A stretch of 64,000 nucleotides of DNA, taken from positions 620,001 through 684,000 of the forward strand of contig NZ_CP088285.1 in assembly GCF_011516645.4 (NCBI RefSeq), read 5' to 3'. The notes beneath the pieces were generated by a model, which was not told the DNA's origin, made no database searches, and worked only from the letters and a program-made list of their open reading frames with translations. Position 1 is the first letter of the stretch. Every line of letters begins with the position of its first letter. Shown here one piece after another: positions 1-64,000 of the stretch. The position numbers were made by a program, and so were the translations under genes. Source of the stretch: Bradyrhizobium septentrionale (GTDB lineage Bacteria > Pseudomonadota > Alphaproteobacteria > Rhizobiales > Xanthobacteraceae).

Positions 1-589
1 TATCACGGAAATCGAGATGGGGCGTTCGTTTCACCGGAAGACGGTCGAAAGCGATTGCGAGCCAGTGCTCGGCTGCATCGGCTTCGGTACGCGCAGTGCC
101 ATGCCCAACGTACAACCATCTGAGGCTCGCTTGGTCGAGGGTGACATCATCCGATTCGACGTCGGCGGGCGCTTCAAGCATTACCGCGCCGATATTGCGC
201 GGGTCGCCGTGTTCGGGGAACCGTCGGCAAAGATGAAATCATATCATCGCGCGCTACATCGCGGCGTTCAGGCTGCACTCGAAATGATTCAACCAGGTGT
301 TAAGGCCGCAGACGTCTTCGCGCGAGCCGTCGACGTCACGCGGAAAGAAGGCATCAATCACTTTGCACGTTCGCATGTTGGACATGGCATCGGGATCGAT
401 GGCTACGATCTGCCCGATCTTACGCCGACCAGTACAGACATCATTGAGAAGGGGATGGTAATCTGTGTAGAGACACCATATTACGAAACAGGCTGGGGTG
501 GCCTGCAGGTCGAAGACGCGGTCGTCGTTCGCGAAGACGGAATCGAAACGTTCATGACCACTGATGGCAACTTGATTCTATCAAATTAA
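1..589 (+). CDS. M24-family metallopeptidase (Xaa-Pro aminopeptidase/creatinase fold), 3' part only
   Basis: The reading frame is open at the left edge, so the gene starts outside the window; only the C-terminal catalytic 'pita-bread' half is seen. The five expected metal ligands are recognisable in order: the Asp of FDVGG, the Asp of YRADIAR, the His of GHGIG, the Glu of ETPYYE and the Glu of QVEDAVV. The family hydrolyses peptide bonds next to proline or C-N bonds in creatinase-like members; the substrate cannot be told from this part. It lies 385 bp upstream of the GHMP kinase/PLP pair on the same strand, so a shared pathway is possible but not shown. No frameshift is seen. Confidence 0.88.
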   Translation, partial: ITEIEMGRSFHRKTVESDCEPVLGCIGFGTRSAMPNVQPSEARLVEGDIIRFDVGGRFKHYRADIARVAVFGEPSAKMKSYHRALHRGVQAALEMIQPGVKAADVFARAVDVTRKEGINHFARSHVGHGIGIDGYDLPDLTPTSTDIIEKGMVICVETPYYETGWGGLQVEDAVVVREDGIETFMTTDGNLILSN

Positions 590-973
590 GGTCGAGCCGA
601 ACTCGATCCCGAATAGCTGCGTTCTTGATGTTCGTTGGCTTGCGTCGCCACGATGATGGCCTGCTGCGCGGAGTTCAGGTCAGGACCGCGAGCAGCTGCC
701 GCAGACAAGTGTTATTCCGAACGTCTACGAAGGACAGTTGTGGCCTGTTCACGCTCACAGCCGAAATGGTTCTCATGATCCTGATCGCGCAACTGCGAAG
801 TCATTGCATTATGGCCCGGCTCTGGCTAGCCTACTTTGGACGGCTTCCGCAGCATCACCTTCAATCCGAGGCCAGGACTGCCCAAATGGTCCGGTAGCAA
901 CTCGCGTATCCCCAAGTCTGGTAGGTGTCATCGGAGCCGACTTTTGCAATCATGAATGCTAGGCTGGGAGTAG
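590..973. other. Non-coding gap
   Basis: No supported gene. Short open frames here lack ribosome-binding sites and resemble no family. The gap presumably holds the 3' end of the peptidase transcript and the promoter of the kinase/PLP pair, but no clear promoter was recognised. Confidence 0.5.
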
Positions 974-1951
974 GTGTTACCGGCTAGGCATTATTGGATG
1001 GGGATCGTCGTGAGTTTAACCCAGTCGGCGAACTCGCGGCGAGGCTCGACGCAAGTCGGTGTTGGCCGAGCAATCGGCCATCATGGTGAGTTGTTGCAGG
1101 GAGTGTTTGAAGGAGAGGACGGGCGTCTTCATCGCGGTCTGATCACCTTGCCATTTCCAGCTCGGCACTCGGTCGCTACGTTTTGGCCGCAGAGTACCGA
1201 GGGGATAAGGACGAGTCCGCCTGGTCGCAGTAAGGCCGCGCGGGCGATAGCCCTGACTTTCGAGCATCTCGGCTATGATCAATTTGGCGGAGATCTCACG
1301 ATCCAAAGCAATATTCCGGCGGGTCATGGCTACGGCTCTTCGACCGCCGATGTCGTTGCGGCGATCCGCGCAGCGGCAGTCTCGGCGGGGGCGGCACTTT
1401 CCCGCGCGACGGTATCGCGTCTTGCGGTGGCGGCTGAAGGTGCCAGCGATCCTGCCGCATACGATGGCCAATCGGTCTTATATGCTCAGCGCGAAGGCAT
1501 GGTCATCGAGCTTTTCGCCGACGAGTATCCGGATTTCATGGTGGTGGGCTTCAGGCATCCGAACGACCAGCCAGTCGACACGTTGCAACTGCCGCCGGCG
1601 CGTTACGATGCACGGGAGATTGAGCAATTTCGGTGTTTGCGAGGCTTGGCCGCCCAGGCGATTATGCGACAGGATGCTCGGCTGCTCGGGCGAATGGCGA
1701 CCGCGAGTTCTCGGATTAACCAGCGTTATCTCTCGAAGTCCCATTTTGAAGACTTGCTGCATTTGACGGCACAGGTCGGCGCTTGCGGGCTTCAAGTAGC
1801 CCACAGTGGCAGCCTAATGGGTATCCTTTTCCCAGCGGAAGAAGCTGACGTCACTCAACGTACCGCCGCTTTAGCCGAGCGCCTCTATTGTTCCGGATTT
1901 GAGGACATCATGGTCTTTGCGGCGCGCGGCTATGGAGCCGCCTGCTCATGA
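974..1951 (+). CDS. GHMP-family kinase, PduX (L-threonine kinase)-like
   Basis: About 325 residues. The glycine/serine-rich GHMP ATP-binding loop is seen as IPAGHGYGSSTADV near residues 114-127, preceded by an N-terminal HGELLQG block like that of PduX, the L-threonine kinase of cobalamin synthesis. The family phosphorylates a hydroxyl on a small metabolite; phosphorylation of threonine or serine is the inferred activity. The GTG start at 974 is chosen because GGGAG lies a few bases upstream; an ATG at 998 is an alternative. The stop overlaps the start of the PLP enzyme in an ATGA, so the two are translationally coupled. No cobalamin genes are nearby, which argues against a role in B12 synthesis here. 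Confidence 0.75.
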   Translation: MLPARHYWMGIVVSLTQSANSRRGSTQVGVGRAIGHHGELLQGVFEGEDGRLHRGLITLPFPARHSVATFWPQSTEGIRTSPPGRSKAARAIALTFEHLGYDQFGGDLTIQSNIPAGHGYGSSTADVVAAIRAAAVSAGAALSRATVSRLAVAAEGASDPAAYDGQSVLYAQREGMVIELFADEYPDFMVVGFRHPNDQPVDTLQLPPARYDAREIEQFRCLRGLAAQAIMRQDARLLGRMATASSRINQRYLSKSHFEDLLHLTAQVGACGLQVAHSGSLMGILFPAEEADVTQRTAALAERLYCSGFEDIMVFAARGYGAACS

Positions 1952-3015
1952 ACACCGCCGGCACGTTCCTTGCCGCTTATGAAACGCCGCGACCAGCGCG
2001 TCTTGCTCCTAACCTCTTCGCTGCCTGCTTTCCGTTGATGAAACTAATTCCGGCCCGCTTCATGATTGCCCGTGCGCGGGCCTCTGGGCGCCTTGCGCCA
2101 GGTGGTCACATCGTCGAAACGACATCCGGCACTTTCGGCCTAGCCCTCGCCATGGTCGCGGCGGCACACGACTATCGTTTGACCATAATCAGCGCCAAAA
2201 CACTGGTCGATCGAACGCTCCGCTGCCGACTGAAACTACTCGGGGCGCGCCTCGATATTGTGGACGATCCTGAAGGTTCGGGGGCTCAGAGCCGCCGTCT
2301 GGAACGGCTGCAGGCGATCCGCACGGAACATGCGGGAACCTTTTGGCCTGGGCAGTATGATAATCCGGAGAGTTGCCTTGCCTACGGCAGGCTTGCGGAA
2401 TGGTTCGTGCGTCAGGTCGGCCACGTGGATTGTCTGGTCGGCTGCGCCGGATCTGGAGGGTCTCTCTGCGGCACGGCGGCTATCCTGCGCCAGGTCTTTC
2501 CCGAACTTGTAGTCATCGCTGTTGACACCCCTCGCAGTGTGCTATTCGGCCACACGCCCGGCCGGCGGCTGTTGCGCGGGCTCGGCAACTCGATTTTGCC
2601 CCGCAATCTGGATCACCAGCTAGTCGATGAGGTCCATTGGGTTGGCGCTCTGCCAGCTTTCGCTGCCACCCATCAGCTTTCTCGGGATCACGCGCTTTTT
2701 ATGGGCCCGACGAGCGGGGCAGCCGCCTTGGTGGGGCAATGGTATGCACGTCGCCATCCCAGAGCGATAACGGTTGTCATCTTGCCCGATGAGGGTTTTC
2801 GATATCAAGAGACGGCGTTCAACAACGACTGGCTCGCCACTCTGGAGGGTTGGCCGATCACCATTGCCGATGCACCGGAGACCCTTGCGAAGATTGCGCC
2901 AGGTGGAGAGGAGTCGTGGACACGCATGATCTGGGGACGGCGGGTCTTGCAAGAGGTGCCGAGTGCAGACGATGCCCTCGCAAATCGCGAATGTCGCCCC
3001 ACTGCCATTTGCTAG
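1948..3015 (+). CDS. PLP-dependent enzyme of the cysteine synthase/threonine synthase fold (fold type II)
   Basis: About 355 residues. A probable Schiff-base lysine is in PLMKLIPARFM (about residue 32), the substrate loop is TSGTFGLALA, and the phosphate-binding glycine loop is GSGGSLCGT, in the order found in CysK, CysM and SbnA. The N-terminus is shorter than in CysK. Start ATG 1948 overlaps the kinase stop. Fold-type-II enzymes replace or eliminate activated beta or gamma groups; some (SbnA, archaeal and mycobacterial CysK/CysM relatives) use O-phosphoserine. Coupling to an amino-acid-kinase-like gene suggests the kinase makes the phospho-amino-acid substrate. The product is unknown. Confidence 0.8.
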   Translation: MNTAGTFLAAYETPRPARLAPNLFAACFPLMKLIPARFMIARARASGRLAPGGHIVETTSGTFGLALAMVAAAHDYRLTIISAKTLVDRTLRCRLKLLGARLDIVDDPEGSGAQSRRLERLQAIRTEHAGTFWPGQYDNPESCLAYGRLAEWFVRQVGHVDCLVGCAGSGGSLCGTAAILRQVFPELVVIAVDTPRSVLFGHTPGRRLLRGLGNSILPRNLDHQLVDEVHWVGALPAFAATHQLSRDHALFMGPTSGAAALVGQWYARRHPRAITVVILPDEGFRYQETAFNNDWLATLEGWPITIADAPETLAKIAPGGEESWTRMIWGRRVLQEVPSADDALANRECRPTAIC

Positions 3016-3191
3016 ACCAAGGACAAGGCCGCGAATGGCCATGGCCTCCGCGAGGAGTATTGGAAGATACATCGGCGCAGAATGCGTATAGCAAAGTCTG
3101 GTCTCGCGCATAAGCGAAGACGGCTTCATGATTACCCTATCGCAATTAGCGGAGTTCGCGCAGGGAGCCATCTTCGGCGGAATCGGGAACC

Positions 3192-3554
3192 GCGCCATTT
3201 GAGCCTTGGCTCGCGCGACGGGCCTTAAGATCGCTCCAACTGGTGGACCATGAGGAGGTCGAGCTCTCGAATCTGCAGCGCTACGTGCTGGCCGGGCAAT
3301 CTCATGTCGACTTGCAAAAACTCGAGATGGCTTATTGCGCGCTCGCGAGCACAGCGCTGGAGTTTTCGGTGTTTTCCGTCGAATCGGACGCCTATTTGAA
3401 CAACCGAAACGATTGGATGTTTGAGAGGGTCGCTGTTGCATTGGACAACACTCCAAATTGTATTGCCGTGCAGGCGCGTTTGTACGCTGCTACTTTCAGA
3501 TCGTGCGATGGCTCGGAAGAGCAGCAAATCGAGATGATTGCTAGAGGCTGTTAG
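3192..3554 (+). pseudogene. Relic of a ThiF/MoeB/HesA (E1-like) adenylyltransferase
   Basis: The translation contains VDHEEVELSNLQRYVLA, the strongly conserved segment after the nucleotide-binding loop of E1-like enzymes (consensus D-x-D-x-V-E-x-S-N-L-x-R-Q), followed by about 75 further residues including ALDNTPNCIAVQARL. The glycine-rich ATP loop upstream is missing, and the 3' part is cut by the IS5 relic beginning about 3543. E1-like proteins adenylate and thiolate ubiquitin-like or sulfur-carrier C-termini, or act in peptide modification and defence operons. With both ends lost it is not expected to work. Confidence 0.65.
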
Positions 3555-3810
3555 GAACTAGCAGCGAGTTTAGCGACGTTTTTGAGCATGATGCATGAGA
3601 AGGCGACGAGGTGGAGGTCGGCGAGGGTTTGAGCGCATCGCTCGTAGTCCTTGACAAGTCTTCGGAAGCGTGTGGCCCACGCGAAGGAGCGCTCGACGAC
3701 CCATCGCCTTGGGAGCAGCACAAAGCGTACGCATACGACGGAGGCCGCCTGATTGACGCATGCGCGCGGGCACGGCGAGGTCTATGATGGCATTGGGTGA
3801 AGGGTGAAGG

Positions 3811-5484
3811 TCAGGCGGCCTGCTGATTGGCTGGCTTGTCGGCCTGGCGCAGGAGCTTCCATTCCCAGGGCAAGAGCTCGTGCAGACGCGATGCGGGATG
3901 ATCGGCGATACGGGCCAGGACGTCGGCGAGCCAGGCCTTGGGATCGACGTCGTTGAGGCGACAGGTCGTGATCATCGTCAGCATGATGGCGGCACGGTCG
4001 GCGCCGCGTTGGCTGCCGGCGAAGGTCCAGTTGCGCCTTCCCAAGGCGATGCCTCTCAATGCGCGCTCAGCGCAATTGTTGGTCAAGCAGATCCTGCCGT
4101 CGTCGAGGAAGCGGGCGAAGCCGTCCCAGCGCCTGAGCATGTAGTTAATCGGCTTCAGGACCTCGGAGGAACGCGAGAGGGTTTCGCGCTCGCGGAGCAG
4201 CCAGGCATGCATGTCCTCGAGAAGTGACTTACTCTGTTCCTGGCGAGCGGCACGCCGCTCGCCGGCACCGCGGCCGTTGATGGCGCGCTCGATCTCGAAC
4301 AACGTATCGAGGCGTCTGACAGCCTCCAGCGCGATCGGGGAGACCGGTTTGCCTTTCTTGCCTTCCCGAGCATTTTTCTCGATATCAGCCAGCTCGAAGA
4401 AGCCCCGCCGCGCATGGGCCACGCAAAACGCCGGCGTAATCGGCAGCGCCTTCTTCTGCGGGTCGAACAGCGGCTCGAAGCCGCTGTAGCAATCCGCCTG
4501 CAAGATGCCGGCGAAGGCGGCCAGATGTCTCTGTGGATGCTCGCCTCGTCGGTCGCTCGAGGCGTAATAGACCGCTGCCGGCGGCGCAGGCCCGGCGAAC
4601 GGCCGGTCATCCCGCACATAAGTCCAGATCCGCCCGGTCGTGCACTTGCCCTTCGCCAGAATACGGATGGTGGTGTCGTCGCCATGAAGGCGCTCGGCAG
4701 CGAGCACGTGGCGTTCGATCAAGTGGAAGAGCGGCATGACGGCGAAGGTCCCGTGGCCGACCTGGTCGGCCAGCGTCGACAACGGCAGGTCGATCCCCTC
4801 GGCCTTAAAGCGCGCACTCTGGCGGTTGAGCGGGATATGCATGCCGAACTTGTCGAACAGGATCGTCGCCAGCAATTGTGGGCCGATGAAGCCGCGCGGC
4901 GTGGCATGGAACGGCGCGGGCGGCTGGCTGATCTTCTCGCAATCGCGGCAGGTGAACTTCTCGCGTACCGTCTCGATCAGCTTGAAGCGGCGCGGGATCT
5001 CCTCCAGCGTCTTGGTCACATCCTCACCGATCTTCGCCAGCCGCGATCCACCGCAGCAGGCGCAGGTCGTTGGAGTCTCAATGACGACGCGCTCGCGTTC
5101 GATATCGTCAGGCCATGGCTTGCGCACCGGCCGCTTGCGCATGAAGGGGCGGACGTTCTGCGTCTTCGCCGCTGCGGCCTGTGCGGCAAGCTCATCCTCG
5201 CTCGCCGTGGTGACGAGTTCTTCGAGCTCCAACTCCAACTGCTCGAGCAGCCGTGCCGAGCGCTCGGATCGCTGCCCGTGCAGTTCGCGTTTCAGCTTCT
5301 CGATGCGCAACTCGAGATGAGCGATCAGCGCCTCGGTATCCGACAGTTTCGCCTGCGCATTCGCGGCTTGCGCCTGCCAGTTGGCGGCCTTCGCCTCGGC
5401 TTTCTGTCGCGCCTCACGCTCGGCCTGCAGCGCCGCCAGGGCACTGACAAGGTCCGATGGAAGATCATCCGGCTTCGATATCAT
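3811..5484 (-). CDS. tnpC: IS66 transposase TnpC, copy A
   Basis: 557 residues. A basic, coiled-coil-rich N-terminus (residues about 15-90, AEAKAANWQAQAANAQAKL), a zinc-finger-like CACCGG...CRDC block about 140-185, then the DDE catalytic core. The Asp of LHGDDTT, the Asp of LQADCYSG and a Glu in the NNCAERALRGIALGRRNW segment fit the IS66 catalytic triad. Full family length and no internal break, so probably active. It is the last gene of the element; tnpB lies 46 bp upstream. Confidence 0.93.
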   Translation of the reverse strand: MISKPDDLPSDLVSALAALQAEREARQKAEAKAANWQAQAANAQAKLSDTEALIAHLELRIEKLKRELHGQRSERSARLLEQLELELEELVTTASEDELAAQAAAAKTQNVRPFMRKRPVRKPWPDDIERERVVIETPTTCACCGGSRLAKIGEDVTKTLEEIPRRFKLIETVREKFTCRDCEKISQPPAPFHATPRGFIGPQLLATILFDKFGMHIPLNRQSARFKAEGIDLPLSTLADQVGHGTFAVMPLFHLIERHVLAAERLHGDDTTIRILAKGKCTTGRIWTYVRDDRPFAGPAPPAAVYYASSDRRGEHPQRHLAAFAGILQADCYSGFEPLFDPQKKALPITPAFCVAHARRGFFELADIEKNAREGKKGKPVSPIALEAVRRLDTLFEIERAINGRGAGERRAARQEQSKSLLEDMHAWLLRERETLSRSSEVLKPINYMLRRWDGFARFLDDGRICLTNNCAERALRGIALGRRNWTFAGSQRGADRAAIMLTMITTCRLNDVDPKAWLADVLARIADHPASRLHELLPWEWKLLRQADKPANQQAA

Positions 5485-5530
5485 GGAGCCATTGAATCAG
5501 ATCGAGCAGCAGATTCAAACCGTAAAACGA

Positions 5531-5878
5531 CTATCCGACCCGCGTCGGACGCTGGGTTTCTTGAGGGTTGCGCCAATCGATCCCGGACAACAGATAGCTC
5601 AACTGCGCCGGAGAGATCGTTACCGATTCACCAGCAACCGATGGCCAGATGAACCTGCCTCTCTCGAGTCTTTTGGTGAACAAGCAGGCGCCCTGGCCAT
5701 CGTGCCAAATGACCTTCAATAGATCACCGCGTTTGCCCCGGAAGCAGAAAAGACCGCCGCCCATGGCGTCGCGCTTGAGCACTTCCTGCACGCGCAGAGC
5801 CAGGCTCGGAAAGCCGCACCGCATGTCGGTATGGCCCGTCGCCAGCCACACCCGCACGCCCGTCGGGATCGGGATCAT
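5531..5878 (-). CDS. tnpB: IS66 accessory protein TnpB, copy A
   Basis: 115 residues. It shows the family signature VWLATGHTDMRCGFPSLA near the N-terminus and GDLLKVIWHDGQG in the middle. TnpB is required for IS66 transposition, but its biochemical role is not established. Its start overlaps the tnpA stop in an ATGA, so it is translationally coupled. Confidence 0.93.
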   Translation of the reverse strand: MIPIPTGVRVWLATGHTDMRCGFPSLALRVQEVLKRDAMGGGLFCFRGKRGDLLKVIWHDGQGACLFTKRLERGRFIWPSVAGESVTISPAQLSYLLSGIDWRNPQETQRPTRVG

Positions 5879-6270
5879 CGGCGCGCCAGGCCCCGAGCAA
5901 TTCGAACGACCGCCTCGATATCCGCACCGGGGCCGAAGACCACGCGCAGCCCCTGAGGGCTCACGATTTCGATCTGACCTGTCTCGACAGCTTCCGTCGT
6001 TGGCGGCGTACTTGCCGCAACTATCGCAGGGACGAATGTCGGGCCGATCGAATCCTCTTCGGCCGGATCATGACAGGTCCAAGCCTTGCGCCAGCTCAGC
6101 AGAAGCTGACGTGATATCCCATACCGGCGAGCCGTCGCCGACACCAGTCGTGGCCCCGAGAAGCTCTCCTCTACGATTCTGAGCTTCTCCGCACGCGTCC
6201 AGCGTCGCCGCCGACCGGTCTCCACCAAATCCATGCGGCTCAGCACCGCACTGTCCTTATGTCCGTCCAT
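5875..6270 (-). CDS. tnpA: IS66 accessory protein TnpA, copy A
   Basis: 131 residues with an N-terminal helix-turn-helix of the transposase-8 type: RRRWTRAEKLRIVEESF, then SATARRYGISRQLLLSWRKA. The C-terminal part (IEIVSPQGLRVVFGPGADIEAV) is the conserved TnpA tail. The ATG at 6270 lies about 60 bp inside the right terminal repeat. Confidence 0.92.
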   Translation of the reverse strand: MDGHKDSAVLSRMDLVETGRRRRWTRAEKLRIVEESFSGPRLVSATARRYGISRQLLLSWRKAWTCHDPAEEDSIGPTFVPAIVAASTPPTTEAVETGQIEIVSPQGLRVVFGPGADIEAVVRIARGLARR

Positions 6271-6449
6271 AAGGACAGTCAGCTACAGATCGGAAAAACT
6301 CGCAAGACGGCCGCCCTCGGACGGATACCACAAAGCCTCGTTTGGCCTCCGACAGCTTTATGACCTCGAGGGCAATGCCGTGTTCTGCAGCCGCCGCTGC
6401 AGGCTTGTCGCCTGTGTAGCCTTGGTCAACGAAGGCGACTTCGACGCTT

Positions 6450-6725
6450 GTCTAATGACACGTGGCCGAGCCAAGCACGGATCGTGTTGATGTCGACGCC
6501 GGCGCGCAGCAGGTGCACGGCCGGTGTGTGCCGAACCGTATGTGGGCTCACGCGCTTCGTCGCCAACGTCGGCACCGTTTCGCCCGCCATAGCGGCATAT
6601 TGGGTCACAAGACGGTGTATTCCGAAGCGCGTCAAGGCTGGTTCGTCCTCCCGAGAAAGACCGCTTCACTTTTGTTCCGGTTGGCCACAAGACGAGTCAA
6701 CGAGGTTGCCGTCGTTGACCACAAT
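6450..6725 (-). pseudogene. Tyrosine recombinase (phage integrase family) relic
   Basis: The minus strand encodes GIHRLVTQYA, then VSPHTVRHTPAVHLLRAG and INTIRAWLGHVSL, the box II H-x-x-R region of tyrosine recombinases. Upstream codons (VANRNKSEAVFLGRTNQP) are in another frame, so there is a frameshift near 6635. The catalytic tyrosine end has been lost where the IS5 relic starts, and the N-terminal domain is absent. It is a leftover of an integrase, possibly from an earlier island-integration event. Confidence 0.75.
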
Positions 6726-6867
6726 GGACAGAGTCAAACCTTGTTTCCCTTGCCGTGAAGTCGCACTGATGCATATTTCAGTGATGGTGAGCAGCGATTT
6801 CGCGCGATCATGAGCGGCGAATTCAGACGATCGTGAGCAGCCCGCTCCGGCCGAGGCGGTGATAGAG

Positions 6868-7629
6868 TCAGCGTTCTGGCTGCTCGTCAAGGGTGATGGT
6901 TCTGGCGTTGCGTTTTCGCATGCTTTCGCCGGCAAGCTGGAGGCGGTGAGCGTTATGGACGAGGCGATCGAGGACAGCGTCGGCGTAGGTTGGGTCTCCG
7001 ATAACTTCGTGCCATGTGTCCACAGGGAGTTGGCTGGTTACGATGGTGGAGGCGCGGCCATGGCGGTCCTCAAGGACTTCCAGTAGATCGCGCCGTTCGG
7101 CAGCGGTGAGCACTGACAATCCCCAATCGTCCAAAATCAGAAGCTGGGCGCGGCCAAGGGTTTTGAGCAAGCGGGCATAACGTCCATCCCCCCGCGCGAG
7201 TGCCAACGCTTCGAACAATCTTGGGACGCGATGATAGAGAACCGAGCGATTGTCGCGGCAGGCCTTGTGGCCGAGGGCACAGGCTAACCAACTTTTGCCC
7301 AATCCGGTCGCTCCGGTTATGAGCAAATTCTCGTGGCGATCGATCCAGTCGCCGCTGACCAGCTTGGCGAAGACGGCCCGGTCGATACCCCGCGGCGTGC
7401 GCAAATCGACGTCCTCCAAGCAAGCATTCTGGCGGAGCGCGGCCAGCTTGAGGCGCGTAGTGAGCCGCCTGGTGTCGCGTTCCGCGGCTTCCCGGTCGAC
7501 CAGCAGGCCGATGCGATCTTCGAACGGCAAGGCTTCGAGATCAGGTGATCGTCGCTGCTCCTCGAAGGCCTTGGCCATGCCGCTCAAGCCGAGCTCGATC
7601 AGGCGTTCGTGGGTGGGATGGGTGAGCAT
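6868..7629 (-). CDS. istB: IS21 helper ATPase IstB, copy A
   Basis: 253 residues of the DnaA/AAA+ type. The P-loop is recognisable as LLITGATGLGKSWLA (about residues 102-116) and Walker B as AQLLILDDWGL. IstB activates the IstA transposase and helps select target DNA. It starts 17 bp downstream of the istA stop, the usual operon arrangement. The reading frame is intact, but the partner istA is broken. Confidence 0.93.
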   Translation of the reverse strand: MLTHPTHERLIELGLSGMAKAFEEQRRSPDLEALPFEDRIGLLVDREAAERDTRRLTTRLKLAALRQNACLEDVDLRTPRGIDRAVFAKLVSGDWIDRHENLLITGATGLGKSWLACALGHKACRDNRSVLYHRVPRLFEALALARGDGRYARLLKTLGRAQLLILDDWGLSVLTAAERRDLLEVLEDRHGRASTIVTSQLPVDTWHEVIGDPTYADAVLDRLVHNAHRLQLAGESMRKRNARTITLDEQPER

Positions 7630-7645
7630 ACAGGTCTCCTTGGCT

Positions 7646-8777
7646 TCAGTGGAAATAATCCCGGCCGCGGATGTTGCCGTGGCGCAGGGGTTGGGGTTCG
7701 GAGGGCTCGTCGAGAAAGGTGCGATCCAGGCCGTTCTGGAGGATGGAGCGGATCGAGGCGACGGATCGCGCCTTGATCAGAATGCCGCGCCGGCAGGCCG
7801 CGTCGACGCGCTCGGCGCTGTAGCTTTTGGCCAGCGACAGAATGCCGAGGCAGGTGCGAAAGCCTTGCTCGGGATGCGGCCGGGCCGCGATCACGGCCTG
7901 GAAGAAGGCGGCGGTCGACGGACCGATCCGCTCGCCGGCGGCGATCACTCCGGCGGGCGTCCATTGGCCGTAGCGCCGATGGGCGCTGGGCATGTGGTCG
8001 GCGGTGGTGGTGTGGCCCCGCCGGTTGGGCGCGCGGGCGTGGCTGGCGATCCTGCGGCCGTTGTGGAAGATCTCGACCGTCCTGTCGTCGATGCGGGCAT
8101 CGACAAGCTCACGGATGAGCCGATATGGCGTGGAATACCAGTGTCCATCGATCTCGATATGATAGTCGGGGCCGACCCGGCATCGCTTCCAGCGCGCGAA
8201 AGCGTAAGCCTGATCCGGCAGCTTTGTGAGCTTGGGCTTGTCGAGTTCGGAGAACAGTTCGGCGCGGCTGGCGCCAAAGTCGCGCATCTGCCGGGCATTG
8301 AGTTCGACGACGAGTATTTTGATGGCTGCGTTCAGCTCCGCCAACGAAAAGAAGCGTTGGTTGCGCAGCCGCGCCAAAATCCATCTCTGGGCGACTTGCA
8401 CCGCAACTTCGACCTTTGCCTTATCTTTTGGGCGCCGCGGCCGGGCTGCGAGAATGGCCGTGCCGTAATGGCTCGCCATCTCGGCATAGGTTCGGTTGAG
8501 GCCAGGATCGTGGCGGTCGGGATTGGTGACGGCGGCCTTGAGATTGTCGCAGACCACGAATGTCGGCGCGCCGCCGAGGAAGGCGAAAAGGTTGATGTGG
8601 ACCCGGATCCAGTCGGCGAGCCCCTCGCTTGGGCAGGCCTCGGCGTAGGTATAGTTGGAGGCGCCCATCGCTGCGACGAACAGCTTCATCGACTGCACTT
8701 CCCCACTTGAGGGGTCGATGACGTCGATGGTGTCGCCGGCGAAATCCACGAAAACCTTCTCGCCGCCCAGATGGGTC
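7646..8777 (-). pseudogene. istA: IS21 transposase IstA, C-terminal part (copy A)
   Basis: This is the part of IstA after the insertion point: HLGGEKVFVDFAGDT (catalytic-core beta strand), FVVCDNLKAAV, then the conserved C-terminal region. The first native residues follow the 8-bp duplication GATGGGTC. It must be read together with 11896-12313, which holds the N-terminal part; rejoining at RQTH-LGGEK restores one frame. Without the N-terminal DNA-binding domain this piece should not function. Confidence 0.9.
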
Positions 8778-8818
8778 GTAAGGGTAGCTCTGAGGCCCAT
8801 TTGATTGACGCTTGACGT

Positions 8819-9421
8819 CTATTTTGAGCGAGTGGTGTGCCGGCGCGGCTTCCATATGTCGGACAACGCGTTGACAGCGGCCTCAAGCGCCTTCAGGTCG
8901 ACGACGTTGGGATCGAACTGCTCCGGGCCCCAGAGGCGCATATGTTCGTGCTCCGGATGGGTGGCGTCGCTGATGGCGTCGAGGTATTCGGCGTAGCCTG
9001 GCGCACCGCCGACATCTTCCGGAGGACAACGGCCGGCGGCCTCGAGCAAGAACGGAAGTCCCTCTGTTGTCGTGTTGTCGAACCACTTTTCGAGCTTGAT
9101 CACGTGATCCCAGCTGTCGCCGAAGTCGTAGAGATAATGGATCGTCTTCGCGCCGGTCTCTTGAACGATATTGGAGAGCCGCGTCTTGCGAGCATCGATG
9201 GGCTGAGGGCCAAAATCTCCATCGGGATCAGGGATACCCCAACGGGCGTCGCCAGCCAGGAACTCGAAGAGATGGCTATTCGTCCAACCAAACGCCGCCT
9301 GAAGCGTCAGATGCAGCCGATCAAGGCGCAGCGTGAGCGGCACGACAAGACATCGCATCACCTCCGGTTTTACATCCTTGAGGGTCACCTTGATCCGGAC
9401 CGCGGTCGTGTTCAGGCTCAT
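8819..9421 (-). CDS. IS66 passenger gene, pRiA4b ORF-3-like protein
   Basis: About 200 residues. The pattern VRIKVTLKDVKPEVMRC, then LHLTLQAAFGW and YLYDFGDSWDHVIKLE, ending with PPEDVGGAPGYAEYL, matches the pRiA4b ORF-3-like family, whose molecular role is unknown and whose members often sit in or near mobile elements. The ATG at 9421 overlaps the tnpC stop in an ATGA, so it is translated with the transposition genes. It lies wholly inside the IS66 termini, just before the left repeat. Intact. Confidence 0.85.
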   Translation of the reverse strand: MSLNTTAVRIKVTLKDVKPEVMRCLVVPLTLRLDRLHLTLQAAFGWTNSHLFEFLAGDARWGIPDPDGDFGPQPIDARKTRLSNIVQETGAKTIHYLYDFGDSWDHVIKLEKWFDNTTTEGLPFLLEAAGRCPPEDVGGAPGYAEYLDAISDATHPEHEHMRLWGPEQFDPNVVDLKALEAAVNALSDIWKPRRHTTRSK

Positions 9422-10983
9422 GCCGCCAGCCTCGGATCGTGTGCATGCATCGTGTAGATCGACGCCCAAGGGAGCAGTTCGTCCAGTCGCGCCGCAGGCC
9501 AACCATTGACGAGCTTCGCGAGAACATCAGCGAGCCAGTGCTCGGCAGTGACGCCATTGAGCTTACAGGTCTCGATTAACGAAGCCAGAACTGCCCAATT
9601 CTCGGCGCCCTCGTCGCAACCGGCAAAAAGGGAGTTCTTGGCGTTGAGCTTGATCGGCCGCATCGCTCGCTCGACCGCATTGGTGTCCATCTCGATGCGC
9701 CCGTTATCAAGGTAGAGCGTCAGGCCGTCCCAATGGCGCAGCGCGTAACGTAAGGCCTTCGCCGTGTCGCTCTTCTGTGCAAGGTGATCAAGCTTCGCCT
9801 CAAACCACTGCTTCAAGGCTGTAGCCAGAGGTCGGGCATGCGCCTGCCTGCCAGCACGGCGCTCGGCATCCGATCGGCCGCGGAGCGCTTTCTCGACTGC
9901 GTAAAGCGCAGCGATGCGTTCAAGAGCCTCGCGGGCAACCGGAGCTGGCGCCGGAGCAGCCTCGCGCTCGATCTTCACAAACTGGCGTCGTAGATGCGAC
10001 CAGCAGAATGCGAGCGTCCCGGACAGGGCGTCCGCACGCGTCTCTCGGGTCATGGTCTTGTAAGCCTGATAGCCGTCGCAATGGATGATGCCGCGATAGC
10101 CCTCGAGCAAGCGCAAGCCATGAACGGCCCCACGGCCCGGTGCATAGGCATAGACCACCCCAGGTGGGTCAGGTCCGGCCCAGGGCCTGTCATCGCGCGA
10201 GAGCGCCCAGAAGTAGCCGGTTTTGGTCCTGCCGCGCCCCGGATCCAACACCGGTGCGGGGGTCTCATCGACACAGAGCTTCGAAGAGGCGAGCAGAAGC
10301 TGGCGCAGACGATGCCACAAGGGCTTCAATTCCTGGGCGGCATACCCGACCCAGAAGGCGAGCGTGGAACGGTCCAGCGCTATTCCGTACGTCGCCAGCA
10401 TCTGCGCCTGGCGGTAAAGCGGCAAATGCCAATGATACTTGGCATCGATCACATGCGCGACCAGTCGCTCGGTCGGCAATCCTCCCCTAATCAGTCGCTC
10501 GGGAGCGGCGTGCTGGAGGACGACGCCGTGACAGGCGCGGCAGGCCAGTCTGGGTCGGCGGGTAACGATGACGCGATACTGCGCCGGTACGACGTCCAGC
10601 CTCTGGCTCTCATCGTGACCGATCTCAAAAAGGGCGCCTTCGCAGCACGGGCAGCAGGTTGCAGCCGGCATCAGGGTTTCGACGATGCGCGGCAAATGCT
10701 CCGGCAACTGACCACGATTGGCTCTGCGCTCGGCAGCTCTCTTCTCGCATGTTTTGGGATTGGCACCATCTTCGGCTGCTTCGAGAGCCGCGACGGCCTG
10801 ATCGATATCCTCCAGAACAAGCTGGAGCTGATCAGCGTCCAGCTTTTCCGAGGATCGACCGAACTGCGCATCTTTTGCAAGCTTGAGCAACCGCTCGAGC
10901 CTGGCGCAGCCATCCAGCAGAGCCGCGGCAAAGATACGCAACTCGGCCGGATCGCTCGGCAGCTCATCAGGCAAATCACTCAT
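9418..10983 (-). CDS. tnpC: IS66 transposase TnpC, copy B
   Basis: 521 residues. It has an N-terminal helical leader, a KLDADQLQL-containing linker, a zinc-finger-like CCPCCEG...CRACHG block, and a DDE core with CVDETPAPVLDPGRGRTKTG, IIHCDGYQAYK and the Glu of DTNAVERAMRPIKLNAKNS. Full length and uninterrupted. Its stop overlaps the passenger start by ATGA. Confidence 0.94.
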   Translation of the reverse strand: MSDLPDELPSDPAELRIFAAALLDGCARLERLLKLAKDAQFGRSSEKLDADQLQLVLEDIDQAVAALEAAEDGANPKTCEKRAAERRANRGQLPEHLPRIVETLMPAATCCPCCEGALFEIGHDESQRLDVVPAQYRVIVTRRPRLACRACHGVVLQHAAPERLIRGGLPTERLVAHVIDAKYHWHLPLYRQAQMLATYGIALDRSTLAFWVGYAAQELKPLWHRLRQLLLASSKLCVDETPAPVLDPGRGRTKTGYFWALSRDDRPWAGPDPPGVVYAYAPGRGAVHGLRLLEGYRGIIHCDGYQAYKTMTRETRADALSGTLAFCWSHLRRQFVKIEREAAPAPAPVAREALERIAALYAVEKALRGRSDAERRAGRQAHARPLATALKQWFEAKLDHLAQKSDTAKALRYALRHWDGLTLYLDNGRIEMDTNAVERAMRPIKLNAKNSLFAGCDEGAENWAVLASLIETCKLNGVTAEHWLADVLAKLVNGWPAARLDELLPWASIYTMHAHDPRLAA

Positions 10984-11034
10984 TGGCCCAAGTCTGCCAT
11001 GCTTCGCGCCCCGATGCAGCGAAGATTTTACGTC

Positions 11035-11388
11035 CTACGCAAGTGCTTTCGGCTGCAGGATTCGAGGCGCGTGCATCCGCGTCCAATCCATGCCGGCCAG
11101 AAGTGCGGACAGCTGCGCGGCATTCATCCGCATCACGCCGGCTACGATGGGAGGCCATTTGAAGCCGCTGCCATCGAGCCGCTTCCAATACATCACAAGG
11201 CCGCTGCCATCCCAGACGACAATCTTCACCCGATCGGCGCGCTTCGCACGGAACACCACCGCCACGCCCTTCATCGGGTCATGGCCCAGCGTCTCCTTCG
11301 CCAACAGCGCCAAGCCCTCCGCACCTTTTCTGAAGTCCACAGGTTGCGTCGCCACGTAAATCATGAGGCTCGCGGGCGGCATCAGCAT
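11035..11388 (-). CDS. tnpB: IS66 accessory protein TnpB, copy B
   Basis: 117 residues with the family motifs IYVATQPVDFRKGAEGLA, GVAVVFRAKRADRVKIVVWD and MYWKRLDGSGFKWPP. The start overlaps the end of tnpA by a few bases. Intact. Confidence 0.93.
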   Translation of the reverse strand: MLMPPASLMIYVATQPVDFRKGAEGLALLAKETLGHDPMKGVAVVFRAKRADRVKIVVWDGSGLVMYWKRLDGSGFKWPPIVAGVMRMNAAQLSALLAGMDWTRMHAPRILQPKALA

Positions 11389-11813
11389 GAACGTGTCCGT
11401 CGAAGCGCCAAGAACACATCATTCAACACAGCAAGGCCAGGCGTCCCTCGCACCTCCACTCGTGCCCCCTGGAGTTCAACCGTCACTACGGCTGCTTCCG
11501 GCGACCCGGTGGGCTCTGCGGCTGCCGGTAGCGCCGATTCCGATACCACCGGCACGAACGACAACGTGTCCGCCGAAGCCGGCAGCACTAACTGGCCCAA
11601 ACGCGCCCGGCGCCGCCAGTCGTGCACCTGCTGGGGTCGGCACCCATGGCGACGCGCGACATCTGTGACAATCGCCCCCGGCTCAAGACTTTCCGCGGCA
11701 ATCTGTGCCTTCAAATCGTCCGGCCAGCGCTTTCGACCTGCGCCTGCGTACACTTCGATGCGCGGTGACAACGGTCGTCTTATGTCGTCCGAATGGTCAT
11801 CCATTGTGAGCAC
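11382..11813 (-). CDS. tnpA: IS66 accessory protein TnpA, copy B
   Basis: 143 residues. The N-terminal helix-turn-helix is seen as RKRWPDDLKAQIAAESL followed by VTDVARRHGCRPQQVHDWRR. The C-terminal tail resembles other IS66 TnpA proteins. It is the first gene of the element, transcribed from near the right repeat. Confidence 0.92.
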   Translation of the reverse strand: MLTMDDHSDDIRRPLSPRIEVYAGAGRKRWPDDLKAQIAAESLEPGAIVTDVARRHGCRPQQVHDWRRRARLGQLVLPASADTLSFVPVVSESALPAAAEPTGSPEAAVVTVELQGARVEVRGTPGLAVLNDVFLALRRTRSC

Positions 11814-11895
11814 CCTTGCAGAAGATGACTCTTCTTCTAGCGGTGCTCTCAGGATTGAGTACCAAAATTCTCTAGGGCCTCAACGCCACGCTTAC

Positions 11896-12313
11896 GATGG
11901 GTCTGCCGCATCGAAGGCCGGGCTCGCCCCTTCCAGGCCTCGTAGGTCGTGCAGAACCATGTGTAGCCGAATCCATCGGGATGGCTGGCGCGATACTCGT
12001 CCCACAGCAGCCGGCGGGTCACGTTGCGCCGGCGCAGCTCCTTGTCGACATAGCCCCAGTCGGGAACGGGCCGCTGTGGGCTCTGTGACGCAGGCCTCGG
12101 CGCAGGGAAAAGCAGCAGCTCCAGGTCTTCGTCGGTCATTCCGACCGGCAACGGCCAGTTCAGTCCGGCAGCCCCGGCTCGGCGCAGATAGCTGTGCACG
12201 GCTCCGTTGCTGATGCCCAGGGTGCGCGCGATGGCTCGCTCCGGCAAGCCTTGAACATGTTTTAAGCGGAGAACCTCTTTGATCCGGCGCATCGACAATC
12301 TCTGGGTGGGCAT
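11896..12313 (-). pseudogene. istA: IS21 transposase IstA, N-terminal part (copy A)
   Basis: It begins MPTQRLSMRRIKEVLRL and contains a helix-turn-helix (PERAIARTLGISNGAVHSYL) and the conserved block YVDKELRRRNVTRRLLWDEY, the usual IstA N-terminus. The frame runs as far as RPSMRQTH and then enters IS66 copy B. The remainder of the protein is at 7646-8777. Confidence 0.92.
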
Positions 12314-12440
12314 CGGCCTTCCTCGTTCACTGACGAGGCAGTTCCTAAGCCGGTTGAGTTGTCGGCCGAAGCGGGCTGAGCCGCTGAAAAGCTGCTCACG
12401 ATCCCGCGAAATCCGTGCTCACGATCCCGCGAAACATGCA

Positions 12441-12756
12441 AGCTGTGCAGAACACCCTGAGGCTGGTCGTCCGAGGTGAGCATTCAACTCTCGCGGATGC
12501 CGCCTGGCACGTTCAAAACAAGATGCGACACACTGGGCGGCGCCTAGCGCAACGGTCCGTCGGAAGCACACTCCTCGTAAAGGGCCTCCAGTTCGATCAC
12601 GCCATTATCGTTGCGCCTGAAAAGCTTAGCCGCAACGACCTGTACGTGGCGCTCACGAGAGCTTCCCGGACGATCACCATCGTTTCAACAACGCCGATAT
12701 TATACGCAAAAATGGCCTCCCCGCGGGGGTCAAAGGCCAGAACCGCCGAAGAATGA
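12441..12756 (+). pseudogene. C-terminal fragment of a UvrD/Rep-type superfamily I helicase
   Basis: About 100 residues ending in VGSTLLVKGLQFDHAIIV, KLSRNDLYVALTRASRTITIVS, which are motifs V and VI of UvrD-like helicases (VKGLEFD and YVALTRA). The rest of the gene is missing, cut by the right end of IS21 copy A. It is the left edge of the degraded defence-type cluster; helicases of this kind are common in such islands, though this fragment alone cannot show its original role. Confidence 0.75.
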
Positions 12757-12783
12757 AATATCGACCCCGCCACTGGCAGAACC

Positions 12784-13160
12784 CTAGGCCGGCGCCCCCT
12801 CACGCAAACTCTCCGCACGACGCCGCGCAGCTGCCAGGAGATTCGGCAAGTAGTCCTGCGTGATGTTCCAGATCAGCTCGGGATCGACGTCGCTGTACTC
12901 GTGACGCAGACAATTCCCCAAGGTTTCGATCTTGCGCCACGCAACATCGGGCACATCGTCTTTGACCTCGGAGCGGGAGGGTTTTTGCGGCTTCCGAGAT
13001 AATGAGCAGTTCATGCTCTACGGCACGCTGTAGCAACCAAGACTCCTGAAAGCTTGCGCTCGATACACCAGAGAGCGCTCGGCAGATGGCCTCGGCTTCA
13101 TCTACAATGTGCAGAAGGCGGATAACAGGGGTCTTGCTGGGTGCCGTTAGAAGACGCGGA
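12784..13160 (-). pseudogene. hepT: HepT-like HEPN ribonuclease toxin, frameshifted
   Basis: Two frames make one protein. Upstream: RLLHIVDEAEAICRALSG and LLQRAVEHELLIISEAAKTL. After a frameshift near 12985: DVAWRKIETLGNCLRHEYSD followed by DPELIWNITQDYLPNLL. The R-x4-6-H HEPN motif falls in LRHEY. In MntA/HepT systems HepT is the toxin and the nucleotidyltransferase neutralises it. No good start codon is seen, supporting loss of function. Confidence 0.78.
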
Positions 13161-13441
13161 TGGCTTCCCGCTCGACCTCTTCACGGATGAACTTCGAAAC
13201 TCGGGTACGCGTTCCATAATCGACATTGGCCGGCAGCGCGGATTTCAAACACCATAGGCACCAATGAATGCATCGTGATCCAGTTCCGCACCCGGCACCC
13301 TATCGATGAACACATCGACGTCGGAATCGGACCATGCCTCGTTTCGGGCGCAGGAACCGAACAGATAGAGTCCGCCCACGCCAAAAGCCCGCATCTGGGT
13401 TCTACAGCCTTCAGGCGCGAAATGACTTCTGTCGTCTGCAT
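13147..13441 (-). pseudogene. mntA: MntA-like minimal nucleotidyltransferase antitoxin, frameshifted
   Basis: It starts MQTTEVISRLKAVEP, shifts frame, then reads LYLFGSCARNEAW and SDSDVDVFID, the GSx10DxD motif of minimal nucleotidyltransferases. A second shift leads to VDYGTRTRVSKFIREEVERE and a stop at 13147. It lies directly upstream of hepT on the same strand as in intact pairs. Because antitoxin and toxin are both broken the loss is probably harmless to the cell. Confidence 0.8.
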
Positions 13442-13584
13442 GCGCTTACCATACCACAGCTGCATGGATGCCGGCAAAAGCGTCTGCTGACATCTCTCGC
13501 AGGAAAAGGATACGCTCCTGGTCGGCCTCGGCGCAGACGGTTATGTACATCGCGCCAGCATGAACCAGCGGATAAAGGAGCCAC

Positions 13585-14232
13585 TTGCAAGACGATCCCA
13601 TCGAACGCGAGGAAGAAAGCGTATATTATTCACTGCCTGAGGAGGCTCTTCAGCACCTTCCCGAGGAGTGGCGGAACCATATCCAAGCGATAGCGGACAA
13701 CGGATGCGCTATCCTTGAATCTGTCGACAAGGAATTGTCGCAGCTCGTCAAAATCTCGAACTCGTTCACCGCGCTGGTGGCATTGAAGTACACGGCAAAA
13801 CGCCTGTCAGAATACAAGTTTGCCGCGGACATGGATGCTATTCTGGAACTCGATATGCTCACGACGGCATTTGTCGTGACCTATGTTCGTCTGCATCAAG
13901 GCGGCAGCGGCAGCGGCTTCTCGCGCGCTATCCTCCCCCAGAAACTCCGCAGGGTGCATGATCAGATCGTCGAGATGAGAAACAAGAGATACGCTCATAA
14001 CGACGATCATCACTCCCTCTCGAACGCGATGGAGGTCGGATTTGAGGACAACCGCTTTCTCCTTAAATTCGATCTTTCGCTCGAATACCAAATTGGGGGA
14101 GCAACAGAGTGGCACGACTTGACCAAATTTCTCGACGTAATGACCGTCGAAAAGATGGAAAAGCTGCTAGCCAGGCTCAAGGCAAAAACCGGCCACGACT
14201 GGGTTTGGCCGAAAGCTCCCGCGCCAGACTGA
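13585..14232 (+). CDS. Hypothetical protein with HEPN-like motif (AbiU2-like?)
   Basis: About 215 residues, no signal peptide or membrane segment. The centre holds KLRRVHDQIVEMRNKRYAHN, in which R-x4-6-H matches the HEPN ribonuclease signature and the surrounding helices resemble HEPN/AbiU2-type proteins. The TTG at 13585 follows an AAAGGAG ribosome-binding site. It is one of few unbroken genes in the cluster and sits beside the broken MntA/HepT pair. A role as an abortive-infection or toxin-type RNase is inferred only from the motif and location. Confidence 0.55.
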   Translation: MQDDPIEREEESVYYSLPEEALQHLPEEWRNHIQAIADNGCAILESVDKELSQLVKISNSFTALVALKYTAKRLSEYKFAADMDAILELDMLTTAFVVTYVRLHQGGSGSGFSRAILPQKLRRVHDQIVEMRNKRYAHNDDHHSLSNAMEVGFEDNRFLLKFDLSLEYQIGGATEWHDLTKFLDVMTVEKMEKLLARLKAKTGHDWVWPKAPAPD

Positions 14233-14271
14233 GCGGCTGGCCCGCATGCTTGATCTGGGTGCCGGCCTATC

Positions 14272-15183
14272 TCACGGCGCGGCTCGCACATACTGCACTG
14301 TCAATGCCTCATGCGTCCTCCCATCATCCCAACTCATCGTGAGCCAGCAGGTCGAGGTCGGGTACGATATGATGATTCTTCCTGGCCGATACTTTGCCCC
14401 ATGTAAGAAGGGATATTTGTTGACATCAAGTGGTTCGAGCAACAGCACGAAGCCAAGGCCCAGGATTTTCAGCGCTAGTGCTTCGATATCTTCTTGAGCG
14501 TTCGTGAGCGGCTGCAACTGGAAGCGCGGATGATTGGACATCTGGTCGCCCGCGTTCATGGTGCAATAGAGTCCGGCACCCTCCGGCCAATGGCGCGGGT
14601 CGTCGAGCATGTCGAGTATCGCGGAGTCCTGCGAGAACGCTCCGGAGAGGGGTGTCCGCCCCCTTGCGAGATTCTTTGAGACCGCGGCGGCCTTCGCGGT
14701 CTTCAGGAGCCACCGCTCAACGTCATGCCCCGAGACAAGGGCGTGCCGCATCCCCTCATCGCGCTCGAGATAGGATTTAAGCGACGCAAAGAAATATTGC
14801 GCCGCGTCGTCCAGCGGATGCAGCGTGCTATTGTGCTTGGTGCATAAGCAGTTCGTACGCAGGCTTTGGGGCGCTAGACTCTTCCTTTCGTCCGGCGCAA
14901 GCCAAGGCAAACCTCCAATCGAGAACTCGCCATCGCCCATCAGAACCCTTATTACCGACTCTGAGATAATGTGTTCGCCGGAGATGGGGGCAACGCAAGA
15001 CCCCAATTCCTTCATGTAGCACTTGGGCACGCTTGACGAACGTGGAAGGGTCTTCAGCCCGAGAGTGGCGGCGGGCTTGTGCCACTCCTTGCCATTGAAA
15101 CAACAAAAGCGTGCGGCCTTCTTCGAGCCACACGGACAGGGGCCGTTTAGAACCGCCTCTCGTTTGCGCTTCGCCTCGCCCAT
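14272..15183 (-). CDS. SEC-C-motif protein with possible HNH-like centre
   Basis: 303 residues. The N-terminus has a SEC-C zinc-binding motif (NGPCPCGSKKAARFCC, residues about 13-28). Around residues 55-115 there is CYMKELGSCVAPISGEHIIS followed by NCLCTKHNSTLHPLDD, a Cys/His arrangement that could form an HNH-type fold. The rest is not recognised. SEC-C motifs occur at the ends of many unrelated proteins as metal-binding adapters. It is convergent with the HEPN-like gene and lies upstream of qatA; a defence role is an inference from context. Intact. Confidence 0.6.
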   Translation of the reverse strand: MGEAKRKREAVLNGPCPCGSKKAARFCCFNGKEWHKPAATLGLKTLPRSSSVPKCYMKELGSCVAPISGEHIISESVIRVLMGDGEFSIGGLPWLAPDERKSLAPQSLRTNCLCTKHNSTLHPLDDAAQYFFASLKSYLERDEGMRHALVSGHDVERWLLKTAKAAAVSKNLARGRTPLSGAFSQDSAILDMLDDPRHWPEGAGLYCTMNAGDQMSNHPRFQLQPLTNAQEDIEALALKILGLGFVLLLEPLDVNKYPFLHGAKYRPGRIIISYPTSTCWLTMSWDDGRTHEALTVQYVRAAP

Positions 15184-15907
15184 CGTCCAGCCCCTGGATC
15201 GTTCCAGGCCTAGCGATAGCCCCTCTTGAGCTTTTTAGTCCAGTTCGAGGCTAGCGGTGTCGGCTGCGCCCTGACTCTGATACGTTTCGATACGAACCGT
15301 GCCAGCACGGCCGATGCGACCCCATTGCCGGAAGAGCGAGCATTCACCGAATATAGCAAAGACGGGGCTAGTCGGCCTTCTGATCGGCTTGGGGCGCTGG
15401 TTCGCGAAGCACGATCTTCGCCGGAGACCGCCAAGTCAGGTGCAACGAAGATGTTAATTCCCCTGCCATCATTGATGCTTTTTGCCAGCAGCACTCGGAA
15501 CTGACGAGCTTTTCTTAATTTCCTTATCAGTCTGGAGACTGACTCCGTTTACGACCAACCTTATCAGTCGAAACTCGCTGCGCGGCCCGAGGAGACGCCA
15601 GTCATTCACGCCGCTAGATCGGCATAGCCGGTCTATGGATCGACCGAAAAGCCCAATGGGTCACACGGCCCGCCAGGATTGAAGTTTAGGCCTAACCATT
15701 ACCTGAGCAGACTGCCCCAGCCGTGTCGAAGTCGCGGCTCAGGCCTGTCTCGCGCTCCCCATGGCACAACCGCGACCAAAGTCTATGCACCGATTTCGTG
15801 GATAACGGAACATAGAGGTTACAACTCTATGCGAGTTTTGTAAGTTATCTCCATTTTTGGTTGAGTCGCCCAAGACTTGTCTTTTTCTTAGAGGCATTCG
15901 CTTTCCG
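15184..15907. other. Non-coding gap
   Basis: About 700 bases with no supported gene. Short open frames on both strands look like chance translations. A promoter for qatA is expected near the right end, but no box is clear enough to name. Confidence 0.45.
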
Positions 15908-17881
15908 ATGATCCTCGCCGATAACGAAACTCGCGTCGACCTCTTAAACAACGAAGCGATCGCTTCGACGATCGTCGCCACGTTGCGCGACCACCCAGAG
16001 CAGCCGCTCACGATCGGCGTGCATGGCGATTGGGGTGCGGGCAAGTCGAGCGTCCTCGAGATGATCGAAGACCAGTTCGGGAGCAATGCTGGCGTTCTCT
16101 GCCTCAAGTTCAACGGATGGCGCTTCCAAGGTTTCGAGGACGCCAAGATCGCGCTGATCGAGGGTATCGTGACAGGGCTCATCGAGAAGCGCCCTGCTCT
16201 TACCAAGGCAACGGCAGCGGTCAAGGATGCGCTGAAGAGGATCGATTGGCTGAAGGTCGCAAAGCATGCGGGCGGACTCGCGCTAACAGCCTTCACCGGC
16301 ATTCCGACACCGGATCAGCTGCATACGATTGTGGGTGGCCTCGAGAGCTTGCTCGCGGATCCCACGAAGCTTGCGACTAAGGAAAACATCACCGCCGCTA
16401 TCGACGGCCTGAAATCGGTGATCAAGCCCGATGCCGAGGCAAAACACGTCCCGGAAGAGATCGCGGAGTTTCGGAAGGCGTTCGATCAGCTGCTCAAGGA
16501 TGCAGGAGTGAAGCAGCTCGTGGTTCTGGTCGACGATCTCGATCGCTGCCTGCCAGACACCGCGATCGAGACGCTTGAAGCGATCCGGCTGTTCGTGTTC
16601 ACGTCCGGCACCGCCTTCGTGGTCGCGGCCGACGAGGCAATGATCGAGTATGCCGTCCGCAAGCATTTTCCTGATCTTCCGGACACAACAGGTCCGCGTG
16701 ACTACGCTCGCAATTATCTAGAAAAGCTCATCCAGGTCCCATTTCGTATCCCAGCACTTGGTGAGACTGAGACCCGCATCTACGTCACGCTGCTGCTAGT
16801 CGGCGCCGAGATCGGCGTGACCGATGTGGGCTACGACAAATTGATCGCTGTGGCGCGCGAGCGCTTGAGGAGGCCATGGGAAAGCGGAGCGCTCGATTTC
16901 CCGACCATCAAGGAAGCTTTGGGCGATAAGGCACCGTCGGCCCAAAACGCCTTGCTGCTCAGCGATCAAATCGGACCGATCCTCGCCAGCGGTGCAAAGG
17001 GCAATCCGCGCCAGATCAAGCGTTTCCTCAATTCGTTACTGCTACGGCAACGCACGGCGGAAGCGCGGGGGTTCGGGGCTGATGTCCATCTACCGGTACT
17101 CGCGAAGCTGATGCTAGCCGAGCGTTTCATCCCACGTTTGTTCGATCAGATCGCCTATGCCGCGGCCGCCGACACGAACGGCTACTGCGCCGATCTTACG
17201 ACACTGGAGAGGGAGACGGCGGATCCGCAGGTGCAAGCAGCCGCCCTGTCCAAGCCCGCAGCGAAAGATGGGAACGCAGCCAAGCCGGCTAAGGAGGATG
17301 AGGCGACCTCCGCCGATCCGCCCGAGAGCGCGCTCCTGGCCGAGTGGCTGGCCTCCCCGCAAATCCGTGCCTGGGCGCGGGTTCAACCTTCCTTGGCGGA
17401 TGTGGATCTCAGGCCATACCTCTTCGTCACAAAGGACCGGAAGGACTATTTCGGGGCATCGTCGGCGTTGGGACATCTGACCGGGGTGGTCGAGAAGCTG
17501 CTTGGCGCCAAGCTCGCAGTTCAAGGACTCGATCCCGAGCTGCGAGGCCTCAAGCCCGTGGAAGCCGCACAGGTGTTCGAGGCGGTGCGCGCGCGCGTCA
17601 TGGGGAGCGATTCATTCCAGACCATACCGCCGGGCATCGACGGCGTCACCGTCTTGGTGAAGACCCATCCGGTACTGCAGACCAACCTGCTCGATCTGCT
17701 TGATGCGTTACCAGCCGATCGGTGCGGTGCCTGGCCCGTGAGCGGATGGAATGGCGTGATCACCGAGCCCGCCAACCTCACGCGATTGAACGGGATCATC
17801 GAACGGTGGGAGGAGAGCGGCAGCAAGCCCTTGAAGGCGGCGGCCGCGGCATCCCGCAAGGTCAAGCCCCGGGGAGGCTGA
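15908..17881 (+). CDS. qatA: KAP-family P-loop NTPase, probable QatA of the Qat anti-phage system
   Basis: About 657 residues from the ATG at 15908 (MILADNETRVDLLNNEAI), the usual QatA beginning; 17 further in-frame residues upstream look non-native. Walker A is GVHGDWGAGKSS (about residues 37-48) and Walker B is LVVLVDDLDRC, both typical of KAP NTPases; RQIKRFLNSLLLRQ also fits the family. QatA is the ATPase of the four-gene QatABCD phage-defence system. The next gene begins inside its stop codon and resembles QatB, but QatC and QatD are absent, so the system should be inactive even though this gene is whole. Confidence 0.78.
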   Translation: MILADNETRVDLLNNEAIASTIVATLRDHPEQPLTIGVHGDWGAGKSSVLEMIEDQFGSNAGVLCLKFNGWRFQGFEDAKIALIEGIVTGLIEKRPALTKATAAVKDALKRIDWLKVAKHAGGLALTAFTGIPTPDQLHTIVGGLESLLADPTKLATKENITAAIDGLKSVIKPDAEAKHVPEEIAEFRKAFDQLLKDAGVKQLVVLVDDLDRCLPDTAIETLEAIRLFVFTSGTAFVVAADEAMIEYAVRKHFPDLPDTTGPRDYARNYLEKLIQVPFRIPALGETETRIYVTLLLVGAEIGVTDVGYDKLIAVARERLRRPWESGALDFPTIKEALGDKAPSAQNALLLSDQIGPILASGAKGNPRQIKRFLNSLLLRQRTAEARGFGADVHLPVLAKLMLAERFIPRLFDQIAYAAAADTNGYCADLTTLERETADPQVQAAALSKPAAKDGNAAKPAKEDEATSADPPESALLAEWLASPQIRAWARVQPSLADVDLRPYLFVTKDRKDYFGASSALGHLTGVVEKLLGAKLAVQGLDPELRGLKPVEAAQVFEAVRARVMGSDSFQTIPPGIDGVTVLVKTHPVLQTNLLDLLDALPADRCGAWPVSGWNGVITEPANLTRLNGIIERWEESGSKPLKAAAAASRKVKPRGG

Positions 17882-18078
17882 TGGGGACGTCCGGATCTTA
17901 CGGTGGTGCCGGTAATCGCTCGCCACTGATACCGAGCTTTCTCAACGACCCAGCTCCAGCATCGGCACCGATGCTGCCGGGGCCGTCAACACCGCCTGCC
18001 CCCGGTCCAACGGGGCCGGGTCCTACAGCACCGGGCAACCCAACTCCCGCGCCGCCGTCACCAAGACCGGCGACCTGA
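17881..18078 (+). pseudogene. qatB: qatB-like gene, truncated by an IS3 element
   Basis: The start overlaps the qatA stop (TGATG). The N-terminus MGTSGSYGGAGNRSPLIPSF resembles the glycine-rich beginning of QatB proteins, followed by a proline-rich stretch (PGPTGPGPTAPGNPTPAPP). The frame ends at a TGA formed by the first bases of the IS3 terminus, leaving 65 codons. No continuation of qatB, qatC or qatD is found beyond the IS3 at 20927. Confidence 0.68.
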
Positions 18079-18105
18079 GCTGCTGCCGGTTTGATGGACA
18101 CCCGC

Positions 18106-18972
18106 TTAAGCTAATCCCACCTTGCGCTCGAACTCAACCGGGCTGAGATAGCCGATGGTCGAGTGCCTGCGGGTCGTGTTGTAAAATCGTTCGATGTAGT
18201 CGAACACATCGGCGCGTGCCTCATCTCTGGTTTGATAAATCTTGTTGGCCGTACGCTCGGTCTTGAGCGAGGAGAAGAAGCTCTCCATCGCCGCGTTGTC
18301 CCAGACGTTGCCGGAGCGGCTCATGCTGCAAACGATGCCGTGGTCGGCCATCAGGCGCTGGAACTGCTCGCTGGTGTACTGGCTGCCCTGGTCGGAGTGA
18401 TGCAACAGCGCATCCGGCTTGCCGCGCCGCCAGACGGCCATCAACAATGCGTCCGTCACGAGCTGTGCCGTCATGGCGGCACTCATCGACCAGCCCACCA
18501 CGCGGCGTGAGAACAGGTCGATCACCGCTGCGACATAGAGCCAGCCTTCGGCCGTCCAGAGATAGGTGAAGTCGGCGATCCACTTCTGGTTCGGCCGCTC
18601 GGCGGCGAACTGCCGGTCAAGGAGGTTCGCCGGTACGGTCTCGAGCTGTCGATCGCCGCTGTCCTTCGGTAAGCGCCGACGTCGCGGCCGCGCCCGCAAG
18701 CCTTGCAGGCGCATCAGCCGCTCAATCCGGTGCAGGCCGCAATCCGCCCCGTCGGCGAGCAGGTCACGCCACACCCGGCGTGCGCCATAGGTGCGGTCGC
18801 TGGCGGCGAAGCTGGCCTTGACCTTGCCGCCGAGCTCCTCGTCGCTGCGGGATCTGGCGCTGGGAGAGCGGTTCAGCCAGGCATGGAAGCCCGACCGCGA
18901 CACTCCCAGCGCATCGCATAGCCATGCCACCGGCCAGATCGTCCGGTGCTTCGCGACGAAGGCGAACTTCAT
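18106..18972 (-). CDS. IS3 transposase OrfB, copy A
   Basis: 288 residues. It has the rve integrase core with DFTYLWTAEGWLYVAAVIDL, the second Asp in HHSDQGSQYTS, and the Glu of NAAMESFFSSLKTE, the DDE triad of IS3. The N-terminal HTH_21 region is YGARRVWRDLL. In IS3 the active enzyme is an OrfAB fusion made by -1 frameshifting; the IS110 insertion has separated the two parts. Confidence 0.93.
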   Translation of the reverse strand: MKFAFVAKHRTIWPVAWLCDALGVSRSGFHAWLNRSPSARSRSDEELGGKVKASFAASDRTYGARRVWRDLLADGADCGLHRIERLMRLQGLRARPRRRRLPKDSGDRQLETVPANLLDRQFAAERPNQKWIADFTYLWTAEGWLYVAAVIDLFSRRVVGWSMSAAMTAQLVTDALLMAVWRRGKPDALLHHSDQGSQYTSEQFQRLMADHGIVCSMSRSGNVWDNAAMESFFSSLKTERTANKIYQTRDEARADVFDYIERFYNTTRRHSTIGYLSPVEFERKVGLA

Positions 18973-19005
18973 GTCGCTTCCTTCGCGAAGTAGGCTGCGG
19001 CCTTC

Positions 19006-20373
19006 CTAAGAAACAGCCTGATTGGCGTTGCACGGAATGGCCTGCAAGACAAAGCCGAGCGATTTGGCCCGGCGCTGAAGGTTAGCGAGGACGCGGCTGC
19101 GATATTGTCGCTCATATTGGTCGGCACCTGGATCCCTGTAGCTCATGCCATGCCGGAGTGTGTTGTAGAATAAAACTGCAATCTTGCGGGCGGTCGCCGT
19201 CACCGCCTTCGACTTGCCCGCGCGTGAGGACAGCCGGCGATAGAATGCTCCGAGCGCCGTATCGCTCCGCCCCACGGTTGTGGCTGCCAATCGCAGTAGT
19301 GCGGCTGCCCGGCTGGAGGATCTCCGCGTGCGTGAAGATAGTACCTTGCCACCGGAGATTTTGTTGCCGGGTGCGAGGCAGAGCCAAGAGGTGAAGTGCT
19401 TGGCGGTTGGCCACGCCCTCAGATCCTTGCCGCACTCGCCGACGAGCTTCAATGCGAGTGACGGACCCAGCCCATGGATCTCAGTCAGATCAACGCCGAG
19501 CACACCGTACAGCGCGGTCCTGACATCGAAGGTGGGTGTGTTGACCTGCTTGGTCTTTACGCGTGGCTGGGATAGCTTTCCGACCGGCTTTGCTTCTCTG
19601 TTGCTAAGCGCGGCGATCAAGACTTCGAGCTTGCGGTCGCAGTCCAGCATCTTCGCCTGGTAGATGTCGTAGAGTTCCAGCGATTGGGTCAGAGCGAAGA
19701 CATGTTCCTCCCGGTCGTTGCCGATCAGCGCCGCGCGGATCGTCTCCGTTGAAGAATGGCAGCGCACGTCTCGATAGGTTGCCAGAACGTCGGGATTGCG
19801 CTCGCCTGCAACAATGGCTCGGATAATCCGCATACCAGTCGCTCCGGTGATATCCGAGACGACATGATGGAGCTGCAGGTTCATCTCCATCAGAGCCTTC
19901 TGCATGTGCTGGATATGGGCGGCAGCATATTCAACCAGCCGCTCCCGCTGGCGCAGATAAGCGCGCAGGGTCGCAATCTCGGCATCGGGACGGAAGCTGC
20001 CGCGTAACAGCCCATAGGAATGAAGCTGGCGTAACCACGCAGCATCGCTGACATCGGTCTTGCGCCCGGGCACATTCTTGGCATACCGCGCGTTGACCAG
20101 AATGACCTCGAACCCGCGCTGCTCCAGAATCTCGTAGACCGGGATCCAATAGACGCCAGTGGATTCCATCGCGACGCTGGTCACACCGCATGTCTTGAAC
20201 CAGTCCGCCAGACTATGCAGGTCCTGTGTGAACGTGCTGAACGTGCGCACTGGGACATCGGTGCAGGCCGGGTTCACGGCGGCCATGTGCATCTTTGATC
20301 CGATGTCGATGGCAGCCGCCCCGACGTTGACTGGCTTCAATTCCGGGCGATCTGCAGTTGTCGTCTTGAGCAT
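19006..20373 (-). CDS. IS110-family DEDD transposase
   Basis: About 455 residues from the ATG at 20373. The RuvC-like N-terminal domain shows AAIDIGSKMHMAAV (first Asp), VAMESTGVYWIPVYE (Glu) and GRKTDVSDAAWL (two Asp), the DEDD set. The C-terminal Tnp2 domain has IHGLGPSLALKLVGE and the conserved serine segment WLCLAPGNKISGGK. These enzymes recombine DNA guided by a bridge RNA encoded in the element. Intact. Confidence 0.93.
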   Translation of the reverse strand: MLKTTTADRPELKPVNVGAAAIDIGSKMHMAAVNPACTDVPVRTFSTFTQDLHSLADWFKTCGVTSVAMESTGVYWIPVYEILEQRGFEVILVNARYAKNVPGRKTDVSDAAWLRQLHSYGLLRGSFRPDAEIATLRAYLRQRERLVEYAAAHIQHMQKALMEMNLQLHHVVSDITGATGMRIIRAIVAGERNPDVLATYRDVRCHSSTETIRAALIGNDREEHVFALTQSLELYDIYQAKMLDCDRKLEVLIAALSNREAKPVGKLSQPRVKTKQVNTPTFDVRTALYGVLGVDLTEIHGLGPSLALKLVGECGKDLRAWPTAKHFTSWLCLAPGNKISGGKVLSSRTRRSSSRAAALLRLAATTVGRSDTALGAFYRRLSSRAGKSKAVTATARKIAVLFYNTLRHGMSYRDPGADQYERQYRSRVLANLQRRAKSLGFVLQAIPCNANQAVS

Positions 20374-20612
20374 TGCGGGTCCTCCGTCCAATCATGGGCA
20401 GGAGGGTCTGGGTTATGCCAATTTGTCATCTTCCTAATCGGGATCGCCGCCGGAGCGCCGTCACCACTCTCAAGTCCGCATGCACCCATGGACCACGTTT
20501 TTTAACGGGGACAGTGCCTCCAATAAGCTGACGGCCGCTACCCTCCCGGCCTCAGACGATAGCACAAGGCTGTTTCTACCCCGCGCAGGCACGCCACGGC
20601 GCTGGACAGTTT
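20374..20612 (-). ncRNA. Candidate bridge RNA region of the IS110 element
   Basis: The stretch between the element's 5' end and the transposase start is long (about 240 nt), has no ORF and is rich in short complementary tracts. In IS110-subgroup elements this is where the bridge RNA, which base-pairs with donor and target DNA, is encoded. The loops were not folded or matched to the target here, so the call rests on position and family. Confidence 0.45.
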
Positions 20613-20615
20613 TTT

Positions 20616-20866
20616 AGGATATCCCGCTCGGCCTTCAGCTTGGCGACCTCACGGCGCAGCCGCTCGATCTCCTGCTGCTCCGGCTTCATCTGCCCGTGGC
20701 CGGGAAAGGCTTGCGCCGGGTCGGAGCCCAACTCCTTCACCCATTTGCGGAGAACATTCTCATGAACATCCAGGTCACGGCCAGCTTGCGCCACCGACAC
20801 CCCACGTTGCCGCACCAGCTTGACCGCCTCGACCTTGAACTCGCGGCTGAACTTCCGTCTTTTCAT
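20616..20866 (-). pseudogene. IS3 OrfA, copy A, cut by the IS110
   Basis: From the ATG at 20866 it reads MKRRKFSREFKVEAVKLVRQ, a helix-turn-helix of the HTH_Tnp_1 type, then a leucine-zipper-like segment (QEIERLRREVAKLKAERDIL). After DIL the IS110 begins. The missing last residues are found at about 18970-19002. It lies just inside the right terminal repeat. Confidence 0.88.
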
Positions 20867-21165
20867 CGCCACCTCCGGCTTCATGAAACACCTAATCTCG
20901 GTGTCCATCAAACCGGCAGCAGCTCAGGTCTGCTCGCCTGTCGCTATGCTCATGCGGTTCACAACCTAGTCCGCAGGCTTCGATCCGACAACAGTCCCTC
21001 CGTCTCAATGGTAGATTCGGCAGCTTCATCGCACGAAAAGGCGAACCCGCGCTCTGCACTCCCTTTATCGACAGCCCGTCCCCTTCGGAAGTTGAGTTGC
21101 CTGAATTGTGCGATAATCGCGCGCAATAAGCATCCTAGGTTTGCAGGTGGCAAAGGAGGTTTACG

Positions 21166-22508
21166 ATGCCCTCCAAGATCACTGGCGATGTCGTCGATGC
21201 GCTACAGCACTGCCGGTTGAAGGCATACTATCAACTGCGTGGTGAGCAGGGGACCCAATCCGGGTACGAGAAGCTCCTGATCGAACAGCGAGTCAATCAG
21301 GAACCTAGGATAATAGAAAAGATCCAACGCGAATACGGCGAAGCCGAGATAGCGACTAACCTTAAATTGTCGGCGGCGAGTCTTAGCAAGAGAGCGTCGC
21401 TTATTCTTGGAGGTCTTCTGGAGGACGATCGCTATGCTGTCCACTTTGATGCCCTTCGCAAGATCGATGGACCTTCGGCACTCGGAGCCTATCGGTATGA
21501 GCCGGTGTTGTTCTGCGCGGCGCCGCGGGTTCGCGCTCTCGATCGCCAGCAACTCGCCACGCGCGCAGTTCTTCTCGCCAAAATTCAGAAGACGCTTCCT
21601 AATGGCGGAACCGTTTATCTCGGGCAAAACAGCGCGAGGACGAGCATTCGGTTCGGATCGAGCCTGACGAGGGCGGAAAATATCCTCAAAGAGGCCGAGC
21701 GCTTGCAGCGCGCCGAAGCCCCACCGAAGCTGCTGCTGAATGACCATTGCCGTATCTGCTTGTTCCGCGATCGTTGCCGTGACCAAGCCATCCGGGAGGA
21801 CAATCTAAGCCTTCTGCGCGGAATCGGCGAAAACGCGATCAAACGATACGCCCGCAAGGACATTCTCACGCTAACCCAGCTCGCACATACCTTTCGGCCT
21901 CGGCGCTGTGGCAAACGCGCCGATATCCCACTTACCCGGCGAGACCATGCATTGCACGCGCTAGCCATTCGCGACCGAACAATCTATGTGCTGGGCGCAC
22001 CCACAATTCCAGAAGCGAGAGTGCGCATCTATGTTGATATGGAAGGCGATCCTGAAGTTGGCTTCATTTATTTGATCGGGCTCGTTGTTTGCGAAGGCGA
22101 GCGCGTCGAGCACTACTCGTTCTGGGCGGATGATGAGAAAGGGGAAGCCGACATGTTCACGCGGTTTCTCGACACTGTTGCGCAGTATGACGCACCGCGC
22201 CTTTATTCCTACGGCAATTACGAGCGAACCGCTATCGCGCGCATGCGACGTCAAGCCCGGCGTAAGAAGCCCGTTGATGCTATTTTAGCTGCGCTTACGA
22301 ATGTACTCACAATCATCTACCCGCACTTCTATTTTCCGACTTACTCGAACGGCCTCAAGGAAACAGCGGGATGCCTCGGCTGCCGCTGGACCGAGCCGGA
22401 CGCTTCGGGCACCGAGAGCGTCGTCTGGCGCAAGAACTGGGAAAAGACCGGGGATGCTTCATGGAAAGTCAAGCTGATCCAATACAATCTCGAAGACTGC
22501 GAGGCGCT
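21166..22508 (+). pseudogene. TM0106-family RecB-like nuclease, 3' end truncated by IS66 copy C
   Basis: About 448 residues remain. There is a Cys cluster CRICLFRDRCRDQA (about 197-210) like that of RecB/Cas4-type nucleases, then an RNase H-like segment VRIYVDMEGDPEVGFIYLIG with an acidic D-x-E motif and RLYSYGNYERTAI. The family is predicted to be a nuclease and often accompanies helicases. A strong AAAGGAGGT site precedes the ATG at 21166. The frame enters IS66 at 22509 right after NLEDCEAL and stops there, so the C-terminus is lost. Retained catalytic motifs leave some doubt about inactivity. Confidence 0.75.
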
Positions 22509-22571
22509 GTGAGCGTCATGCGGAGACCACGCGCTGAGGGTTGATCTGGTCGGCTAGGAAGATCTCGCGGA

Positions 22572-23036
22572 ATGGTTTGTCGCGAGGTCACAATGTCAAA
22601 GGATAGTCGTAAGGATAGCGATAAGGATAGGCATATGCCTATCCTCGAACACGGCGCCGACACGCTGCAGCGTGTCGAGATCATCACCGGGACGGGCCGA
22701 CGTCGGCGCTGGTCGACCGATGCGAAGGCGGCGATTGTTGCGGAGAGTTTTGCGCCGGGTGCAAGCGTGTCCGCAGTGGCGCGGCGACACGACATCAGTC
22801 CAAGCCTGTTGTTTCTCTGGCGTCGCCAGGCTACGCGGGCGCAGGTCGCGGAGCGCGGGGACAGAGGCATGCCACCTGGCTTTGTGCCGGTCGCGATCAC
22901 CGGCTGTGGGCGCCCGAGTGAGGAGCAGGCGGCGATCGAGATCGAGGTCGGCGCGATTCGCATCCGTGTCAGGGGGACAGTCGACCGGGAGGCACTGTGC
23001 GAGGTGCTGGCGGCGGTCGGGACGGTTGGTCGATGA
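22572..23036 (+). CDS. tnpA: IS66 accessory protein TnpA, copy C
   Basis: About 154 residues, possibly starting at the internal ATG at 22593 (MSKDSRKDSDKDRHMP). The helix-turn-helix is RRRWSTDAKAAIVAESF followed by VSAVARRHDISPSLLFLWRR. The C-terminal tail IEIEVGAIRIRVRGTVD is typical for TnpA. It overlaps tnpB by ATGA. Confidence 0.92.
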   Translation: MVCREVTMSKDSRKDSDKDRHMPILEHGADTLQRVEIITGTGRRRRWSTDAKAAIVAESFAPGASVSAVARRHDISPSLLFLWRRQATRAQVAERGDRGMPPGFVPVAITGCGRPSEEQAAIEIEVGAIRIRVRGTVDREALCEVLAAVGTVGR

Positions 23037-23383
23037 TCGGGCTTCGAGCTGGGTTGTCGATCTGGATTGCGACGCAGCCGGTCGATTTCCGCCGCGGCAT
23101 GGACTCGCTGGCGATGCTGGTGAGCGAGGCCTTTGGAGCCGATCCGTTCGACGGCGGACTTTATGTCTTCCGCTCCAAGCGCCGAGATCGCGTGAAGATC
23201 CTGACTTGGGATGGAAGCGGCCTTGTCCTTTACTACAAAAGAATCGAGGGGCAGTTCACCTGGCCGCCGATCAAGGAAGGCGTCATGTCGCTATCTCATG
23301 CTCAGCTCTCGGTGCTGCTCGATGGCTCGGACTGGAAGCGTGTGCCGATGCGAGTTGTGGATCAGCCGATGCGAGCTGGTTGA
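23033..23383 (+). CDS. tnpB: IS66 accessory protein TnpB, copy C
   Basis: About 116 residues. The motifs SIWIATQPVDFRRGMDSLAM and RVKILTWDGSGLVLYYKR are diagnostic. The ATG at 23033 overlaps the tnpA stop, which is why this start is preferred to one further upstream. Intact. Confidence 0.93.
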   Translation: MIGLRAGLSIWIATQPVDFRRGMDSLAMLVSEAFGADPFDGGLYVFRSKRRDRVKILTWDGSGLVLYYKRIEGQFTWPPIKEGVMSLSHAQLSVLLDGSDWKRVPMRVVDQPMRAG

Positions 23384-23437
23384 TCATTATCAAGAGTCGT
23401 TCGTCACTCATGCGGAGTTGTTGTAGAATCGCTCTGC

Positions 23438-25066
23438 ATGAGTGATTTGCCTTCCGATCCAGCATTGCTCCGACAAGCCGTGATGACGCTATCGTCACGG
23501 CTTGCGGCGTTGTCGGAGGAATGCAGCACGCTGGCGACCGAGCGTGATGCAGCGATCGCCCAACGCGACGCTGCGATCCAGGAGAACGACAAGCTCCTGA
23601 TGATCCTGTCCCAGTACAAGCGCACGATCTTCGGTCCGCGCTCCGAGACACTGGATATCGGACAGCTGTCTCTCTTCACCATCAGGGCACAGGCGGTTCG
23701 TGCCGCCGCCAACGACGACGTGACCGGAGGCAGGCTGCCTGACGGAGCGGAGGGCCGTGGAAAGCGACCGGCGCGACGCAACCGGGGGAAGCTTCCGGAG
23801 CATTTGCCGCGCATCGATGTCGTGATCGATATCGAGAGCCACATCTGCCCTTGCTGCGGCGAGCAGCTGCACAAGATCGGGGAGACCGTCAAGGAAGCCT
23901 TCGACGTCATTCCGATGCAGTACCGGGTCAAGCGCATCATGCGTCCACGGTACGGCTGCCGGGGATGCCGCCAGGGTGTTCTGCAGGCACCCGCGCCGGC
24001 CCAGGCGATCGACGGTGGAATGGTGACGGAAGCCTTGCTGGCCCACGTCGCGGTGATGAAATACGGCTACCAGCTGCCGCTGTATCGCCAGGAACAGATG
24101 TTTGCCGCCCAAGGCATCACGCTCGACCGGCAAACGCTGGCCTCGTGGATGGGCCGCGTCGCCTGGTGGCTGAAGCCGCTTCACGCGCTGTTGCGCCGCG
24201 CAGTGATGTCCTACCCGCGGCTGTTTGCCGACGAGACGCCGCTGCCAGTTCTCGATCCCGGCCGTGGCAGAACCAAAGTCTGCCAGTTCTGGGCGATCGC
24301 CACCGACGACCGCCCGTGGGGCGGCCCGGCGCCGCCGGCAGTAGTCTACGTGTTCGCCGAGGATCGCAAGGCAATCCGCGCCAGGCAGCTGTTTGGAGAC
24401 TACGACGGCATCCTGCAGGTCGACGGCTACGCCGGGTACAAGGGGCTGATTAAAAACGGCGGCCGTCTGGTACAACTGGCGTTCTGCTTCGCGCATGCGC
24501 GGCGGAAGTTCTGGGACGTCCACATCGCGACGAAATCGCCGATTGCCGCGGAAGCGCTGCAGCGGATCGCGATGTTCTACGCCATTGAGGATCGCATTCG
24601 CGGTTTGCCGGCGACGCAGCGAGCTGCGGTGCGACAATCCGACACCAGACCGCTGATCGAGGACTTCAAGCCCTGGCTCGAGGCGCGACTGCTGGAAGTC
24701 TCGAAGAAATCCGGCCTTGGCAAGGCGATCCGCTACACCCTCAACCATTGGGATGGCCTGACGCGATTCATCGATGATGGGCGCATCGAGATCGACAGCA
24801 ATACGGTCGAACGCAGCATCAAGCCGATCGGGCTGGGAAAGAAAAACTATCTGTTCGCAGGCAGTGAGGGCGGCGCCGAAACCTGGGCCACTCTCGCATC
24901 ACTCATCAACTCCGCAAAGCTTCACGACATCGACCCACGGCACTATTTTACTGATGTTCTCGAGCGCATCGTCTCCGGACGTACCAAGATCAATCAGCTG
25001 AACACGCTGCTGCCGTGGAATTGGAAAGCCGAGCGCGATGGTTCGGAGCCAAAGCTCGCCGCTTGA
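23438..25066 (+). CDS. tnpC: IS66 transposase TnpC, copy C
   Basis: 542 residues. N-terminal coiled coil (ATERDAAIAQRDAAIQENDK), zinc-finger-like CPCCGEQ...CRGCRQ, and DDE core with FADETPLPVLDPGRGRTKVC, LQVDGYAGYKG and the Glu of DSNTVERSIKPIGLGKKN. Full length. It ends at TGATCA, a palindrome that supplies stop codons to this gene and to the convergent passenger. Confidence 0.94.
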   Translation: MSDLPSDPALLRQAVMTLSSRLAALSEECSTLATERDAAIAQRDAAIQENDKLLMILSQYKRTIFGPRSETLDIGQLSLFTIRAQAVRAAANDDVTGGRLPDGAEGRGKRPARRNRGKLPEHLPRIDVVIDIESHICPCCGEQLHKIGETVKEAFDVIPMQYRVKRIMRPRYGCRGCRQGVLQAPAPAQAIDGGMVTEALLAHVAVMKYGYQLPLYRQEQMFAAQGITLDRQTLASWMGRVAWWLKPLHALLRRAVMSYPRLFADETPLPVLDPGRGRTKVCQFWAIATDDRPWGGPAPPAVVYVFAEDRKAIRARQLFGDYDGILQVDGYAGYKGLIKNGGRLVQLAFCFAHARRKFWDVHIATKSPIAAEALQRIAMFYAIEDRIRGLPATQRAAVRQSDTRPLIEDFKPWLEARLLEVSKKSGLGKAIRYTLNHWDGLTRFIDDGRIEIDSNTVERSIKPIGLGKKNYLFAGSEGGAETWATLASLINSAKLHDIDPRHYFTDVLERIVSGRTKINQLNTLLPWNWKAERDGSEPKLAA

Positions 25067-25504
25067 TCAGTTCGACGGCACGGCGTCGGGAACTTCCTGC
25101 GCATCGCTGGCGTCGTCGTAGATCTCTTCGCGGATCACGCGCAGCGTTACCTCGTGCAGATACACTTGCAGCGCACCCTCCAGCTCGGTGAACTCGGGCA
25201 GCAGGACTCGATCAACGAAGCCCCGTGACGCACGGACCATCACCGTGTTACGTCGCTGTCGGCGATAACGAAACGGCCGCAGCCCATATCGGCGGCAAAG
25301 CGCCAGAAACAGGTGCCGAGACCACTGGTCGGGAAGTGAGAATTGCTGTTCGATCGGTGGATCGTGGCGAGCAAGTTCCTCGACCCGGGCCCGCACCCGC
25401 TGCAGCGCGGCTTCCGCTGCAAGGCGCTCACCAGCAGTTCCGGCCCCCACGAACAACGCCTCGATCTTCCGAAGCTTCTCGCGCAGCTGCGACTCGCTGG
25501 TCAT
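25067..25504 (-). CDS. IS66 passenger gene, conserved protein of unknown function
   Basis: 145 residues with an N-terminal helical region (SQLREKLRKIEALFVGAG), then LFLALCRRYGLRPFRYRRQR and a hydrophobic-acidic C-terminal half. No catalytic motif is recognised. It sits inside the IS66 termini, convergent with tnpC, with the stop codons touching. Similar arginine-rich proteins are known to me from IS66-associated contexts, but no function is established. Intact. Confidence 0.7.
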   Translation of the reverse strand: MTSESQLREKLRKIEALFVGAGTAGERLAAEAALQRVRARVEELARHDPPIEQQFSLPDQWSRHLFLALCRRYGLRPFRYRRQRRNTVMVRASRGFVDRVLLPEFTELEGALQVYLHEVTLRVIREEIYDDASDAQEVPDAVPSN

Positions 25505-25641
25505 TCTGATCCCCGTTGCCCGCTCCGAACCGGGATCAACCCATCACCGCGCGCCGGCGGCGTCAATCATCCCGACCGCGCTATCCAGAGCATTCCGCGC
25601 AAGTCAAGCCCAGGCACCCGTGATCCTCTCGTGACGCTCAC

Positions 25642-26075
25642 GCTTCTTCAACGTAGTCGACCTCGTCAATCGCCTCGAGACCGAGACCCGCAACGGACGG
25701 CAAGGACGGCTCGCCGAGCATCTGACCCGGATGGACTTCATCGTGCTGGATGAACTCGGCTATTTGCCCTTCGCCCAGTCCGGTGGCCAGCTTCTCTTCC
25801 ACCTCGTCAGCCGGCTCTATGAGCGCGCCTCTGTCATCGTGACCACCAATCTCGCCTTCGGCGAATGGCCGAGCGTGTTCGGCGACGCCAAAATGACCAC
25901 CGCGCTGCTCGACCGGTTGACCCATCACTGCGACATTGTCGAGACCGGCAACGATAGCTGGCGGTTCAAGAGCCGAGACGACGATCACGCCACCCGCGCT
26001 CGTCTCGCCTCCGCTATCCCGGCCAGCTCCGACGAGACGAGCGCTACCAGCAAAGCCCGCCGCGCAAAGGGGTCA
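25642..26075 (+). pseudogene. istB: IS21 helper ATPase IstB, 3' fragment (copy B)
   Basis: The reading frame contains [20 protein letters not shown] (Walker B region), [18 protein letters not shown] and [20 protein letters not shown], the C-terminal half of IstB of the ISs whose ends carry GGGGTCAAAATTGGACGCCG. The P-loop half and all of istA are missing; the fragment abuts the right end of IS66 copy C. It is followed by IS21 terminal repeats at 26070-26096. Confidence 0.88.
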
Positions 26076-26096
26076 AAATTGGACGCCGATGAGGGG

Positions 26097-27856
26097 CGCA
26101 TTGCCTCATCGAAAATGTTACCGAACAATTCCGCTGATGACTGGGGCGGCGTTACCGAATCAGGTCGGTGGCGCCAATGGCGAGCGGGATCAGCATGGGC
26201 GCAAGGCGCGAGGTGTTGGCCGTGGTGGCGAGGCGCTACCGTGCGGCTGGACGAGTTGAGAAGGGACGGATCCTTGACGAGTTGACAGCGACGACGGGTT
26301 GGCACCGCAAGCACGCGGTGCGAGCACTGTCGGTTGCCGGAAGGGACAGGCCCAGGCCACCACTGGACGAAGGGGCAACGAGCCCAACCGAACCAGCGAC
26401 AAGTCGGCGACGCAAATACGCCAGCGTGCGCGACGCGCTGATCGCGCTGTGGGAAGCCTCCGATCGCGTCTGCGGTAAGCGCCTCGTATCGATGATCCCA
26501 GTGCTGTTGCCCGCACTCGAGCGGCATGGCCGGCTGAAGCCAACGAGCGCAGAGCGTGCGCTGCTGACAACTCTGAGCGCGGCGACGATCGATCGGATGT
26601 TGATCGACGTTAAAATTGCGGCTGCTGGGGGGCGCCGGCGGCGAGTCGGATTCTACTCGGCGATTCGACGCGAGGTGCCGATCCGCACTTTCAATGACTG
26701 GGCAAACCCGCCGCCAGGCTTTTGCGAGATCGACATGGTCGCGCACGGTGGGACCAGCGTCGCCGGCTCGTTTATCCAGACTTTGACCATGGTGGACATC
26801 GCAACAGGATGGACGGAATGCCTGCCCCTGGTGACACGCGATGGCAGCCTCGTCGTGGAAGCGATGAAGCGAGCGCAGGGCCTGTTCCCGTGGGTGATCT
26901 GTGGCGCCGACTTCGATAACGACAGCGCGTTCATGAACGACGTCGTCGTTCCATGGTGCCGAGCACAGAAGATCGAGGTAACGCGGTCACGTGCCTACAA
27001 AAAGAACGATCAGGCTTTCGTGGAGCAGAAGAACGGTGCGGTGGTCCGGCGGCTCGTCGGATACGGGCGCTTCGACGGGGTCGAGACGGCCCGCGTGATG
27101 GCACGTCTCTACGCGGCGGCGCGCCTGCTGGTGAACTTCTTCCAGCCGTCATTCAAGCTCAAAGAGAAGCGCCGCGAGGGTGCCAAGATCATCAAACGCT
27201 ATCATCCGCCTGCCACACCATACGAACGTGCACTGGGGCACCCGAAACTCCCATCAGCGGTCAAGCGCCGTCTGCGCCACACGTATCGGACTCTCGATCC
27301 CATACAATTGCTTGCCACGATCCGCACGGCGCAGGAAGAGCTCGGCGAACGGATCGGCAAGCGCGGTCTTGCGAAGGTTCCCACCGTATCGCCGGCTGAT
27401 CCGCTCTCGTTTGCCCGATCGCTCGGCACGGCGGCAAAAACCGCCGAAGTGCGGGCCACGCACCGCCGGCCGAAACAGCGATACAAAACGCGTATTCGCA
27501 TGCCCTCGAAGCTCGATCCCCATCTCGCGATCATCGAGAACTGGCTCGCCGTCGAGCCACAGCTCACTGCACTGGCCATCGTGGGCAGGCTCGCCACGAT
27601 CGATCCCTCGATGTTCAGCGACAAGCAGCATTCGATCGTTCAGCGCCTGCTTCGGTCCCTCCGGCGGAAGGTGGCGGAGACAGCCATCGTATCCATGCCC
27701 GTGGATGAAATACGGCCCGAGGCTGTGGACGGCGCTGCGTGTGATGAGCACTCCGCCCCGCCCACAGCCTCTCCACCGAGCTGGCCGCGGCTCGAGACCG
27801 GTCTGGGGCAGTTCGTAGACCTTCATCCCGGGTAACATTACTTCCTGAGGCAATAC
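26097..27856 (+). mobile_element. DDE-integrase-type insertion element (ISNCY-like) inside IS21 terminal repeats
   Basis: Flanked by a 6-bp direct repeat GAGGGG (26091-26096 and 27857-27862). The inverted termini share ATTGCCTCA near the ends and ATGTTACC a little inward. Removing the element and one repeat restores two adjacent IS21-type repeats (GGGGTCAAA...GCCGAT twice), strong evidence for the boundaries. It contains one transposase gene. The family name is an approximate assignment. Confidence 0.82.
26177..27835 (+). CDS. Transposase with integrase (rve) catalytic core
   Basis: About 550 residues. An N-terminal helix-turn-helix region ([15 protein letters not shown]) is followed by a catalytic core with [11 protein letters not shown] (first Asp), [16 protein letters not shown] (second Asp) and [18 protein letters not shown] (Glu), a DDE arrangement. 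The C-terminal part has [18 protein letters not shown]. The ATG at 26177 is preferred to the GTG at 26168. Uninterrupted, probably active. Confidence 0.85.
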
Positions 27857-27862
27857 GAGGGG

Positions 27863-27885
27863 TCAAATTTGAACGCCGATTGACA
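27863..27885 (+). repeat. Right terminus of the IS21 relic (copy B)
   Basis: TCAAATTTGAACGCCGATTGACA, the outer terminal repeat of the IS21 element whose istB fragment lies at 25642. An inner copy of the same repeat unit is at 26070-26090 on the other side of the inserted element. It marks the point where the IS21 cut the tts-box-controlled gene to its right. Confidence 0.75.
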
Positions 27886-27964
27886 CGTTGCCTGCTCGCG
27901 CCTGTTGCGCGGCGTACTCCTCGATTCAAGCGCCCGAATTGAAGAAGGGGTCGGTTGGATCCAT
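27886..27964 (-). pseudogene. 5' end of a tts-box-controlled gene, cut by IS21
   Basis: An AAGGAGAG site precedes an ATG at 27964. The frame reads MDPTDPFFNSGA, meets a TGA, then continues in the same frame as IEEYAAQQARAGN until the IS21 terminus. A type III-secreted protein or other TtsI-regulated product is likely, because the tts box at 28060-28089 points at it from about 95 bp upstream. Whether the TGA is a mutation or the true end of a 12-residue peptide cannot be decided here. I do not recognise the protein. Confidence 0.5.
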
Positions 27965-28059
27965 CCTGCTCTCCTTGCGATGGTACAGGGCTTGCGCAAT
28001 CCGCACGCCTTACAAGGCCGCAAGCGGCAGCCGTTCAGCGGTCGTTGGATTCTGGAGAA

Positions 28060-28089
28060 TACGGGATCCAGCTTTCGAAAAGCTGACAA
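28060..28089 (-). promoter_or_regulatory. tts box (TtsI-binding promoter element)
   Basis: Read on the minus strand: TTGTCAGCTTTTCGAAAGCT followed by GGATCCCGTA. This matches the rhizobial tts-box consensus TCGTCAGCTTnTCGnAAGCT-nnnCnnCnTA at all but two fixed positions. TtsI activates type III secretion genes in response to flavonoids and NodD or NodW. The box points left to the truncated gene at 27886-27964; it does not face the pectinesterase gene. Confidence 0.85.
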
Positions 28090-28278
28090 GAATTAAGAAT
28101 TCGCAGCCGGCAATGTCGATCGCTTTGCTTTTCTTCTAAAGGAGGCAACAAGAATCTGGCGCGCTACGATGGCCGCCCCTGCCCGAATGCGAGTTGCTGT
28201 GGACGAGCCGCCCGAGCGCAACGAGGCTCGGGTCAAAGGGTTTGAAAACCCTCCACTTCCCGAGCGTTCGTCTAATTT

Positions 28279-29265
28279 TTATCTTGAAGGTTCGCTGGAC
28301 AGCCAATCTATCGCGCCCCCGAAGAACGCTTTCAGCGACCATTTCGCGGCTTCGCTGTCAGTCAATTGATGAGAATGAGGCTCGCGGCCTGCGGGATTGG
28401 CCCCGATGCTGGAGGATTTGTATTCGGCATAGTAGGCCGTCCTGAACGTATCCGTCTTGCCGGGGGCCCATTCGCGCCAGCCTTCCGCAATGACCGGCGC
28501 ATCGATCTTCGTCGACAGGAAGATCACTGTGGCATAGGGGCGCCAAGCGCGGCCAAGCGCAACATAGCGCGCACCAGGCTCGGCAGTCAGCCTGCACTGA
28601 TCGAACACAAAGGCACTGTCCTCGCCCGGTGCTCCTTTGCTCTGCGCCGTATACAAAACCGCTTGATTTGCGATGCCGTGCAACTCACAGCGCCTGAAAT
28701 AGGCCTTCGCATTGCCAAAAACGAAGTCGACATGCCCCTCGATGTAGCAATCAGAGAAGTACTGCCGCGACATTCGACCGTTAGGGCCCTTACCGGCGAA
28801 CAATGTATCCTGGGCGCCAAGCAGGCGAACATGGATGATTGCGTCCCGGTCGCCGGTCACCGATAGCGCCACGGCCTGCGAAGCTGGATTGTCCCCCTTG
28901 AGGGAATAGTCGTTTTGGACCGTCAGATTGTCGAGCCGGAAGTCATCGCCCGAGGCGTTGAGCGTCGCAGAACGGGCTGTCCCTCCCACGTTGATTGCGC
29001 CATCGCCGTACACGATGATCGTATCATCCGGCTTTTTGCCGGTACCTTTGAGATGAACACCAGGTTTGAGGACTTTGACCTTTTCGCGATAGATGCCAGG
29101 CGCGATCTGGATATCCCCGCCTTGCGGTGGCAGTGCGTCAATGGCTGCCTGCACGGAGTGATAGGCCGTCTCTCCGGCGTGCGACACAAAAAGCAACTGA
29201 GTATCGGCTGCCGAGACAGAGCAACATTCCGCGAGAGCCGCAGCGGATAGCGCGATCATTCGCAT
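28279..29265 (-). CDS. Pectinesterase (carbohydrate esterase family 8), secreted
   Basis: About 328 residues from the ATG at 29265, which follows a GGAGAAGG site; the upstream extension of the frame is not needed. Residues 1-20 form a signal peptide (MRMIALSAAALAECCSVSAA). The beta-helix enzyme shows the CE8 motifs LGAQDTLFAG, GHVDFVFGNA (catalytic Asp) and ALGRAWRPYA (substrate Arg/Trp). It removes methyl esters from plant pectin, which prepares the polymer for the polygalacturonase encoded upstream on the same strand. The IS1380 between the two genes may have separated their transcription. Confidence 0.9.
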   Translation of the reverse strand: MRMIALSAAALAECCSVSAADTQLLFVSHAGETAYHSVQAAIDALPPQGGDIQIAPGIYREKVKVLKPGVHLKGTGKKPDDTIIVYGDGAINVGGTARSATLNASGDDFRLDNLTVQNDYSLKGDNPASQAVALSVTGDRDAIIHVRLLGAQDTLFAGKGPNGRMSRQYFSDCYIEGHVDFVFGNAKAYFRRCELHGIANQAVLYTAQSKGAPGEDSAFVFDQCRLTAEPGARYVALGRAWRPYATVIFLSTKIDAPVIAEGWREWAPGKTDTFRTAYYAEYKSSSIGANPAGREPHSHQLTDSEAAKWSLKAFFGGAIDWLSSEPSR

Positions 29266-29538
29266 ATGACCTTCTCCATCCGATCCGCTGCGCGCTCGAT
29301 GATCGATACAAACTGCCGCAGCGCAACAGCAGCCGAACCTTGCCAACGCAGCGAGTATGCCGCCGGGAACTTGCGCGCGATTTCCAGAGCGGCTGACCGC
29401 GACAAGTCTTCTCGGAAAGCTTGGCAGGGACGTGAGCGCCATGAAACGACCCGGGGCGCAACGCCACTCAATCTCAACCGCATTGACACGAAACCTGACC
29501 CGCCGGACACGAAGTTGTTGTGGTTACGCATTAACTAG

Positions 29539-31160
29539 CCCGATCTATTCACGAGAGCACGGTCGTTCTTGACGTCTGACGGGGGCTGGCGGCTGGCGTG
29601 GGTGACCGTCCGGCCTTTTGTCACCGGGTTCTACATCAAGCTGTTTTGTACGCGTTGGAGGAGTGGGGCGGGTGAGCGGGCGCAGGCCCGGTCGGTTACG
29701 GGCCGAGCGGGAGCAGCGCGCCGGGCAAGCTGCGGAAGAGGTCGGCTTCGGGGCATGCCGCGGCGAACGCAAGGCGAATGCGGCTCGCGGTTTCGACGAC
29801 CCGGGCTGCGATTTTCAAGAGACGAAGACGCAGCGTCGCGAACTCGGCAGTGGCCAATTCCCGGACTTTGGGAATGGCGCCGCGCACGGTCAGCATCAAC
29901 CAATAAGCGGCGGTGTGGAGAACGAGACGGACCTGGTTGGCGAGCGCCGAACGGCAACTGGTGCGATCGGAGGCGAGCTGCGTCTTATGCAGCTTGATCA
30001 GATTCTCGGCTTGGCCGCGCGCGCAATACAGGCTGTCGTAGATCCACTCGGCCGAGCCGACATCGAGGCTGGTGACGACGAAGCGGATGTCGAGGCCGAG
30101 CATCGTCGCCTCAATACGGGCGACGGTGCGCCGTTCGCGATCCCAGGACTTTGCCTTGTGGCGCGTCTCGGTATAGCCGCGCAGAACAGCTAGGTTCTCG
30201 ATGGCGCGTCGGGTGCGGATATCGTCGGCGACCTCGTCGACTTTTCTGGCGAGCGGCTTGGTGCCGGACAGACCGAAGATGTAGTCGATGCCGTTGGTCT
30301 CGCACCACGCCATTGCCTCCGGCCGGGCATAGTGCCCGTCGCCACGGAACGTAATTCGCGTGTTGTGCCACCGCGTCCGGATATGCCGTATCAGGCGGCG
30401 CAGATGGGCACGCACCTCGACCCCGCCCGGCGTCTTGCCGGGCCGCAGCACGACCGCCACGGGCCGGCTCTTCTCCGTGTCGTAGACGTGGATCGGCAGG
30501 AAGCAGCGTTCGTCATAATGAGCGTTGAACAGCGAGAGCTGCTGATGGCCGTGGACGACATCGCAGGTATCATCGATGTCGAGCGTGACGGATGCCGGCT
30601 CGCGCGGGTAGCTATCCATCCATGCGTCGACCAAAGTGTAGGTCAGTCGGATCACGTCGCGCAGGCGCGGAGCATTCTCCAGCCGCGACAGCGTCGGTTG
30701 GGAACACAGATCGCGACCCGTGTCCGGCAGCCGTCCGCAGGCCAGCTTGAATGCGGGATCGGACCGCAGATGATCGAGGTCGTCGGCGTCCTCGTAGCCG
30801 CAGCAGATCGCGAACATGCGCGCGCGGAACATATCGACAAGGCTGTGCACGACCCGCGTCGGATCGCGCCGATCCGGGAACACCCGGGCCAAATTGTCGG
30901 CCAAGCCGAGACGCCGCTCGGCCATCGCCAGAAGCATCACGCCCCCGTTCGAGGTCAGCCGACCGCCATCGAAGGCAGCTGTGACTTTCTTGGCGTGAAC
31001 GGCTGGAAACGAGAAGGGCAGAATCGTATCATCGGTCATGGCGGGCCTGGCGTTCGCGGTTGAGGTGATGGGGTTGGCTTTGCAACCGAATCCTACGCCG
31101 CATCAGCGCTTTACACCACGCTCGCCAGCCTCTCAGGCGCCCTCTCGCGAATAAGACGGG
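29539..31160 (-). mobile_element. IS1380-family element (1622 bp)
   Basis: The 4-bp sequence CTAG flanks both ends (29535-29538 and 31161-31164), fitting the 4-5 bp duplication of IS1380. The termini begin CCCGATCTATTCACGAGAG and CCCGTCTTATTCGCGAGAG, clear inverted repeats. One complete transposase gene is present. The CTAG at the right contains the TAG stop codon of the polygalacturonase gene, which is therefore unharmed. Confidence 0.9.
29696..31039 (-). CDS. IS1380-family transposase
   Basis: 447 residues. The DDE-type core includes VTLDIDDTCDVVHGHQQLS (first Asp), ITFRGDGHYARPEAM (second Asp) and YCARGQAENLIKLHK (Glu in the Y-x2-R-x3-E region), as in IS1380 and ISBj-type elements. The N-terminus (FDGGRLTSNGGVMLLAMAE) is also diagnostic. 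Full length and open. Confidence 0.93.
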   Translation of the reverse strand: MTDDTILPFSFPAVHAKKVTAAFDGGRLTSNGGVMLLAMAERRLGLADNLARVFPDRRDPTRVVHSLVDMFRARMFAICCGYEDADDLDHLRSDPAFKLACGRLPDTGRDLCSQPTLSRLENAPRLRDVIRLTYTLVDAWMDSYPREPASVTLDIDDTCDVVHGHQQLSLFNAHYDERCFLPIHVYDTEKSRPVAVVLRPGKTPGGVEVRAHLRRLIRHIRTRWHNTRITFRGDGHYARPEAMAWCETNGIDYIFGLSGTKPLARKVDEVADDIRTRRAIENLAVLRGYTETRHKAKSWDRERRTVARIEATMLGLDIRFVVTSLDVGSAEWIYDSLYCARGQAENLIKLHKTQLASDRTSCRSALANQVRLVLHTAAYWLMLTVRGAIPKVRELATAEFATLRLRLLKIAARVVETASRIRLAFAAACPEADLFRSLPGALLPLGP

Positions 31161-32450
31161 CTAGTTCCGGAAGGCCTTTGCGCATTGCTCCCACCCGCCC
31201 GGCCCCCTCTCTCCAGCCCGGCCGGGCAGCGGCGGCGACACTGCAGAATGATCGGCGGTTACATTGGCGTTTTCCAGCCGCCAAGTCGCAGACTCGGCAA
31301 ACCGAACATCCTCCAGCGTCACGTCAAGTGCATGCTTGCCGTCTACACCGCGCATCAGCAGCGTACCGTTGTCGCCGCGCACATGGCGCAGAGCGATCCG
31401 GCGATAGACTGGAATGCTGAAGCCTTGTGCGTGTGGATTGTACTTTGTATCGAAGGCGATCGGCCATCGGTTGCCGCGCAGACACACGTTCTCATATGTC
31501 ACTCGCTCCACCAAGCCGCCTCGACTGACATCGCTCTTGATGCGCAGGCCGAATGTCGTGCCATCCAGCGTCAGGTCTCGCACCAATATGTCGCTGGCGC
31601 CGGAGTTCACTTCGCTGCCGATCGACATTCCATGTCCCCAGCCGAAGTAATTGTCGACGATGGAGATATGACGGCTTGGGCCATTGTCGCCGGCTTTGAT
31701 GGCCACGTTATCGTCTCCAGTGCGGATAAAGCTGCGGGTGATGGTCACATCCTGGCTGGCGCCAGGGTCGATGCCGTCGGTGTTGCGGGCCTCGGCCGGC
31801 GCATCGATCGTGAGCCCCCAAAAGGTGGCACCTTCGACCCTGTTCATCACGACGTGGAAATTGGGCGCATTGCGTAGCGTGACACCATAGAACGTGATGT
31901 CCTGCGCCTGATCGATCTGGATCAAACGCGGGGCGTTCTGATTGCCGCTCTCAGTCTGGGCGCGGCGGGCCAACTGCCACCAAGTTTCGGTGCTGCCGGC
32001 CATGGCTGCTCCACCCTGGCCATCGATGGTGCCGTCGCCATAGATGCCGCCGCCACGCGTCTTGGAAAAGCTGATGAACGGACGGCAACCATCGCCCTTG
32101 CCTGCGATCCGTCCACAATGGCGCCGGCCTTTGTCATAGAGAGCTGGTTCGGCCATGGCGACAAGCGTGGCGCCACGTCCGATCCATAAGGTGACGCCTG
32201 ATTTCATCCCGAGCGGGCCCGAGAAGTACTGGCCGCGGCCCAGATAGACCGCCGCGCCGGCGGGGCAATGGTCGATGGCGTCTTGCAACCTGGCCGTATC
32301 GTTTGTGCCAGACGGCACCGGGCGGTCGCAGACCGTGTGAGGTGCAACAGGTTCGGCAACAATGCGGCGGTCCTGCGCCTTGGCCATAGGGCAGAAAACC
32401 ATGAAAGCAACGAAGGACAATAAGGCCCAGTCGCGGAAACGCTTTGTCAT
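31161..32450 (-). CDS. Polygalacturonase (glycoside hydrolase family 28), secreted
   Basis: 429 residues with a signal peptide (LLSFVAFMVFCPMAKAQ). The GH28 catalytic motifs are present: NTDGIDPGASQDV (NTD), RTGDDNVAIKAG (DD), GHGMSIGSEV (G-H-G) and LRIKSDVSRGG (RIK). It hydrolyses alpha-1,4 links in pectate and should act outside the cell on plant walls during infection. Bradyrhizobium symbiosis regions are known to carry such a gene near type III secretion loci. The pectinesterase is downstream beyond the IS1380. The stop codon lies in the IS1380 target duplication. No strong regulatory box was found upstream. Confidence 0.93.
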   Translation of the reverse strand: MTKRFRDWALLSFVAFMVFCPMAKAQDRRIVAEPVAPHTVCDRPVPSGTNDTARLQDAIDHCPAGAAVYLGRGQYFSGPLGMKSGVTLWIGRGATLVAMAEPALYDKGRRHCGRIAGKGDGCRPFISFSKTRGGGIYGDGTIDGQGGAAMAGSTETWWQLARRAQTESGNQNAPRLIQIDQAQDITFYGVTLRNAPNFHVVMNRVEGATFWGLTIDAPAEARNTDGIDPGASQDVTITRSFIRTGDDNVAIKAGDNGPSRHISIVDNYFGWGHGMSIGSEVNSGASDILVRDLTLDGTTFGLRIKSDVSRGGLVERVTYENVCLRGNRWPIAFDTKYNPHAQGFSIPVYRRIALRHVRGDNGTLLMRGVDGKHALDVTLEDVRFAESATWRLENANVTADHSAVSPPLPGRAGERGPGGWEQCAKAFRN

Positions 32451-33635
32451 CGACTACCTCGAGCTTTGCCGCCCGCATCCTTGCAGCATGCTTTGTGTGA
32501 AGCTGAGCGCTGGCTGGATCGGCCGTAGCGCGGCTCACTGGCCTGGGCAAGATGACATTTATAAGACGCAGAGGAGGCGTGAACCTTGCAACCCGGCGAC
32601 AGCGCCTTGCTTGTGAGCGAACAAAGATGAGCCGGTCAAAACGGCTGATCCCAACACTTGTCACGCGCGTGAGCGTTCGCGGCTTGGCTTCTCGCCACTT
32701 GCACTTGTGCGCGAATTCTTGCGCTCTACACCGCTCAGCCATTGCACCAAGCCAAGCCCCTGTTGCGAAGACCCGGTTGGCAGCCTACTTCCAGCTGTCG
32801 CTCGGTCGGACGCTGCCCCCAGCATCCGCTCGGAGGTTAGCGGGATCCGAGACAGGCTCCAATTGACGTGGTCGCACGTTACGCTCTCCGACCTCCTGCG
32901 CACGTGCGCTGAAGTGTCCCAGAGCAGATCGATGAGCCGTCTTCACGCTTCAGCGCTTGCTCGAGCTCTGTCAATTCTGCTTGGTACCTGGCCACATCCG
33001 ATCGCGCGCGAAGGAGCTTGACTTTGGGCTCGTCTCGTCGCCTCGATTCCTCTTCAAGCCGCCAATTATCCTCGATCGGCTCAATGGTCATTTACGTACG
33101 GTCTCCGTTCTGCAGATGACTACAATCCTCAAAGCCTTGGACTGTTGATCTCCGGCAGAAGGTGGACCTTTGCCAGAACGACTTGAGGAACTGTTCACAG
33201 CAAGTTGTTCGAATTGTGCGAAGCACGTTTAGGATCGCCATTCGTCGATACCGCACAGAGTCAATCTTATCCTCGGCGCAGGACCGAAGCCCCACCGGAA
33301 GATAGAGAGCTTGCCAGGCGAGGCTGCGTCTCCGATGCAGCTCGCTGACCACTTGAAATGAACGAGCAAGCTTCATCTGACTTACAGATCAGGTGCCGCG
33401 AGATCGCAATAGTCGCCGCAGCGGATGCTCGGCACATCGAGCAACCGACGTGCCAGTGACGCCGACGGCCGTTTTGACGAATCGCGGCACCTCTCGGCGC
33501 GCTGTCTGGATACCGACGTCTGACTGTCGGGCTTCGGACAACCGACGTCTTCGATCACTGGGCTGAAATGGCTCATACCACAAGTGGTCTGGGCGGACTG
33601 ACCAAGCACACACCATCGAGTGCGCAGATCTCGAA
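32451..33635. other. Long non-coding or degenerate stretch
   Basis: About 1.2 kb. No ORF could be assigned. A short minus-strand frame at 32879-33091 (charged, MTIEPIEDNWRLEEESRRRD) might be a gene remnant but has no recognised relatives. The left part holds the promoter region of the polygalacturonase. The right part lies between that promoter and the racemase 3' end. Confidence 0.4.
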
Positions 33636-34487
33636 TCAATGCTCTTCCACCTCGGCGCAGCTTTGCAAATGAGAGCTGAGGGAATATCGTGGCGCTCGAT
33701 CAGCTGTCATCGTGGGACAGCCTCTGTGCGGCTCAACTGAAACGGCGCCGGCAGGCGGCTTGCCGTCGGCGAAGTCAGCTGCCGCCTTGGCGTGCAGCTT
33801 GGCCGAATCGAACAGCGACAGCTGTGTATGCTCCGGCCCGATCAGCAGGCCGATCTCGGTGCAGCCGAGGATGACCGCATCGGCGCCTCTTGCGCGACCG
33901 CGCGCGATGATTTCAATAAAGGCCTGACGTGACTGATCCGAAATGACACCGCAGCAAAGCTCATTGAAAATAACATTGTGGATCCGGCTTCGATCCTTCT
34001 CGTCGGGCACGATCGGCGAAAGATCGAACCGCTCACGCAGTCGGTCACAATAGAACGGCTGCTCCATTGTGTAGAGCGTGGCCAGCAACAGCGGCCGCTT
34101 GATGCTCGCTGTGACGAGAGCTGCTCCGGTCACATCGATGATGTGGATGAGCGGCACGCCTAGGTTCTCCGCGACCGTGTCGGCAATCAGATGCATCGTA
34201 TTGGTGCAGATGAGGATGCATCCAGCACCACCATCCACCAGCTGTCGAGCGATCTTCGCCAAACGTTTGGCGGCTTGTTCCCAGTCTCCCGCTCTCTGCA
34301 GGGCGTTGATATCCTCAAAATTCACCGAACGCAGCAAGATGTCGGCGGATGCCAGGCCGCCGCGTCGCCGGCGCACGATTTCGTTGATTTCCTTGTAGTA
34401 AATGGCTGTGCTCTCCCAACTCATCCCCCCGATGAGTCCGATCGTCTGCTCCACTTTGGTGTTCTCCACTTCAACCGAACGCCACAT
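33636..34487 (-). CDS. Aspartate/glutamate racemase family protein (YgeA/RacX type)
   Basis: 283 residues, cofactor-independent racemase fold. It starts with TIGLIGGMSWEST and has the two catalytic cysteines in ILICTNTMHLIAD and VILGCTEIGLLI. The family interconverts L and D forms of Asp, Glu or broader amino acids. After about residue 240 (KAAADF) the C-terminus runs about 40 residues beyond the normal length and looks non-native, perhaps from a lost stop codon or a junction. A divergent Lrp-type regulator starts 139 bp away, so it probably controls this gene. Confidence 0.87.
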   Translation of the reverse strand: MWRSVEVENTKVEQTIGLIGGMSWESTAIYYKEINEIVRRRRGGLASADILLRSVNFEDINALQRAGDWEQAAKRLAKIARQLVDGGAGCILICTNTMHLIADTVAENLGVPLIHIIDVTGAALVTASIKRPLLLATLYTMEQPFYCDRLRERFDLSPIVPDEKDRSRIHNVIFNELCCGVISDQSRQAFIEIIARGRARGADAVILGCTEIGLLIGPEHTQLSLFDSAKLHAKAAADFADGKPPAGAVSVEPHRGCPTMTADRAPRYSLSSHLQSCAEVEEH

Positions 34488-34625
34488 GAGCTTAACGTGC
34501 CGTATGCAGCAAATCTCGGCATTGTTTCGCTCGATATCGCTGGTAAGCGCAAATCAAACTCCTTATTTCTCCAACGCAAAAACTATTTGCGCCCGCCCCC
34601 GAAGCCGGCTGAAAGGACATGCCTC

Positions 34626-35084
34626 TTGGACGATCGCGATCGAAAGATTTTGGACCGCTTGCAAGCGGATGCATCGATTCCGGTCACAGAGCTTGCCAAA
34701 TCGACCAATCTATCGGTGTCCGCCTGCTGGCGTCGCATCAAGAGCATGGAAGACAGCGGCTTGATCAGTCGGCGCGTCGCACTGGTGGATCGCCGCAAGG
34801 CCAATCTGCCCATGACGGTGTTCGTGGGTGTACGCACCTCACATCATTCGATCGGCTGGGTAGAGGACTTCCGCCGCACTATCGCCGACATTCCAGAGAT
34901 CGTTGAAGCCTATCGCCTAACGGGCGAGATCGACTATTTGCTGCGCCTCGTCGTGCCGAGCGTAGATGTTTACGATGAGGTTTATAAACAGCTGATCACC
35001 CGGCTCGACTTCGCTGACGTCAGCTCATTCATCAGTATGGAGGATCTGAAGTTCACCACTGCTGTACCATTGAGCTATGTTTAG
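34626..35084 (+). CDS. Lrp/AsnC-family transcriptional regulator
   Basis: About 152 residues. N-terminal helix-turn-helix: LDDRDRKILDRLQAD followed by VTELAKSTNLSVSACWRRIK. The C-terminal RAM (ligand-binding) domain has EIVEAYRLTGEIDYLLRLVV. The proposed TTG start at 34626 follows GAAAGGA at 34611-34617; no in-frame ATG is close. Lrp proteins sense amino acids and usually regulate a neighbouring divergent gene, here the racemase. Intact. Confidence 0.88.
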   Translation: MDDRDRKILDRLQADASIPVTELAKSTNLSVSACWRRIKSMEDSGLISRRVALVDRRKANLPMTVFVGVRTSHHSIGWVEDFRRTIADIPEIVEAYRLTGEIDYLLRLVVPSVDVYDEVYKQLITRLDFADVSSFISMEDLKFTTAVPLSYV

Positions 35085-35261
35085 GGTGCCGCGCAACGGC
35101 CCACCCTTGGCAGTGAAATCGATTCAGAAAATCCATTCATTGCGATACCGCAGCTATGCCCACGTGGCCATCTGGATCAACTCTTAAAGGACATTCCCCA
35201 TACGCGCTGACGGCTCCTATAGTGTCAATCGCCGCCTTACTGATCCGATCGCGCCCGACTA

Positions 35262-35333
35262 GCCCGTCTTATTCGTCAGAGGGCGCCTGAGAGGCTGGCG
35301 AGCGTGGTGTAAAGCGCTGATGCGGCGTAGGAG
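35262..35333 (+). repeat. Orphan IS1380 terminus
   Basis: About 70 bases (ACTAGCCCGTCTTATTCG then CAGAGGGCGCCTGAGAGGCT onward to GATGCGGCGTAGG) repeat, in inverted orientation, the right terminal region of the IS1380 element at 31090-31164 with very few differences. No transposase follows, so it is the remaining end of another copy deleted by recombination. Confidence 0.85.
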
Positions 35334-35441
35334 CTCACTTCGAGCAGGGCAACATCTTGATGCGGCAAGACAAACCACGAGCTGCTCTGCAATCCTATCT
35401 GGCCGCGGCCGAGATCAATTCCAAAAGCCCCGATCTGCAAA
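35334..35441 (+). pseudogene. Short TPR-like fragment fused to the MFS relic
   Basis: Reading from the IS1380 terminus: FEQGNILMRQDKPRAALQSY then LAAAEINSKSPDLQSN, which looks like one tetratricopeptide repeat and is not a transporter N-terminus. The frame continues without a break into the MFS sequence near LFSAAGLGIAV. It probably records a deletion joining two unrelated genes. Confidence 0.4.
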
Positions 35442-36486
35442 GCAATCTCTTCAGCGCTGCAGGCCTTGGGATTGCGGTCATTTTTGCTCCTATCGACAGA
35501 AGCGATCCGATCGCTGTCATGATGATCGTAAATGTGCTTCGAATTTGCACCCTGCTCTCCATCTCCTTCACGGACGAGATCGATTCTGTTTTGAGCTATG
35601 CTTCAATCGCTGTCCTGAGCTTGGTCCAGCCCGTCTACTTGTCCGCGGAAGTCTCTTTCTTCCGCCGTATCACATCCGAAGACAGCATGATCTCGGTGCG
35701 TCGCAACATCGCCAACATCGACTGGCTCACATATCTGCTCGGAATGTTTGCAGGTGCCATGCTCGTCGACCAGCTGCACTTGCCCGGCGTTTTGGCTCTC
35801 AACTTATCGGCGGTCATGCTTTCCTTGATGGTGCTCTTTGGCATCAAGCAGCGTTCCAATAGACTTCCGTCAGTCCTTGAATCGCCGTCCTCGGGAACCA
35901 TGTTGGATTTGGCGCCGCTCTATCCCGCGTTCTTTGCGGTCCTTCTTCTCAATCTGGGAGCGGGCCTCATCAACGTCTATCCTGCAATACGTGCCACAAC
36001 TGCAGGAGTGCTTGATCGAGGCGTTCTATTGACGTTTGTCATGACGAATGGCGTTTTCGCCTTGCTGGGCGCGCTAGCTGTCAAGCCGATTTTCGACCGG
36101 TTGGGCGCCTTACCAACCATCGCCGGGGCCGCGGTGCTACTCGCGGCATGCCTGGCAATCATGTCACTCGATGCGGGCCTGCCTGTGGCGATCGCTTCCA
36201 GCAGCGCGATGCTTGGCTTCGGCCAAATATTTGCGGCTGCCGCTCACACGCACATGGTTTCGTTAGTGGCGCCGAATCGAGCCGGCCGCCTTTCCGGGCT
36301 GTTTCAATGTTGTACTTATAGCGGCGTCGCAGGCAATGGCATGTTTTTTCGTTTCTGGGTGATCAGCTCTCTTTCCGGCTGGTCGTGCTGATATGTGCAG
36401 CTAGCGCATTTCTCGCTTTCGTCGTCCCGACCTTCGCCATAGTCAGATCCAGGCATTCTCAAATTTCATGTCCTGTCGATCGATAG
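35442..36486 (+). pseudogene. MFS transporter, N-terminally truncated and frameshifted
   Basis: Several transmembrane helices are seen (AGLGIAVIFAPID, VLSLVQPVYLSAEVSFF, FFAVLLLNLGAGLI, LPTIAGAAVLLAACLAIMSL). The first one or two helices are missing, and a frameshift in the T-run near 36343 moves the last helix (LSFRLVVLICAASAFLAFVV) to another frame, ending at 36486. MFS proteins next to racemases may export or import amino acids, but the substrate is unknown. It should not be functional. Confidence 0.72.
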
Positions 36487-36493
36487 ATCCACG

Positions 36494-36851
36494 ATGCACA
36501 CTACGCCACGCGATCAGCTGCGCCTTCTAGAACGACCCTTTGCAGATCCGGCATTTCCGGGGCAGGAGTTCTATTGCTGGCAATGCGCCGTGCTGGAGGG
36601 GGTGCTGTCCGCGTTCCCAAGTCGGGCCACCAATCTCGACCTTCACCGGATTGCTTGGCTGCGGCCACGAACCGAGCTCATCGAGAGGCTCGGCCCCGAT
36701 CATCAGTCCGTGCCCGTTCTCATTTTCGAGAAGGGAAGCGTTGCACCGGGGAAATGCGGAATACGCGAAGGGGTTGGCCTATGTCGACGATCCTTTTACA
36801 ATCCTGCATCTCTTAGCAGTGCACCACGGATTTCCGGCCCCTCATCCGTGA
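36494..36851 (+). pseudogene. DUF3088-family protein, frameshifted
   Basis: It starts 7 bp after the MFS stop. The beginning reads RLLERPFADPAFPGQEFYCW, CAVLEGVLSAFPSRA and IAWLRPRTELIERLG, typical of the thioredoxin-like DUF3088 family, whose role is unknown. A frameshift near 36755 moves the tail (YAKGLAYVDDPFTILHLLAV then HHGFPAPHP) to another frame, ending at 36851. It was probably an operon partner of the MFS gene. Confidence 0.7.
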
Positions 36852-36937
36852 AGACTCTGCCTCGTGTGAGCCTGCTATGGAAGTCGACACGCGGCCATCA
36901 ACGAACTCACGTGACGAGTGAGCCTGCGGGTACAGTT

Positions 36938-37840
36938 TCAATTGACTACCTGCTTCGCCTCTTGAGACACGTCGTGGAGCGGCGACAGTGGATAGTCCCG
37001 GCTGAGTATTTCTGCCAATACCCTCCGCCGAAACTCTTTAACAGCGACCATATTTCGCGCGTGCTCACTGACAAACATGTAGATTGAGCGATCGATCGGC
37101 ACAAAGCCAAATGGAGCCACAAGCTCCCCCTTTTTAAGGTTGCTTCTGACCAGAACCTGCGACGATATTGCGGCTCCAAGTCCGCTTTTTGGCCGCCTTC
37201 ACAGCTAGGGGAATGTATCGAACACGACGTCACGCGATCCCCGCAAACATATTGCAGCTGCGTTGGCCCATTCGTTCCAGGCGTCCAACCTGACGGACGC
37301 GTGCAGCAGAGGAATTGACAAGATGTCTTCTGGGCTTTTGATCGCCTCGAGTGCAGCCGGCGCTGCTTACAGGGCCAATCATTTCGTTGGATACGTGCAC
37401 CTCATGGACGGGAAGCGGTTGCTTCAATATGCCGGATACGCGTTTAGATCGGCATCGGTCTCGAAGACAAAGTCAATGTCCGAATGTAGTTGGCGGAACG
37501 CACCAATCCGAGGTAAGAGGCTATGCGACAAGAATGTGGTTGAGCACCCCACCACCACTGATCTTCCCGCATCGCGCCTTCGCAGTTCGTAGCATCCTTT
37601 CTCGAGCATTGTGAACACGCTCGCACAGCTGTGCTTTAGCTGTTCGCCGTCGGACGTCAGCCGCACGCCCGAGCTGTGGCGAACGAACAGCCTCCTGCCG
37701 AACCAAATTTCAAGGATGCGCATCTGGTAACTTACCGCTCCGGTCGTCATGTTCAGCCGCTCAGCCGCCTTTGAGAAGCTTGGAAACTCGCTCACCGCCT
37801 CAAACAGATGAAGGCTTTTCAAGATCGGTAGTTTGTGCAT
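36938..37840 (-). pseudogene. LysR-family regulator (GcvA-like), frameshifted
   Basis: The first 138 residues are open: HTH LHLFEAVSEFPSFSKAAERL then TTGAVSYQMRILE, ending prematurely at 37424. The effector-domain tail appears in another frame at 36938-37120 (FGFVPIDRSIYMFVSEHARN). The total span of 903 bp equals a full LysR gene, so the damage is small indels and not a large deletion. The likely former target is the adjacent MFS/DUF3088 pair, transcribed toward it. Confidence 0.78.
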
Positions 37841-38443
37841 CTGACTTGCTTCTTTCCCGCCCTCTAACTGCGTGGCTGTTATTGGGCCTGCAATGAGCCT
37901 GGATTCTCTTCAGCACCTACAACCGATATTGCTGACTGGCGGGACCGCCCAACCACTGAGACCTCGTTCGACCCTCGGCCCGCCAGGCAAACTTACCAAC
38001 CTACTCTCCCTGCCCACCTTCCGATCAAACCTCGATCGAGGCACATAGGCGCTTCGGATCTCTTGGCCTGTGAGGCTCGCTTCGAGTGGAGAACTCCGCT
38101 CGGTGCAACATGAGATTGCTGCGTGATCTCTTAAGAATTTCACGGAGTTTGAGGTTGGAGTAGCAAGTCTTGGGCCAATCATGCTCTGCGAAAATTCGGC
38201 CAGACCGAAATGCGGGCGGTTAGCCAGACTGGATGGCGAGCCGCAATTGGCGACCTCGTGTTCGAAGACCTCTCGGGCGCGGCGCGAATTCCCAAGGGTC
38301 GTCAAAGTCCGGCGTACCATCCTGCCCGCCGATCGCGTCGTTCGGTGGTATCGCCTTGCGGCCGGCTGATGAGCTCCGCTGACCAACGTGGCGATGCCGA
38401 GACGACTGGTCTTTATCGGCTTTGATCACCCCGTCCGTCGAAC
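37841..38443. other. Non-coding gap
   Basis: About 600 bases between the LysR relic start and the 3' end of the peptidase relic. Open frames in it resemble nothing known. It may contain the old LysR promoter. Confidence 0.4.
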
Positions 38444-40601
38444 TTACTCAAGACAAAGCCGCCTGGATGCATAGGTGTATTCGAGGGCTAGCTGACGCGC
38501 ATATTCGATCAGATTGGCCGCAGCGCTATGTCCCCCATCGATGTTCTCGTAGTAGAAGTAAGGCTGGCCCAGCGCAGCGAGCCTCGCGGCGGCCTTGCGG
38601 CCGTGCGCTGGATGCACGCGACCATCCTTGGTGGAGGTGAGAATTAAAGGGGCGGGGTAAGTCTTGCCCGGCACCAGCTTTTGGTAGGGCGAGTAGGCCT
38701 CGATCCACGTGCGCTGCTCGGGAATGGTGGGGTCACCATACTCGGCGATCCAGGAGGCGCCCGCGCCCAGTTTGGTGAATCGAAGCATGTCAGAGAGCGG
38801 AACCTGGATGATCGCCGCGTTGAAGAGCTCGGGCCGTTGGGTGATTGCGGCGCCAACAAGCAGTCCGCCCTGGCTGCCGCCGATCACGCCTAGTCGTCGT
38901 GGACTGGTGATGTTCCGGCGGATCAGGTTTTCCCGCGCAGATTCGCAACGAGATAAGCATTGCCCTGTTCGAGCCAGAGCCGCCCCATTGGTCCCGCATA
39001 GAATGGAAGGAGCGGAATCTGGAACCCGCCATAACCATAGAGAAGCGTCAGGATCGCGCCGTCAAATCTTGCGTTCTTGGGCCGCACCAGAAAGTAGGGA
39101 ATCCGCGTGCCATCGCGCGAGGTCGCTTCGAGCTGCTCCACGACATGCCGGGATCCATCGAAGGCCGCAGGTGCCGTCTTTAATGCCTCGAGTTGTTTGC
39201 TCGCGGCATCGAAGTACCAAAGCGATGTTGGCGTGAAATAGTCGGAGACCGTGAACATCACCTGCTGACACGCTAACATTCGCATTGTCCGGGACCGGGA
39301 TCGGCGTGGCGGACCAAGCCCCTTGATCATACTTGTAGATGAACGCCTTGCTCTGAACGTTGTCAAGGATCGTCAGGATCATCAAGTTCCTCGTGCGACT
39401 GAGCCCGCTCAGTGCCTGCCGGAGCCCAGGCTGGAAGACAAGCGACGGTCTAGCGCGCAGCGGATCTTGCTTCCATTCGGCCAGGTCATACGAGATCATC
39501 GAACCGGTCGCGAAGCTGGTGTCGCCGGGCGGCGTCCATTCTTCGTCAAGCGTCACAAGCAGGCGGCCACTCACGACCCCAACGATAGCCGCCTTCCTGG
39601 GCAGATTGAGCGTGATAGGCCCATTGGCGCCGAAGAGCACATACTCGTGCTCGAAGGAGCTGATCACGCGGATGGCGCCGGCCGCATGGATATGGCCTTC
39701 ACTGTCACGAAGTACGAAGGGCATCGTCTGAACATCGGTCGGTTGGCCCCGAAAAATCTCGCGCGCCTCAGCGAGCGGCTGAGCGCGTTTGAGCTCCTTC
39801 ACCACGAAGGGGTAGCCGGCCTGCGTCAGGGTCCCTTCGCCCCAGTCTCGTGCAAGAAGGACTGTGTCACCATCGAGCCATCGGACACTCTGCTTACCCT
39901 GGGGAAGATCAAAGCCGGCCTCAACGAAGGCCTTGGCGTCTCGGTCGAACTCACGGATGAACGCGGCGTCCTTACCGCCATCGGAAAGCGTTAGCAGGCA
40001 GAGGCGTTCTTCCGGCGGAAGGCAGTTGCCACCTTTAAAGACCCAATTCTTGTTCTCGGCGACAGCCAGTTCGTCCACATCGAGGATGGTCTCCCATCGC
40101 GGGTCTTGGCTGCGATAGCTCTCAAGCGTGGTGCGCCGCCAGACGCCGCGCACCTGCGTGTCGTCTTGCCAGAAATTTTCCAGACCGCGCCGCCCCAACG
40201 AAACGTACGGAATCCGGTCACGCCGGCGCCGCCGGTGACCGTGTGTCGCCGCCGTTCGAACCGTAGACATAAGCTGATCCATCTTAACGGCCTGTCCGAC
40301 AAGGTCGACGCGTTCCGCGCCTCCTATGCTGAATGGGGCGCCGTGATCATCCTGCTTCCTTGGCCTGCAGGATGGTGAGCGCCTCTTCGTAAAAGCGCCG
40401 ATAGCGGGGATCTGACTGGAACACGCCAAGCGTCTTGTCGTTCTCGGCCCGTGCCCAAGCCAATGCGCGCGGCGCTTCGATCTCCTCGAGCCAAAGGAAT
40501 GGGTCGTCAGCCGGCCCCGCAGCCGTCCGCTCTTGCAACAGCGCCGCGGAGGTGAAACAGGCAATCGAGCGCAACGCGGTGGAGAGCACTGACGTGTTCA
40601 T
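38444..40601 (-). pseudogene. Prolyl oligopeptidase family (S9A) serine peptidase, multiply disrupted
   Basis: Pieces in several frames make one S9A protein in order: FLWLEEIEAPRALAWARAEN (start of the propeller domain), PRWETILDVDELA, WTPPGDTSFATGSMISYDL, FTPTSLWYFD, LLYGYGGFQIPLLPFY, then the catalytic domain with GGSQGGLLVG (Ser), TSTKDGRVHPAHG (Asp) and ENIDGGHSAA (His). There are frameshifts near 40350 and 39250, and a deletion of about 35 residues at 38890-38925, between NLRG and IRRNITSPRRLG. The enzyme cuts short peptides after proline. With the M24 peptidase at the left end this gives two proline-directed peptidases in the window. Confidence 0.85.
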
Positions 40602-40921
40602 GGGCTTGTCCCGGATGAGGTCGAACGGCCACGCTTGCAGGTCTCGCGTTAAGCGGAAGCAGCCAACAATGCGCATCCGATCTCGTCAGCGTGCATTGGG
40701 CGGCTTGTGCCAGCTGGCAGCTCGAACACTGCAAGCCGCGTGCCGGCCGAAAAGTCGTGCGTTTCAGCCGCTCCGGCCGCATGGCGATGTCAACTTGCCG
40801 ACATTGGTTCAGAAGTTGACATCGACGAATTGCCGGGCGGATAGCCTCGCGTCTTCGGATAGACCAGCGGCTTCGATCGTTAGGGCCATGACCGGGACGT
40901 GGCGATGTACCCGCCGGTCGC

Positions 40922-41065
40922 CTAATGCTTACCTCCGAACATGGAGTGTGTACGCTCTGCTTCCCGCCGAGCGTTACGGGCCGATTTACCGACGGGCGTC
41001 ATCACGACAAAGAACAGCGCGTTGATCAGCAGCCAGATCGCGATCAGGCTCAGGGCGGCGTGCAT
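40922..41065 (-). CDS. Small single-pass membrane protein (47 aa)
   Basis: The frame is MHAALSLIAIWLLINALFF then VVMTPVGKSARNARREAERT, ending in HSMFGGKH. One strongly hydrophobic helix (about residues 5-22) followed by a basic tail predicts an inner-membrane protein with the C-terminus in the cytoplasm. Codon use is normal and the frame is open. Function unknown. Confidence 0.6.
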   Translation of the reverse strand: MHAALSLIAIWLLINALFFVVMTPVGKSARNARREAERTHSMFGGKH

Positions 41066-41332
41066 GGCGATCTCCGACATCGTTCATGGTAGCTGCAAGC
41101 TTTTGCCGAGTTGGACGAACTCCTTGCGAAACGCACAAACCGCGCGCCAACCATTCGGTTCCTCGACTGCTTGCCAAGCGTGGACCATTCGAGAGATTGC
41201 GCTTGCACGCTCTCGCTGAACGTGACGACGCACACGCCACAAGAGCCGGTCCATCAGTAGCGCGCAGCAGTCCTCCGCGGCCGGACCGGACGGCAGTCTG
41301 ACGAGTGGAGAGAGATCACCGCACAGATCTGA

Positions 41333-41533
41333 TTACCCGACCCGGAGATCTTCGGCTGACATCTTGCCCGAGCGATTGGCCTTCAGCTCGTAACTGACCC
41401 GAGCCCCCTCTTCTAACCCCGTATAGCCTGCCTTCTCGACTGCACGGATATGCACGAAGACATCCGGCCCTCCATCTTCCGGCCTGATGAAGCCATATCC
41501 CTTCGTCGGATTGAACCACTTCACAATACCCAT
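41333..41533 (-). CDS. Cold-shock domain protein (Csp family)
   Basis: 66 residues from the ATG at 41533: [20 protein letters not shown], with RNP1 (KGYGFI) and an RNP2-like [10 protein letters not shown]. This is the usual single OB-fold RNA chaperone that melts mRNA structure. The frame is open upstream, but the natural family start is the one chosen. It is monocistronic; a short leader is expected, but no element was recognised. Confidence 0.9.
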
Positions 41534-41608
41534 TGCCACCGCACGATTCTCCAAATTGAAGGACAGTGATCTAACCAGGACTTTCGCAGTCATCAAGCTC
41601 CCCGGCAA

Positions 41609-42134
41609 GAGAGCAACGTCTCAGCTGTCGCCTGCGAGAGCAGCGCAGCAACTAAGGTGTCGGCTCGGAAACTCGCCACATCCTTCGAGGAAGTCCACTT
41701 CCACAATTAAGCGGTTAGACTGCACAAATTACGCCACAGACGCAGCTTCCGCGCGCGCGTCGGCTTGATGAGCAGGATTCCGGCCTGGTCCATGTACGCA
41801 ACACTTGCTTACCAATGGGATTAGCCAGTTTCACCCACGCTCTTCAAAAGATTTACACGCGCTGAGCTTGTAAGCGATCGGCTCACGCGGCGACAACAAC
41901 ATCCTACGTTGAAAATCAACTCATTTATCCAAGCTGCGCGAATCGACGCGCGCCCACTCCACCAAACATGAATGCCGCCCATCGGGGCGTGCTCCGCCCA
42001 TTCATCGCGCGTTGAGAGATTGTCGAGGTTCTATTGTCAGCTTGAGACCACTGTCAGGAAGTTGATACGACACACTCTTAGAAACTTCGCTGCAAAATAT
42101 CGGCACGCGGTTCGGCCAGAGGCCGCGTGACAAG
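41609..42134. other. Non-coding gap
   Basis: About 500 bases with lower G+C than the surroundings. It includes the upstream region of the cold-shock gene, so it may hold its promoter and leader, but no specific site is recognised. Confidence 0.4.
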
Positions 42135-42620
42135 TTAAAGCTGCGCCGCGTCATGCTCTACGTCGATTAGACCCGCCTTTCCCGCGGCGACGCCGCGACC
42201 TTTGACGGTGACTATGGGGAGGAATAAGTGATTTTGCGCATCCATGACCGGTTGCGCGGTGACTTCGCTGGATGGGGGATCGATGGCTGATCGAGGCCGC
42301 TCGCTCTGATCGGCGACGGCCTTTTCGAGCGCGGAGAGGAATTGCCGCCCCTCTTCCGTGATTTCCCAGCCAAGAGTATCGCGAAAGACAAACCCGGCCG
42401 AGAAGATATTCAGGTCAGGTGCGCGTTCGGCCAGCCGCTTCATGCGATCGGTCCAGTCACGGCCGCTGTTCATCAGGATTTCAACGGCGTGCCTTATGTC
42501 GGCAACGGAGGCCCGCCCGGCAGATTGGCCGGCCAGCACTTTCAGGACGGTCAGCTGGAAGGACACTTCCACCTCTCCGGTGGGCCGGGTGTGCAGTTTC
42601 CGGTGCAATGGATCAAGCAT
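42135..42620 (-). CDS. Conserved hypothetical protein, possible winged-helix
   Basis: 161 residues. The middle (VSFQLTVLKVLAGQSAGRAS through ADIRHAVEILMNSG and GWEITEEGRQFLSALEKAV) reads like a small helical winged-helix-type domain, followed by a loose C-terminal tail with VTVKGRGVAAGKAGLIDVEH. No catalytic motif, signal peptide or membrane segment. Function unknown; intact. Confidence 0.6.
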   Translation of the reverse strand: MLDPLHRKLHTRPTGEVEVSFQLTVLKVLAGQSAGRASVADIRHAVEILMNSGRDWTDRMKRLAERAPDLNIFSAGFVFRDTLGWEITEEGRQFLSALEKAVADQSERPRSAIDPPSSEVTAQPVMDAQNHLFLPIVTVKGRGVAAGKAGLIDVEHDAAQL

Positions 42621-43736
42621 AGGGGCGCAACGTCAATAACATAGCGCGGTTAACCTCAACTATATTGGCTAACCGCGAGCGCGACGGCCCAGATTTACCT
42701 CGCCGCGGGGCGTCAAGGTCAACGCGCGAGCTCGTTTGCCTCGAGACGTGAAAGGCCTCGGGCATCAGCGTAGCTGATATTGCTCTCCGGCCGCAGCGCC
42801 ACGGGCCAGTATGGGCCTACCTGGCGGACCCAAGCTGTGCGCGCCCCTTCATCAGCCACAGCATCACTATCGATCGGCAGCACAGCCGACGGCATCGTTG
42901 CCTGCGCCGATCTTTGCGCGGTGTGCACCTTGACCTACGGGGTACGATGAGCGCCCGGTTCGGACCGTTCTTAGCCCACTGACAAAGGAGTATCTCGCCA
43001 TGCCCACAACACACCTCGCCGGAAAAGCCTCAATTTCCTGCGGCGCGGGTCGAGCGGCGGTTTTACGAGACTGGACTAAGCTGTTAGTATAGCCTGCTAC
43101 ACATCGTGACGCTCAAAAGGAGAAAGTGGCAGGCAAAAGCGCCGCGCGCCCGCGACAGGCAAACCGAATGCACGCGCAATCGCGAAACGGAATATGCAGA
43201 TGGCCGATTCCGAGAGCCGGATGGGGAGACGAACGTTGATGACGTCGCCACGGGGCTTCGCCTGCTCGATCCCGACTTCGAGAATCCAGGATATCGACAT
43301 GGACGGCGTCGTTCGGATTGAACGGCCGGGCGTCGCCCCCAACATCAACCAGGCGTCCGCGCCATACCCGTGAGCCGCCCCGCCCAAACGGCAGGTTATC
43401 GTTCCCGCGCCATCGCGATGGATGCGAGCGTGATGGCGGCCAATGCCAGCCGCAATCACGGCAAAGCGCATCGACGTGCGACCGCACCACCTTTGGCAGC
43501 ACCGTCGATCTACACAGTCAGCGCTCGTCCTCAACGAGGTTGCCGCGGTTCTCAGCCTCTGAACCGGGGATGGGTGAACATTCCAGCAAGTGGCGCCTAG
43601 AATGCGCAATTTGCGGCGCGATCACGCCGTACCAAAAGAGGTAGGTATGACATGTTGGAGGGTGTGGTAACCTTCTGAAGGTTGACGATCGGAACTGAGC
43701 AGCGAACAACTCAGGTGTTACAAATCCTCTTTTAGG
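42621..43736. other. Degenerate or non-coding stretch
   Basis: About 1.1 kb. Overlapping frames on both strands (for example 43097-43609 minus) have arginine-rich, low-quality translations and no recognised motif. Upstream of the phasin (43680-43735) the sequence becomes A+T-richer, as expected for a promoter. Confidence 0.4.
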
Positions 43737-43750
43737 CTAGGAGACGTCGA

Positions 43751-44143
43751 ATGAACGCGAATACAACCGAAGACGAGAAACGCGAACGGCGGCCACGTCC
43801 AGAGCCCGGACTGACCGGCGCCGCCGCCGATGGCGTTGGAGAACCTGCAGCAGCGGCATCACGCATTCCATCAATTTTTCCGGAATGGCAAAAATCGATC
43901 GAATCGACAAGGCACCTGTACGCCGCGGCATTAAAGGATGGATTAAGTTTGGCTGCTTCCTCTCTGCACGAACAAGCAAGCTTTCTGAGAAATCTTGCCG
44001 ACTCTAAAACTCCCTCAGAGCTACTGAAGTGCCATCTGGACTTCGCGGAGAAATTCTGGTCGAAGTCGTTCAGCGAAGGCTCGAAAATATTGGATCATCT
44101 CAAACCATCGCCATCGTCTGCGGTAAGGCAAGCAACCCACTAA
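43751..44143 (+). CDS. Phasin-family protein
   Basis: 130 residues. After a charged, Pro-rich N-terminus the amphipathic helical phasin domain follows: FPEWQKSIESTRHLYAAALK, SLHEQASFLRNLADSKTPSE and HLDFAEKFWSKSFSEGSKIL. Phasins coat polyhydroxybutyrate granules, which accumulate in bacteroids and free-living rhizobia. An AGGAG site at 43739-43743 precedes the ATG. Intact and monocistronic. Confidence 0.8.
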   Translation: MNANTTEDEKRERRPRPEPGLTGAAADGVGEPAAAASRIPSIFPEWQKSIESTRHLYAAALKDGLSLAASSLHEQASFLRNLADSKTPSELLKCHLDFAEKFWSKSFSEGSKILDHLKPSPSSAVRQATH

Positions 44144-44569
44144 GCTTGAGAAACAAGGCCCCGATCGCACTCTGCTTTATCCGCAGCCGGGCTGCACGTC
44201 GCCGACCGGCGACGTTATGGATACTGCATCTCGGCGCGTCCTGAGAAAACCTCCTTCCGCCACCTGGTCGATTTGGAGCTCAGGTGGCACATCGAACGCG
44301 AGTGTCACGCAGACGGGTCGGCCGCCAGCATTATGTGCGGGCACGATTGTTGCGGCTTCCATTACCACGCCATGTTATGAATCGCGGCCCGAGAACAATT
44401 CCGCCCTTCGCGTGTGCCGTCATGTGCAATGTTACGAGTGTGCCGCCTTCGACACTCGACGAAGGGCTTGCCCCTTGCAATTCACACTCGTACGGGCCGT
44501 GGAGAACGAGCTCTCCAGCTGCACAAGACAGGCGAACGCACAAAGCCCTCACTCGGAGATCGATGATAT
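44144..44569. other. Non-coding gap
   Basis: About 420 bases between the convergent phasin and oleate hydratase genes. No gene is supported. It should contain both transcription stops; no single strong hairpin was identified. Confidence 0.4.
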
Positions 44570-46315
44570 TCATTGAGCAGTCTTGCCGGGTTCTGTAGCG
44601 CCGATATTCTTCAGCATTAGGTCGCGCAAGAACGCCGGACCGGGAATTCGGATTTCCTTGCCGTCGCGCAGTCTGCCGATTGCCGCAAGCAGCTTGCGGA
44701 TATCATAGGTCGAATTGAACACCTCTGGCACACCACGTTCGACGTTGAGGAGCGTGTAGACGGCCTCCATCGCCGTGCGCACTGAGTATTCGGTCGTGAA
44801 GACGCAATCGCTCTCCGCCGACTCAGCAAACTGGCCGATGAAGGCAAAATTGATAGCGCCTTTGGGCACGACATTTGGTCGATCACCCGCCTGCCGCGGC
44901 ATGAAGAGAGAGGTGACGTAGGGCATCATCACCGGCACTGTCTTTGCGGCCATCGCGGCGAGTCCCGGTATGTCCTCGACCGGCACGCCGAGGTGATACA
45001 ACCATTCCTGCGTGATTTCCTCGCCCGTGCAATCTTGCATCGGCTTGTTCACGTAGTCGCCAGGCTTGTCGACGAAAAGTGAGTAGACCCAGACGACGAT
45101 CTGATTACTGGGCTGGTACTTGAAATGCGGTTGACGGTTTACAGTCCAACTGAGCAGCCAGTTCGAATCCTTCGCCGTGACGATCCCTCCCGTGACGACC
45201 TTGCCGCTGAACGGATCGCGTTTGGCGATCTTGCGGATATAGGCTGGAATGCGCGCATCTAGAGTCGTGATCGTCGCCGATTGCCATTTGGTTGCAGGAA
45301 TATTGCCGCCGAAGACATCCGGGCGGCCGAACGCCGCGTCCTTGGCCGCAATACGCCGCCACAGATCCCAAGCAGGCGCCGGGCCTTCGTCGAGCCTGGA
45401 GGGCGTGTGATGGTCTGCCTGGTCCGAGTTTTCGGTGAGCGACCCGATCGTCATGAAGACAAGATCGTCGGCGCCAAGGCCGATGCCGCCGGCGACGCCG
45501 TCCTCCAGCCAGTGGATAGCCGTGGCCTGCTTGCATCCGGCCTTTATGTCGAAATCGACATCGGTGACTTCGACGTCGTAGCGGAAGTTGACGCCCTGCT
45601 CCAACAGCCATTTGCACAACGGTAGAACCAGCGATTCATACTGATTGTACCTGGTAAACTTCAGCGCGCTGAAATCCGGTAGGCCCCCGATATGATGGAT
45701 GAACCTATGCAGATAAAGCTTCATCTCCAGGGCGGAATGCCACTCCGCAAAGGCGAACATCGTCCGCCAATAGAGCCAAAAATTGCTGCAGAAAAACTCT
45801 TTCCCGAACACTTCGTCGATACGCCTGTTCTCCATCTCCTCACGGGAGGCAAGAAAGACGGCGATCAATTCCTTCTCCGCCTTTTCGCTCAGAGTGAAAA
45901 GGCCGTCGGTGCGCGCGTCCTGTCCCTGGTTCACCGTCGCCCGTTGCAGCGAGTAGTTCGGATCATCCTTGTTCAACCAGTAGAATTCGTCGAGCACGCT
46001 GGCACCTTCAGTTTCCAGCGAAGGGATCGACCGGAACAAGTCCCATAGGCACTCGAAATGATCCTCCATCTCGCGGCCTCCCCGGACCACGAAGCCCCTT
46101 CCTAGGTCTTGGTTACCGTCGAGAGCCCCACCGGGTATCTTCAGCCGTTCGAGGATGGTGATCCGGTCGCCACGCATATGGCCATCGCGGATCAGGAAGG
46201 CCGCACCGGAAAGCGCCGCCAGGCCCGCACCGACGAACCACGCAGTCTTGTTGTCCACACCTTCGGGTTTGCGAGGGCGGGCAAAAGCTTCGTAATTTCC
46301 GCTACCGTAGTACAT
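44570..46315 (-). CDS. ohyA: Oleate hydratase (FAD-dependent fatty acid double-bond hydratase)
   Basis: 581 residues, the usual length. The N-terminal FAD-binding loop is AWFVGAGLAALSGAAFL, followed by ITILERLKIPGGALDG and VVRGGREMEDHFECLWDL, both characteristic of the family; also FCSNFWLYWRTMFAFAEWHS and NFAFIGQFAESAESDCVFTT. It adds water to the cis-9 double bond of oleate to make 10-hydroxystearate, a detoxification reaction for free unsaturated fatty acids. An SDR gene lies 43 bp upstream on the same strand, suggesting further oxidation of a hydroxy product. Intact. Confidence 0.94.
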   Translation of the reverse strand: MYYGSGNYEAFARPRKPEGVDNKTAWFVGAGLAALSGAAFLIRDGHMRGDRITILERLKIPGGALDGNQDLGRGFVVRGGREMEDHFECLWDLFRSIPSLETEGASVLDEFYWLNKDDPNYSLQRATVNQGQDARTDGLFTLSEKAEKELIAVFLASREEMENRRIDEVFGKEFFCSNFWLYWRTMFAFAEWHSALEMKLYLHRFIHHIGGLPDFSALKFTRYNQYESLVLPLCKWLLEQGVNFRYDVEVTDVDFDIKAGCKQATAIHWLEDGVAGGIGLGADDLVFMTIGSLTENSDQADHHTPSRLDEGPAPAWDLWRRIAAKDAAFGRPDVFGGNIPATKWQSATITTLDARIPAYIRKIAKRDPFSGKVVTGGIVTAKDSNWLLSWTVNRQPHFKYQPSNQIVVWVYSLFVDKPGDYVNKPMQDCTGEEITQEWLYHLGVPVEDIPGLAAMAAKTVPVMMPYVTSLFMPRQAGDRPNVVPKGAINFAFIGQFAESAESDCVFTTEYSVRTAMEAVYTLLNVERGVPEVFNSTYDIRKLLAAIGRLRDGKEIRIPGPAFLRDLMLKNIGATEPGKTAQ

Positions 46316-46358
46316 CGCAACATTCTATCCGACTAGATTGGACATTCAGTCAGGCTAA

Positions 46359-47117
46359 TCAAAAGAGGTTCTCGGGCGCCAGGCATTTGCGTGGGACGCC
46401 GACCGTCAGACCTCCATCGATGACGACCTCCGAACCGGTAAGGTAGCTGGACTCGTCGCTGAGGAGGAACAAGACGACCTGCGATACTTCCTGCGGCTCG
46501 GCTGCCCGCCCGAGTGGAACGGGGAAAAGGGAGGACTCGAAGCTCTCGGTCATCGGGGTGGCAATGAAGCCGGGATGGATCGAGTTGATGCGGACTCCCG
46601 AGGCCGCGGCTTCCAGTGCAGCGGACTTGGTTATGCCCCGCACGCCGAACTTCGAAGCGACATAGGCGTGGAGTCCGGCACTGCCCCGCAGCCCCTCGAC
46701 GGACGAGACGTTGACGATCGAACCTCCGCCCGCGCGCCGGATGGCCGGTAGGGCTGCCTGCATTCCGAGGAATACGCCGGTTAGATTGACGGCAAGGGTC
46801 TTGTTCCACTGATCGAGCGAGAACTGCTCAATAGGGGCTATGTTGGCGATCGCGGCGTTGTTGACCAGCCCGTGGAGCGCGCCGAAGCGACCCTCGGCGC
46901 TTGCGACCGCCTCGGCCCACTGCTTCGGCTGGGTAACGTCCTGAGGCACATAGATGGTCGAATTGCCAAGTTGAGCCGCGAGAGCCTCTCCTTCTGTATG
47001 AAGAATATCAGTGATCACGACCCTGGCCCCCTCAGCCACCAGCAGGCGCGCATTAGCTGCCCCCATTCCGCGAGCCCCGCCGGTCACCAGAATGACCTTG
47101 TCGTTCACACGTCCCAT
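46359..47117 (-). CDS. Short-chain dehydrogenase/reductase (SDR)
   Basis: About 252 residues from the ATG at 47117 (MGRVNDKVILVTGGARGMGA). It has the cofactor motif TGGARGMG, the NNA motif (LVNNAAIANI), the catalytic Ser in VNVSSVEG and Tyr/Lys in AYVASKFG, and the C-terminal YLTGSEVVIDGGLTVG. It is a classical NAD(P)-dependent SDR close to 3-alpha/20-beta hydroxysteroid-type enzymes. It is transcribed just ahead of the oleate hydratase; oxidation of a hydroxy fatty acid is a reasonable guess but not shown. Intact. Confidence 0.9.
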   Translation of the reverse strand: MGRVNDKVILVTGGARGMGAANARLLVAEGARVVITDILHTEGEALAAQLGNSTIYVPQDVTQPKQWAEAVASAEGRFGALHGLVNNAAIANIAPIEQFSLDQWNKTLAVNLTGVFLGMQAALPAIRRAGGGSIVNVSSVEGLRGSAGLHAYVASKFGVRGITKSAALEAAASGVRINSIHPGFIATPMTESFESSLFPVPLGRAAEPQEVSQVVLFLLSDESSYLTGSEVVIDGGLTVGVPRKCLAPENLF

Positions 47118-47469
47118 AGTCGTTGGCTCGTTCCGTTGATCAATGGCGGTGCAGCGTCTTCCAGGCGACGAAGAGGACGCGAGGGTCATCCGTTATGACG
47201 CGCGAAGTGTCGAGAATGTGCGGAATGCTCTGTGTGAATCGCGGGTGCCTTCTTATCGACACGTCAATGCTAAGCGGACCAACCATTGATGCGCTGTTGG
47301 CGACGGACAGAAGTTAGCGGCGACGTGACGCAGGTGCCTGCCCGTGTCCTGCACAGGCACTGTCCCTCGTCGATATCACGCGCCGCTAACCTCAAGTGGC
47401 CAGCCACGGCCTCAAGTTGCGATGGTGGCCATGTCCAGGGGAGGGCGCCCCTGGGCATATCGAGGGTCT

Positions 47470-47484
47470 GCATTCTTCGTGCCA
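47470..47484 (-). promoter_or_regulatory. Candidate sigma-54 (-24/-12) promoter facing the SDR-oleate hydratase operon
   Basis: Minus-strand TGGCACG-AAGA-ATGC; the consensus is TGGCACG-n4-TTGC, so one base of the -12 element differs. The spacing is exact. Transcription would start near 47458, about 340 bp upstream of the SDR start. No perfect TGT-n10-ACA activator site was found close upstream. Confidence 0.4.
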
Positions 47485-47725
47485 AAAAATGGTCCACAGT
47501 TCGCATTGTTTTGTGTGGGTTTTGTTCTCTTTCCGACTTGCGAACGTCGTGATGTTTGCACCCAGCCCTATTTACAGCGGCTTCATGTCGATCGTGGCGC
47601 CCCCGCAAGCATCGGCAGCGCAGGCAGTTTTGCTGCCAGTTTCGACACGATGAAAGACCTGGATTAACCGTCATCGGCGCTGCGTGGCGCCGTTGCATCC
47701 CTGCACGTCTGATCTCGCTCAGCTG

Positions 47726-47741
47726 TGTCCGGTCGATGACA
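47726..47741. promoter_or_regulatory. NifA upstream activator site (UAS)
   Basis: TGT-CCGGTCGATG-ACA, the exact TGT-n10-ACA form. It lies about 105 bp upstream of the -24 element at 47846, within the normal 80-150 bp range for NifA activation. A single such site could arise by chance, but the pairing with a near-perfect sigma-54 promoter is persuasive. Confidence 0.6.
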
Positions 47742-47845
47742 TGCATGTGGGGAACTGCAATCGAGGCGCAAACAGCTGTTCGGGGACCGCGGGTTGAAAG
47801 CGCAGCGTTTTGTCTCTGTTCAGGCGGAATGCCGGTACGATGGCT

Positions 47846-47860
47846 TGGCACGCTGGTTGC
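47846..47860 (+). promoter_or_regulatory. Sigma-54 (RpoN) -24/-12 promoter
   Basis: TGGCACG-CTGG-TTGC, identical to the sigma-54 consensus with the exact GG-to-GC spacing. With the NifA site upstream it should be active in nitrogen-fixing bacteroids or at low oxygen. Predicted start near 47872. Confidence 0.75.
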
Positions 47861-47871
47861 TGACGCATGTA

Positions 47872-47973
47872 TGGCTCGGCTGCTCATATGCTCGCGCAAC
47901 CCCCATGAGACAGCAAAGCCTCTTCGAAGCGCAAACTAGCGCGGGTGGCCCCTCCAGCCGCCCGCGCGCTTTT
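47872..47973 (+). ncRNA. Candidate NifA/sigma-54-dependent short transcript
   Basis: A predicted start near 47872 and a strong intrinsic terminator at 47939-47973 would give an RNA of about 100 nt. An ATG at 47905 (MRQQSLFEAQTSAGG) opens a frame that reads through the hairpin to 48027, but no clear ribosome-binding site is seen. It could be a small RNA, a leader peptide or attenuator, or the remains of a leader whose gene has been lost. Confidence 0.45.
47939..47973 (+). terminator. Intrinsic terminator hairpin
   Basis: An 11-bp stem GCGCGGGTGGC / GCCGCCCGCGC (one G-U pair), loop CCCTCCA, followed by GCTTTT. It is very stable and oriented to end transcription from the sigma-54 promoter. Confidence 0.6.
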
Positions 47974-48205
47974 CCGCAGGCCGCCCGTGGAGATTATGCC
48001 ATGAAAAGGCTTTGGAGAACGCCATAGAGGCGCTGAGGAGATGGTCTGAAGGCTAACTCGCAACCGGCATCGTACTTGCCGCGCTGGCAAAGCTTGAAGC
48101 GAGTAGGCCAACACCGAGGCTGCGTCCAGAACGGAAGCTCTCTGCCATCACGCGGATGCGCGCGTCAAAGCTACGCCCAGCAATCTCGGTCGACGGTCCC
48201 GCTGT

Positions 48206-48334
48206 CAATTTCCGGAAATCAAGCGGGTCGAAGTGTTAGAAGAGCGCGAGATCACCGCTTATCACGAGGCGGCGCATGCGGTGATTTCGCGCACTCGACA
48301 CCGCGCCGCTCCCGGCGCCCCTAGCGATCGATGA
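48206..48334 (+). pseudogene. Fragment with an HEXXH metalloprotease-like motif
   Basis: The frame reads FPEIKRVEVLEEREITAYHE followed by AAHAVISRTRHRAAP, containing YHEAAHA, an HExxH zinc motif like that in M41-type or related proteins that begin with such an AYHEAGHA segment. The rest of the gene is not present. It is assigned only as a remnant. Confidence 0.35.
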
Positions 48335-48567
48335 TCCCGGCAAGGATGGCTTTGACGCGCACGGAGACGGCCATGTAATTTTGTGCGGCTTTGATGGACT
48401 TGAGCCTTCCCGGATCTTTCTGTGCGATGTTGGGATCAGATAGGAGGCGCTGCAGCCGGACGCGGCGCCATGCCTGCACACGGCGGAGGCGCGGCAGGAT
48501 CGCAGGCCGTGCGAAAGCGTCGATCCGCTCAAACCTGGTCGCCACGGCCTGTTCCCTCCAGGTCGCA
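48321..48567 (-). pseudogene. Unrecognised gene fragment beside IS3 copy B
   Basis: A minus-strand frame of about 80 codons (LRRVQAWRRVRLQRLLSD, LKSIKAAQNYMAVSVRVKAI, ending LAGIIDR) stays open and helical until the left end of IS3 copy B, which removes its N-terminus. No family is recognised. Confidence 0.3.
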
Positions 48568-49389
48568 TGACCTTGCCCCCAAGTTTTATCCAGTCCTGAG
48601 TTCGCCCCGGCTGTTGGATTTGCCCGGTTGGGCGGTGGCAGCGGCGGGAGCTGGCGCGGAGCCCTCGGCATAGCGCAGCGCCAGCTCCCGCCGCAGGTGG
48701 CAGGTGAAGGCGAACTCGGACGGCGTCTTCCATCCGAGCTGCGAGTGTGGTCGTGCCTCGTTGTAATCGACCCGCCAGCATCCGAGCGCGACACGGGCCT
48801 GGGCCAACGACATGAACAGCGTCTCGTTCAACAGTTCATCGCGCAGCCGGCCGTTGAAGCTTTCAATGAAGGCATTCTGCATGGGCTTGCCCGGCGCGAT
48901 GTAGTGCCATGCCACGCGGCTCTGATCAGCCCATGTCAGGATGGCGTTGCCGGTGAGCTCGCTGCCGTTGTCGCTGACCACCATCTTCGGCTTGCCGCGC
49001 TCAATCATCAGCCGGTCCAGCTCCCGCGCCACCCGGGTGCCCGAGAGCGAGGTGTCGGCCACCAGCGCCAGGCACTCGCGGGTGCAGTCGTCGACCACGG
49101 TGAGGATACGGAAGCGGCGACCATCGGTGAGCTGATCCGATACGAAGTCGAGCGACCAGCGGTCGTTCGGCGCCATCGGCACCGTCATCGGCGCCCGGGT
49201 CCCGATCGCCCGCCTGCGGCCGCCACGGCGACGCACCGCAAGCTTCTCTTCCCGGTAGAGCCGGAACAGCTTCTTGTGGTTGATCACATAGCCCTCCCGC
49301 TTGAGCAGAACGTGGAGGCGCCGATGGCCAAAGCGGCGGCGCTCGTGGGCGATCGCCGATTTGGCACTCGTGCGTTCCGAACAAAGCAC
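48568..49389 (-). mobile_element. IS3-family element, copy B, truncated
   Basis: Left terminus TGACCTTGCCCCCAAGTTTT at 48568 (IS407-subgroup-like). orfB is present nearly whole, but orfA and the right terminus are missing; the sequence passes into a Fic-domain relic near 49380, so the right part was deleted. Confidence 0.82.
48586..49389 (-). pseudogene. IS3 transposase OrfB, copy B, N-terminally truncated
   Basis: The core has [37 protein letters not shown] (first Asp), [13 protein letters not shown] (second Asp) and [16 protein letters not shown] (Glu), the DDE set. The C-terminus ([15 protein letters not shown]) is native. The N-terminal region and the frameshift window with orfA are gone. 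Confidence 0.88.
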
Positions 49390-49821
49390 GCAGCGCTTCT
49401 ACAGCATGTCCGCGCAAATCCGGAAGGAGCGCAAAGCCTACTACGACATCCTTGAGCGAACCCGACGTGGCACGCTCGACATCACCAATTGGCTCGACTG
49501 GTTTCTCGGTTGCCTGGGTCGGGCTTTCGACGGCGCTGAGACGATCATCGGTAGCGTCTTGCAGAAGGCAGCGTTCTGGGAAAGCATGCCACGAGCGGCC
49601 TCAGCGATCGCCAGCAACTGATGCTAAATCGGCTGCTCGACGGACTTCCAGGGAAAGCTCACTTCGTCGAAGTAGGAAAAATTGCCAAGCTCTCGCAACC
49701 TACCGCAACGCGCGACATTAATGACTTGATCAAGCGGCATTCAAAAGACGCCGCAGGCGGTCGCAGCACCAGTTACTCCCTTGGACTTAGCGATGCAGAT
49801 CAAACTGATCAGCCTACTTAG
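49372..49821 (+). pseudogene. Fic/DOC-family protein, C-terminal relic
   Basis: The frame gives [40 protein letters not shown] and then, after a frameshift near 49610, LMLNRLLDGLPGKAHFVEVG followed by DAAGGRSTSYSLG. This is the DUF4172/Fic C-terminal part with a winged helix that follows the AMP-transferring Fic core. The Fic active-site region is missing, removed with the right side of IS3 copy B. Fic proteins AMPylate targets and often act as toxins. Confidence 0.75.
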
Positions 49822-49911
49822 CCGCGCCTGGGTCGCGGCCAATCACCACCCTCATCGCCGGCTTCGATCACGTCGAGCATTCTTCAAGATTGATGCACGA
49901 TCGAGGCTTAC

Positions 49912-50262
49912 CTAAGCTGTAAGAACAGCCTTGGTATCGAAGGGGATTTTCATGTGATACATTTCGCGTGCAAGCTCAGTCTTCAAGGAAGTGCCCGGGC
50001 CGTAGGGAATATAGGCAATGCCATCAAGGTCGGATGGCTTCTCCACCGTCGACTTCATAAGCGCAGCCACATTGGCTGCCCCAAACTTCCCGATAACGAA
50101 GCCGAGTTCGAACACGACATTCTGCCGCGCCCGCGATCGAAGGCCTGCTTCCGTATCCACAATACCGCTCGCGACCAACGATCCAAGGCCTGTTTGACAG
50201 TATACAGTTGCGGCGTACCCATCTGATGCTCTGCTAGAATCGCCCGCAAGGGACATATGCAA
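49912..50262 (-). pseudogene. CAP12/Pycsar-type TIR-like domain fragment
   Basis: The C-terminal part of a TIR-like nucleotide-binding protein: RARQNVVFELGFVIGKFGAA, VEKPSDLDGIAYIPYGPG and LAREMYHMKIPFDTK, which follow the pattern of the PF10137 family (RxNVVFELGxFxGxLG, then PSDxxGVxYI). Such domains are NAD-degrading effectors in cyclic-nucleotide defence systems or stand-alone regulators. The N-terminal half is lost, and the first 40 codons of the frame do not look native. Confidence 0.65.
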
Positions 50263-50268
50263 AAGGAA

Positions 50269-50296
50269 AGCGCCCCGCCCTTTCGGACGGGGCGCT
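50269..50296 (-). terminator. Intrinsic terminator hairpin
   Basis: AGCGCCCCG / CGGGGCGCT, 9 bp perfect with a further CC/GG pair inside. On the minus strand it is followed by TTTCCTTTT, so it stops leftward transcription arriving from beyond 50300. Which gene it served is not known, because that region is now degenerate. Confidence 0.65.
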
Positions 50297-50299
50297 ACG

Positions 50300-51080
50300 G
50301 CGGCGCGGACTTGGGGTCAAGGCCAGATCTGGCCGCCGAATCGTTGCTTCGGCTATCATACCGTAGCCAGGCTCCCTGCGGGCGCGAGATGTTATTTTGA
50401 TGCTGATTAGGCGATGCTGAACAGATTTTCGCGGTGGCCGCATCCGGGGGCCATAGCCCACCCAAGTGCATCGGCCGGATCAAGATCTACCTCTTGGACA
50501 ACGGATCCGGCCCTAATCAACACGTCGTTCGCCGAGCGTCAGAACCTTACCAAGCGCATATCCACCCCGCCTGACGCGTCCCTAAGAAGTTGAAAACCAT
50601 TGTCACGCATTCTGGCCATTTTTGTTCTAAAATTTTTCGCCGGACTGATAAGAGGCTTGTCGCTACCGCGGCGACGGCTTCTGGCTTGGCCGGGAGGATG
50701 CGCTGACGGGGATCGACAAGCGGACCGTCCGGGGTTGCGCCGCGTGTGCAAGAAGCAGGCAGGAAGCCAGACAATCTCAAACTGAGGCACAGGCGCTTGC
50801 CGAATTTTCCCGGAATCAGCCTTGGCGACGCCTCGCACTAATACGGCGCTAGTTTTCATCCAGAGATAATTTTCAGCTTTGGTGCACCTCTTCGACAACT
50901 GGGCGCTGCAAACAACAAACTTGTCCAGCTGGCCAGACGTTTGGATTAAATGCCAGGGAGTGAATAGCCGACTAGGAGCCAGACATCGCTTGCTCGAGCG
51001 ACCGGCTATCAAGACTTCTCGGAAGAAAAACACCACGGATAAGGCGCTGGTTGATTACGGCAATCTGAGTGTGGGTGCGG
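50300..51080. other. Degenerate stretch
   Basis: About 780 bases. A minus-strand frame at 50539-51036 has a low-quality, Cys/Arg-rich translation and no family resemblance. I see no supported gene. Confidence 0.4.
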
Positions 51081-51590
51081 CTATAGAATCGAGCGCCGCG
51101 AAACGCGGGATCTCCCCCTCGAACAACCCGCGCACTGTATCAAATCGAGGTAACGTTTTTCAGCGACGGCATCTGCGACCATGTGATGAAGGTGAGTAAT
51201 CACCGCACACTCGAGAAACCTGAGTACTTTGTCGCGTTTTGGTAGTCGGCGACCATCCTTGTTTGAAGGAAGCTTCGACTTAGCTTGGCGCCGAACGCGC
51301 CGCAGGTCTGAGTAGGCGATGCTTAGGTACTCAAGATTTTCACGCAAAGTGAGATCTAAACATTCGCCCAAGTCTATGATCGCCCCGATAACGAACGGTT
51401 CAGAGTAGCCTCGGTCTTTAGCCCACTCCCATGCCCGAACCGGATCGCCTTCCCAAAAATACACGCCGGGACCGAGCCAATCAATATGCCTTTTCGCTGG
51501 GCGTAAAGTCCTCGCCGCTGAGCACGCGCAGACCGACTTGTCGCTCGCATCCGTGGAAACCATCGCCAGCGATGTCGCAGAACGACTCAT
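51081..51590 (-). pseudogene. ADP-ribosyltransferase-like protein, frameshifted
   Basis: In one frame FHGCERQVGLRVLSGEDFTP then SEKAY; one base later the frame shifts near 51485 to DWLGPGVYFWEGDPVRAWEW, FVIGAIIDLGECLDL and AVITHLHHMV. The pattern (H-G-C-D/E, then DWLGxGVYFWE) belongs to a toxin-like family with an ADP-ribosyltransferase appearance, often encoded after a small partner. The C-terminus after about 51150 also looks altered. The function is inferred from fold resemblance only. Confidence 0.55.
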
Positions 51591-51745
51591 TTACGACGGA
51601 GGGCACGAACCTTCTTTAACGTCCGACCGCCGTATTCCTTCGTCAATCCGCCGCGAGAGTTGTTAATACCCTCTTTGATCAAGACCTGCAGCGCACCCGC
51701 GCCCGACGCTTCGCGACCTCTTTGAGAGCGGCCAAAAGTTCTACA
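51587..51745 (-). pseudogene. Small partner gene of the ADP-ribosyltransferase-like relic, frameshifted
   Basis: From an ATG at about 51745: MNVELLAALKEVAKR, then after a one-base shift ALQVLIKEGINNSRGGLTKE followed by YGGRTLKKVRALRRK, stopping next to the toxin-like gene. The two overlap by a few bases, as paired toxin-antitoxin genes do. Family not recognised; the antitoxin role is a guess from the arrangement. Confidence 0.4.
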
Positions 51746-51749
51746 TTCA

Positions 51750-52494
51750 TTGGATCGAATCCTCTCCGGCCTAAGTCGAACATATAAGGAACATCGGGAG
51801 TTGCCAAGCGGCAATTCCCCTGATTGCGGGGATCGCAACAGGCCGCGCCACCTCCTCACTTTCACCGTCAGGTGCCTTCAATGAATGGTTGCTATGTGTT
51901 AATCGATCGCCCTATGAGTGCAGTCAATTTGGCGATTGAGCGCGAAGATTGGTTGGGTGCCGTTTGGCGTTGGCGCCCTCACCAACGTCGATGGTGATGG
52001 GCCGAGGGAGCAAGTCTACGGCGGTCCGGACAAAGCTTTCTTCGAGCCATGCGTAGGCGAAGGCATACCCCTCCGCACGACCGGAGATCTACCGGGAAGG
52101 CGGCTGCCGCCGGGAACTCGAGCAGCTTCTGCTCAACCGCAAGGAAAAACTATGTGGACCTTCTCCTGATTTTCCTTAGCAGCCGTCGATAGCGGTGAAT
52201 GTTGCTGCGGTGCGCACGGATAGGCCAGATCTTCGTCTCGTCGTCTCTCCTGACGGTCGTCACGGTCGTTTTCGGTGTTGCGAAAGCGGGGAAAGAGATC
52301 CCCGGCGCAAAAAAAATATTCGGACGCGATTGGCTGTCAAAATGCCTCTCGTCGCATCTGCAAGTCCTTCGGAAAGGCGGCGCACGGCGACGCGCTGTGC
52401 CCGACGGCTGCAATTTTTTTTGCGCTCCCCTCTTGAAACAGCCTCTTGCTTTTCTACGTCATTTTTCGCCGCGAGAGCGGTGCGCCGGGCGCCT
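51750..52494. other. Non-coding gap
   Basis: About 740 bases. Open frames on either strand are not supported. The right part includes the promoter of the small heat-shock operon and an A-run (CGCAAAAAAAATATTCGG near 52300). Confidence 0.4.
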
Positions 52495-52598
52495 TTAACG
52501 GGTCCGGCACGGGCGCCGGGTTGGGTCTTCGGATCTGTCCGAAACCCCTGTCCTGCGCTCCTTCGTATCCATCTTGCTCTCTGGAGGACTTGGTTATG
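52495..52598 (+). promoter_or_regulatory. ROSE-type RNA thermometer in the hsp20 leader
   Basis: The last part of the leader reads TCTTGCTCTCTGGAGGACTT, so a TTGCT segment faces the GGAGGA ribosome-binding site in a short hairpin, the signature of ROSE elements that block translation at normal temperature in rhizobial small heat-shock genes. Further complementary stems lie upstream (CGGGTCCGGCACGGGCGCCGGG). The fold was not computed. Confidence 0.7.
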
Positions 52599-53054
52599 AG
52601 GACCACGTTTGACTTCGTGCCCCTATGGCGCTCCACCATCGGCTTCGACGACCTGGCCGGCCTCGTCGAAGGCACGCTGCGCCAGGCGACCGAGGACCAC
52701 TACCCACCCTACAACATCGAACGCTTCGGCGAAGACCGTTACCGGATCTCGCTCGCCGTCGCCGGCTTCGGCGCCGGCGACGTCACCGTAACGGCCGAGC
52801 AGAACGCGCTTACCATCGAGGGCAGCAAGCTCGAGAAGGCGACCGGCGAATATCTGTATCAGGGCATCGCCGCCCGTCCATTTCGGCGGGTGTTCAATCT
52901 CGCCGACTACGTCCAGGTGAAGGAGGCTTCCTTCCGAGACGGTTTGCTGATCGTCGACTTGGTCAGCGAGGTGCCGGAGGCCATGAAGCCGCGCCGGATC
53001 CAGATCGGAAGCGGTGGATCTCCGTCGCAGATCGAGCAGAAGAAGGCGGCCTGA
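52596..53054 (+). CDS. Small heat-shock protein (Hsp20/IbpA class)
   Basis: 152 residues starting at the ATG at 52596 with GGAGGA just upstream. The N-terminus FVPLWRSTIGFDDL is typical of class A rhizobial Hsp20. The alpha-crystallin domain covers about residues 35-130 (NIERFGEDRYRISLAVAGFG, GEYLYQGIAARPFRRVFNLA, with the final I-x-I as RRIQIG). It is a holdase that keeps denatured proteins soluble. It is translated under the ROSE element and followed by a second hsp20 84 bp downstream. Confidence 0.92.
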   Translation: MRTTFDFVPLWRSTIGFDDLAGLVEGTLRQATEDHYPPYNIERFGEDRYRISLAVAGFGAGDVTVTAEQNALTIEGSKLEKATGEYLYQGIAARPFRRVFNLADYVQVKEASFRDGLLIVDLVSEVPEAMKPRRIQIGSGGSPSQIEQKKAA

Positions 53055-53137
53055 CGCCCGGTCGAGGGGCGACGGCGGAGTGCGGCGCGCGCCAGCGCCG
53101 CCGCGCTCCCTTCCCTCATGCAACGAAGGAGAAAGCC

Positions 53138-53621
53138 ATGGCAATCCGTGATCTCATTCCCTGGTCGAGGAACCAGGAGCTCGCGTCCACGCGCGGCAAC
53201 TACGATCCGTTCATGACGCTGCATCGCGAGATGAACCGTCTGTTCGACGACGTCTTCCGCGGCACAGGTTTATCACCGCTCATGGAAGGGCAATTCGGCT
53301 GGCCGAAGATCGAACTGAGCGAGACCGACAAGGCGCTGACGATCTCAGCCGAGCTTCCCGGCATGACGGAGAAAGGACGTCCAGATCGAAATCGCGAACG
53401 GCGTGCTGACCGTCCGCGGCGAGAAGAAGAGCGAGCGCAAGGACGAAGGCAAATACTTCACCGAGCGCCACGACGGCTCGTTCCAGCGGCAGATCGCGCT
53501 CGATGACGTCGACGAGGACAAGGCCGAGGCGTCGTTCAAGAACGGCGTCTTGACCATCTCGCTGCCGAAATCCGAGAACTCGCGGGCGGACGTCAAGCGC
53601 ATCGCGATCAACGCGCAGTAA
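53138..53621 (+). pseudogene. Small heat-shock protein (Hsp20, class C), one-base frameshift
   Basis: It begins MAIRDLIPWSRNQELASTRG and runs to ISAELPGMTEK; an extra A in the run at 53372-53374 then shifts the frame. The rest of the alpha-crystallin domain is intact in the next frame (GVLTVRGEKKSERKDEGKYF, ALDDVDEDKAEASFKNGVLT, ISLPKS). Correcting one base gives a normal protein of about 160 residues. It is a recent mutation or a sequencing error in a homopolymer, since everything else is well preserved. A GAAGGAG site precedes the ATG. Confidence 0.85.
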
Positions 53622-53705
53622 AGACCATCGTGGGCGGCGGTCGCCGCCGCCCCGAACTCACTGAAAACCAGTCCCGAGGAAAGGAGCGTGTAAGGGAGTC
53701 AACCG

Positions 53706-54035
53706 ATGACCAACGCCAACACGAACACCGGCAATCTCAATCCCCCGTTTCATCCAGCCGCGCACTATGCGTCTGCGGGGGATGTCCTGAACGACAACGG
53801 GCTCTCGGTACCGGAGAAGCGGATCATCCTGTCATCATGGGCGTCGGACATCTACGCCGTCGAATCCTGCCCCGCCCTGCGCGAGATCCCCGGCATGGGC
53901 CACACCATCGGGCTCGCAGATATCGTGGCCGCGTTGCGCAAGCTCGACGGCGACGATGACGATCCGCCGCGCCCCGGCGGCCTCGCGATGCGGCTGCGGC
54001 GGCCTTGGGCCGCCGCCTTGCGGAGGTCAGCATGA
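53706..54035 (+). CDS. Conserved hypothetical protein downstream of hsp20
   Basis: 109 residues, acidic centre. The core VPEKRIILSSWASDIYAVES, ALREIPGMGHTIGLADIVAA and LRKLDGDDDD is conserved in proteins found next to hsp20 genes in bradyrhizobia, as I recall. No catalytic motif. It is probably cotranscribed with the heat-shock genes (85 bp gap). The C-terminal basic tail may be altered. Function unknown. Confidence 0.6.
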   Translation: MTNANTNTGNLNPPFHPAAHYASAGDVLNDNGLSVPEKRIILSSWASDIYAVESCPALREIPGMGHTIGLADIVAALRKLDGDDDDPPRPGGLAMRLRRPWAAALRRSA

Positions 54036-54149
54036 TGCTCACGCAGGCTGTCGTGACGATGGTTCTGCTGGGGCATGCTTCGCGACGTGGGGCCGTTCCG
54101 TTCATTGCTTTCATGAGCGAGTCGAGAGACCAGCCCGCGTAGCGAGCGT

Positions 54150-54640
54150 AGACGACACTGTGGCGCTATTCGCGCGCCCGACGCAGGGCGGCATCGAGTT
54201 TTTTGTTCTGCTTCTCCCAGCGAGCCTTCTCGTCTTCGGCTCGTCTCTCGAATGCCGCACGCCGCTTTCAATGGCCCTCGCCTTAGCTTCATGCTCACCT
54301 TTTGCCCGATCGAACGCCACCTGCGCCTTCGCGACCCCTTGTCCCGCAGCTCACGGTCTCTTGCTCTTGCGGTTTCTTCACGGCGGCGCTCGGCCTGCTG
54401 TCGTGAATGCTCCCTCTCGAATTCCGATGCGGGCCTTCCGGGCGGCCTTTTCGCTGATCTTGGGCTTCGGACGGCGCTTTGGGCGTCCGCGACCGTCGTT
54501 GTCGCCGGAGTAGGTCGGCAGGCCGGACTGTTTGGCGAGGTGCCCGTTCGATCCCGCGGGCCGCCTGAGGACAACGCCCTGCTTTGCCATGGTCAAGACC
54601 GTGTCGGGGGCCGTTACCGTGGCAACGCCTTCGGGAAAGA
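54150..54640 (-). pseudogene. Coiled-coil conserved hypothetical protein, multiply frameshifted
   Basis: Pieces in three frames: DTVLTMAKQGVVLRRPAGSN and LPTYSGDNDGRGRPKRRPKP; then FEREHSRQQAERRREETARA; then FDRAKGEHEAKARAIE. Together they resemble an alanine/arginine/glutamate-rich coiled-coil protein (TolA-like composition). At least two frameshifts mean it is inactive. Confidence 0.5.
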
Positions 54641-54759
54641 GGTTGCTGCCCGCTCCGCCGGGCTTCAGCGCCGCCCTCATCGAGGGCGCTCGCGATCGCA
54701 AGATCGTGGAAGCCCAGCGAGGTCTGAGACGTCTTGAGCTTCACACACCCACACATTCC

Positions 54760-55008
54760 CTAGCGCCGGCGCGCGACCCAAACCCCGAGCAGGAACGCGA
54801 CGAGGAGCGACTGCAATGGGGACTTCACGGTCACCTTGCGCAACTGCTCGGCCCAGCGCATCGCGCTGTCGGACGAGTGCGAATGCAGCGGGCTTCGGTT
54901 CGCTCGCGGCTCCGTCTGGTTAATCGGCCTGGCCACAAAACTCTGCTCGATGTCACCCTCCTCGTCCGTCAGCCCGGAGGCTTCCGTCATAGCCGAAGCT
55001 TCCTTCAT
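54760..55008 (-). CDS. Small protein with C-terminal membrane anchor
   Basis: About 82 residues from the ATG at 55008. The C-terminus AEQLRKVTVKSPLQSLLVAF then LLGVWVARRR is a hydrophobic helix preceded and followed by basic residues, as in DUF883/YqjD-type ribosome- or membrane-associated proteins. The N-terminal part is acidic and hydrophilic. Intact; function unknown. Confidence 0.5.
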   Translation of the reverse strand: MKEASAMTEASGLTDEEGDIEQSFVARPINQTEPRANRSPLHSHSSDSAMRWAEQLRKVTVKSPLQSLLVAFLLGVWVARRR

Positions 55009-55029
55009 ATCCACGCGCCTCTCCCATGG

Positions 55030-55275
55030 AGCGTCTTGTGCGGGCCGTAGCCTTTCGGCGCGTCCTTCCACTGCAGGCCGTTGCGGATGACATAAACGAT
55101 GCCGCTCACGACGCGCCGGTCGTCAACTCTCGGCACGCCAAGCGCCAACGGAAAACACAGCGATATGCGCGCCATCTGGCGCTCGCTCAGCAAAAACAAA
55201 TCACCCATCAAAGCCTCCGAATCCGAGACCTTGAATCACGCATCAATCAAAATTAATAGGTCCTGAGCCTAGTCA
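55030..55275 (-). mobile_element. IS5-family relic, 5' end only
   Basis: The minus strand encodes MMGDLFLLSERQMARISLCF, VPRVDDRRVVSGIVYVIRN and WKDAPKGYGPHKTL, the N-terminus of the same IS5 type whose C-terminus lies at 3550-3718. It breaks off near 55030. The 5' terminus lies near 55275 (GGCTCAGGACCTATTAA on the minus strand). Confidence 0.82.
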
Positions 55276-55289
55276 AGGGCCAACGCGCC

Positions 55290-55559
55290 CCGATCACGTC
55301 AGCCGGCTTCGCCTCAAACAAGAAACAAAAATGGGATAAAGCCGGCGTGAACGGACGCATTCACGACCTGCGCCACACGACCGGCATGCGGACGCTGCGC
55401 GCGACCGGCAATCTGCGCATTGTGTATGAACTGCTCGGCCATTCCACCATTGCCATCACGTCCGAATTCTACACCGACGCGACCGTCGACGACGTCCGCG
55501 CGGCAATGGAGCGCACGGCCGAGGCGCAGCAGCGCCGGCGCGAGCAGCTCGAGGAGTAG
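55290..55559 (+). pseudogene. Tyrosine recombinase, C-terminal fragment
   Basis: The frame reads WDKAGVNGRIHDLRHTTGMR, then LRIVYELLGHSTIAITSEFY, containing the R-H-T, the H and the final Tyr of the recombinase active site. Only about 85 residues remain. It differs from the integrase relic at 6450-6725, so at least two integrases have been present in the region. Confidence 0.75.
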
Positions 55560-55596
55560 CAGGCGCCCAAGGCAATCGAAAACAAGGGCGACGACG

Positions 55597-55821
55597 AATG
55601 AGCCTCGCGCTGCGGCCGACCGAAATCCCGTCCTCAAGGACGGTCAGCAGATCGGCCGCATTTGCTACGCCAGCGAGCGTACACCTGGCGTCTGGCTTTG
55701 GCATGTCCCGGTTCATGTTACCGGCGGCCCGCGGGTCAGCAGCGCGGAGATCCGCGAGCCCGCCCATGCGCGGGGCGATTTTATGCGAGTACCTTGGCAG
55801 GATGATTTCCCGAAGTGCTAG
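55597..55821 (+). pseudogene. Conserved hypothetical protein fragment
   Basis: The frame gives NPVLKDGQQIGRICYASE, TPGVWLWHVPVHVTGG and SSAEIREPAHARGDF, resembling a small family with a PVL-x-DG-x-x-IGRI start and a W-x-W core. No start codon with a ribosome-binding site was found, so it is probably a remnant. Confidence 0.35.
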
Positions 55822-57191
55822 TCAACCGCATGGGAGTCGAGTACGGCCCCCTGCCTGCCGGACCATCCCCTCCTACTGGCCCGCCAAGCGCAAGCGGGAC
55901 GATTTCCCCATCCCGCGGCTGAAGGGTGCCGCGCAAATTCGGATCGCTCGGCTGCGGCGACAGGACGTACAGGAAGGCACTGGCGATCAGGGCAAAGACC
56001 GTCGACCCGATCGCGACGCGCGCGTCGCGGACAGTTTAGGCACTTTGCGGCGGCTCACGCCTTGATCAGCGCCGGCCAGGATGCCTGATATACAAACGAT
56101 AGGCCTCGCATCGACCTTGTTCGCGGCCAGCGCAGTAACCGAGCCGATAGGACGCGCGCCCGATCAAGAAGCAGGAGAACTCCCACAGCGAGGACAAAAG
56201 AAGAATGCATGGAAATTGTAGTCCCAAGATTGCAGCGTCAAACCTAACAATCTTATAGCGGGCGAGATCCCGCTGCCTACCCTATAGGTCGGTAGTTGTC
56301 GCAAGCGCGAGCAACAGTATCAGGTATCAGCAGATGTAAGCGCGCGAGGTTTCGGGCGAAATGTAATCGCAGGGAACTGGAGATTTGCATGCGGCGCGAC
56401 ACGGCCGGCTCTCCCCGGAGAGTTCGGCACTATGGAGTCGTGCTATAGTGAAGAGCTGGCTATGCGGACAGTTAGCGCTTGGTTGATCGCGGGACCCATT
56501 GCGCTCGGCGCAATCGCCGCCTTGGCCATGATAATATCGTTTGGCAACGAGAATACGTAAAAAGCGGGCTTCCTCATCATCGGTGCCACTTCTGGCGATC
56601 ATCACGAGCGTTCTCACCAAAGTTAGGAAGCGACAGGCGCAGGTTAGAGATCTTGCTCAAGCTCTGTATGCGGAGCTCACCCACCTAGTTCTGTCCGAAA
56701 ATCGCTGCCCGAGCAGGTGCCGAGGAACTAGGATACACCCCTGAGGGCCGAGGGTATGTCGGCCCGACGGTCCTACTTCTTCCTCGCCGACGGAAATGAA
56801 CCGTCCGGGCCGAACCACGGCCAGGCGCAGGCGATGCCTTCGCCGTCTCTCGCTGAAACGGTCGCGGACTGGCTGAGGGCAATCCGAAGGAGGACGCGCG
56901 GAGGTGGTGACCGCTTGGCAGAGCTTTGCTAAAGAGCCGGGCGCCCAGCAATGCGGCGCATCCTCCGCAGGCTGTAGGAGACCGTCAACTCTGGCAATGA
57001 AGGGTTCAGCAAGCGGTGGCCAATGATCTGCGGCAGGCGGCGAAAACACGCCAACCGCGCGCGCCAGCGCTGGCGTTCATGCAGGCTAACCTCGATCCCG
57101 GCGCTAGGTTTTTGTCGACGAGACCTGGATTAGAACCAACATGAGCCTGCTGCGGGTAGCGCGCCGGGCCAAAAGTCGACTGACCATGCTA
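55822..57191. other. Degenerate stretch
   Basis: About 1.4 kb. There is a frame for a small membrane segment on the minus strand near 55830-56030 (VAIGSTVFALIASAFLYVLS), a 32-residue hydrophobic frame on the plus strand at 56462-56560 (MRTVSAWLIAGPIALGAIAA) and a hairpin AGCGGG/CCCGCT near 56260. None is strong enough to call a gene. Confidence 0.4.
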
Positions 57192-60100
57192 TCAGAACTT
57201 CACGTTGAAGATGGCATTGAATCCGTTCTGGGTGACGCCTGAGCCGAACTGGCCCTGGTAGGCGATGCCAAGGGTGCTTTCGCGGGAAAGCTGGAAGTTC
57301 AGACCGGATTCGACGAGTGTCACGTCCTTGCCAATGGATACGCCCGAAGCCACAAAAGCGCTGGAACCGGCAGCAAAGCTAGCTGTCGACAGCGGAATGC
57401 GGTCACCAACGGCATGACGCCAGCCAACATCAGCTCGCGCAGTCGTGGCGATGTCGCCAAGTTGAAGACGGGTGGTCCCATAGACGCCAAGGGTGGAGAG
57501 CGTCGTTTGCATCGTGTCGGCGTGAATATCAAGCGCCGCCCCGTTCAATCCCCTCTCGCTAAAAGCATTCGTCGCGACCCGAACATGGGCAAGATTGGCA
57601 TAGGGATCGATCACCGACCAGTTGCCGAGATGGACCTTGTAGCCCAATTCTCCAAAACTCTGGAAAGTGCCCGCATCGTAATCCGAGATCAAGTTGTCGT
57701 TGAACCCCGGGAACGCAACGTTGCGGCTCATCTCAAGATCGTGCCATGTATAGGCAATGCCTGAGCGGAAGGCGATGGCTCCTTCTGGCACGCTCCACTC
57801 GGTGCCGGCATAGGTCCCGAAAGTGTAGTTATCGCTGCGGCCTGATGACGAAGAGGAGCCGACGTTGAAAGTGGAGCGGCTATAGCCTGCAAGAACACCG
57901 AACCGCCAGTCGTCAGATACCGACGCGTCGATCCCGGTCATGAAGCCGCCAATGCCGGATCTGGTGCTTGCGGCATTGCGATCACCCGATTGGCTTGTCC
58001 ATCCGCCAAAAGCAGAACTCCAGGCTGCATAGCGCTGCAAGTCATAGGATGGCAGGTCAGAAGAAGTCGGGCCGGCGCCACGCTGAGTAAGCGAGTGATC
58101 CTTGCCATAGACCGGACAGGGTTGCGTGTTGCGCGACAGTTGCGTCGTACACTTCGTGATTGCCGGTAAGCAACGCGACGCCGCCGGACAACTGCAGCGA
58201 CAGGTTGAACGGCAGTTATCTGCTCAATACCGATGGCCGCTTCACCAATAGCGGGGCTGTCGCGCCGCTCATCGATGGTCGTGACAACAACATAACGGCG
58301 AATGGGGGCTATCTGCAAACGTCCACCGGGCGCTTGCAGGTCGCAGTGAACGATACTGGTGCGTTCAGCCGCCTCGTGGTGCACGGAAGTGCGGCGCTCG
58401 ACGGTACCCTCTCGATCGTGAACGAGCCTTTTAGACTTGTTGCTTTCAGCCAATGATTCGATGAGACGCTGAAATCATTGCCATACCAGCCAGCGATGGC
58501 AGAGCCAGATTTGCCGCCTCGCATCTGCTGAGGACCATAACCCATCACCCCCATCGGCGAGGATGGCGCGCCTCCAAAGGCCTGTTCGAGACGGTCATAC
58601 ACTGCAGAACGCGCATAGAAGCTGTCGTTGACACGCCTGCCCTTCTCCGACGCATAGATGGACGGCGAAAGCTGACGCAGCGCAGATGTCACCCCCGTGC
58701 CGTCGGGCGCGGAGAAGTCGAGTGCCGCGATCAGCGAGTGCAGTCCCGCCGCAGCATTGCCAGCTACCCGATCGAGCGCCGCGCCGACCGGGCGGCCCCA
58801 TAACGCGAATAGGCATCGCTTGGGCGCGAGAGTGTCAACGCGTAGGTGTTGTCGCCCTGAGCTGTCGCGCTCGCCATTAAAGTCGGCGATTGCAGCGATG
58901 TCGTCACCTGTTGCGTCCAATGATGTTACCTTCATAACGGGTTGCAAAGCTTGCGTCCGGCTGTCCCGTTGAGTGACCATTCGCGTCAGGCGTCATACCG
59001 AACGTCAATTTGGTCAGGCGCGGCGAACCCTTCTCGTCAAGTTGGGCGTAATCAGACAGGATGTCCCCTGACAGCGTTGCGCCACCCATCACGTTGATCT
59101 CGCCCACATAACCACTGTTCGACATGTACATCGCCGCGTAACTGCCAGCCAGGCGCCCGGTCAGATCGAACGTGTTGACGAGCGGACCGTCGATTTCGTT
59201 CAGCATCGGGGCCGGGTTATTGCCAATCGTGCGAATATACCCACGATATTCACGGTGATTGCCCATCGCATTGTTGCCAAAGTCGAAGCTTGCTGCGATG
59301 CCATGCTCGCCGAGCGCCTGCACGTCGCGCTAATCAGACTCTGACCGTTGCCGTAGATAGAGTAACCGAACAACTTGCGCCGATCGATGGTATAGCCGAT
59401 ATCCTGCAACGCGGCCAACTCCGCCTCCATGAAAGATCTGTAATTCCGGTATCGCTGGTGGCTCATTAAGCTGTTCTTGAGCTCGCTATGCGAGACGAAG
59501 GCTGCATCCGGCGACCCGTCCTCATGCATCGCCTACACGGGAATACCGGGCATGGCGCCGGCCAGCACTTCACTCATATGCTTCCCGGCGAAATAGCCCT
59601 GATCGCGGCGCAGGTCGAAAACGTTGTCAGCTCGCGGGTTGGCGCAGCCGGAGCAATAGATCGCCTGTCCCGGCTTGGCTTGTTTGCCATTGTCATCGTG
59701 CAAATGGTCCGTCCAGGCATTTATCGCTTCGGGGAAATGCGGCGATGCTTCGTAGCCGTCAATAGTACTGGCGATTCCCATCTGATGGGCGATCTCATGA
59801 ATCATAACGGGTGCGAGACCTATCGTTGGCGTCATCGGTAATTGCGAAGGGATGTATGCTTCGGCTGAAAACCCCATCTGTCCGATCGCAACCATGCCAT
59901 GCGCCCCGTAGGTCAGCGAGCCGGGATCCTGCCTCGTGAGTGCCGCCTGCACCTTGTTCCCGCCATCGGTTGACGATTGGATAGAGGCCCATGCGTTGTC
60001 AATGGCAATCCTGGCGACGTTGACGATGGCCGGCGATTGACCCGGTATGACCTTAATGATTTCAGCCCAATACTGAATCGCAGCCAGTGAATGATCTATT

Positions 60101-60303
60101 TCCCATTGCGGCAAATTCCGCAGTGCGCGCTGCTCGTCACCTGGGCCACAACAAAAAGGGCCATCTCCGACACCGAATATCCGCGCCCGTATGAATGGCA
60201 CGCCGTTCGAATCGGTGACATCGTAGGTTTCAACAGCCCCGCTGGGCGAACCGAGCAACGCGTGAACCGCAAGCACGATGGTCGTCATTGTCTTCGTTTT
60301 CAT
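57192..60303 (-). pseudogene. Metalloprotease-passenger autotransporter (type V secretion), scrambled
   Basis: It starts with a signal peptide (TMTTIVLAVHALLGSPSGAV). The passenger has a zinc protease motif HEIAHQMG in PVMIHEIAHQMGIAS (about 59790). It then breaks into several frames: [52 protein letters not shown]. The C-terminal beta barrel (SAFGGWTSQSGDRNAASTRS ... GFNAIFNVKF, final Phe) is open from 58040 to 57192. Frameshifts or junctions occur near 59530, 59300, 58900 and 58800, and an inverted piece lies at 58205-58440. In intact form such a protein would display a protease on the cell surface. Confidence 0.75.
58205..58440 (+). other. Inverted segment of the autotransporter passenger
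   Basis: On the plus strand, opposite to the rest of the gene, the frame reads YLLNTDGRFTNSGAVAPLID, GGYLQTSTGRLQVAVNDTG and LVVHGSAALDGTLSIV, a beta-helix and autochaperone-like passenger sequence. On the minus strand this interval is not native. The edges are near 58205 and 58440. Confidence 0.65.
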
Positions 60304-61212
60304 ACTACACATTCTATTCTAGGCTTTTGATTGCAGGCGTGCTTTGCCATCGAGCTTCGAGCGCGTGTGCACAGCAGATGCGTGAGCGGAGCGCGACCGC
60401 TATTGGTTACGGAGGCCGCACGCCTTTGCGGCCATAACCTGACGGCAGCGTCGCAATATGAAAGGAAGGCTATAATCCTAGGACGACATTGATGAATCCA
60501 ATCCACCCACAGAGGCGCGTCGTCGCCATCGCTGATGCCTTTGACTTCCACTTTTCGGGGCTCAACTCTGGCGCATCACGCTTGTCATTTGCGGCCAGCT
60601 GAGCTGCGGCTCGCCATGACCGGATATCACCGCCTGATGCCTGCGGCGGCCGGCGCGATGTCGGCCGTTTTCAAGGTGCCATCAACAATGCAAGCTCCCA
60701 TTACGTTTGATCGCACGAAGATCTTATTCTGCAGGGAACAATCTCGACAAAGCATGCAGCTTCACGCAACTACCACGCGGTGGAGCAAAAAGCCGGGCCA
60801 ATCGCCTGACACTTCCGCGCACGCGCAGCCAGCTGAACGCAGCATGCACGCATGGCGGCCCTTCTGTGTGAAAGCAGGCCTTCTGTTCGGTGACTGCCAA
60901 TGTTGTCGCAAACTCGCCATCGCGCAGGACCACAACGACTGCCCGCGCCCGATGGCTGCAGCGGTTTCCTTTATTCATTTTTGCGGGCGATTGCCGCGAT
61001 CAGTGCAAGGCTTGAATCGGGCTGCACGAAGCAGGCATTTTTATTGCACGCGTTACGATGGGCTTCGTCGTGACATGCTTCATCTACATCTGGGAAATCG
61101 GCGCGCGGCCTGGCCGCCTCAAGATAGACGGCGTGTAGGTTAGATGGAGAGCAACGCGCGCGACCTGGCTGGCCGAAGTCTTCGGCCAGATCGCGACCGA
61201 GATGGATCGGGG
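60304..61212. other. Non-coding or degenerate stretch
   Basis: About 900 bases. A long plus-strand frame (60535-61143) has a Cys/His-rich, unstructured translation and no family resemblance; it is taken as chance. The left part should contain the autotransporter promoter. Confidence 0.4.
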
Positions 61213-62418
61213 ATGGCCAGTCAATTCACTCCGGAGCATCGAAAGCCGATTCTCGTTGCGCCGGACGAAAGCCTGACCGGCAGCGCCGTGTTGGGCGCAA
61301 CGATCGGCAATATTCTCGAATTTTACGACTTCGGGACCTATAGCTTTTTCGCAATCCAGATCGGTCAGGCGTTCTTCCCGGCGAGCGACCCGTTTGCCAG
61401 CCTCATGCTGTCGCTCGCGACGTTTGGCGCGGGTTTTGTAACCAGACCGATCGGGGCCATCGTGCTCGGCTCGTACTCGGATCGGGTCGGGCGCCGGCCC
61501 GCGATGAATGCCAGCTTTGCCATGATGAGCGCCGCGATCCTCGCGTTAGCTGTTACGCCATCGTACGAGACGATAGGAATTGGCGCTCCGTTACTGGCCA
61601 TTTTCGCACGTTTGGTGCAGGGCTTCGCTCTGGGAGGTGAGGTCGGTCCGACTACTGCCTATTTGATGGAAGCGGCCCCGGCCGAAGCCCGGGGTCTTGC
61701 TGTCTCGTTTCAGCCTGCCAGCCAACAGATAGCTGCAACCGCCGGAGCGCTGGTTGGAGAAATACTCTCCCTCGCGATGACAAGTGAGGCACTGGACGCG
61801 TACGGTTGGCGGATCGCGTTCTTGCTCGGCGCCGCCACGCTGCCGTTCGGACTTTGGCTGCGGAGCGCCCTGCCGGAGACATTACACCGCCCGGAAGCTT
61901 CGGCTCCCGTCGTCGAGAGTGCGAAGAGATTGCGTGCCGTCCGCCGCATGATGAGCTTGGGACTCGTCATTTTGGCCAGCTGCACAATTTTTACCTACAT
62001 CACGGAATACATGACCACCTATGCGCTGAATACCTTGCAAGTTTCTGCGCCTCTCGCCTTCGCCACCACGCTCGTCAGCAATGCAGTAGGAATTGGCGCC
62101 GCACTGCTGGGCGGTTGGCTCGCGGATCGTGCCGGACGCCGGCACATCATGATATGGCCGCAGGTCACCGCGCTGCTGATGACCTATCCGGTGTTCTGGT
62201 GGATCGTAGAGAGCCGCAGTGCCATCGCACTTCTCGGAGGCCTCGGCGCGCTCACCTTCATCGGAACGGTCCCGTATAGCGCCTTCTATGTGAGCATGGC
62301 CGAAGGTTTGCCCAAGAACATCCGCGGCGGCGCCTTCGCGACGATTTACGCTTTTGCGATAGCGATCTTCGGTGGCACAGCTCAACCCATCGTCACCTGG
62401 TTGATCCACGTTAGGTGA
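61213..62418 (+). pseudogene. MHS-family (metabolite:H+ symporter) MFS transporter, C-terminally truncated
   Basis: About 400 residues from the ATG at 61213. Motifs: LGATIGNILEFYDFGTYSFF, the loop DRVGRRPAMNASF, and RLVQGFALGGEVGPTTAYLM, characteristic of MHS transporters such as ProP, CitA and KgtP. Around ten transmembrane helices are present. The frame stops at 62418 after IVTWLIHVR, where the last helices should follow; the next gene's native sequence begins at about 62411, so a deletion joined the two. It probably carried an organic acid or osmolyte. Confidence 0.82.
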
Positions 62419-62848
62419 TGCGGTAAAGAGGGCGCAAAAGGCGTTGATTGAGCGATATTATCTTCCTCTCGGAACAGATGACGGCATCTTCGGACCTGTG
62501 ACCCGAAAGGCGGTCAGAAGTTATCAAACTGATCGATCCGTAGGGCATGACTGGGCGTTCTCGTTTCCCCTAAAAGTTGACGGCATCGTGGGGCCGGCGA
62601 CTTGGTTCAGGCTAACGCCAGAGACGGTCAAGAAGGGCTCAAAGGGCAGCGGTGTGAGGCTCCTCCAGGAGATACTCAAACACTATGCGGACCCTCAGCT
62701 TGATCCTGGGGCCGTAGACGGCGATTTTGGCCCGCACACTGAGGCTGCGGTGAAGGTATTCCAGGCATCTCACGTTGATTTCGATGGTACCCCGTTGAAG
62801 GCTGACGGAATTGTCGGCCCCAAGACGTGGGCCGCCCTCTGGAGTTGA
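62411..62848 (+). pseudogene. Peptidoglycan-binding domain protein, N-terminally truncated
   Basis: Two PG_binding_1 repeats: first VKRAQKALIERYYLPLG with DDGIFGPVTRKAVRSYQ, second VRLLQEILKHYADPQLDPGA with DGDFGPHTEAAVKVFQ, each followed by a DGIVGPxTW segment. There is no start codon upstream in the frame and no signal peptide, so the N-terminus (perhaps a hydrolase or a secretion signal) has been lost at the MHS junction. The repeats themselves are intact. Confidence 0.75.
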
Positions 62849-63485
62849 TCGAGCGCGTTTTAACTTCGACATGAAGCAAAGGGAGTTCAAAAGCGTCACA
62901 ACGACCAGCGCGCGCGAACAGCGTTAGGATCAAAGAGCCCCTTTTGGGATGAGGGTAAGGTCCTCGGGCCCCGCCCTCGCCCCGATAAAAAGCTGAACGT
63001 CCATGACCAACGAAGTGTCGGCGTAGCTTGCTGAGATCCTGGGTAGCTTAGTCAATTCTAATCCAACTGCGGCTCCGAAACGGTTTCACACGCGCCCGCT
63101 ACGCGGTTCGTGCCCACCAAGTCGCCCGAGCAACAGAGTTGCAGTATCCGCGTCTTGTTGCGGGGGTAGATGAAATGCGCAATCAGGGGCGCTCAGCGCC
63201 TGATTTTCGTGGTCGGCCCACCGCGAGCGGCGATCGCCTGTTCATGTCCATCGCCTGTTCATGTCCCCGGGGTGCGCCAATCAGGCGTAAAACTCTAAGT
63301 ACCTGGCCCCAAAGTCGGGATCCATGTCAGATGCCCAATGCGGCACCTGCACCAGAGATTTAGTTGCGGCTGTTCTACGCCAGCGCTTGGCCGGCCGTCC
63401 AATCCATGACGGCCGGCACAAGCCTTAACTATAGATGAACTGGTTTCTCTCAGGGGGCCTGGCCAGCCCTGCCCCCTGAGGTATG
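62849..63485. other. Non-coding gap
   Basis: About 640 bases. No gene supported. Near 63235-63265 there is a tandem duplication (CTGTTCATGTCCATCGC then CTGTTCATGTCCCCGG). A stem GGGGGCCTGGCCAGC...GCCCCCTGAG lies before the GNAT stop. Confidence 0.4.
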
Positions 63486-64000
63486 CTAGCGCTCCATCTC
63501 GCCCATAAGGATTTCATCTGGAGCGTATCGTGGATTGGAAATGAGAGTCCGCATTTCCGCATTCTTGTCCTCGTCCGTAAACCGGAATCCCTTCTTGTAG
63601 AAAAATTCTGAAGCTCCCTCATCTTGAGAGAGAAGGGATAGCGTGGAAAGGCCCGCGGACTCCCTAATGTGATCGGCGACTGCGATCATAGCCGTCCCGA
63701 CCCCCTTGTACCTCGACCGGCCGACATTCTCTATGGTGAGAATTCGCAAATTGTCGCGCCCCGGCGCCACGGTCATACTTCCCACCTTATTGCGTTCATT
63801 GGCATCAGAAAACAAAGAAACGCTTTGGGCGTTGCCAATATTGCTACTTACTCTGTGTAGCCTGACTGACTCACCTGTCCTCTTGTCAACAGCGAAAGAG
63901 GCTGGCCCTTCAGCAGCTAAAGCGGCCGTAAAAGCAGTTGTATCTGCGCCAGAAGTGCCGGCCAACGCATCGCGCTGCTGGTCCACACTTTGCCCGTAGG
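63486..64000 (-). CDS. GNAT-family acetyltransferase, 5' end outside the window
   Basis: The frame is open at the right edge. A GNAT fold is seen: MTVAPGRDNLRILTIENVG (beta strand 4), RYKGVGTAMIAVADHI (acetyl-CoA loop, consensus Q/R-x-x-G-x-G/A) and EGASEFFYKKGFRFTDED. The N-terminal part (LAGTSGADTTAFTAALAAEG) is Ala/Thr-rich and unstructured, as in secreted effectors, but this is only suggestive. GNAT proteins acetylate amines on metabolites or proteins; substrate unknown. Confidence 0.75.
   Translation of the reverse strand, partial: YGQSVDQQRDALAGTSGADTTAFTAALAAEGPASFAVDKRTGESVRLHRVSSNIGNAQSVSLFSDANERNKVGSMTVAPGRDNLRILTIENVGRSRYKGVGTAMIAVADHIRESAGLSTLSLLSQDEGASEFFYKKGFRFTDEDKNAEMRTLISNPRYAPDEILMGEMER

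Follow-up and report, generated by a model that had tools for sequence, protein, structure and literature searches.

A predicted small RNA from a multicopy, probably NifA/sigma-54-driven family, partly coupled to a small protein, in nitrogen-fixing Bradyrhizobium

Pseudomonas stutzeri A1501 possesses two nif-related small RNAs, NfiS and NfiR, of which NfiS is reported to be sigma-54-dependent; NtrC sites are described for NfiR, whereas none were found for nfiS (PMC6606865). According to PMC10162802, the sigma-54-dependent small RNA Qrr1 of Vibrio fischeri is preceded by paired upstream activator sites and has LuxO/SypG as activators. Closer to the organism studied here, Bradyrhizobium USDA 110 carries BjsR1-BjsR10, some of which occur in several imperfect copies, some have predicted RpoN promoters and some were found only in nodules (PMC5082802). 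We analysed a stretch of 64,000 nucleotides of Bradyrhizobium DNA (hereafter the window), and consider it likely that one of its loci belongs to a multicopy family of small RNAs which, in nitrogen-fixing Bradyrhizobium, are driven by NifA and sigma-54 and in part coupled to a small protein.

The window locus and its predicted transcript

The first-pass annotation of the window had singled out a sigma-54 promoter identical to consensus, preceded by an exact NifA-type site and followed by a stable terminator with no convincing gene in between, and had read this arrangement as a possible bacteroid-induced small RNA or attenuator or, failing that, as the trace of a lost downstream gene. Both promoter elements were verified: the match to TGGCACG-N4-TTGC at 47846 is exact, with GG and GC at the fixed spacing, and is conserved in the family described below, and the sequence hallmark of the NifA regulon, an upstream TGT-N10-ACA, is present without mismatch at 47726. 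The features of the locus are:

47726-47741, plus strand: predicted NifA site TGTCCGGTCGATGACA, an exact TGT-N10-ACA that also fits TGT-N4-T-N5-ACA
47746-47761, plus strand: candidate degenerate second half-site TGTGGGGAACTGCAAT, weak, read from the sequence 20 bp beyond the predicted NifA site
47846-47860, plus strand: sigma-54 -24/-12 promoter TGGCACG-N4-TTGC (TGGCACGCTGGTTGC), exact match, at a spacing nearly fixed across the family
47872-47973, plus strand: predicted small RNA of about 102 nt, a type B member (match to covariance model R1, fold)
47873-47920, plus strand: 5' stem-loop (consensus fold, covariation)
47893-47904, plus strand: loop CGCGCAACCCCC, putative seed region, its C-run unpaired in the model ensemble
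47939-47973, plus strand: terminator, with hairpin 47939-47967 and short U-run 47970-47973 (fold, covariation)
48001-48150 (end approximate), plus strand: frameshifted remnant of a small open reading frame (sORF), from its likeness to the sORF of relatives
48151-48300 (ends approximate), plus strand: remnant of an M41-like (HEAGH) extension that a few relatives carry fused to their sORF

The start of TGTCCGGTCGATGACA lies 120 bp 5' of the -24 box and its end about 105 bp 5' of the promoter; NifA sites are typically found about 80-150 bp upstream of the promoter. Where the window has TGTGGGGAACTGCAAT, the upstream blocks of several relatives have [CT]GTCCGGAAGCYGCCA instead. Throughout the 64-kb window the -24/-12 consensus occurs twice in exact form and seven times with at most one mismatch, against 1.96 expected from shuffling, and TGT-N10-ACA by itself is at chance level (8 present, 6.64 expected). 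The second exact sigma-54 promoter (33441-33455, minus strand) has a TGT-N10-ACA 85 bp upstream (33525-33540) and shares its strand with two ORFs, one GH28 polygalacturonase-like (31161-32450) and the other pectinesterase-like (28279-29442); a similar promoter was seen at L046:11301.

The 5' end at 47872 was placed 12 nt past the GC of the -12 box, which gives a transcript of about 102 nt up to 47973. The segment 47935-47973 folds at -25.2 kcal/mol (z -4.51), which bears out the very stable hairpin noticed there; the T-run that had been reported with it is reduced to four T, and the hairpin was absent from the output of a simple terminator scan that requires five T in eight. A GC-rich hairpin with a U-run only four long is thus what the locus offers as intrinsic terminator, and U-runs are short in the terminators of the family as well. 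The predicted transcript has a fold z of -3.74 on the plus strand against -1.51 on the minus strand, most of the signal coming from the terminator (the 5' part 47872-47934 alone has z -0.92). ORFs starting inside the RNA differ from copy to copy, in agreement with the initial view that no convincing gene lies there, and a peptide encoded by the RNA was rejected on this ground. Rfam 15 gave no match at the RNAs, be it at the gathering cut-off over the whole window, at E <= 5 over 47600-48400 or at E <= 1 in five loci of relatives.

On the minus strand the RNA adjoins a short-chain dehydrogenase gene (46359-47189), perhaps FixR-like; a similar-looking gene at L051:6428 (plus strand) has its own sigma-54 promoter with TGT-N10-ACA and stands between family RNA copies. 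Further away are an MCRA-family gene (44570-46315, minus strand; Pfam E 3.3e-209), which we take to be oleate hydratase-like, and a ROSE RNA thermometer (52485-52602, plus strand; Rfam 56.3 bits) just 5' of ORFs that by eye resemble small heat-shock proteins.

A recurrent RNA unit in the genus

The proposal to look for the RNA segment in other Bradyrhizobium symbiosis islands, applied here to genomes of the genus, disclosed a multicopy family. BLAST with 47700-48330 against the own genome and 265 genus genomes hit 10 places in the former and matched 45 of the latter, many of them over just about 33 bases of a later part. Reading of these loci revealed a recurrent unit composed of a sigma-54 promoter, a 5' stem GGCTTGG...CCAAGCC, a C-rich loop and a GC-rich terminator, with two main RNA types (A and B) frequently in tandem. 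Thirteen promoter places had been set aside beforehand, being judged non-family, type C or odd, and 32 places minus two near-identical orthologues and one odd case yielded an alignment of 29 RNAs without promoters (A1). Its consensus fold consists of two independent hairpins with 18 pairs, six of them with double-sided change, and served to build covariance model R1 from the RNA alone, promoter excluded. In the own genome R1 returned 14 matches at E <= 0.01, of which 13 are strong and 10 are seeds; the window RNA, itself a seed, is the top match (91.9 bits) and retains both hairpins, which leaves 13 further copies, 12 of them strong:

Contig C2: 667870 (the window copy), 4480245, 4480394, 4577484, 4577699, 4619414, 4619632
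Contig C2, continued: 5176850, 5177007, 5178806, 5224433 and, weak, 5308764 (type C)
Contig C1, another contig: 179585, 179767

For the wider analysis 58 loci gave 105 R1 matches, 90 of them distinct (alignment A2), and counts at 40 bits or more refer to the 75 of 105 that remain once weaker matches and identical RNAs are dropped. Another family RNA follows at 50-119 nt in 30 of the 100 RNAs of at least 28 bits. The covariation check that had been suggested for the stem came out in its favour, with double-sided changes beyond shuffles. In A2, which leans towards R1 because the alignment was fitted to the model, paired cells (92.9% against 88.8% shuffled), cells changed on both sides (85 against 31.1), further pair types (34 against 26.8) and covariation (0.315 against 0.233) exceed every one of 500 shuffles; the fifth measure of compensatory change, the number of pairs with double changes (11 of 18 against 8.6), is reached by 37 of the 500 and is not outstanding alone. 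When partners were slid as a control, pairing fell to 28-47%.

Only non-seed copies count as a check on the promoter, since seeds were chosen by it. Among 44 distinct non-seed copies, some of which are close relatives of seeds, 40 have a promoter of at least 10/12 at 21-26 nt upstream, against a background of 6 in 6172 positions, and with seeds included it is found in 71 of the 75 distinct RNAs of at least 40 bits. The non-seed RNAs lacking a recognisable promoter are L087 (the own copy at C2:5224433), L122, L125 and L126, and four strong genomes (G004, G161, G162 and G257) hold a copy whose best promoter match is 9/12. A near-identical RNA copy with a weakened -24 box (TGCCAAG) and an exact TGT-N10-ACA 118 bp upstream is shared by four genomes (L122, L123, L124 and L125), and has perhaps decayed. 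Covarying hairpins, a near-fixed promoter spacing in copies that were found without the promoter and tandem copies together uphold the small-RNA reading, and the arrangement exceeds chance, given that the promoter-RNA-terminator unit recurs in so many copies. Loops are C-rich and mostly open, the motif being at least half unpaired in 62 of 64 motif-bearing RNAs; the C-run is not enriched over composition (64 of 75 RNAs, against 56.3 shuffled with a maximum of 67), so that a trans target is something we infer.

Within the genus R1 matches 44 of the 265 genomes at E <= 0.01, with filters that lose some weak matches, and 20 of them strongly (E <= 2e-8), eight being new because the seeds came from 12 of the 20. 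The 24 genomes with a best match of E 6e-7 to 0.01 were not counted as members, although one of these matches (L127 in G218, 39.6 bits) may be a decayed member. A nifH over the cut-off is present in 19 of the 20 strong carriers against 158 of the 265 genomes (Fisher p 3.1e-4, kinship ignored); the exception, G106, is a fragmented assembly with a best nifH E of 6.6e-107, counted below the cut-off. Named carriers are B. embrapense, B. pachyrhizi, B. ivorense, B. viridifuturi, B. barranii subsp. apii and Bradyrhizobium sp. C9. The wider region has matches in nine Bradyrhizobium plasmid records, and L096 (contig C4 of G092) has two RNA copies. The genome taken as USDA 110 holds no credible R1 copy (best E 0.346 in a lax search of six genomes). 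In an order-wide search of 397 genomes drawn evenly, with stricter filters, the only matches outside the own genome were nine weak ones, at E 1.1e-5 to 9e-4, a single one of which lies within the genus; these were treated as chance, none of the seven loci examined having a sigma-54 consensus. Across 19 weak loci scanned from the order-wide, genus and six-genome searches, 17 lack that consensus, and L077 and L082 have it some 600 nt beyond the match. A match in a Singulisphaera MAG, from a pattern scan of named genomes (16 stretches), was likewise taken as chance.

The upstream site and the partner reading frame

Upstream sequences were compared for 60 promoters, 41 of first or single RNAs and 19 of second RNAs in tandems, leaving out matches below 30 bits, promoters scoring below 10 and near-identical upstream stretches. 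An exact TGT-N10-ACA lies at -86 to -130 of 8 of the 41 first or single promoters (base shuffles: mean 0.54, maximum 4 in 2000 rounds); neither of two control stretches has one in any of the 41, nor does any of the 19 second promoters. Three of the eight come from orthologous copies of the window locus, which leaves six independent exact sites. The longer form TGT-N4-T-N5-ACA, which seven of the eight exact sites fit, occurs exactly in 7 of 41 (0.16 in shuffles) and with one mismatch in 23 of 41 (3.4 in shuffles), and in none of the 19 second promoters. Several best sites are followed by [CT]GTCCGGAAGCYGCCA about 20 bp on, an arrangement that, from its sequence, looks like a double site. The promoter of the own nifH has a site of the TGT-N4-T-N5-ACA type, TGTCAGGTCCAAAACA, 88 bp upstream, and the half TGTC[AC]GGT is common to it, to TGTCCGGTCGATGACA and to the family sites. 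The genome has one nifA over the cut-off (C2:890366-892033), some 220 kb away from the window copy. Positional enrichment and the likeness to the nifH site therefore lend support, at sequence level, to the NifA control initially suggested for this locus.

The fallback of a lost downstream gene also turned out to be well founded, since relatives have a conserved sORF past the terminator of which the window keeps a frameshifted remnant. Found with a purpose-written start pattern, this sORF of about 50 aa (MTREEALKNAIEALxxWSEGKxETxxVLAAIAELMAT..PP..) follows 25 of the 105 matches, duplicates included, roughly 20-65 nt past the match end. Over the first 36 codons of ten sORFs dN/dS is 0.5 or lower in 34 of 45 pairs, which indicates that the protein is probably real; a database search retrieved no more than two relatives, one listed as a B. 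elkanii hypothetical protein. The frameshift is shared by the three orthologues of the window locus (L090, L098 and L100), and sORFs are shortened or shifted in the related copies L046, L047 (8152) and L048. In a few copies the sORF runs on into an M41-like HEAGH stretch; Peptidase_M41 scored E 5.6e-5 in relative P0001, below the Pfam cut-off. Elements of type C (L044:8751, L038:5655 and L039:4301, plus strand) have the same promoter and a related sequence. In L044 a weak R1 match (29.2 bits) precedes an ORF of about 68 aa (MTKHRRLF...HLADWIRSSG), and a similar ORF follows a composite copy in L132; type C looks like a second RNA-sORF cassette.

Proposed function and relation to described systems

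The course of events that we propose begins with NifA, which is active at low oxygen and would probably bind the TGT-N10-ACA some 100 bp upstream, driving transcription from the -24/-12 promoter at 47846. The resulting transcript (about 47872-47973), whose induction in bacteroids we infer, would fold into the 5' stem, an open C-rich loop and the GC-rich terminator at its end, and would probably act in trans, with the open loop doing the base pairing. Read-through at the last terminator would probably supply relatives with the protein of about 50 aa; in the window copy, with its sORF broken, the RNA part alone remains.

For the RNA that ends an array, the main rival reading makes it the 5' leader (attenuator) of an sORF operon, its terminator setting the level of sORF mRNA and the short RNA being a by-product. 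The closeness of the sORF to the match end in the 25 cases, too short a distance for a further promoter of this kind to be seen, agrees with it, as does a protein that is probably real and would need read-through. However, 30 of 100 RNAs precede another family RNA at 50-119 nt and not the sORF directly, so that these at least are no simple leaders; the consensus fold is made of two independent hairpins with no antiterminator pairing seen by eye, and the clade of the window has a frameshifted sORF and yet keeps promoter and RNA. Tandem RNAs, with 19 distinct second promoters, and the persistence of the RNA without an intact sORF thus favour an RNA with a role of its own; as a full account of the family the leader is unlikely, and as a role beside that of the RNA it is possible for the last member of an array, where the sORF would need read-through. 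The breakage of the sORF and of the M41-like region in the window and its three orthologues, an ORF at 48586-49389 that reads by eye like an insertion-sequence transposase and the Pfam transposases elsewhere in the window would suit a decaying remnant, in which promoter and terminator of a lost gene persist in a copy no longer functional. This we regard as quite improbable: both hairpins are kept, the genome has 12 strong further copies among 13, and the promoter varies in 0 of 16 columns among the four orthologues, a shallow set. In the same four, variable columns are about as frequent in the RNA (7 of 103) as in the sORF remnant (13 of 155), so that this comparison gives no sign of selection on the RNA.

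Another activator is conceivable because just 8 of the 41 upstream sites are exact and the best site reads CGT-N4-T-N5-ACA in at least 11 of 41; the small RNA would then depend on sigma-54 and on another enhancer-binding protein, for instance an NtrC-like one, and besides nifA the genome does hold nine sequences that match the nifA model at E 1.4e-68 or better yet stay below its cut-off. Nevertheless, at the right distance there are more exact sites than in shuffles, the longer form fits seven of the eight, family sites resemble that of the own nifH and strong carriers are nearly all nifH-positive, which renders a replacement of NifA improbable. Chance co-occurrence of motifs in GC-rich DNA could appeal to the chance-level count of TGT-N10-ACA in the window and to the hairpin missed by the simple scan, but it is refuted, to near certainty, by a unit that recurs many times, shows covariation and has its promoter at a nearly constant distance.

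With a small RNA under NifA and sigma-54 as the preferred reading, nitrogen-fixing symbiosis may use an extra layer of RNA control. We give about an even chance to a more far-reaching formulation, namely that this is an undescribed NifA/sigma-54 small-RNA family that some symbionts have amplified to at least a dozen copies, arranged as RNA-RNA-sORF tandem cassettes that lie on at least two replicons, providing an RNA-plus-microprotein control in bacteroids that is absent from USDA 110. The seeming absence from that strain may be why its transcriptomes did not reveal the family. If expressed, the family would offer symbiosis RNAs that are amenable to study, together with a conserved microprotein, for nodule tests, and may have a share in how strains differ in nitrogen fixation. 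It is apparently undescribed so far: the accessible portions of PMC5082802, PMC4842269, PMC7143759, PMC6606865 and PMC10162802 do not describe it, and searches of open-access papers brought up no rhizobial RNA family that is controlled by NifA, stands in tandem arrays and has a partner sORF.

Genes of the NifA-RpoN regulon such as nifH share the promoter type and the TGT-N4-T-N5-ACA site, and differ in that their product is an enzyme mRNA whereas that of the family is a short structured RNA. Alphaproteobacterial small RNAs with C-rich loops, e.g. the alpha-r families, are defined by family sequence and a conserved loop motif. Trans-acting, Hfq-dependent small RNAs are marked by pairing with a target mRNA and by Hfq binding; what the present family offers in this respect is its open C-rich loop. 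Sets of Qrr RNAs are multicopy in other vibrios. Qrr1, compared by the part of its description available, works alike in combining sigma-54 with paired upstream sites, and differs in serving quorum sensing in another bacterial class. The BjsR RNAs, on the accessible account of them, resemble the family as Bradyrhizobium small RNAs that are partly multicopy and partly under RpoN promoters; R1 had 0 matches in 12 stretches at the published positions of BjsR2 and BjsR5-BjsR10, and no credible match for BjsR1, 3 and 4, covered by the whole-genome R1 search alone. NfiS and NfiR are like the family in being RNAs of a nitrogen fixer under sigma-54 or nitrogen control; they belong to another genus and, compared by description only, in the portions of the source available, are not described with tandem multicopy arrays or an sORF partner (PMC6606865). 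Sigma-54-dependent small RNAs as such are therefore already known, and the new part would be a NifA-controlled tandem family with a partner sORF.
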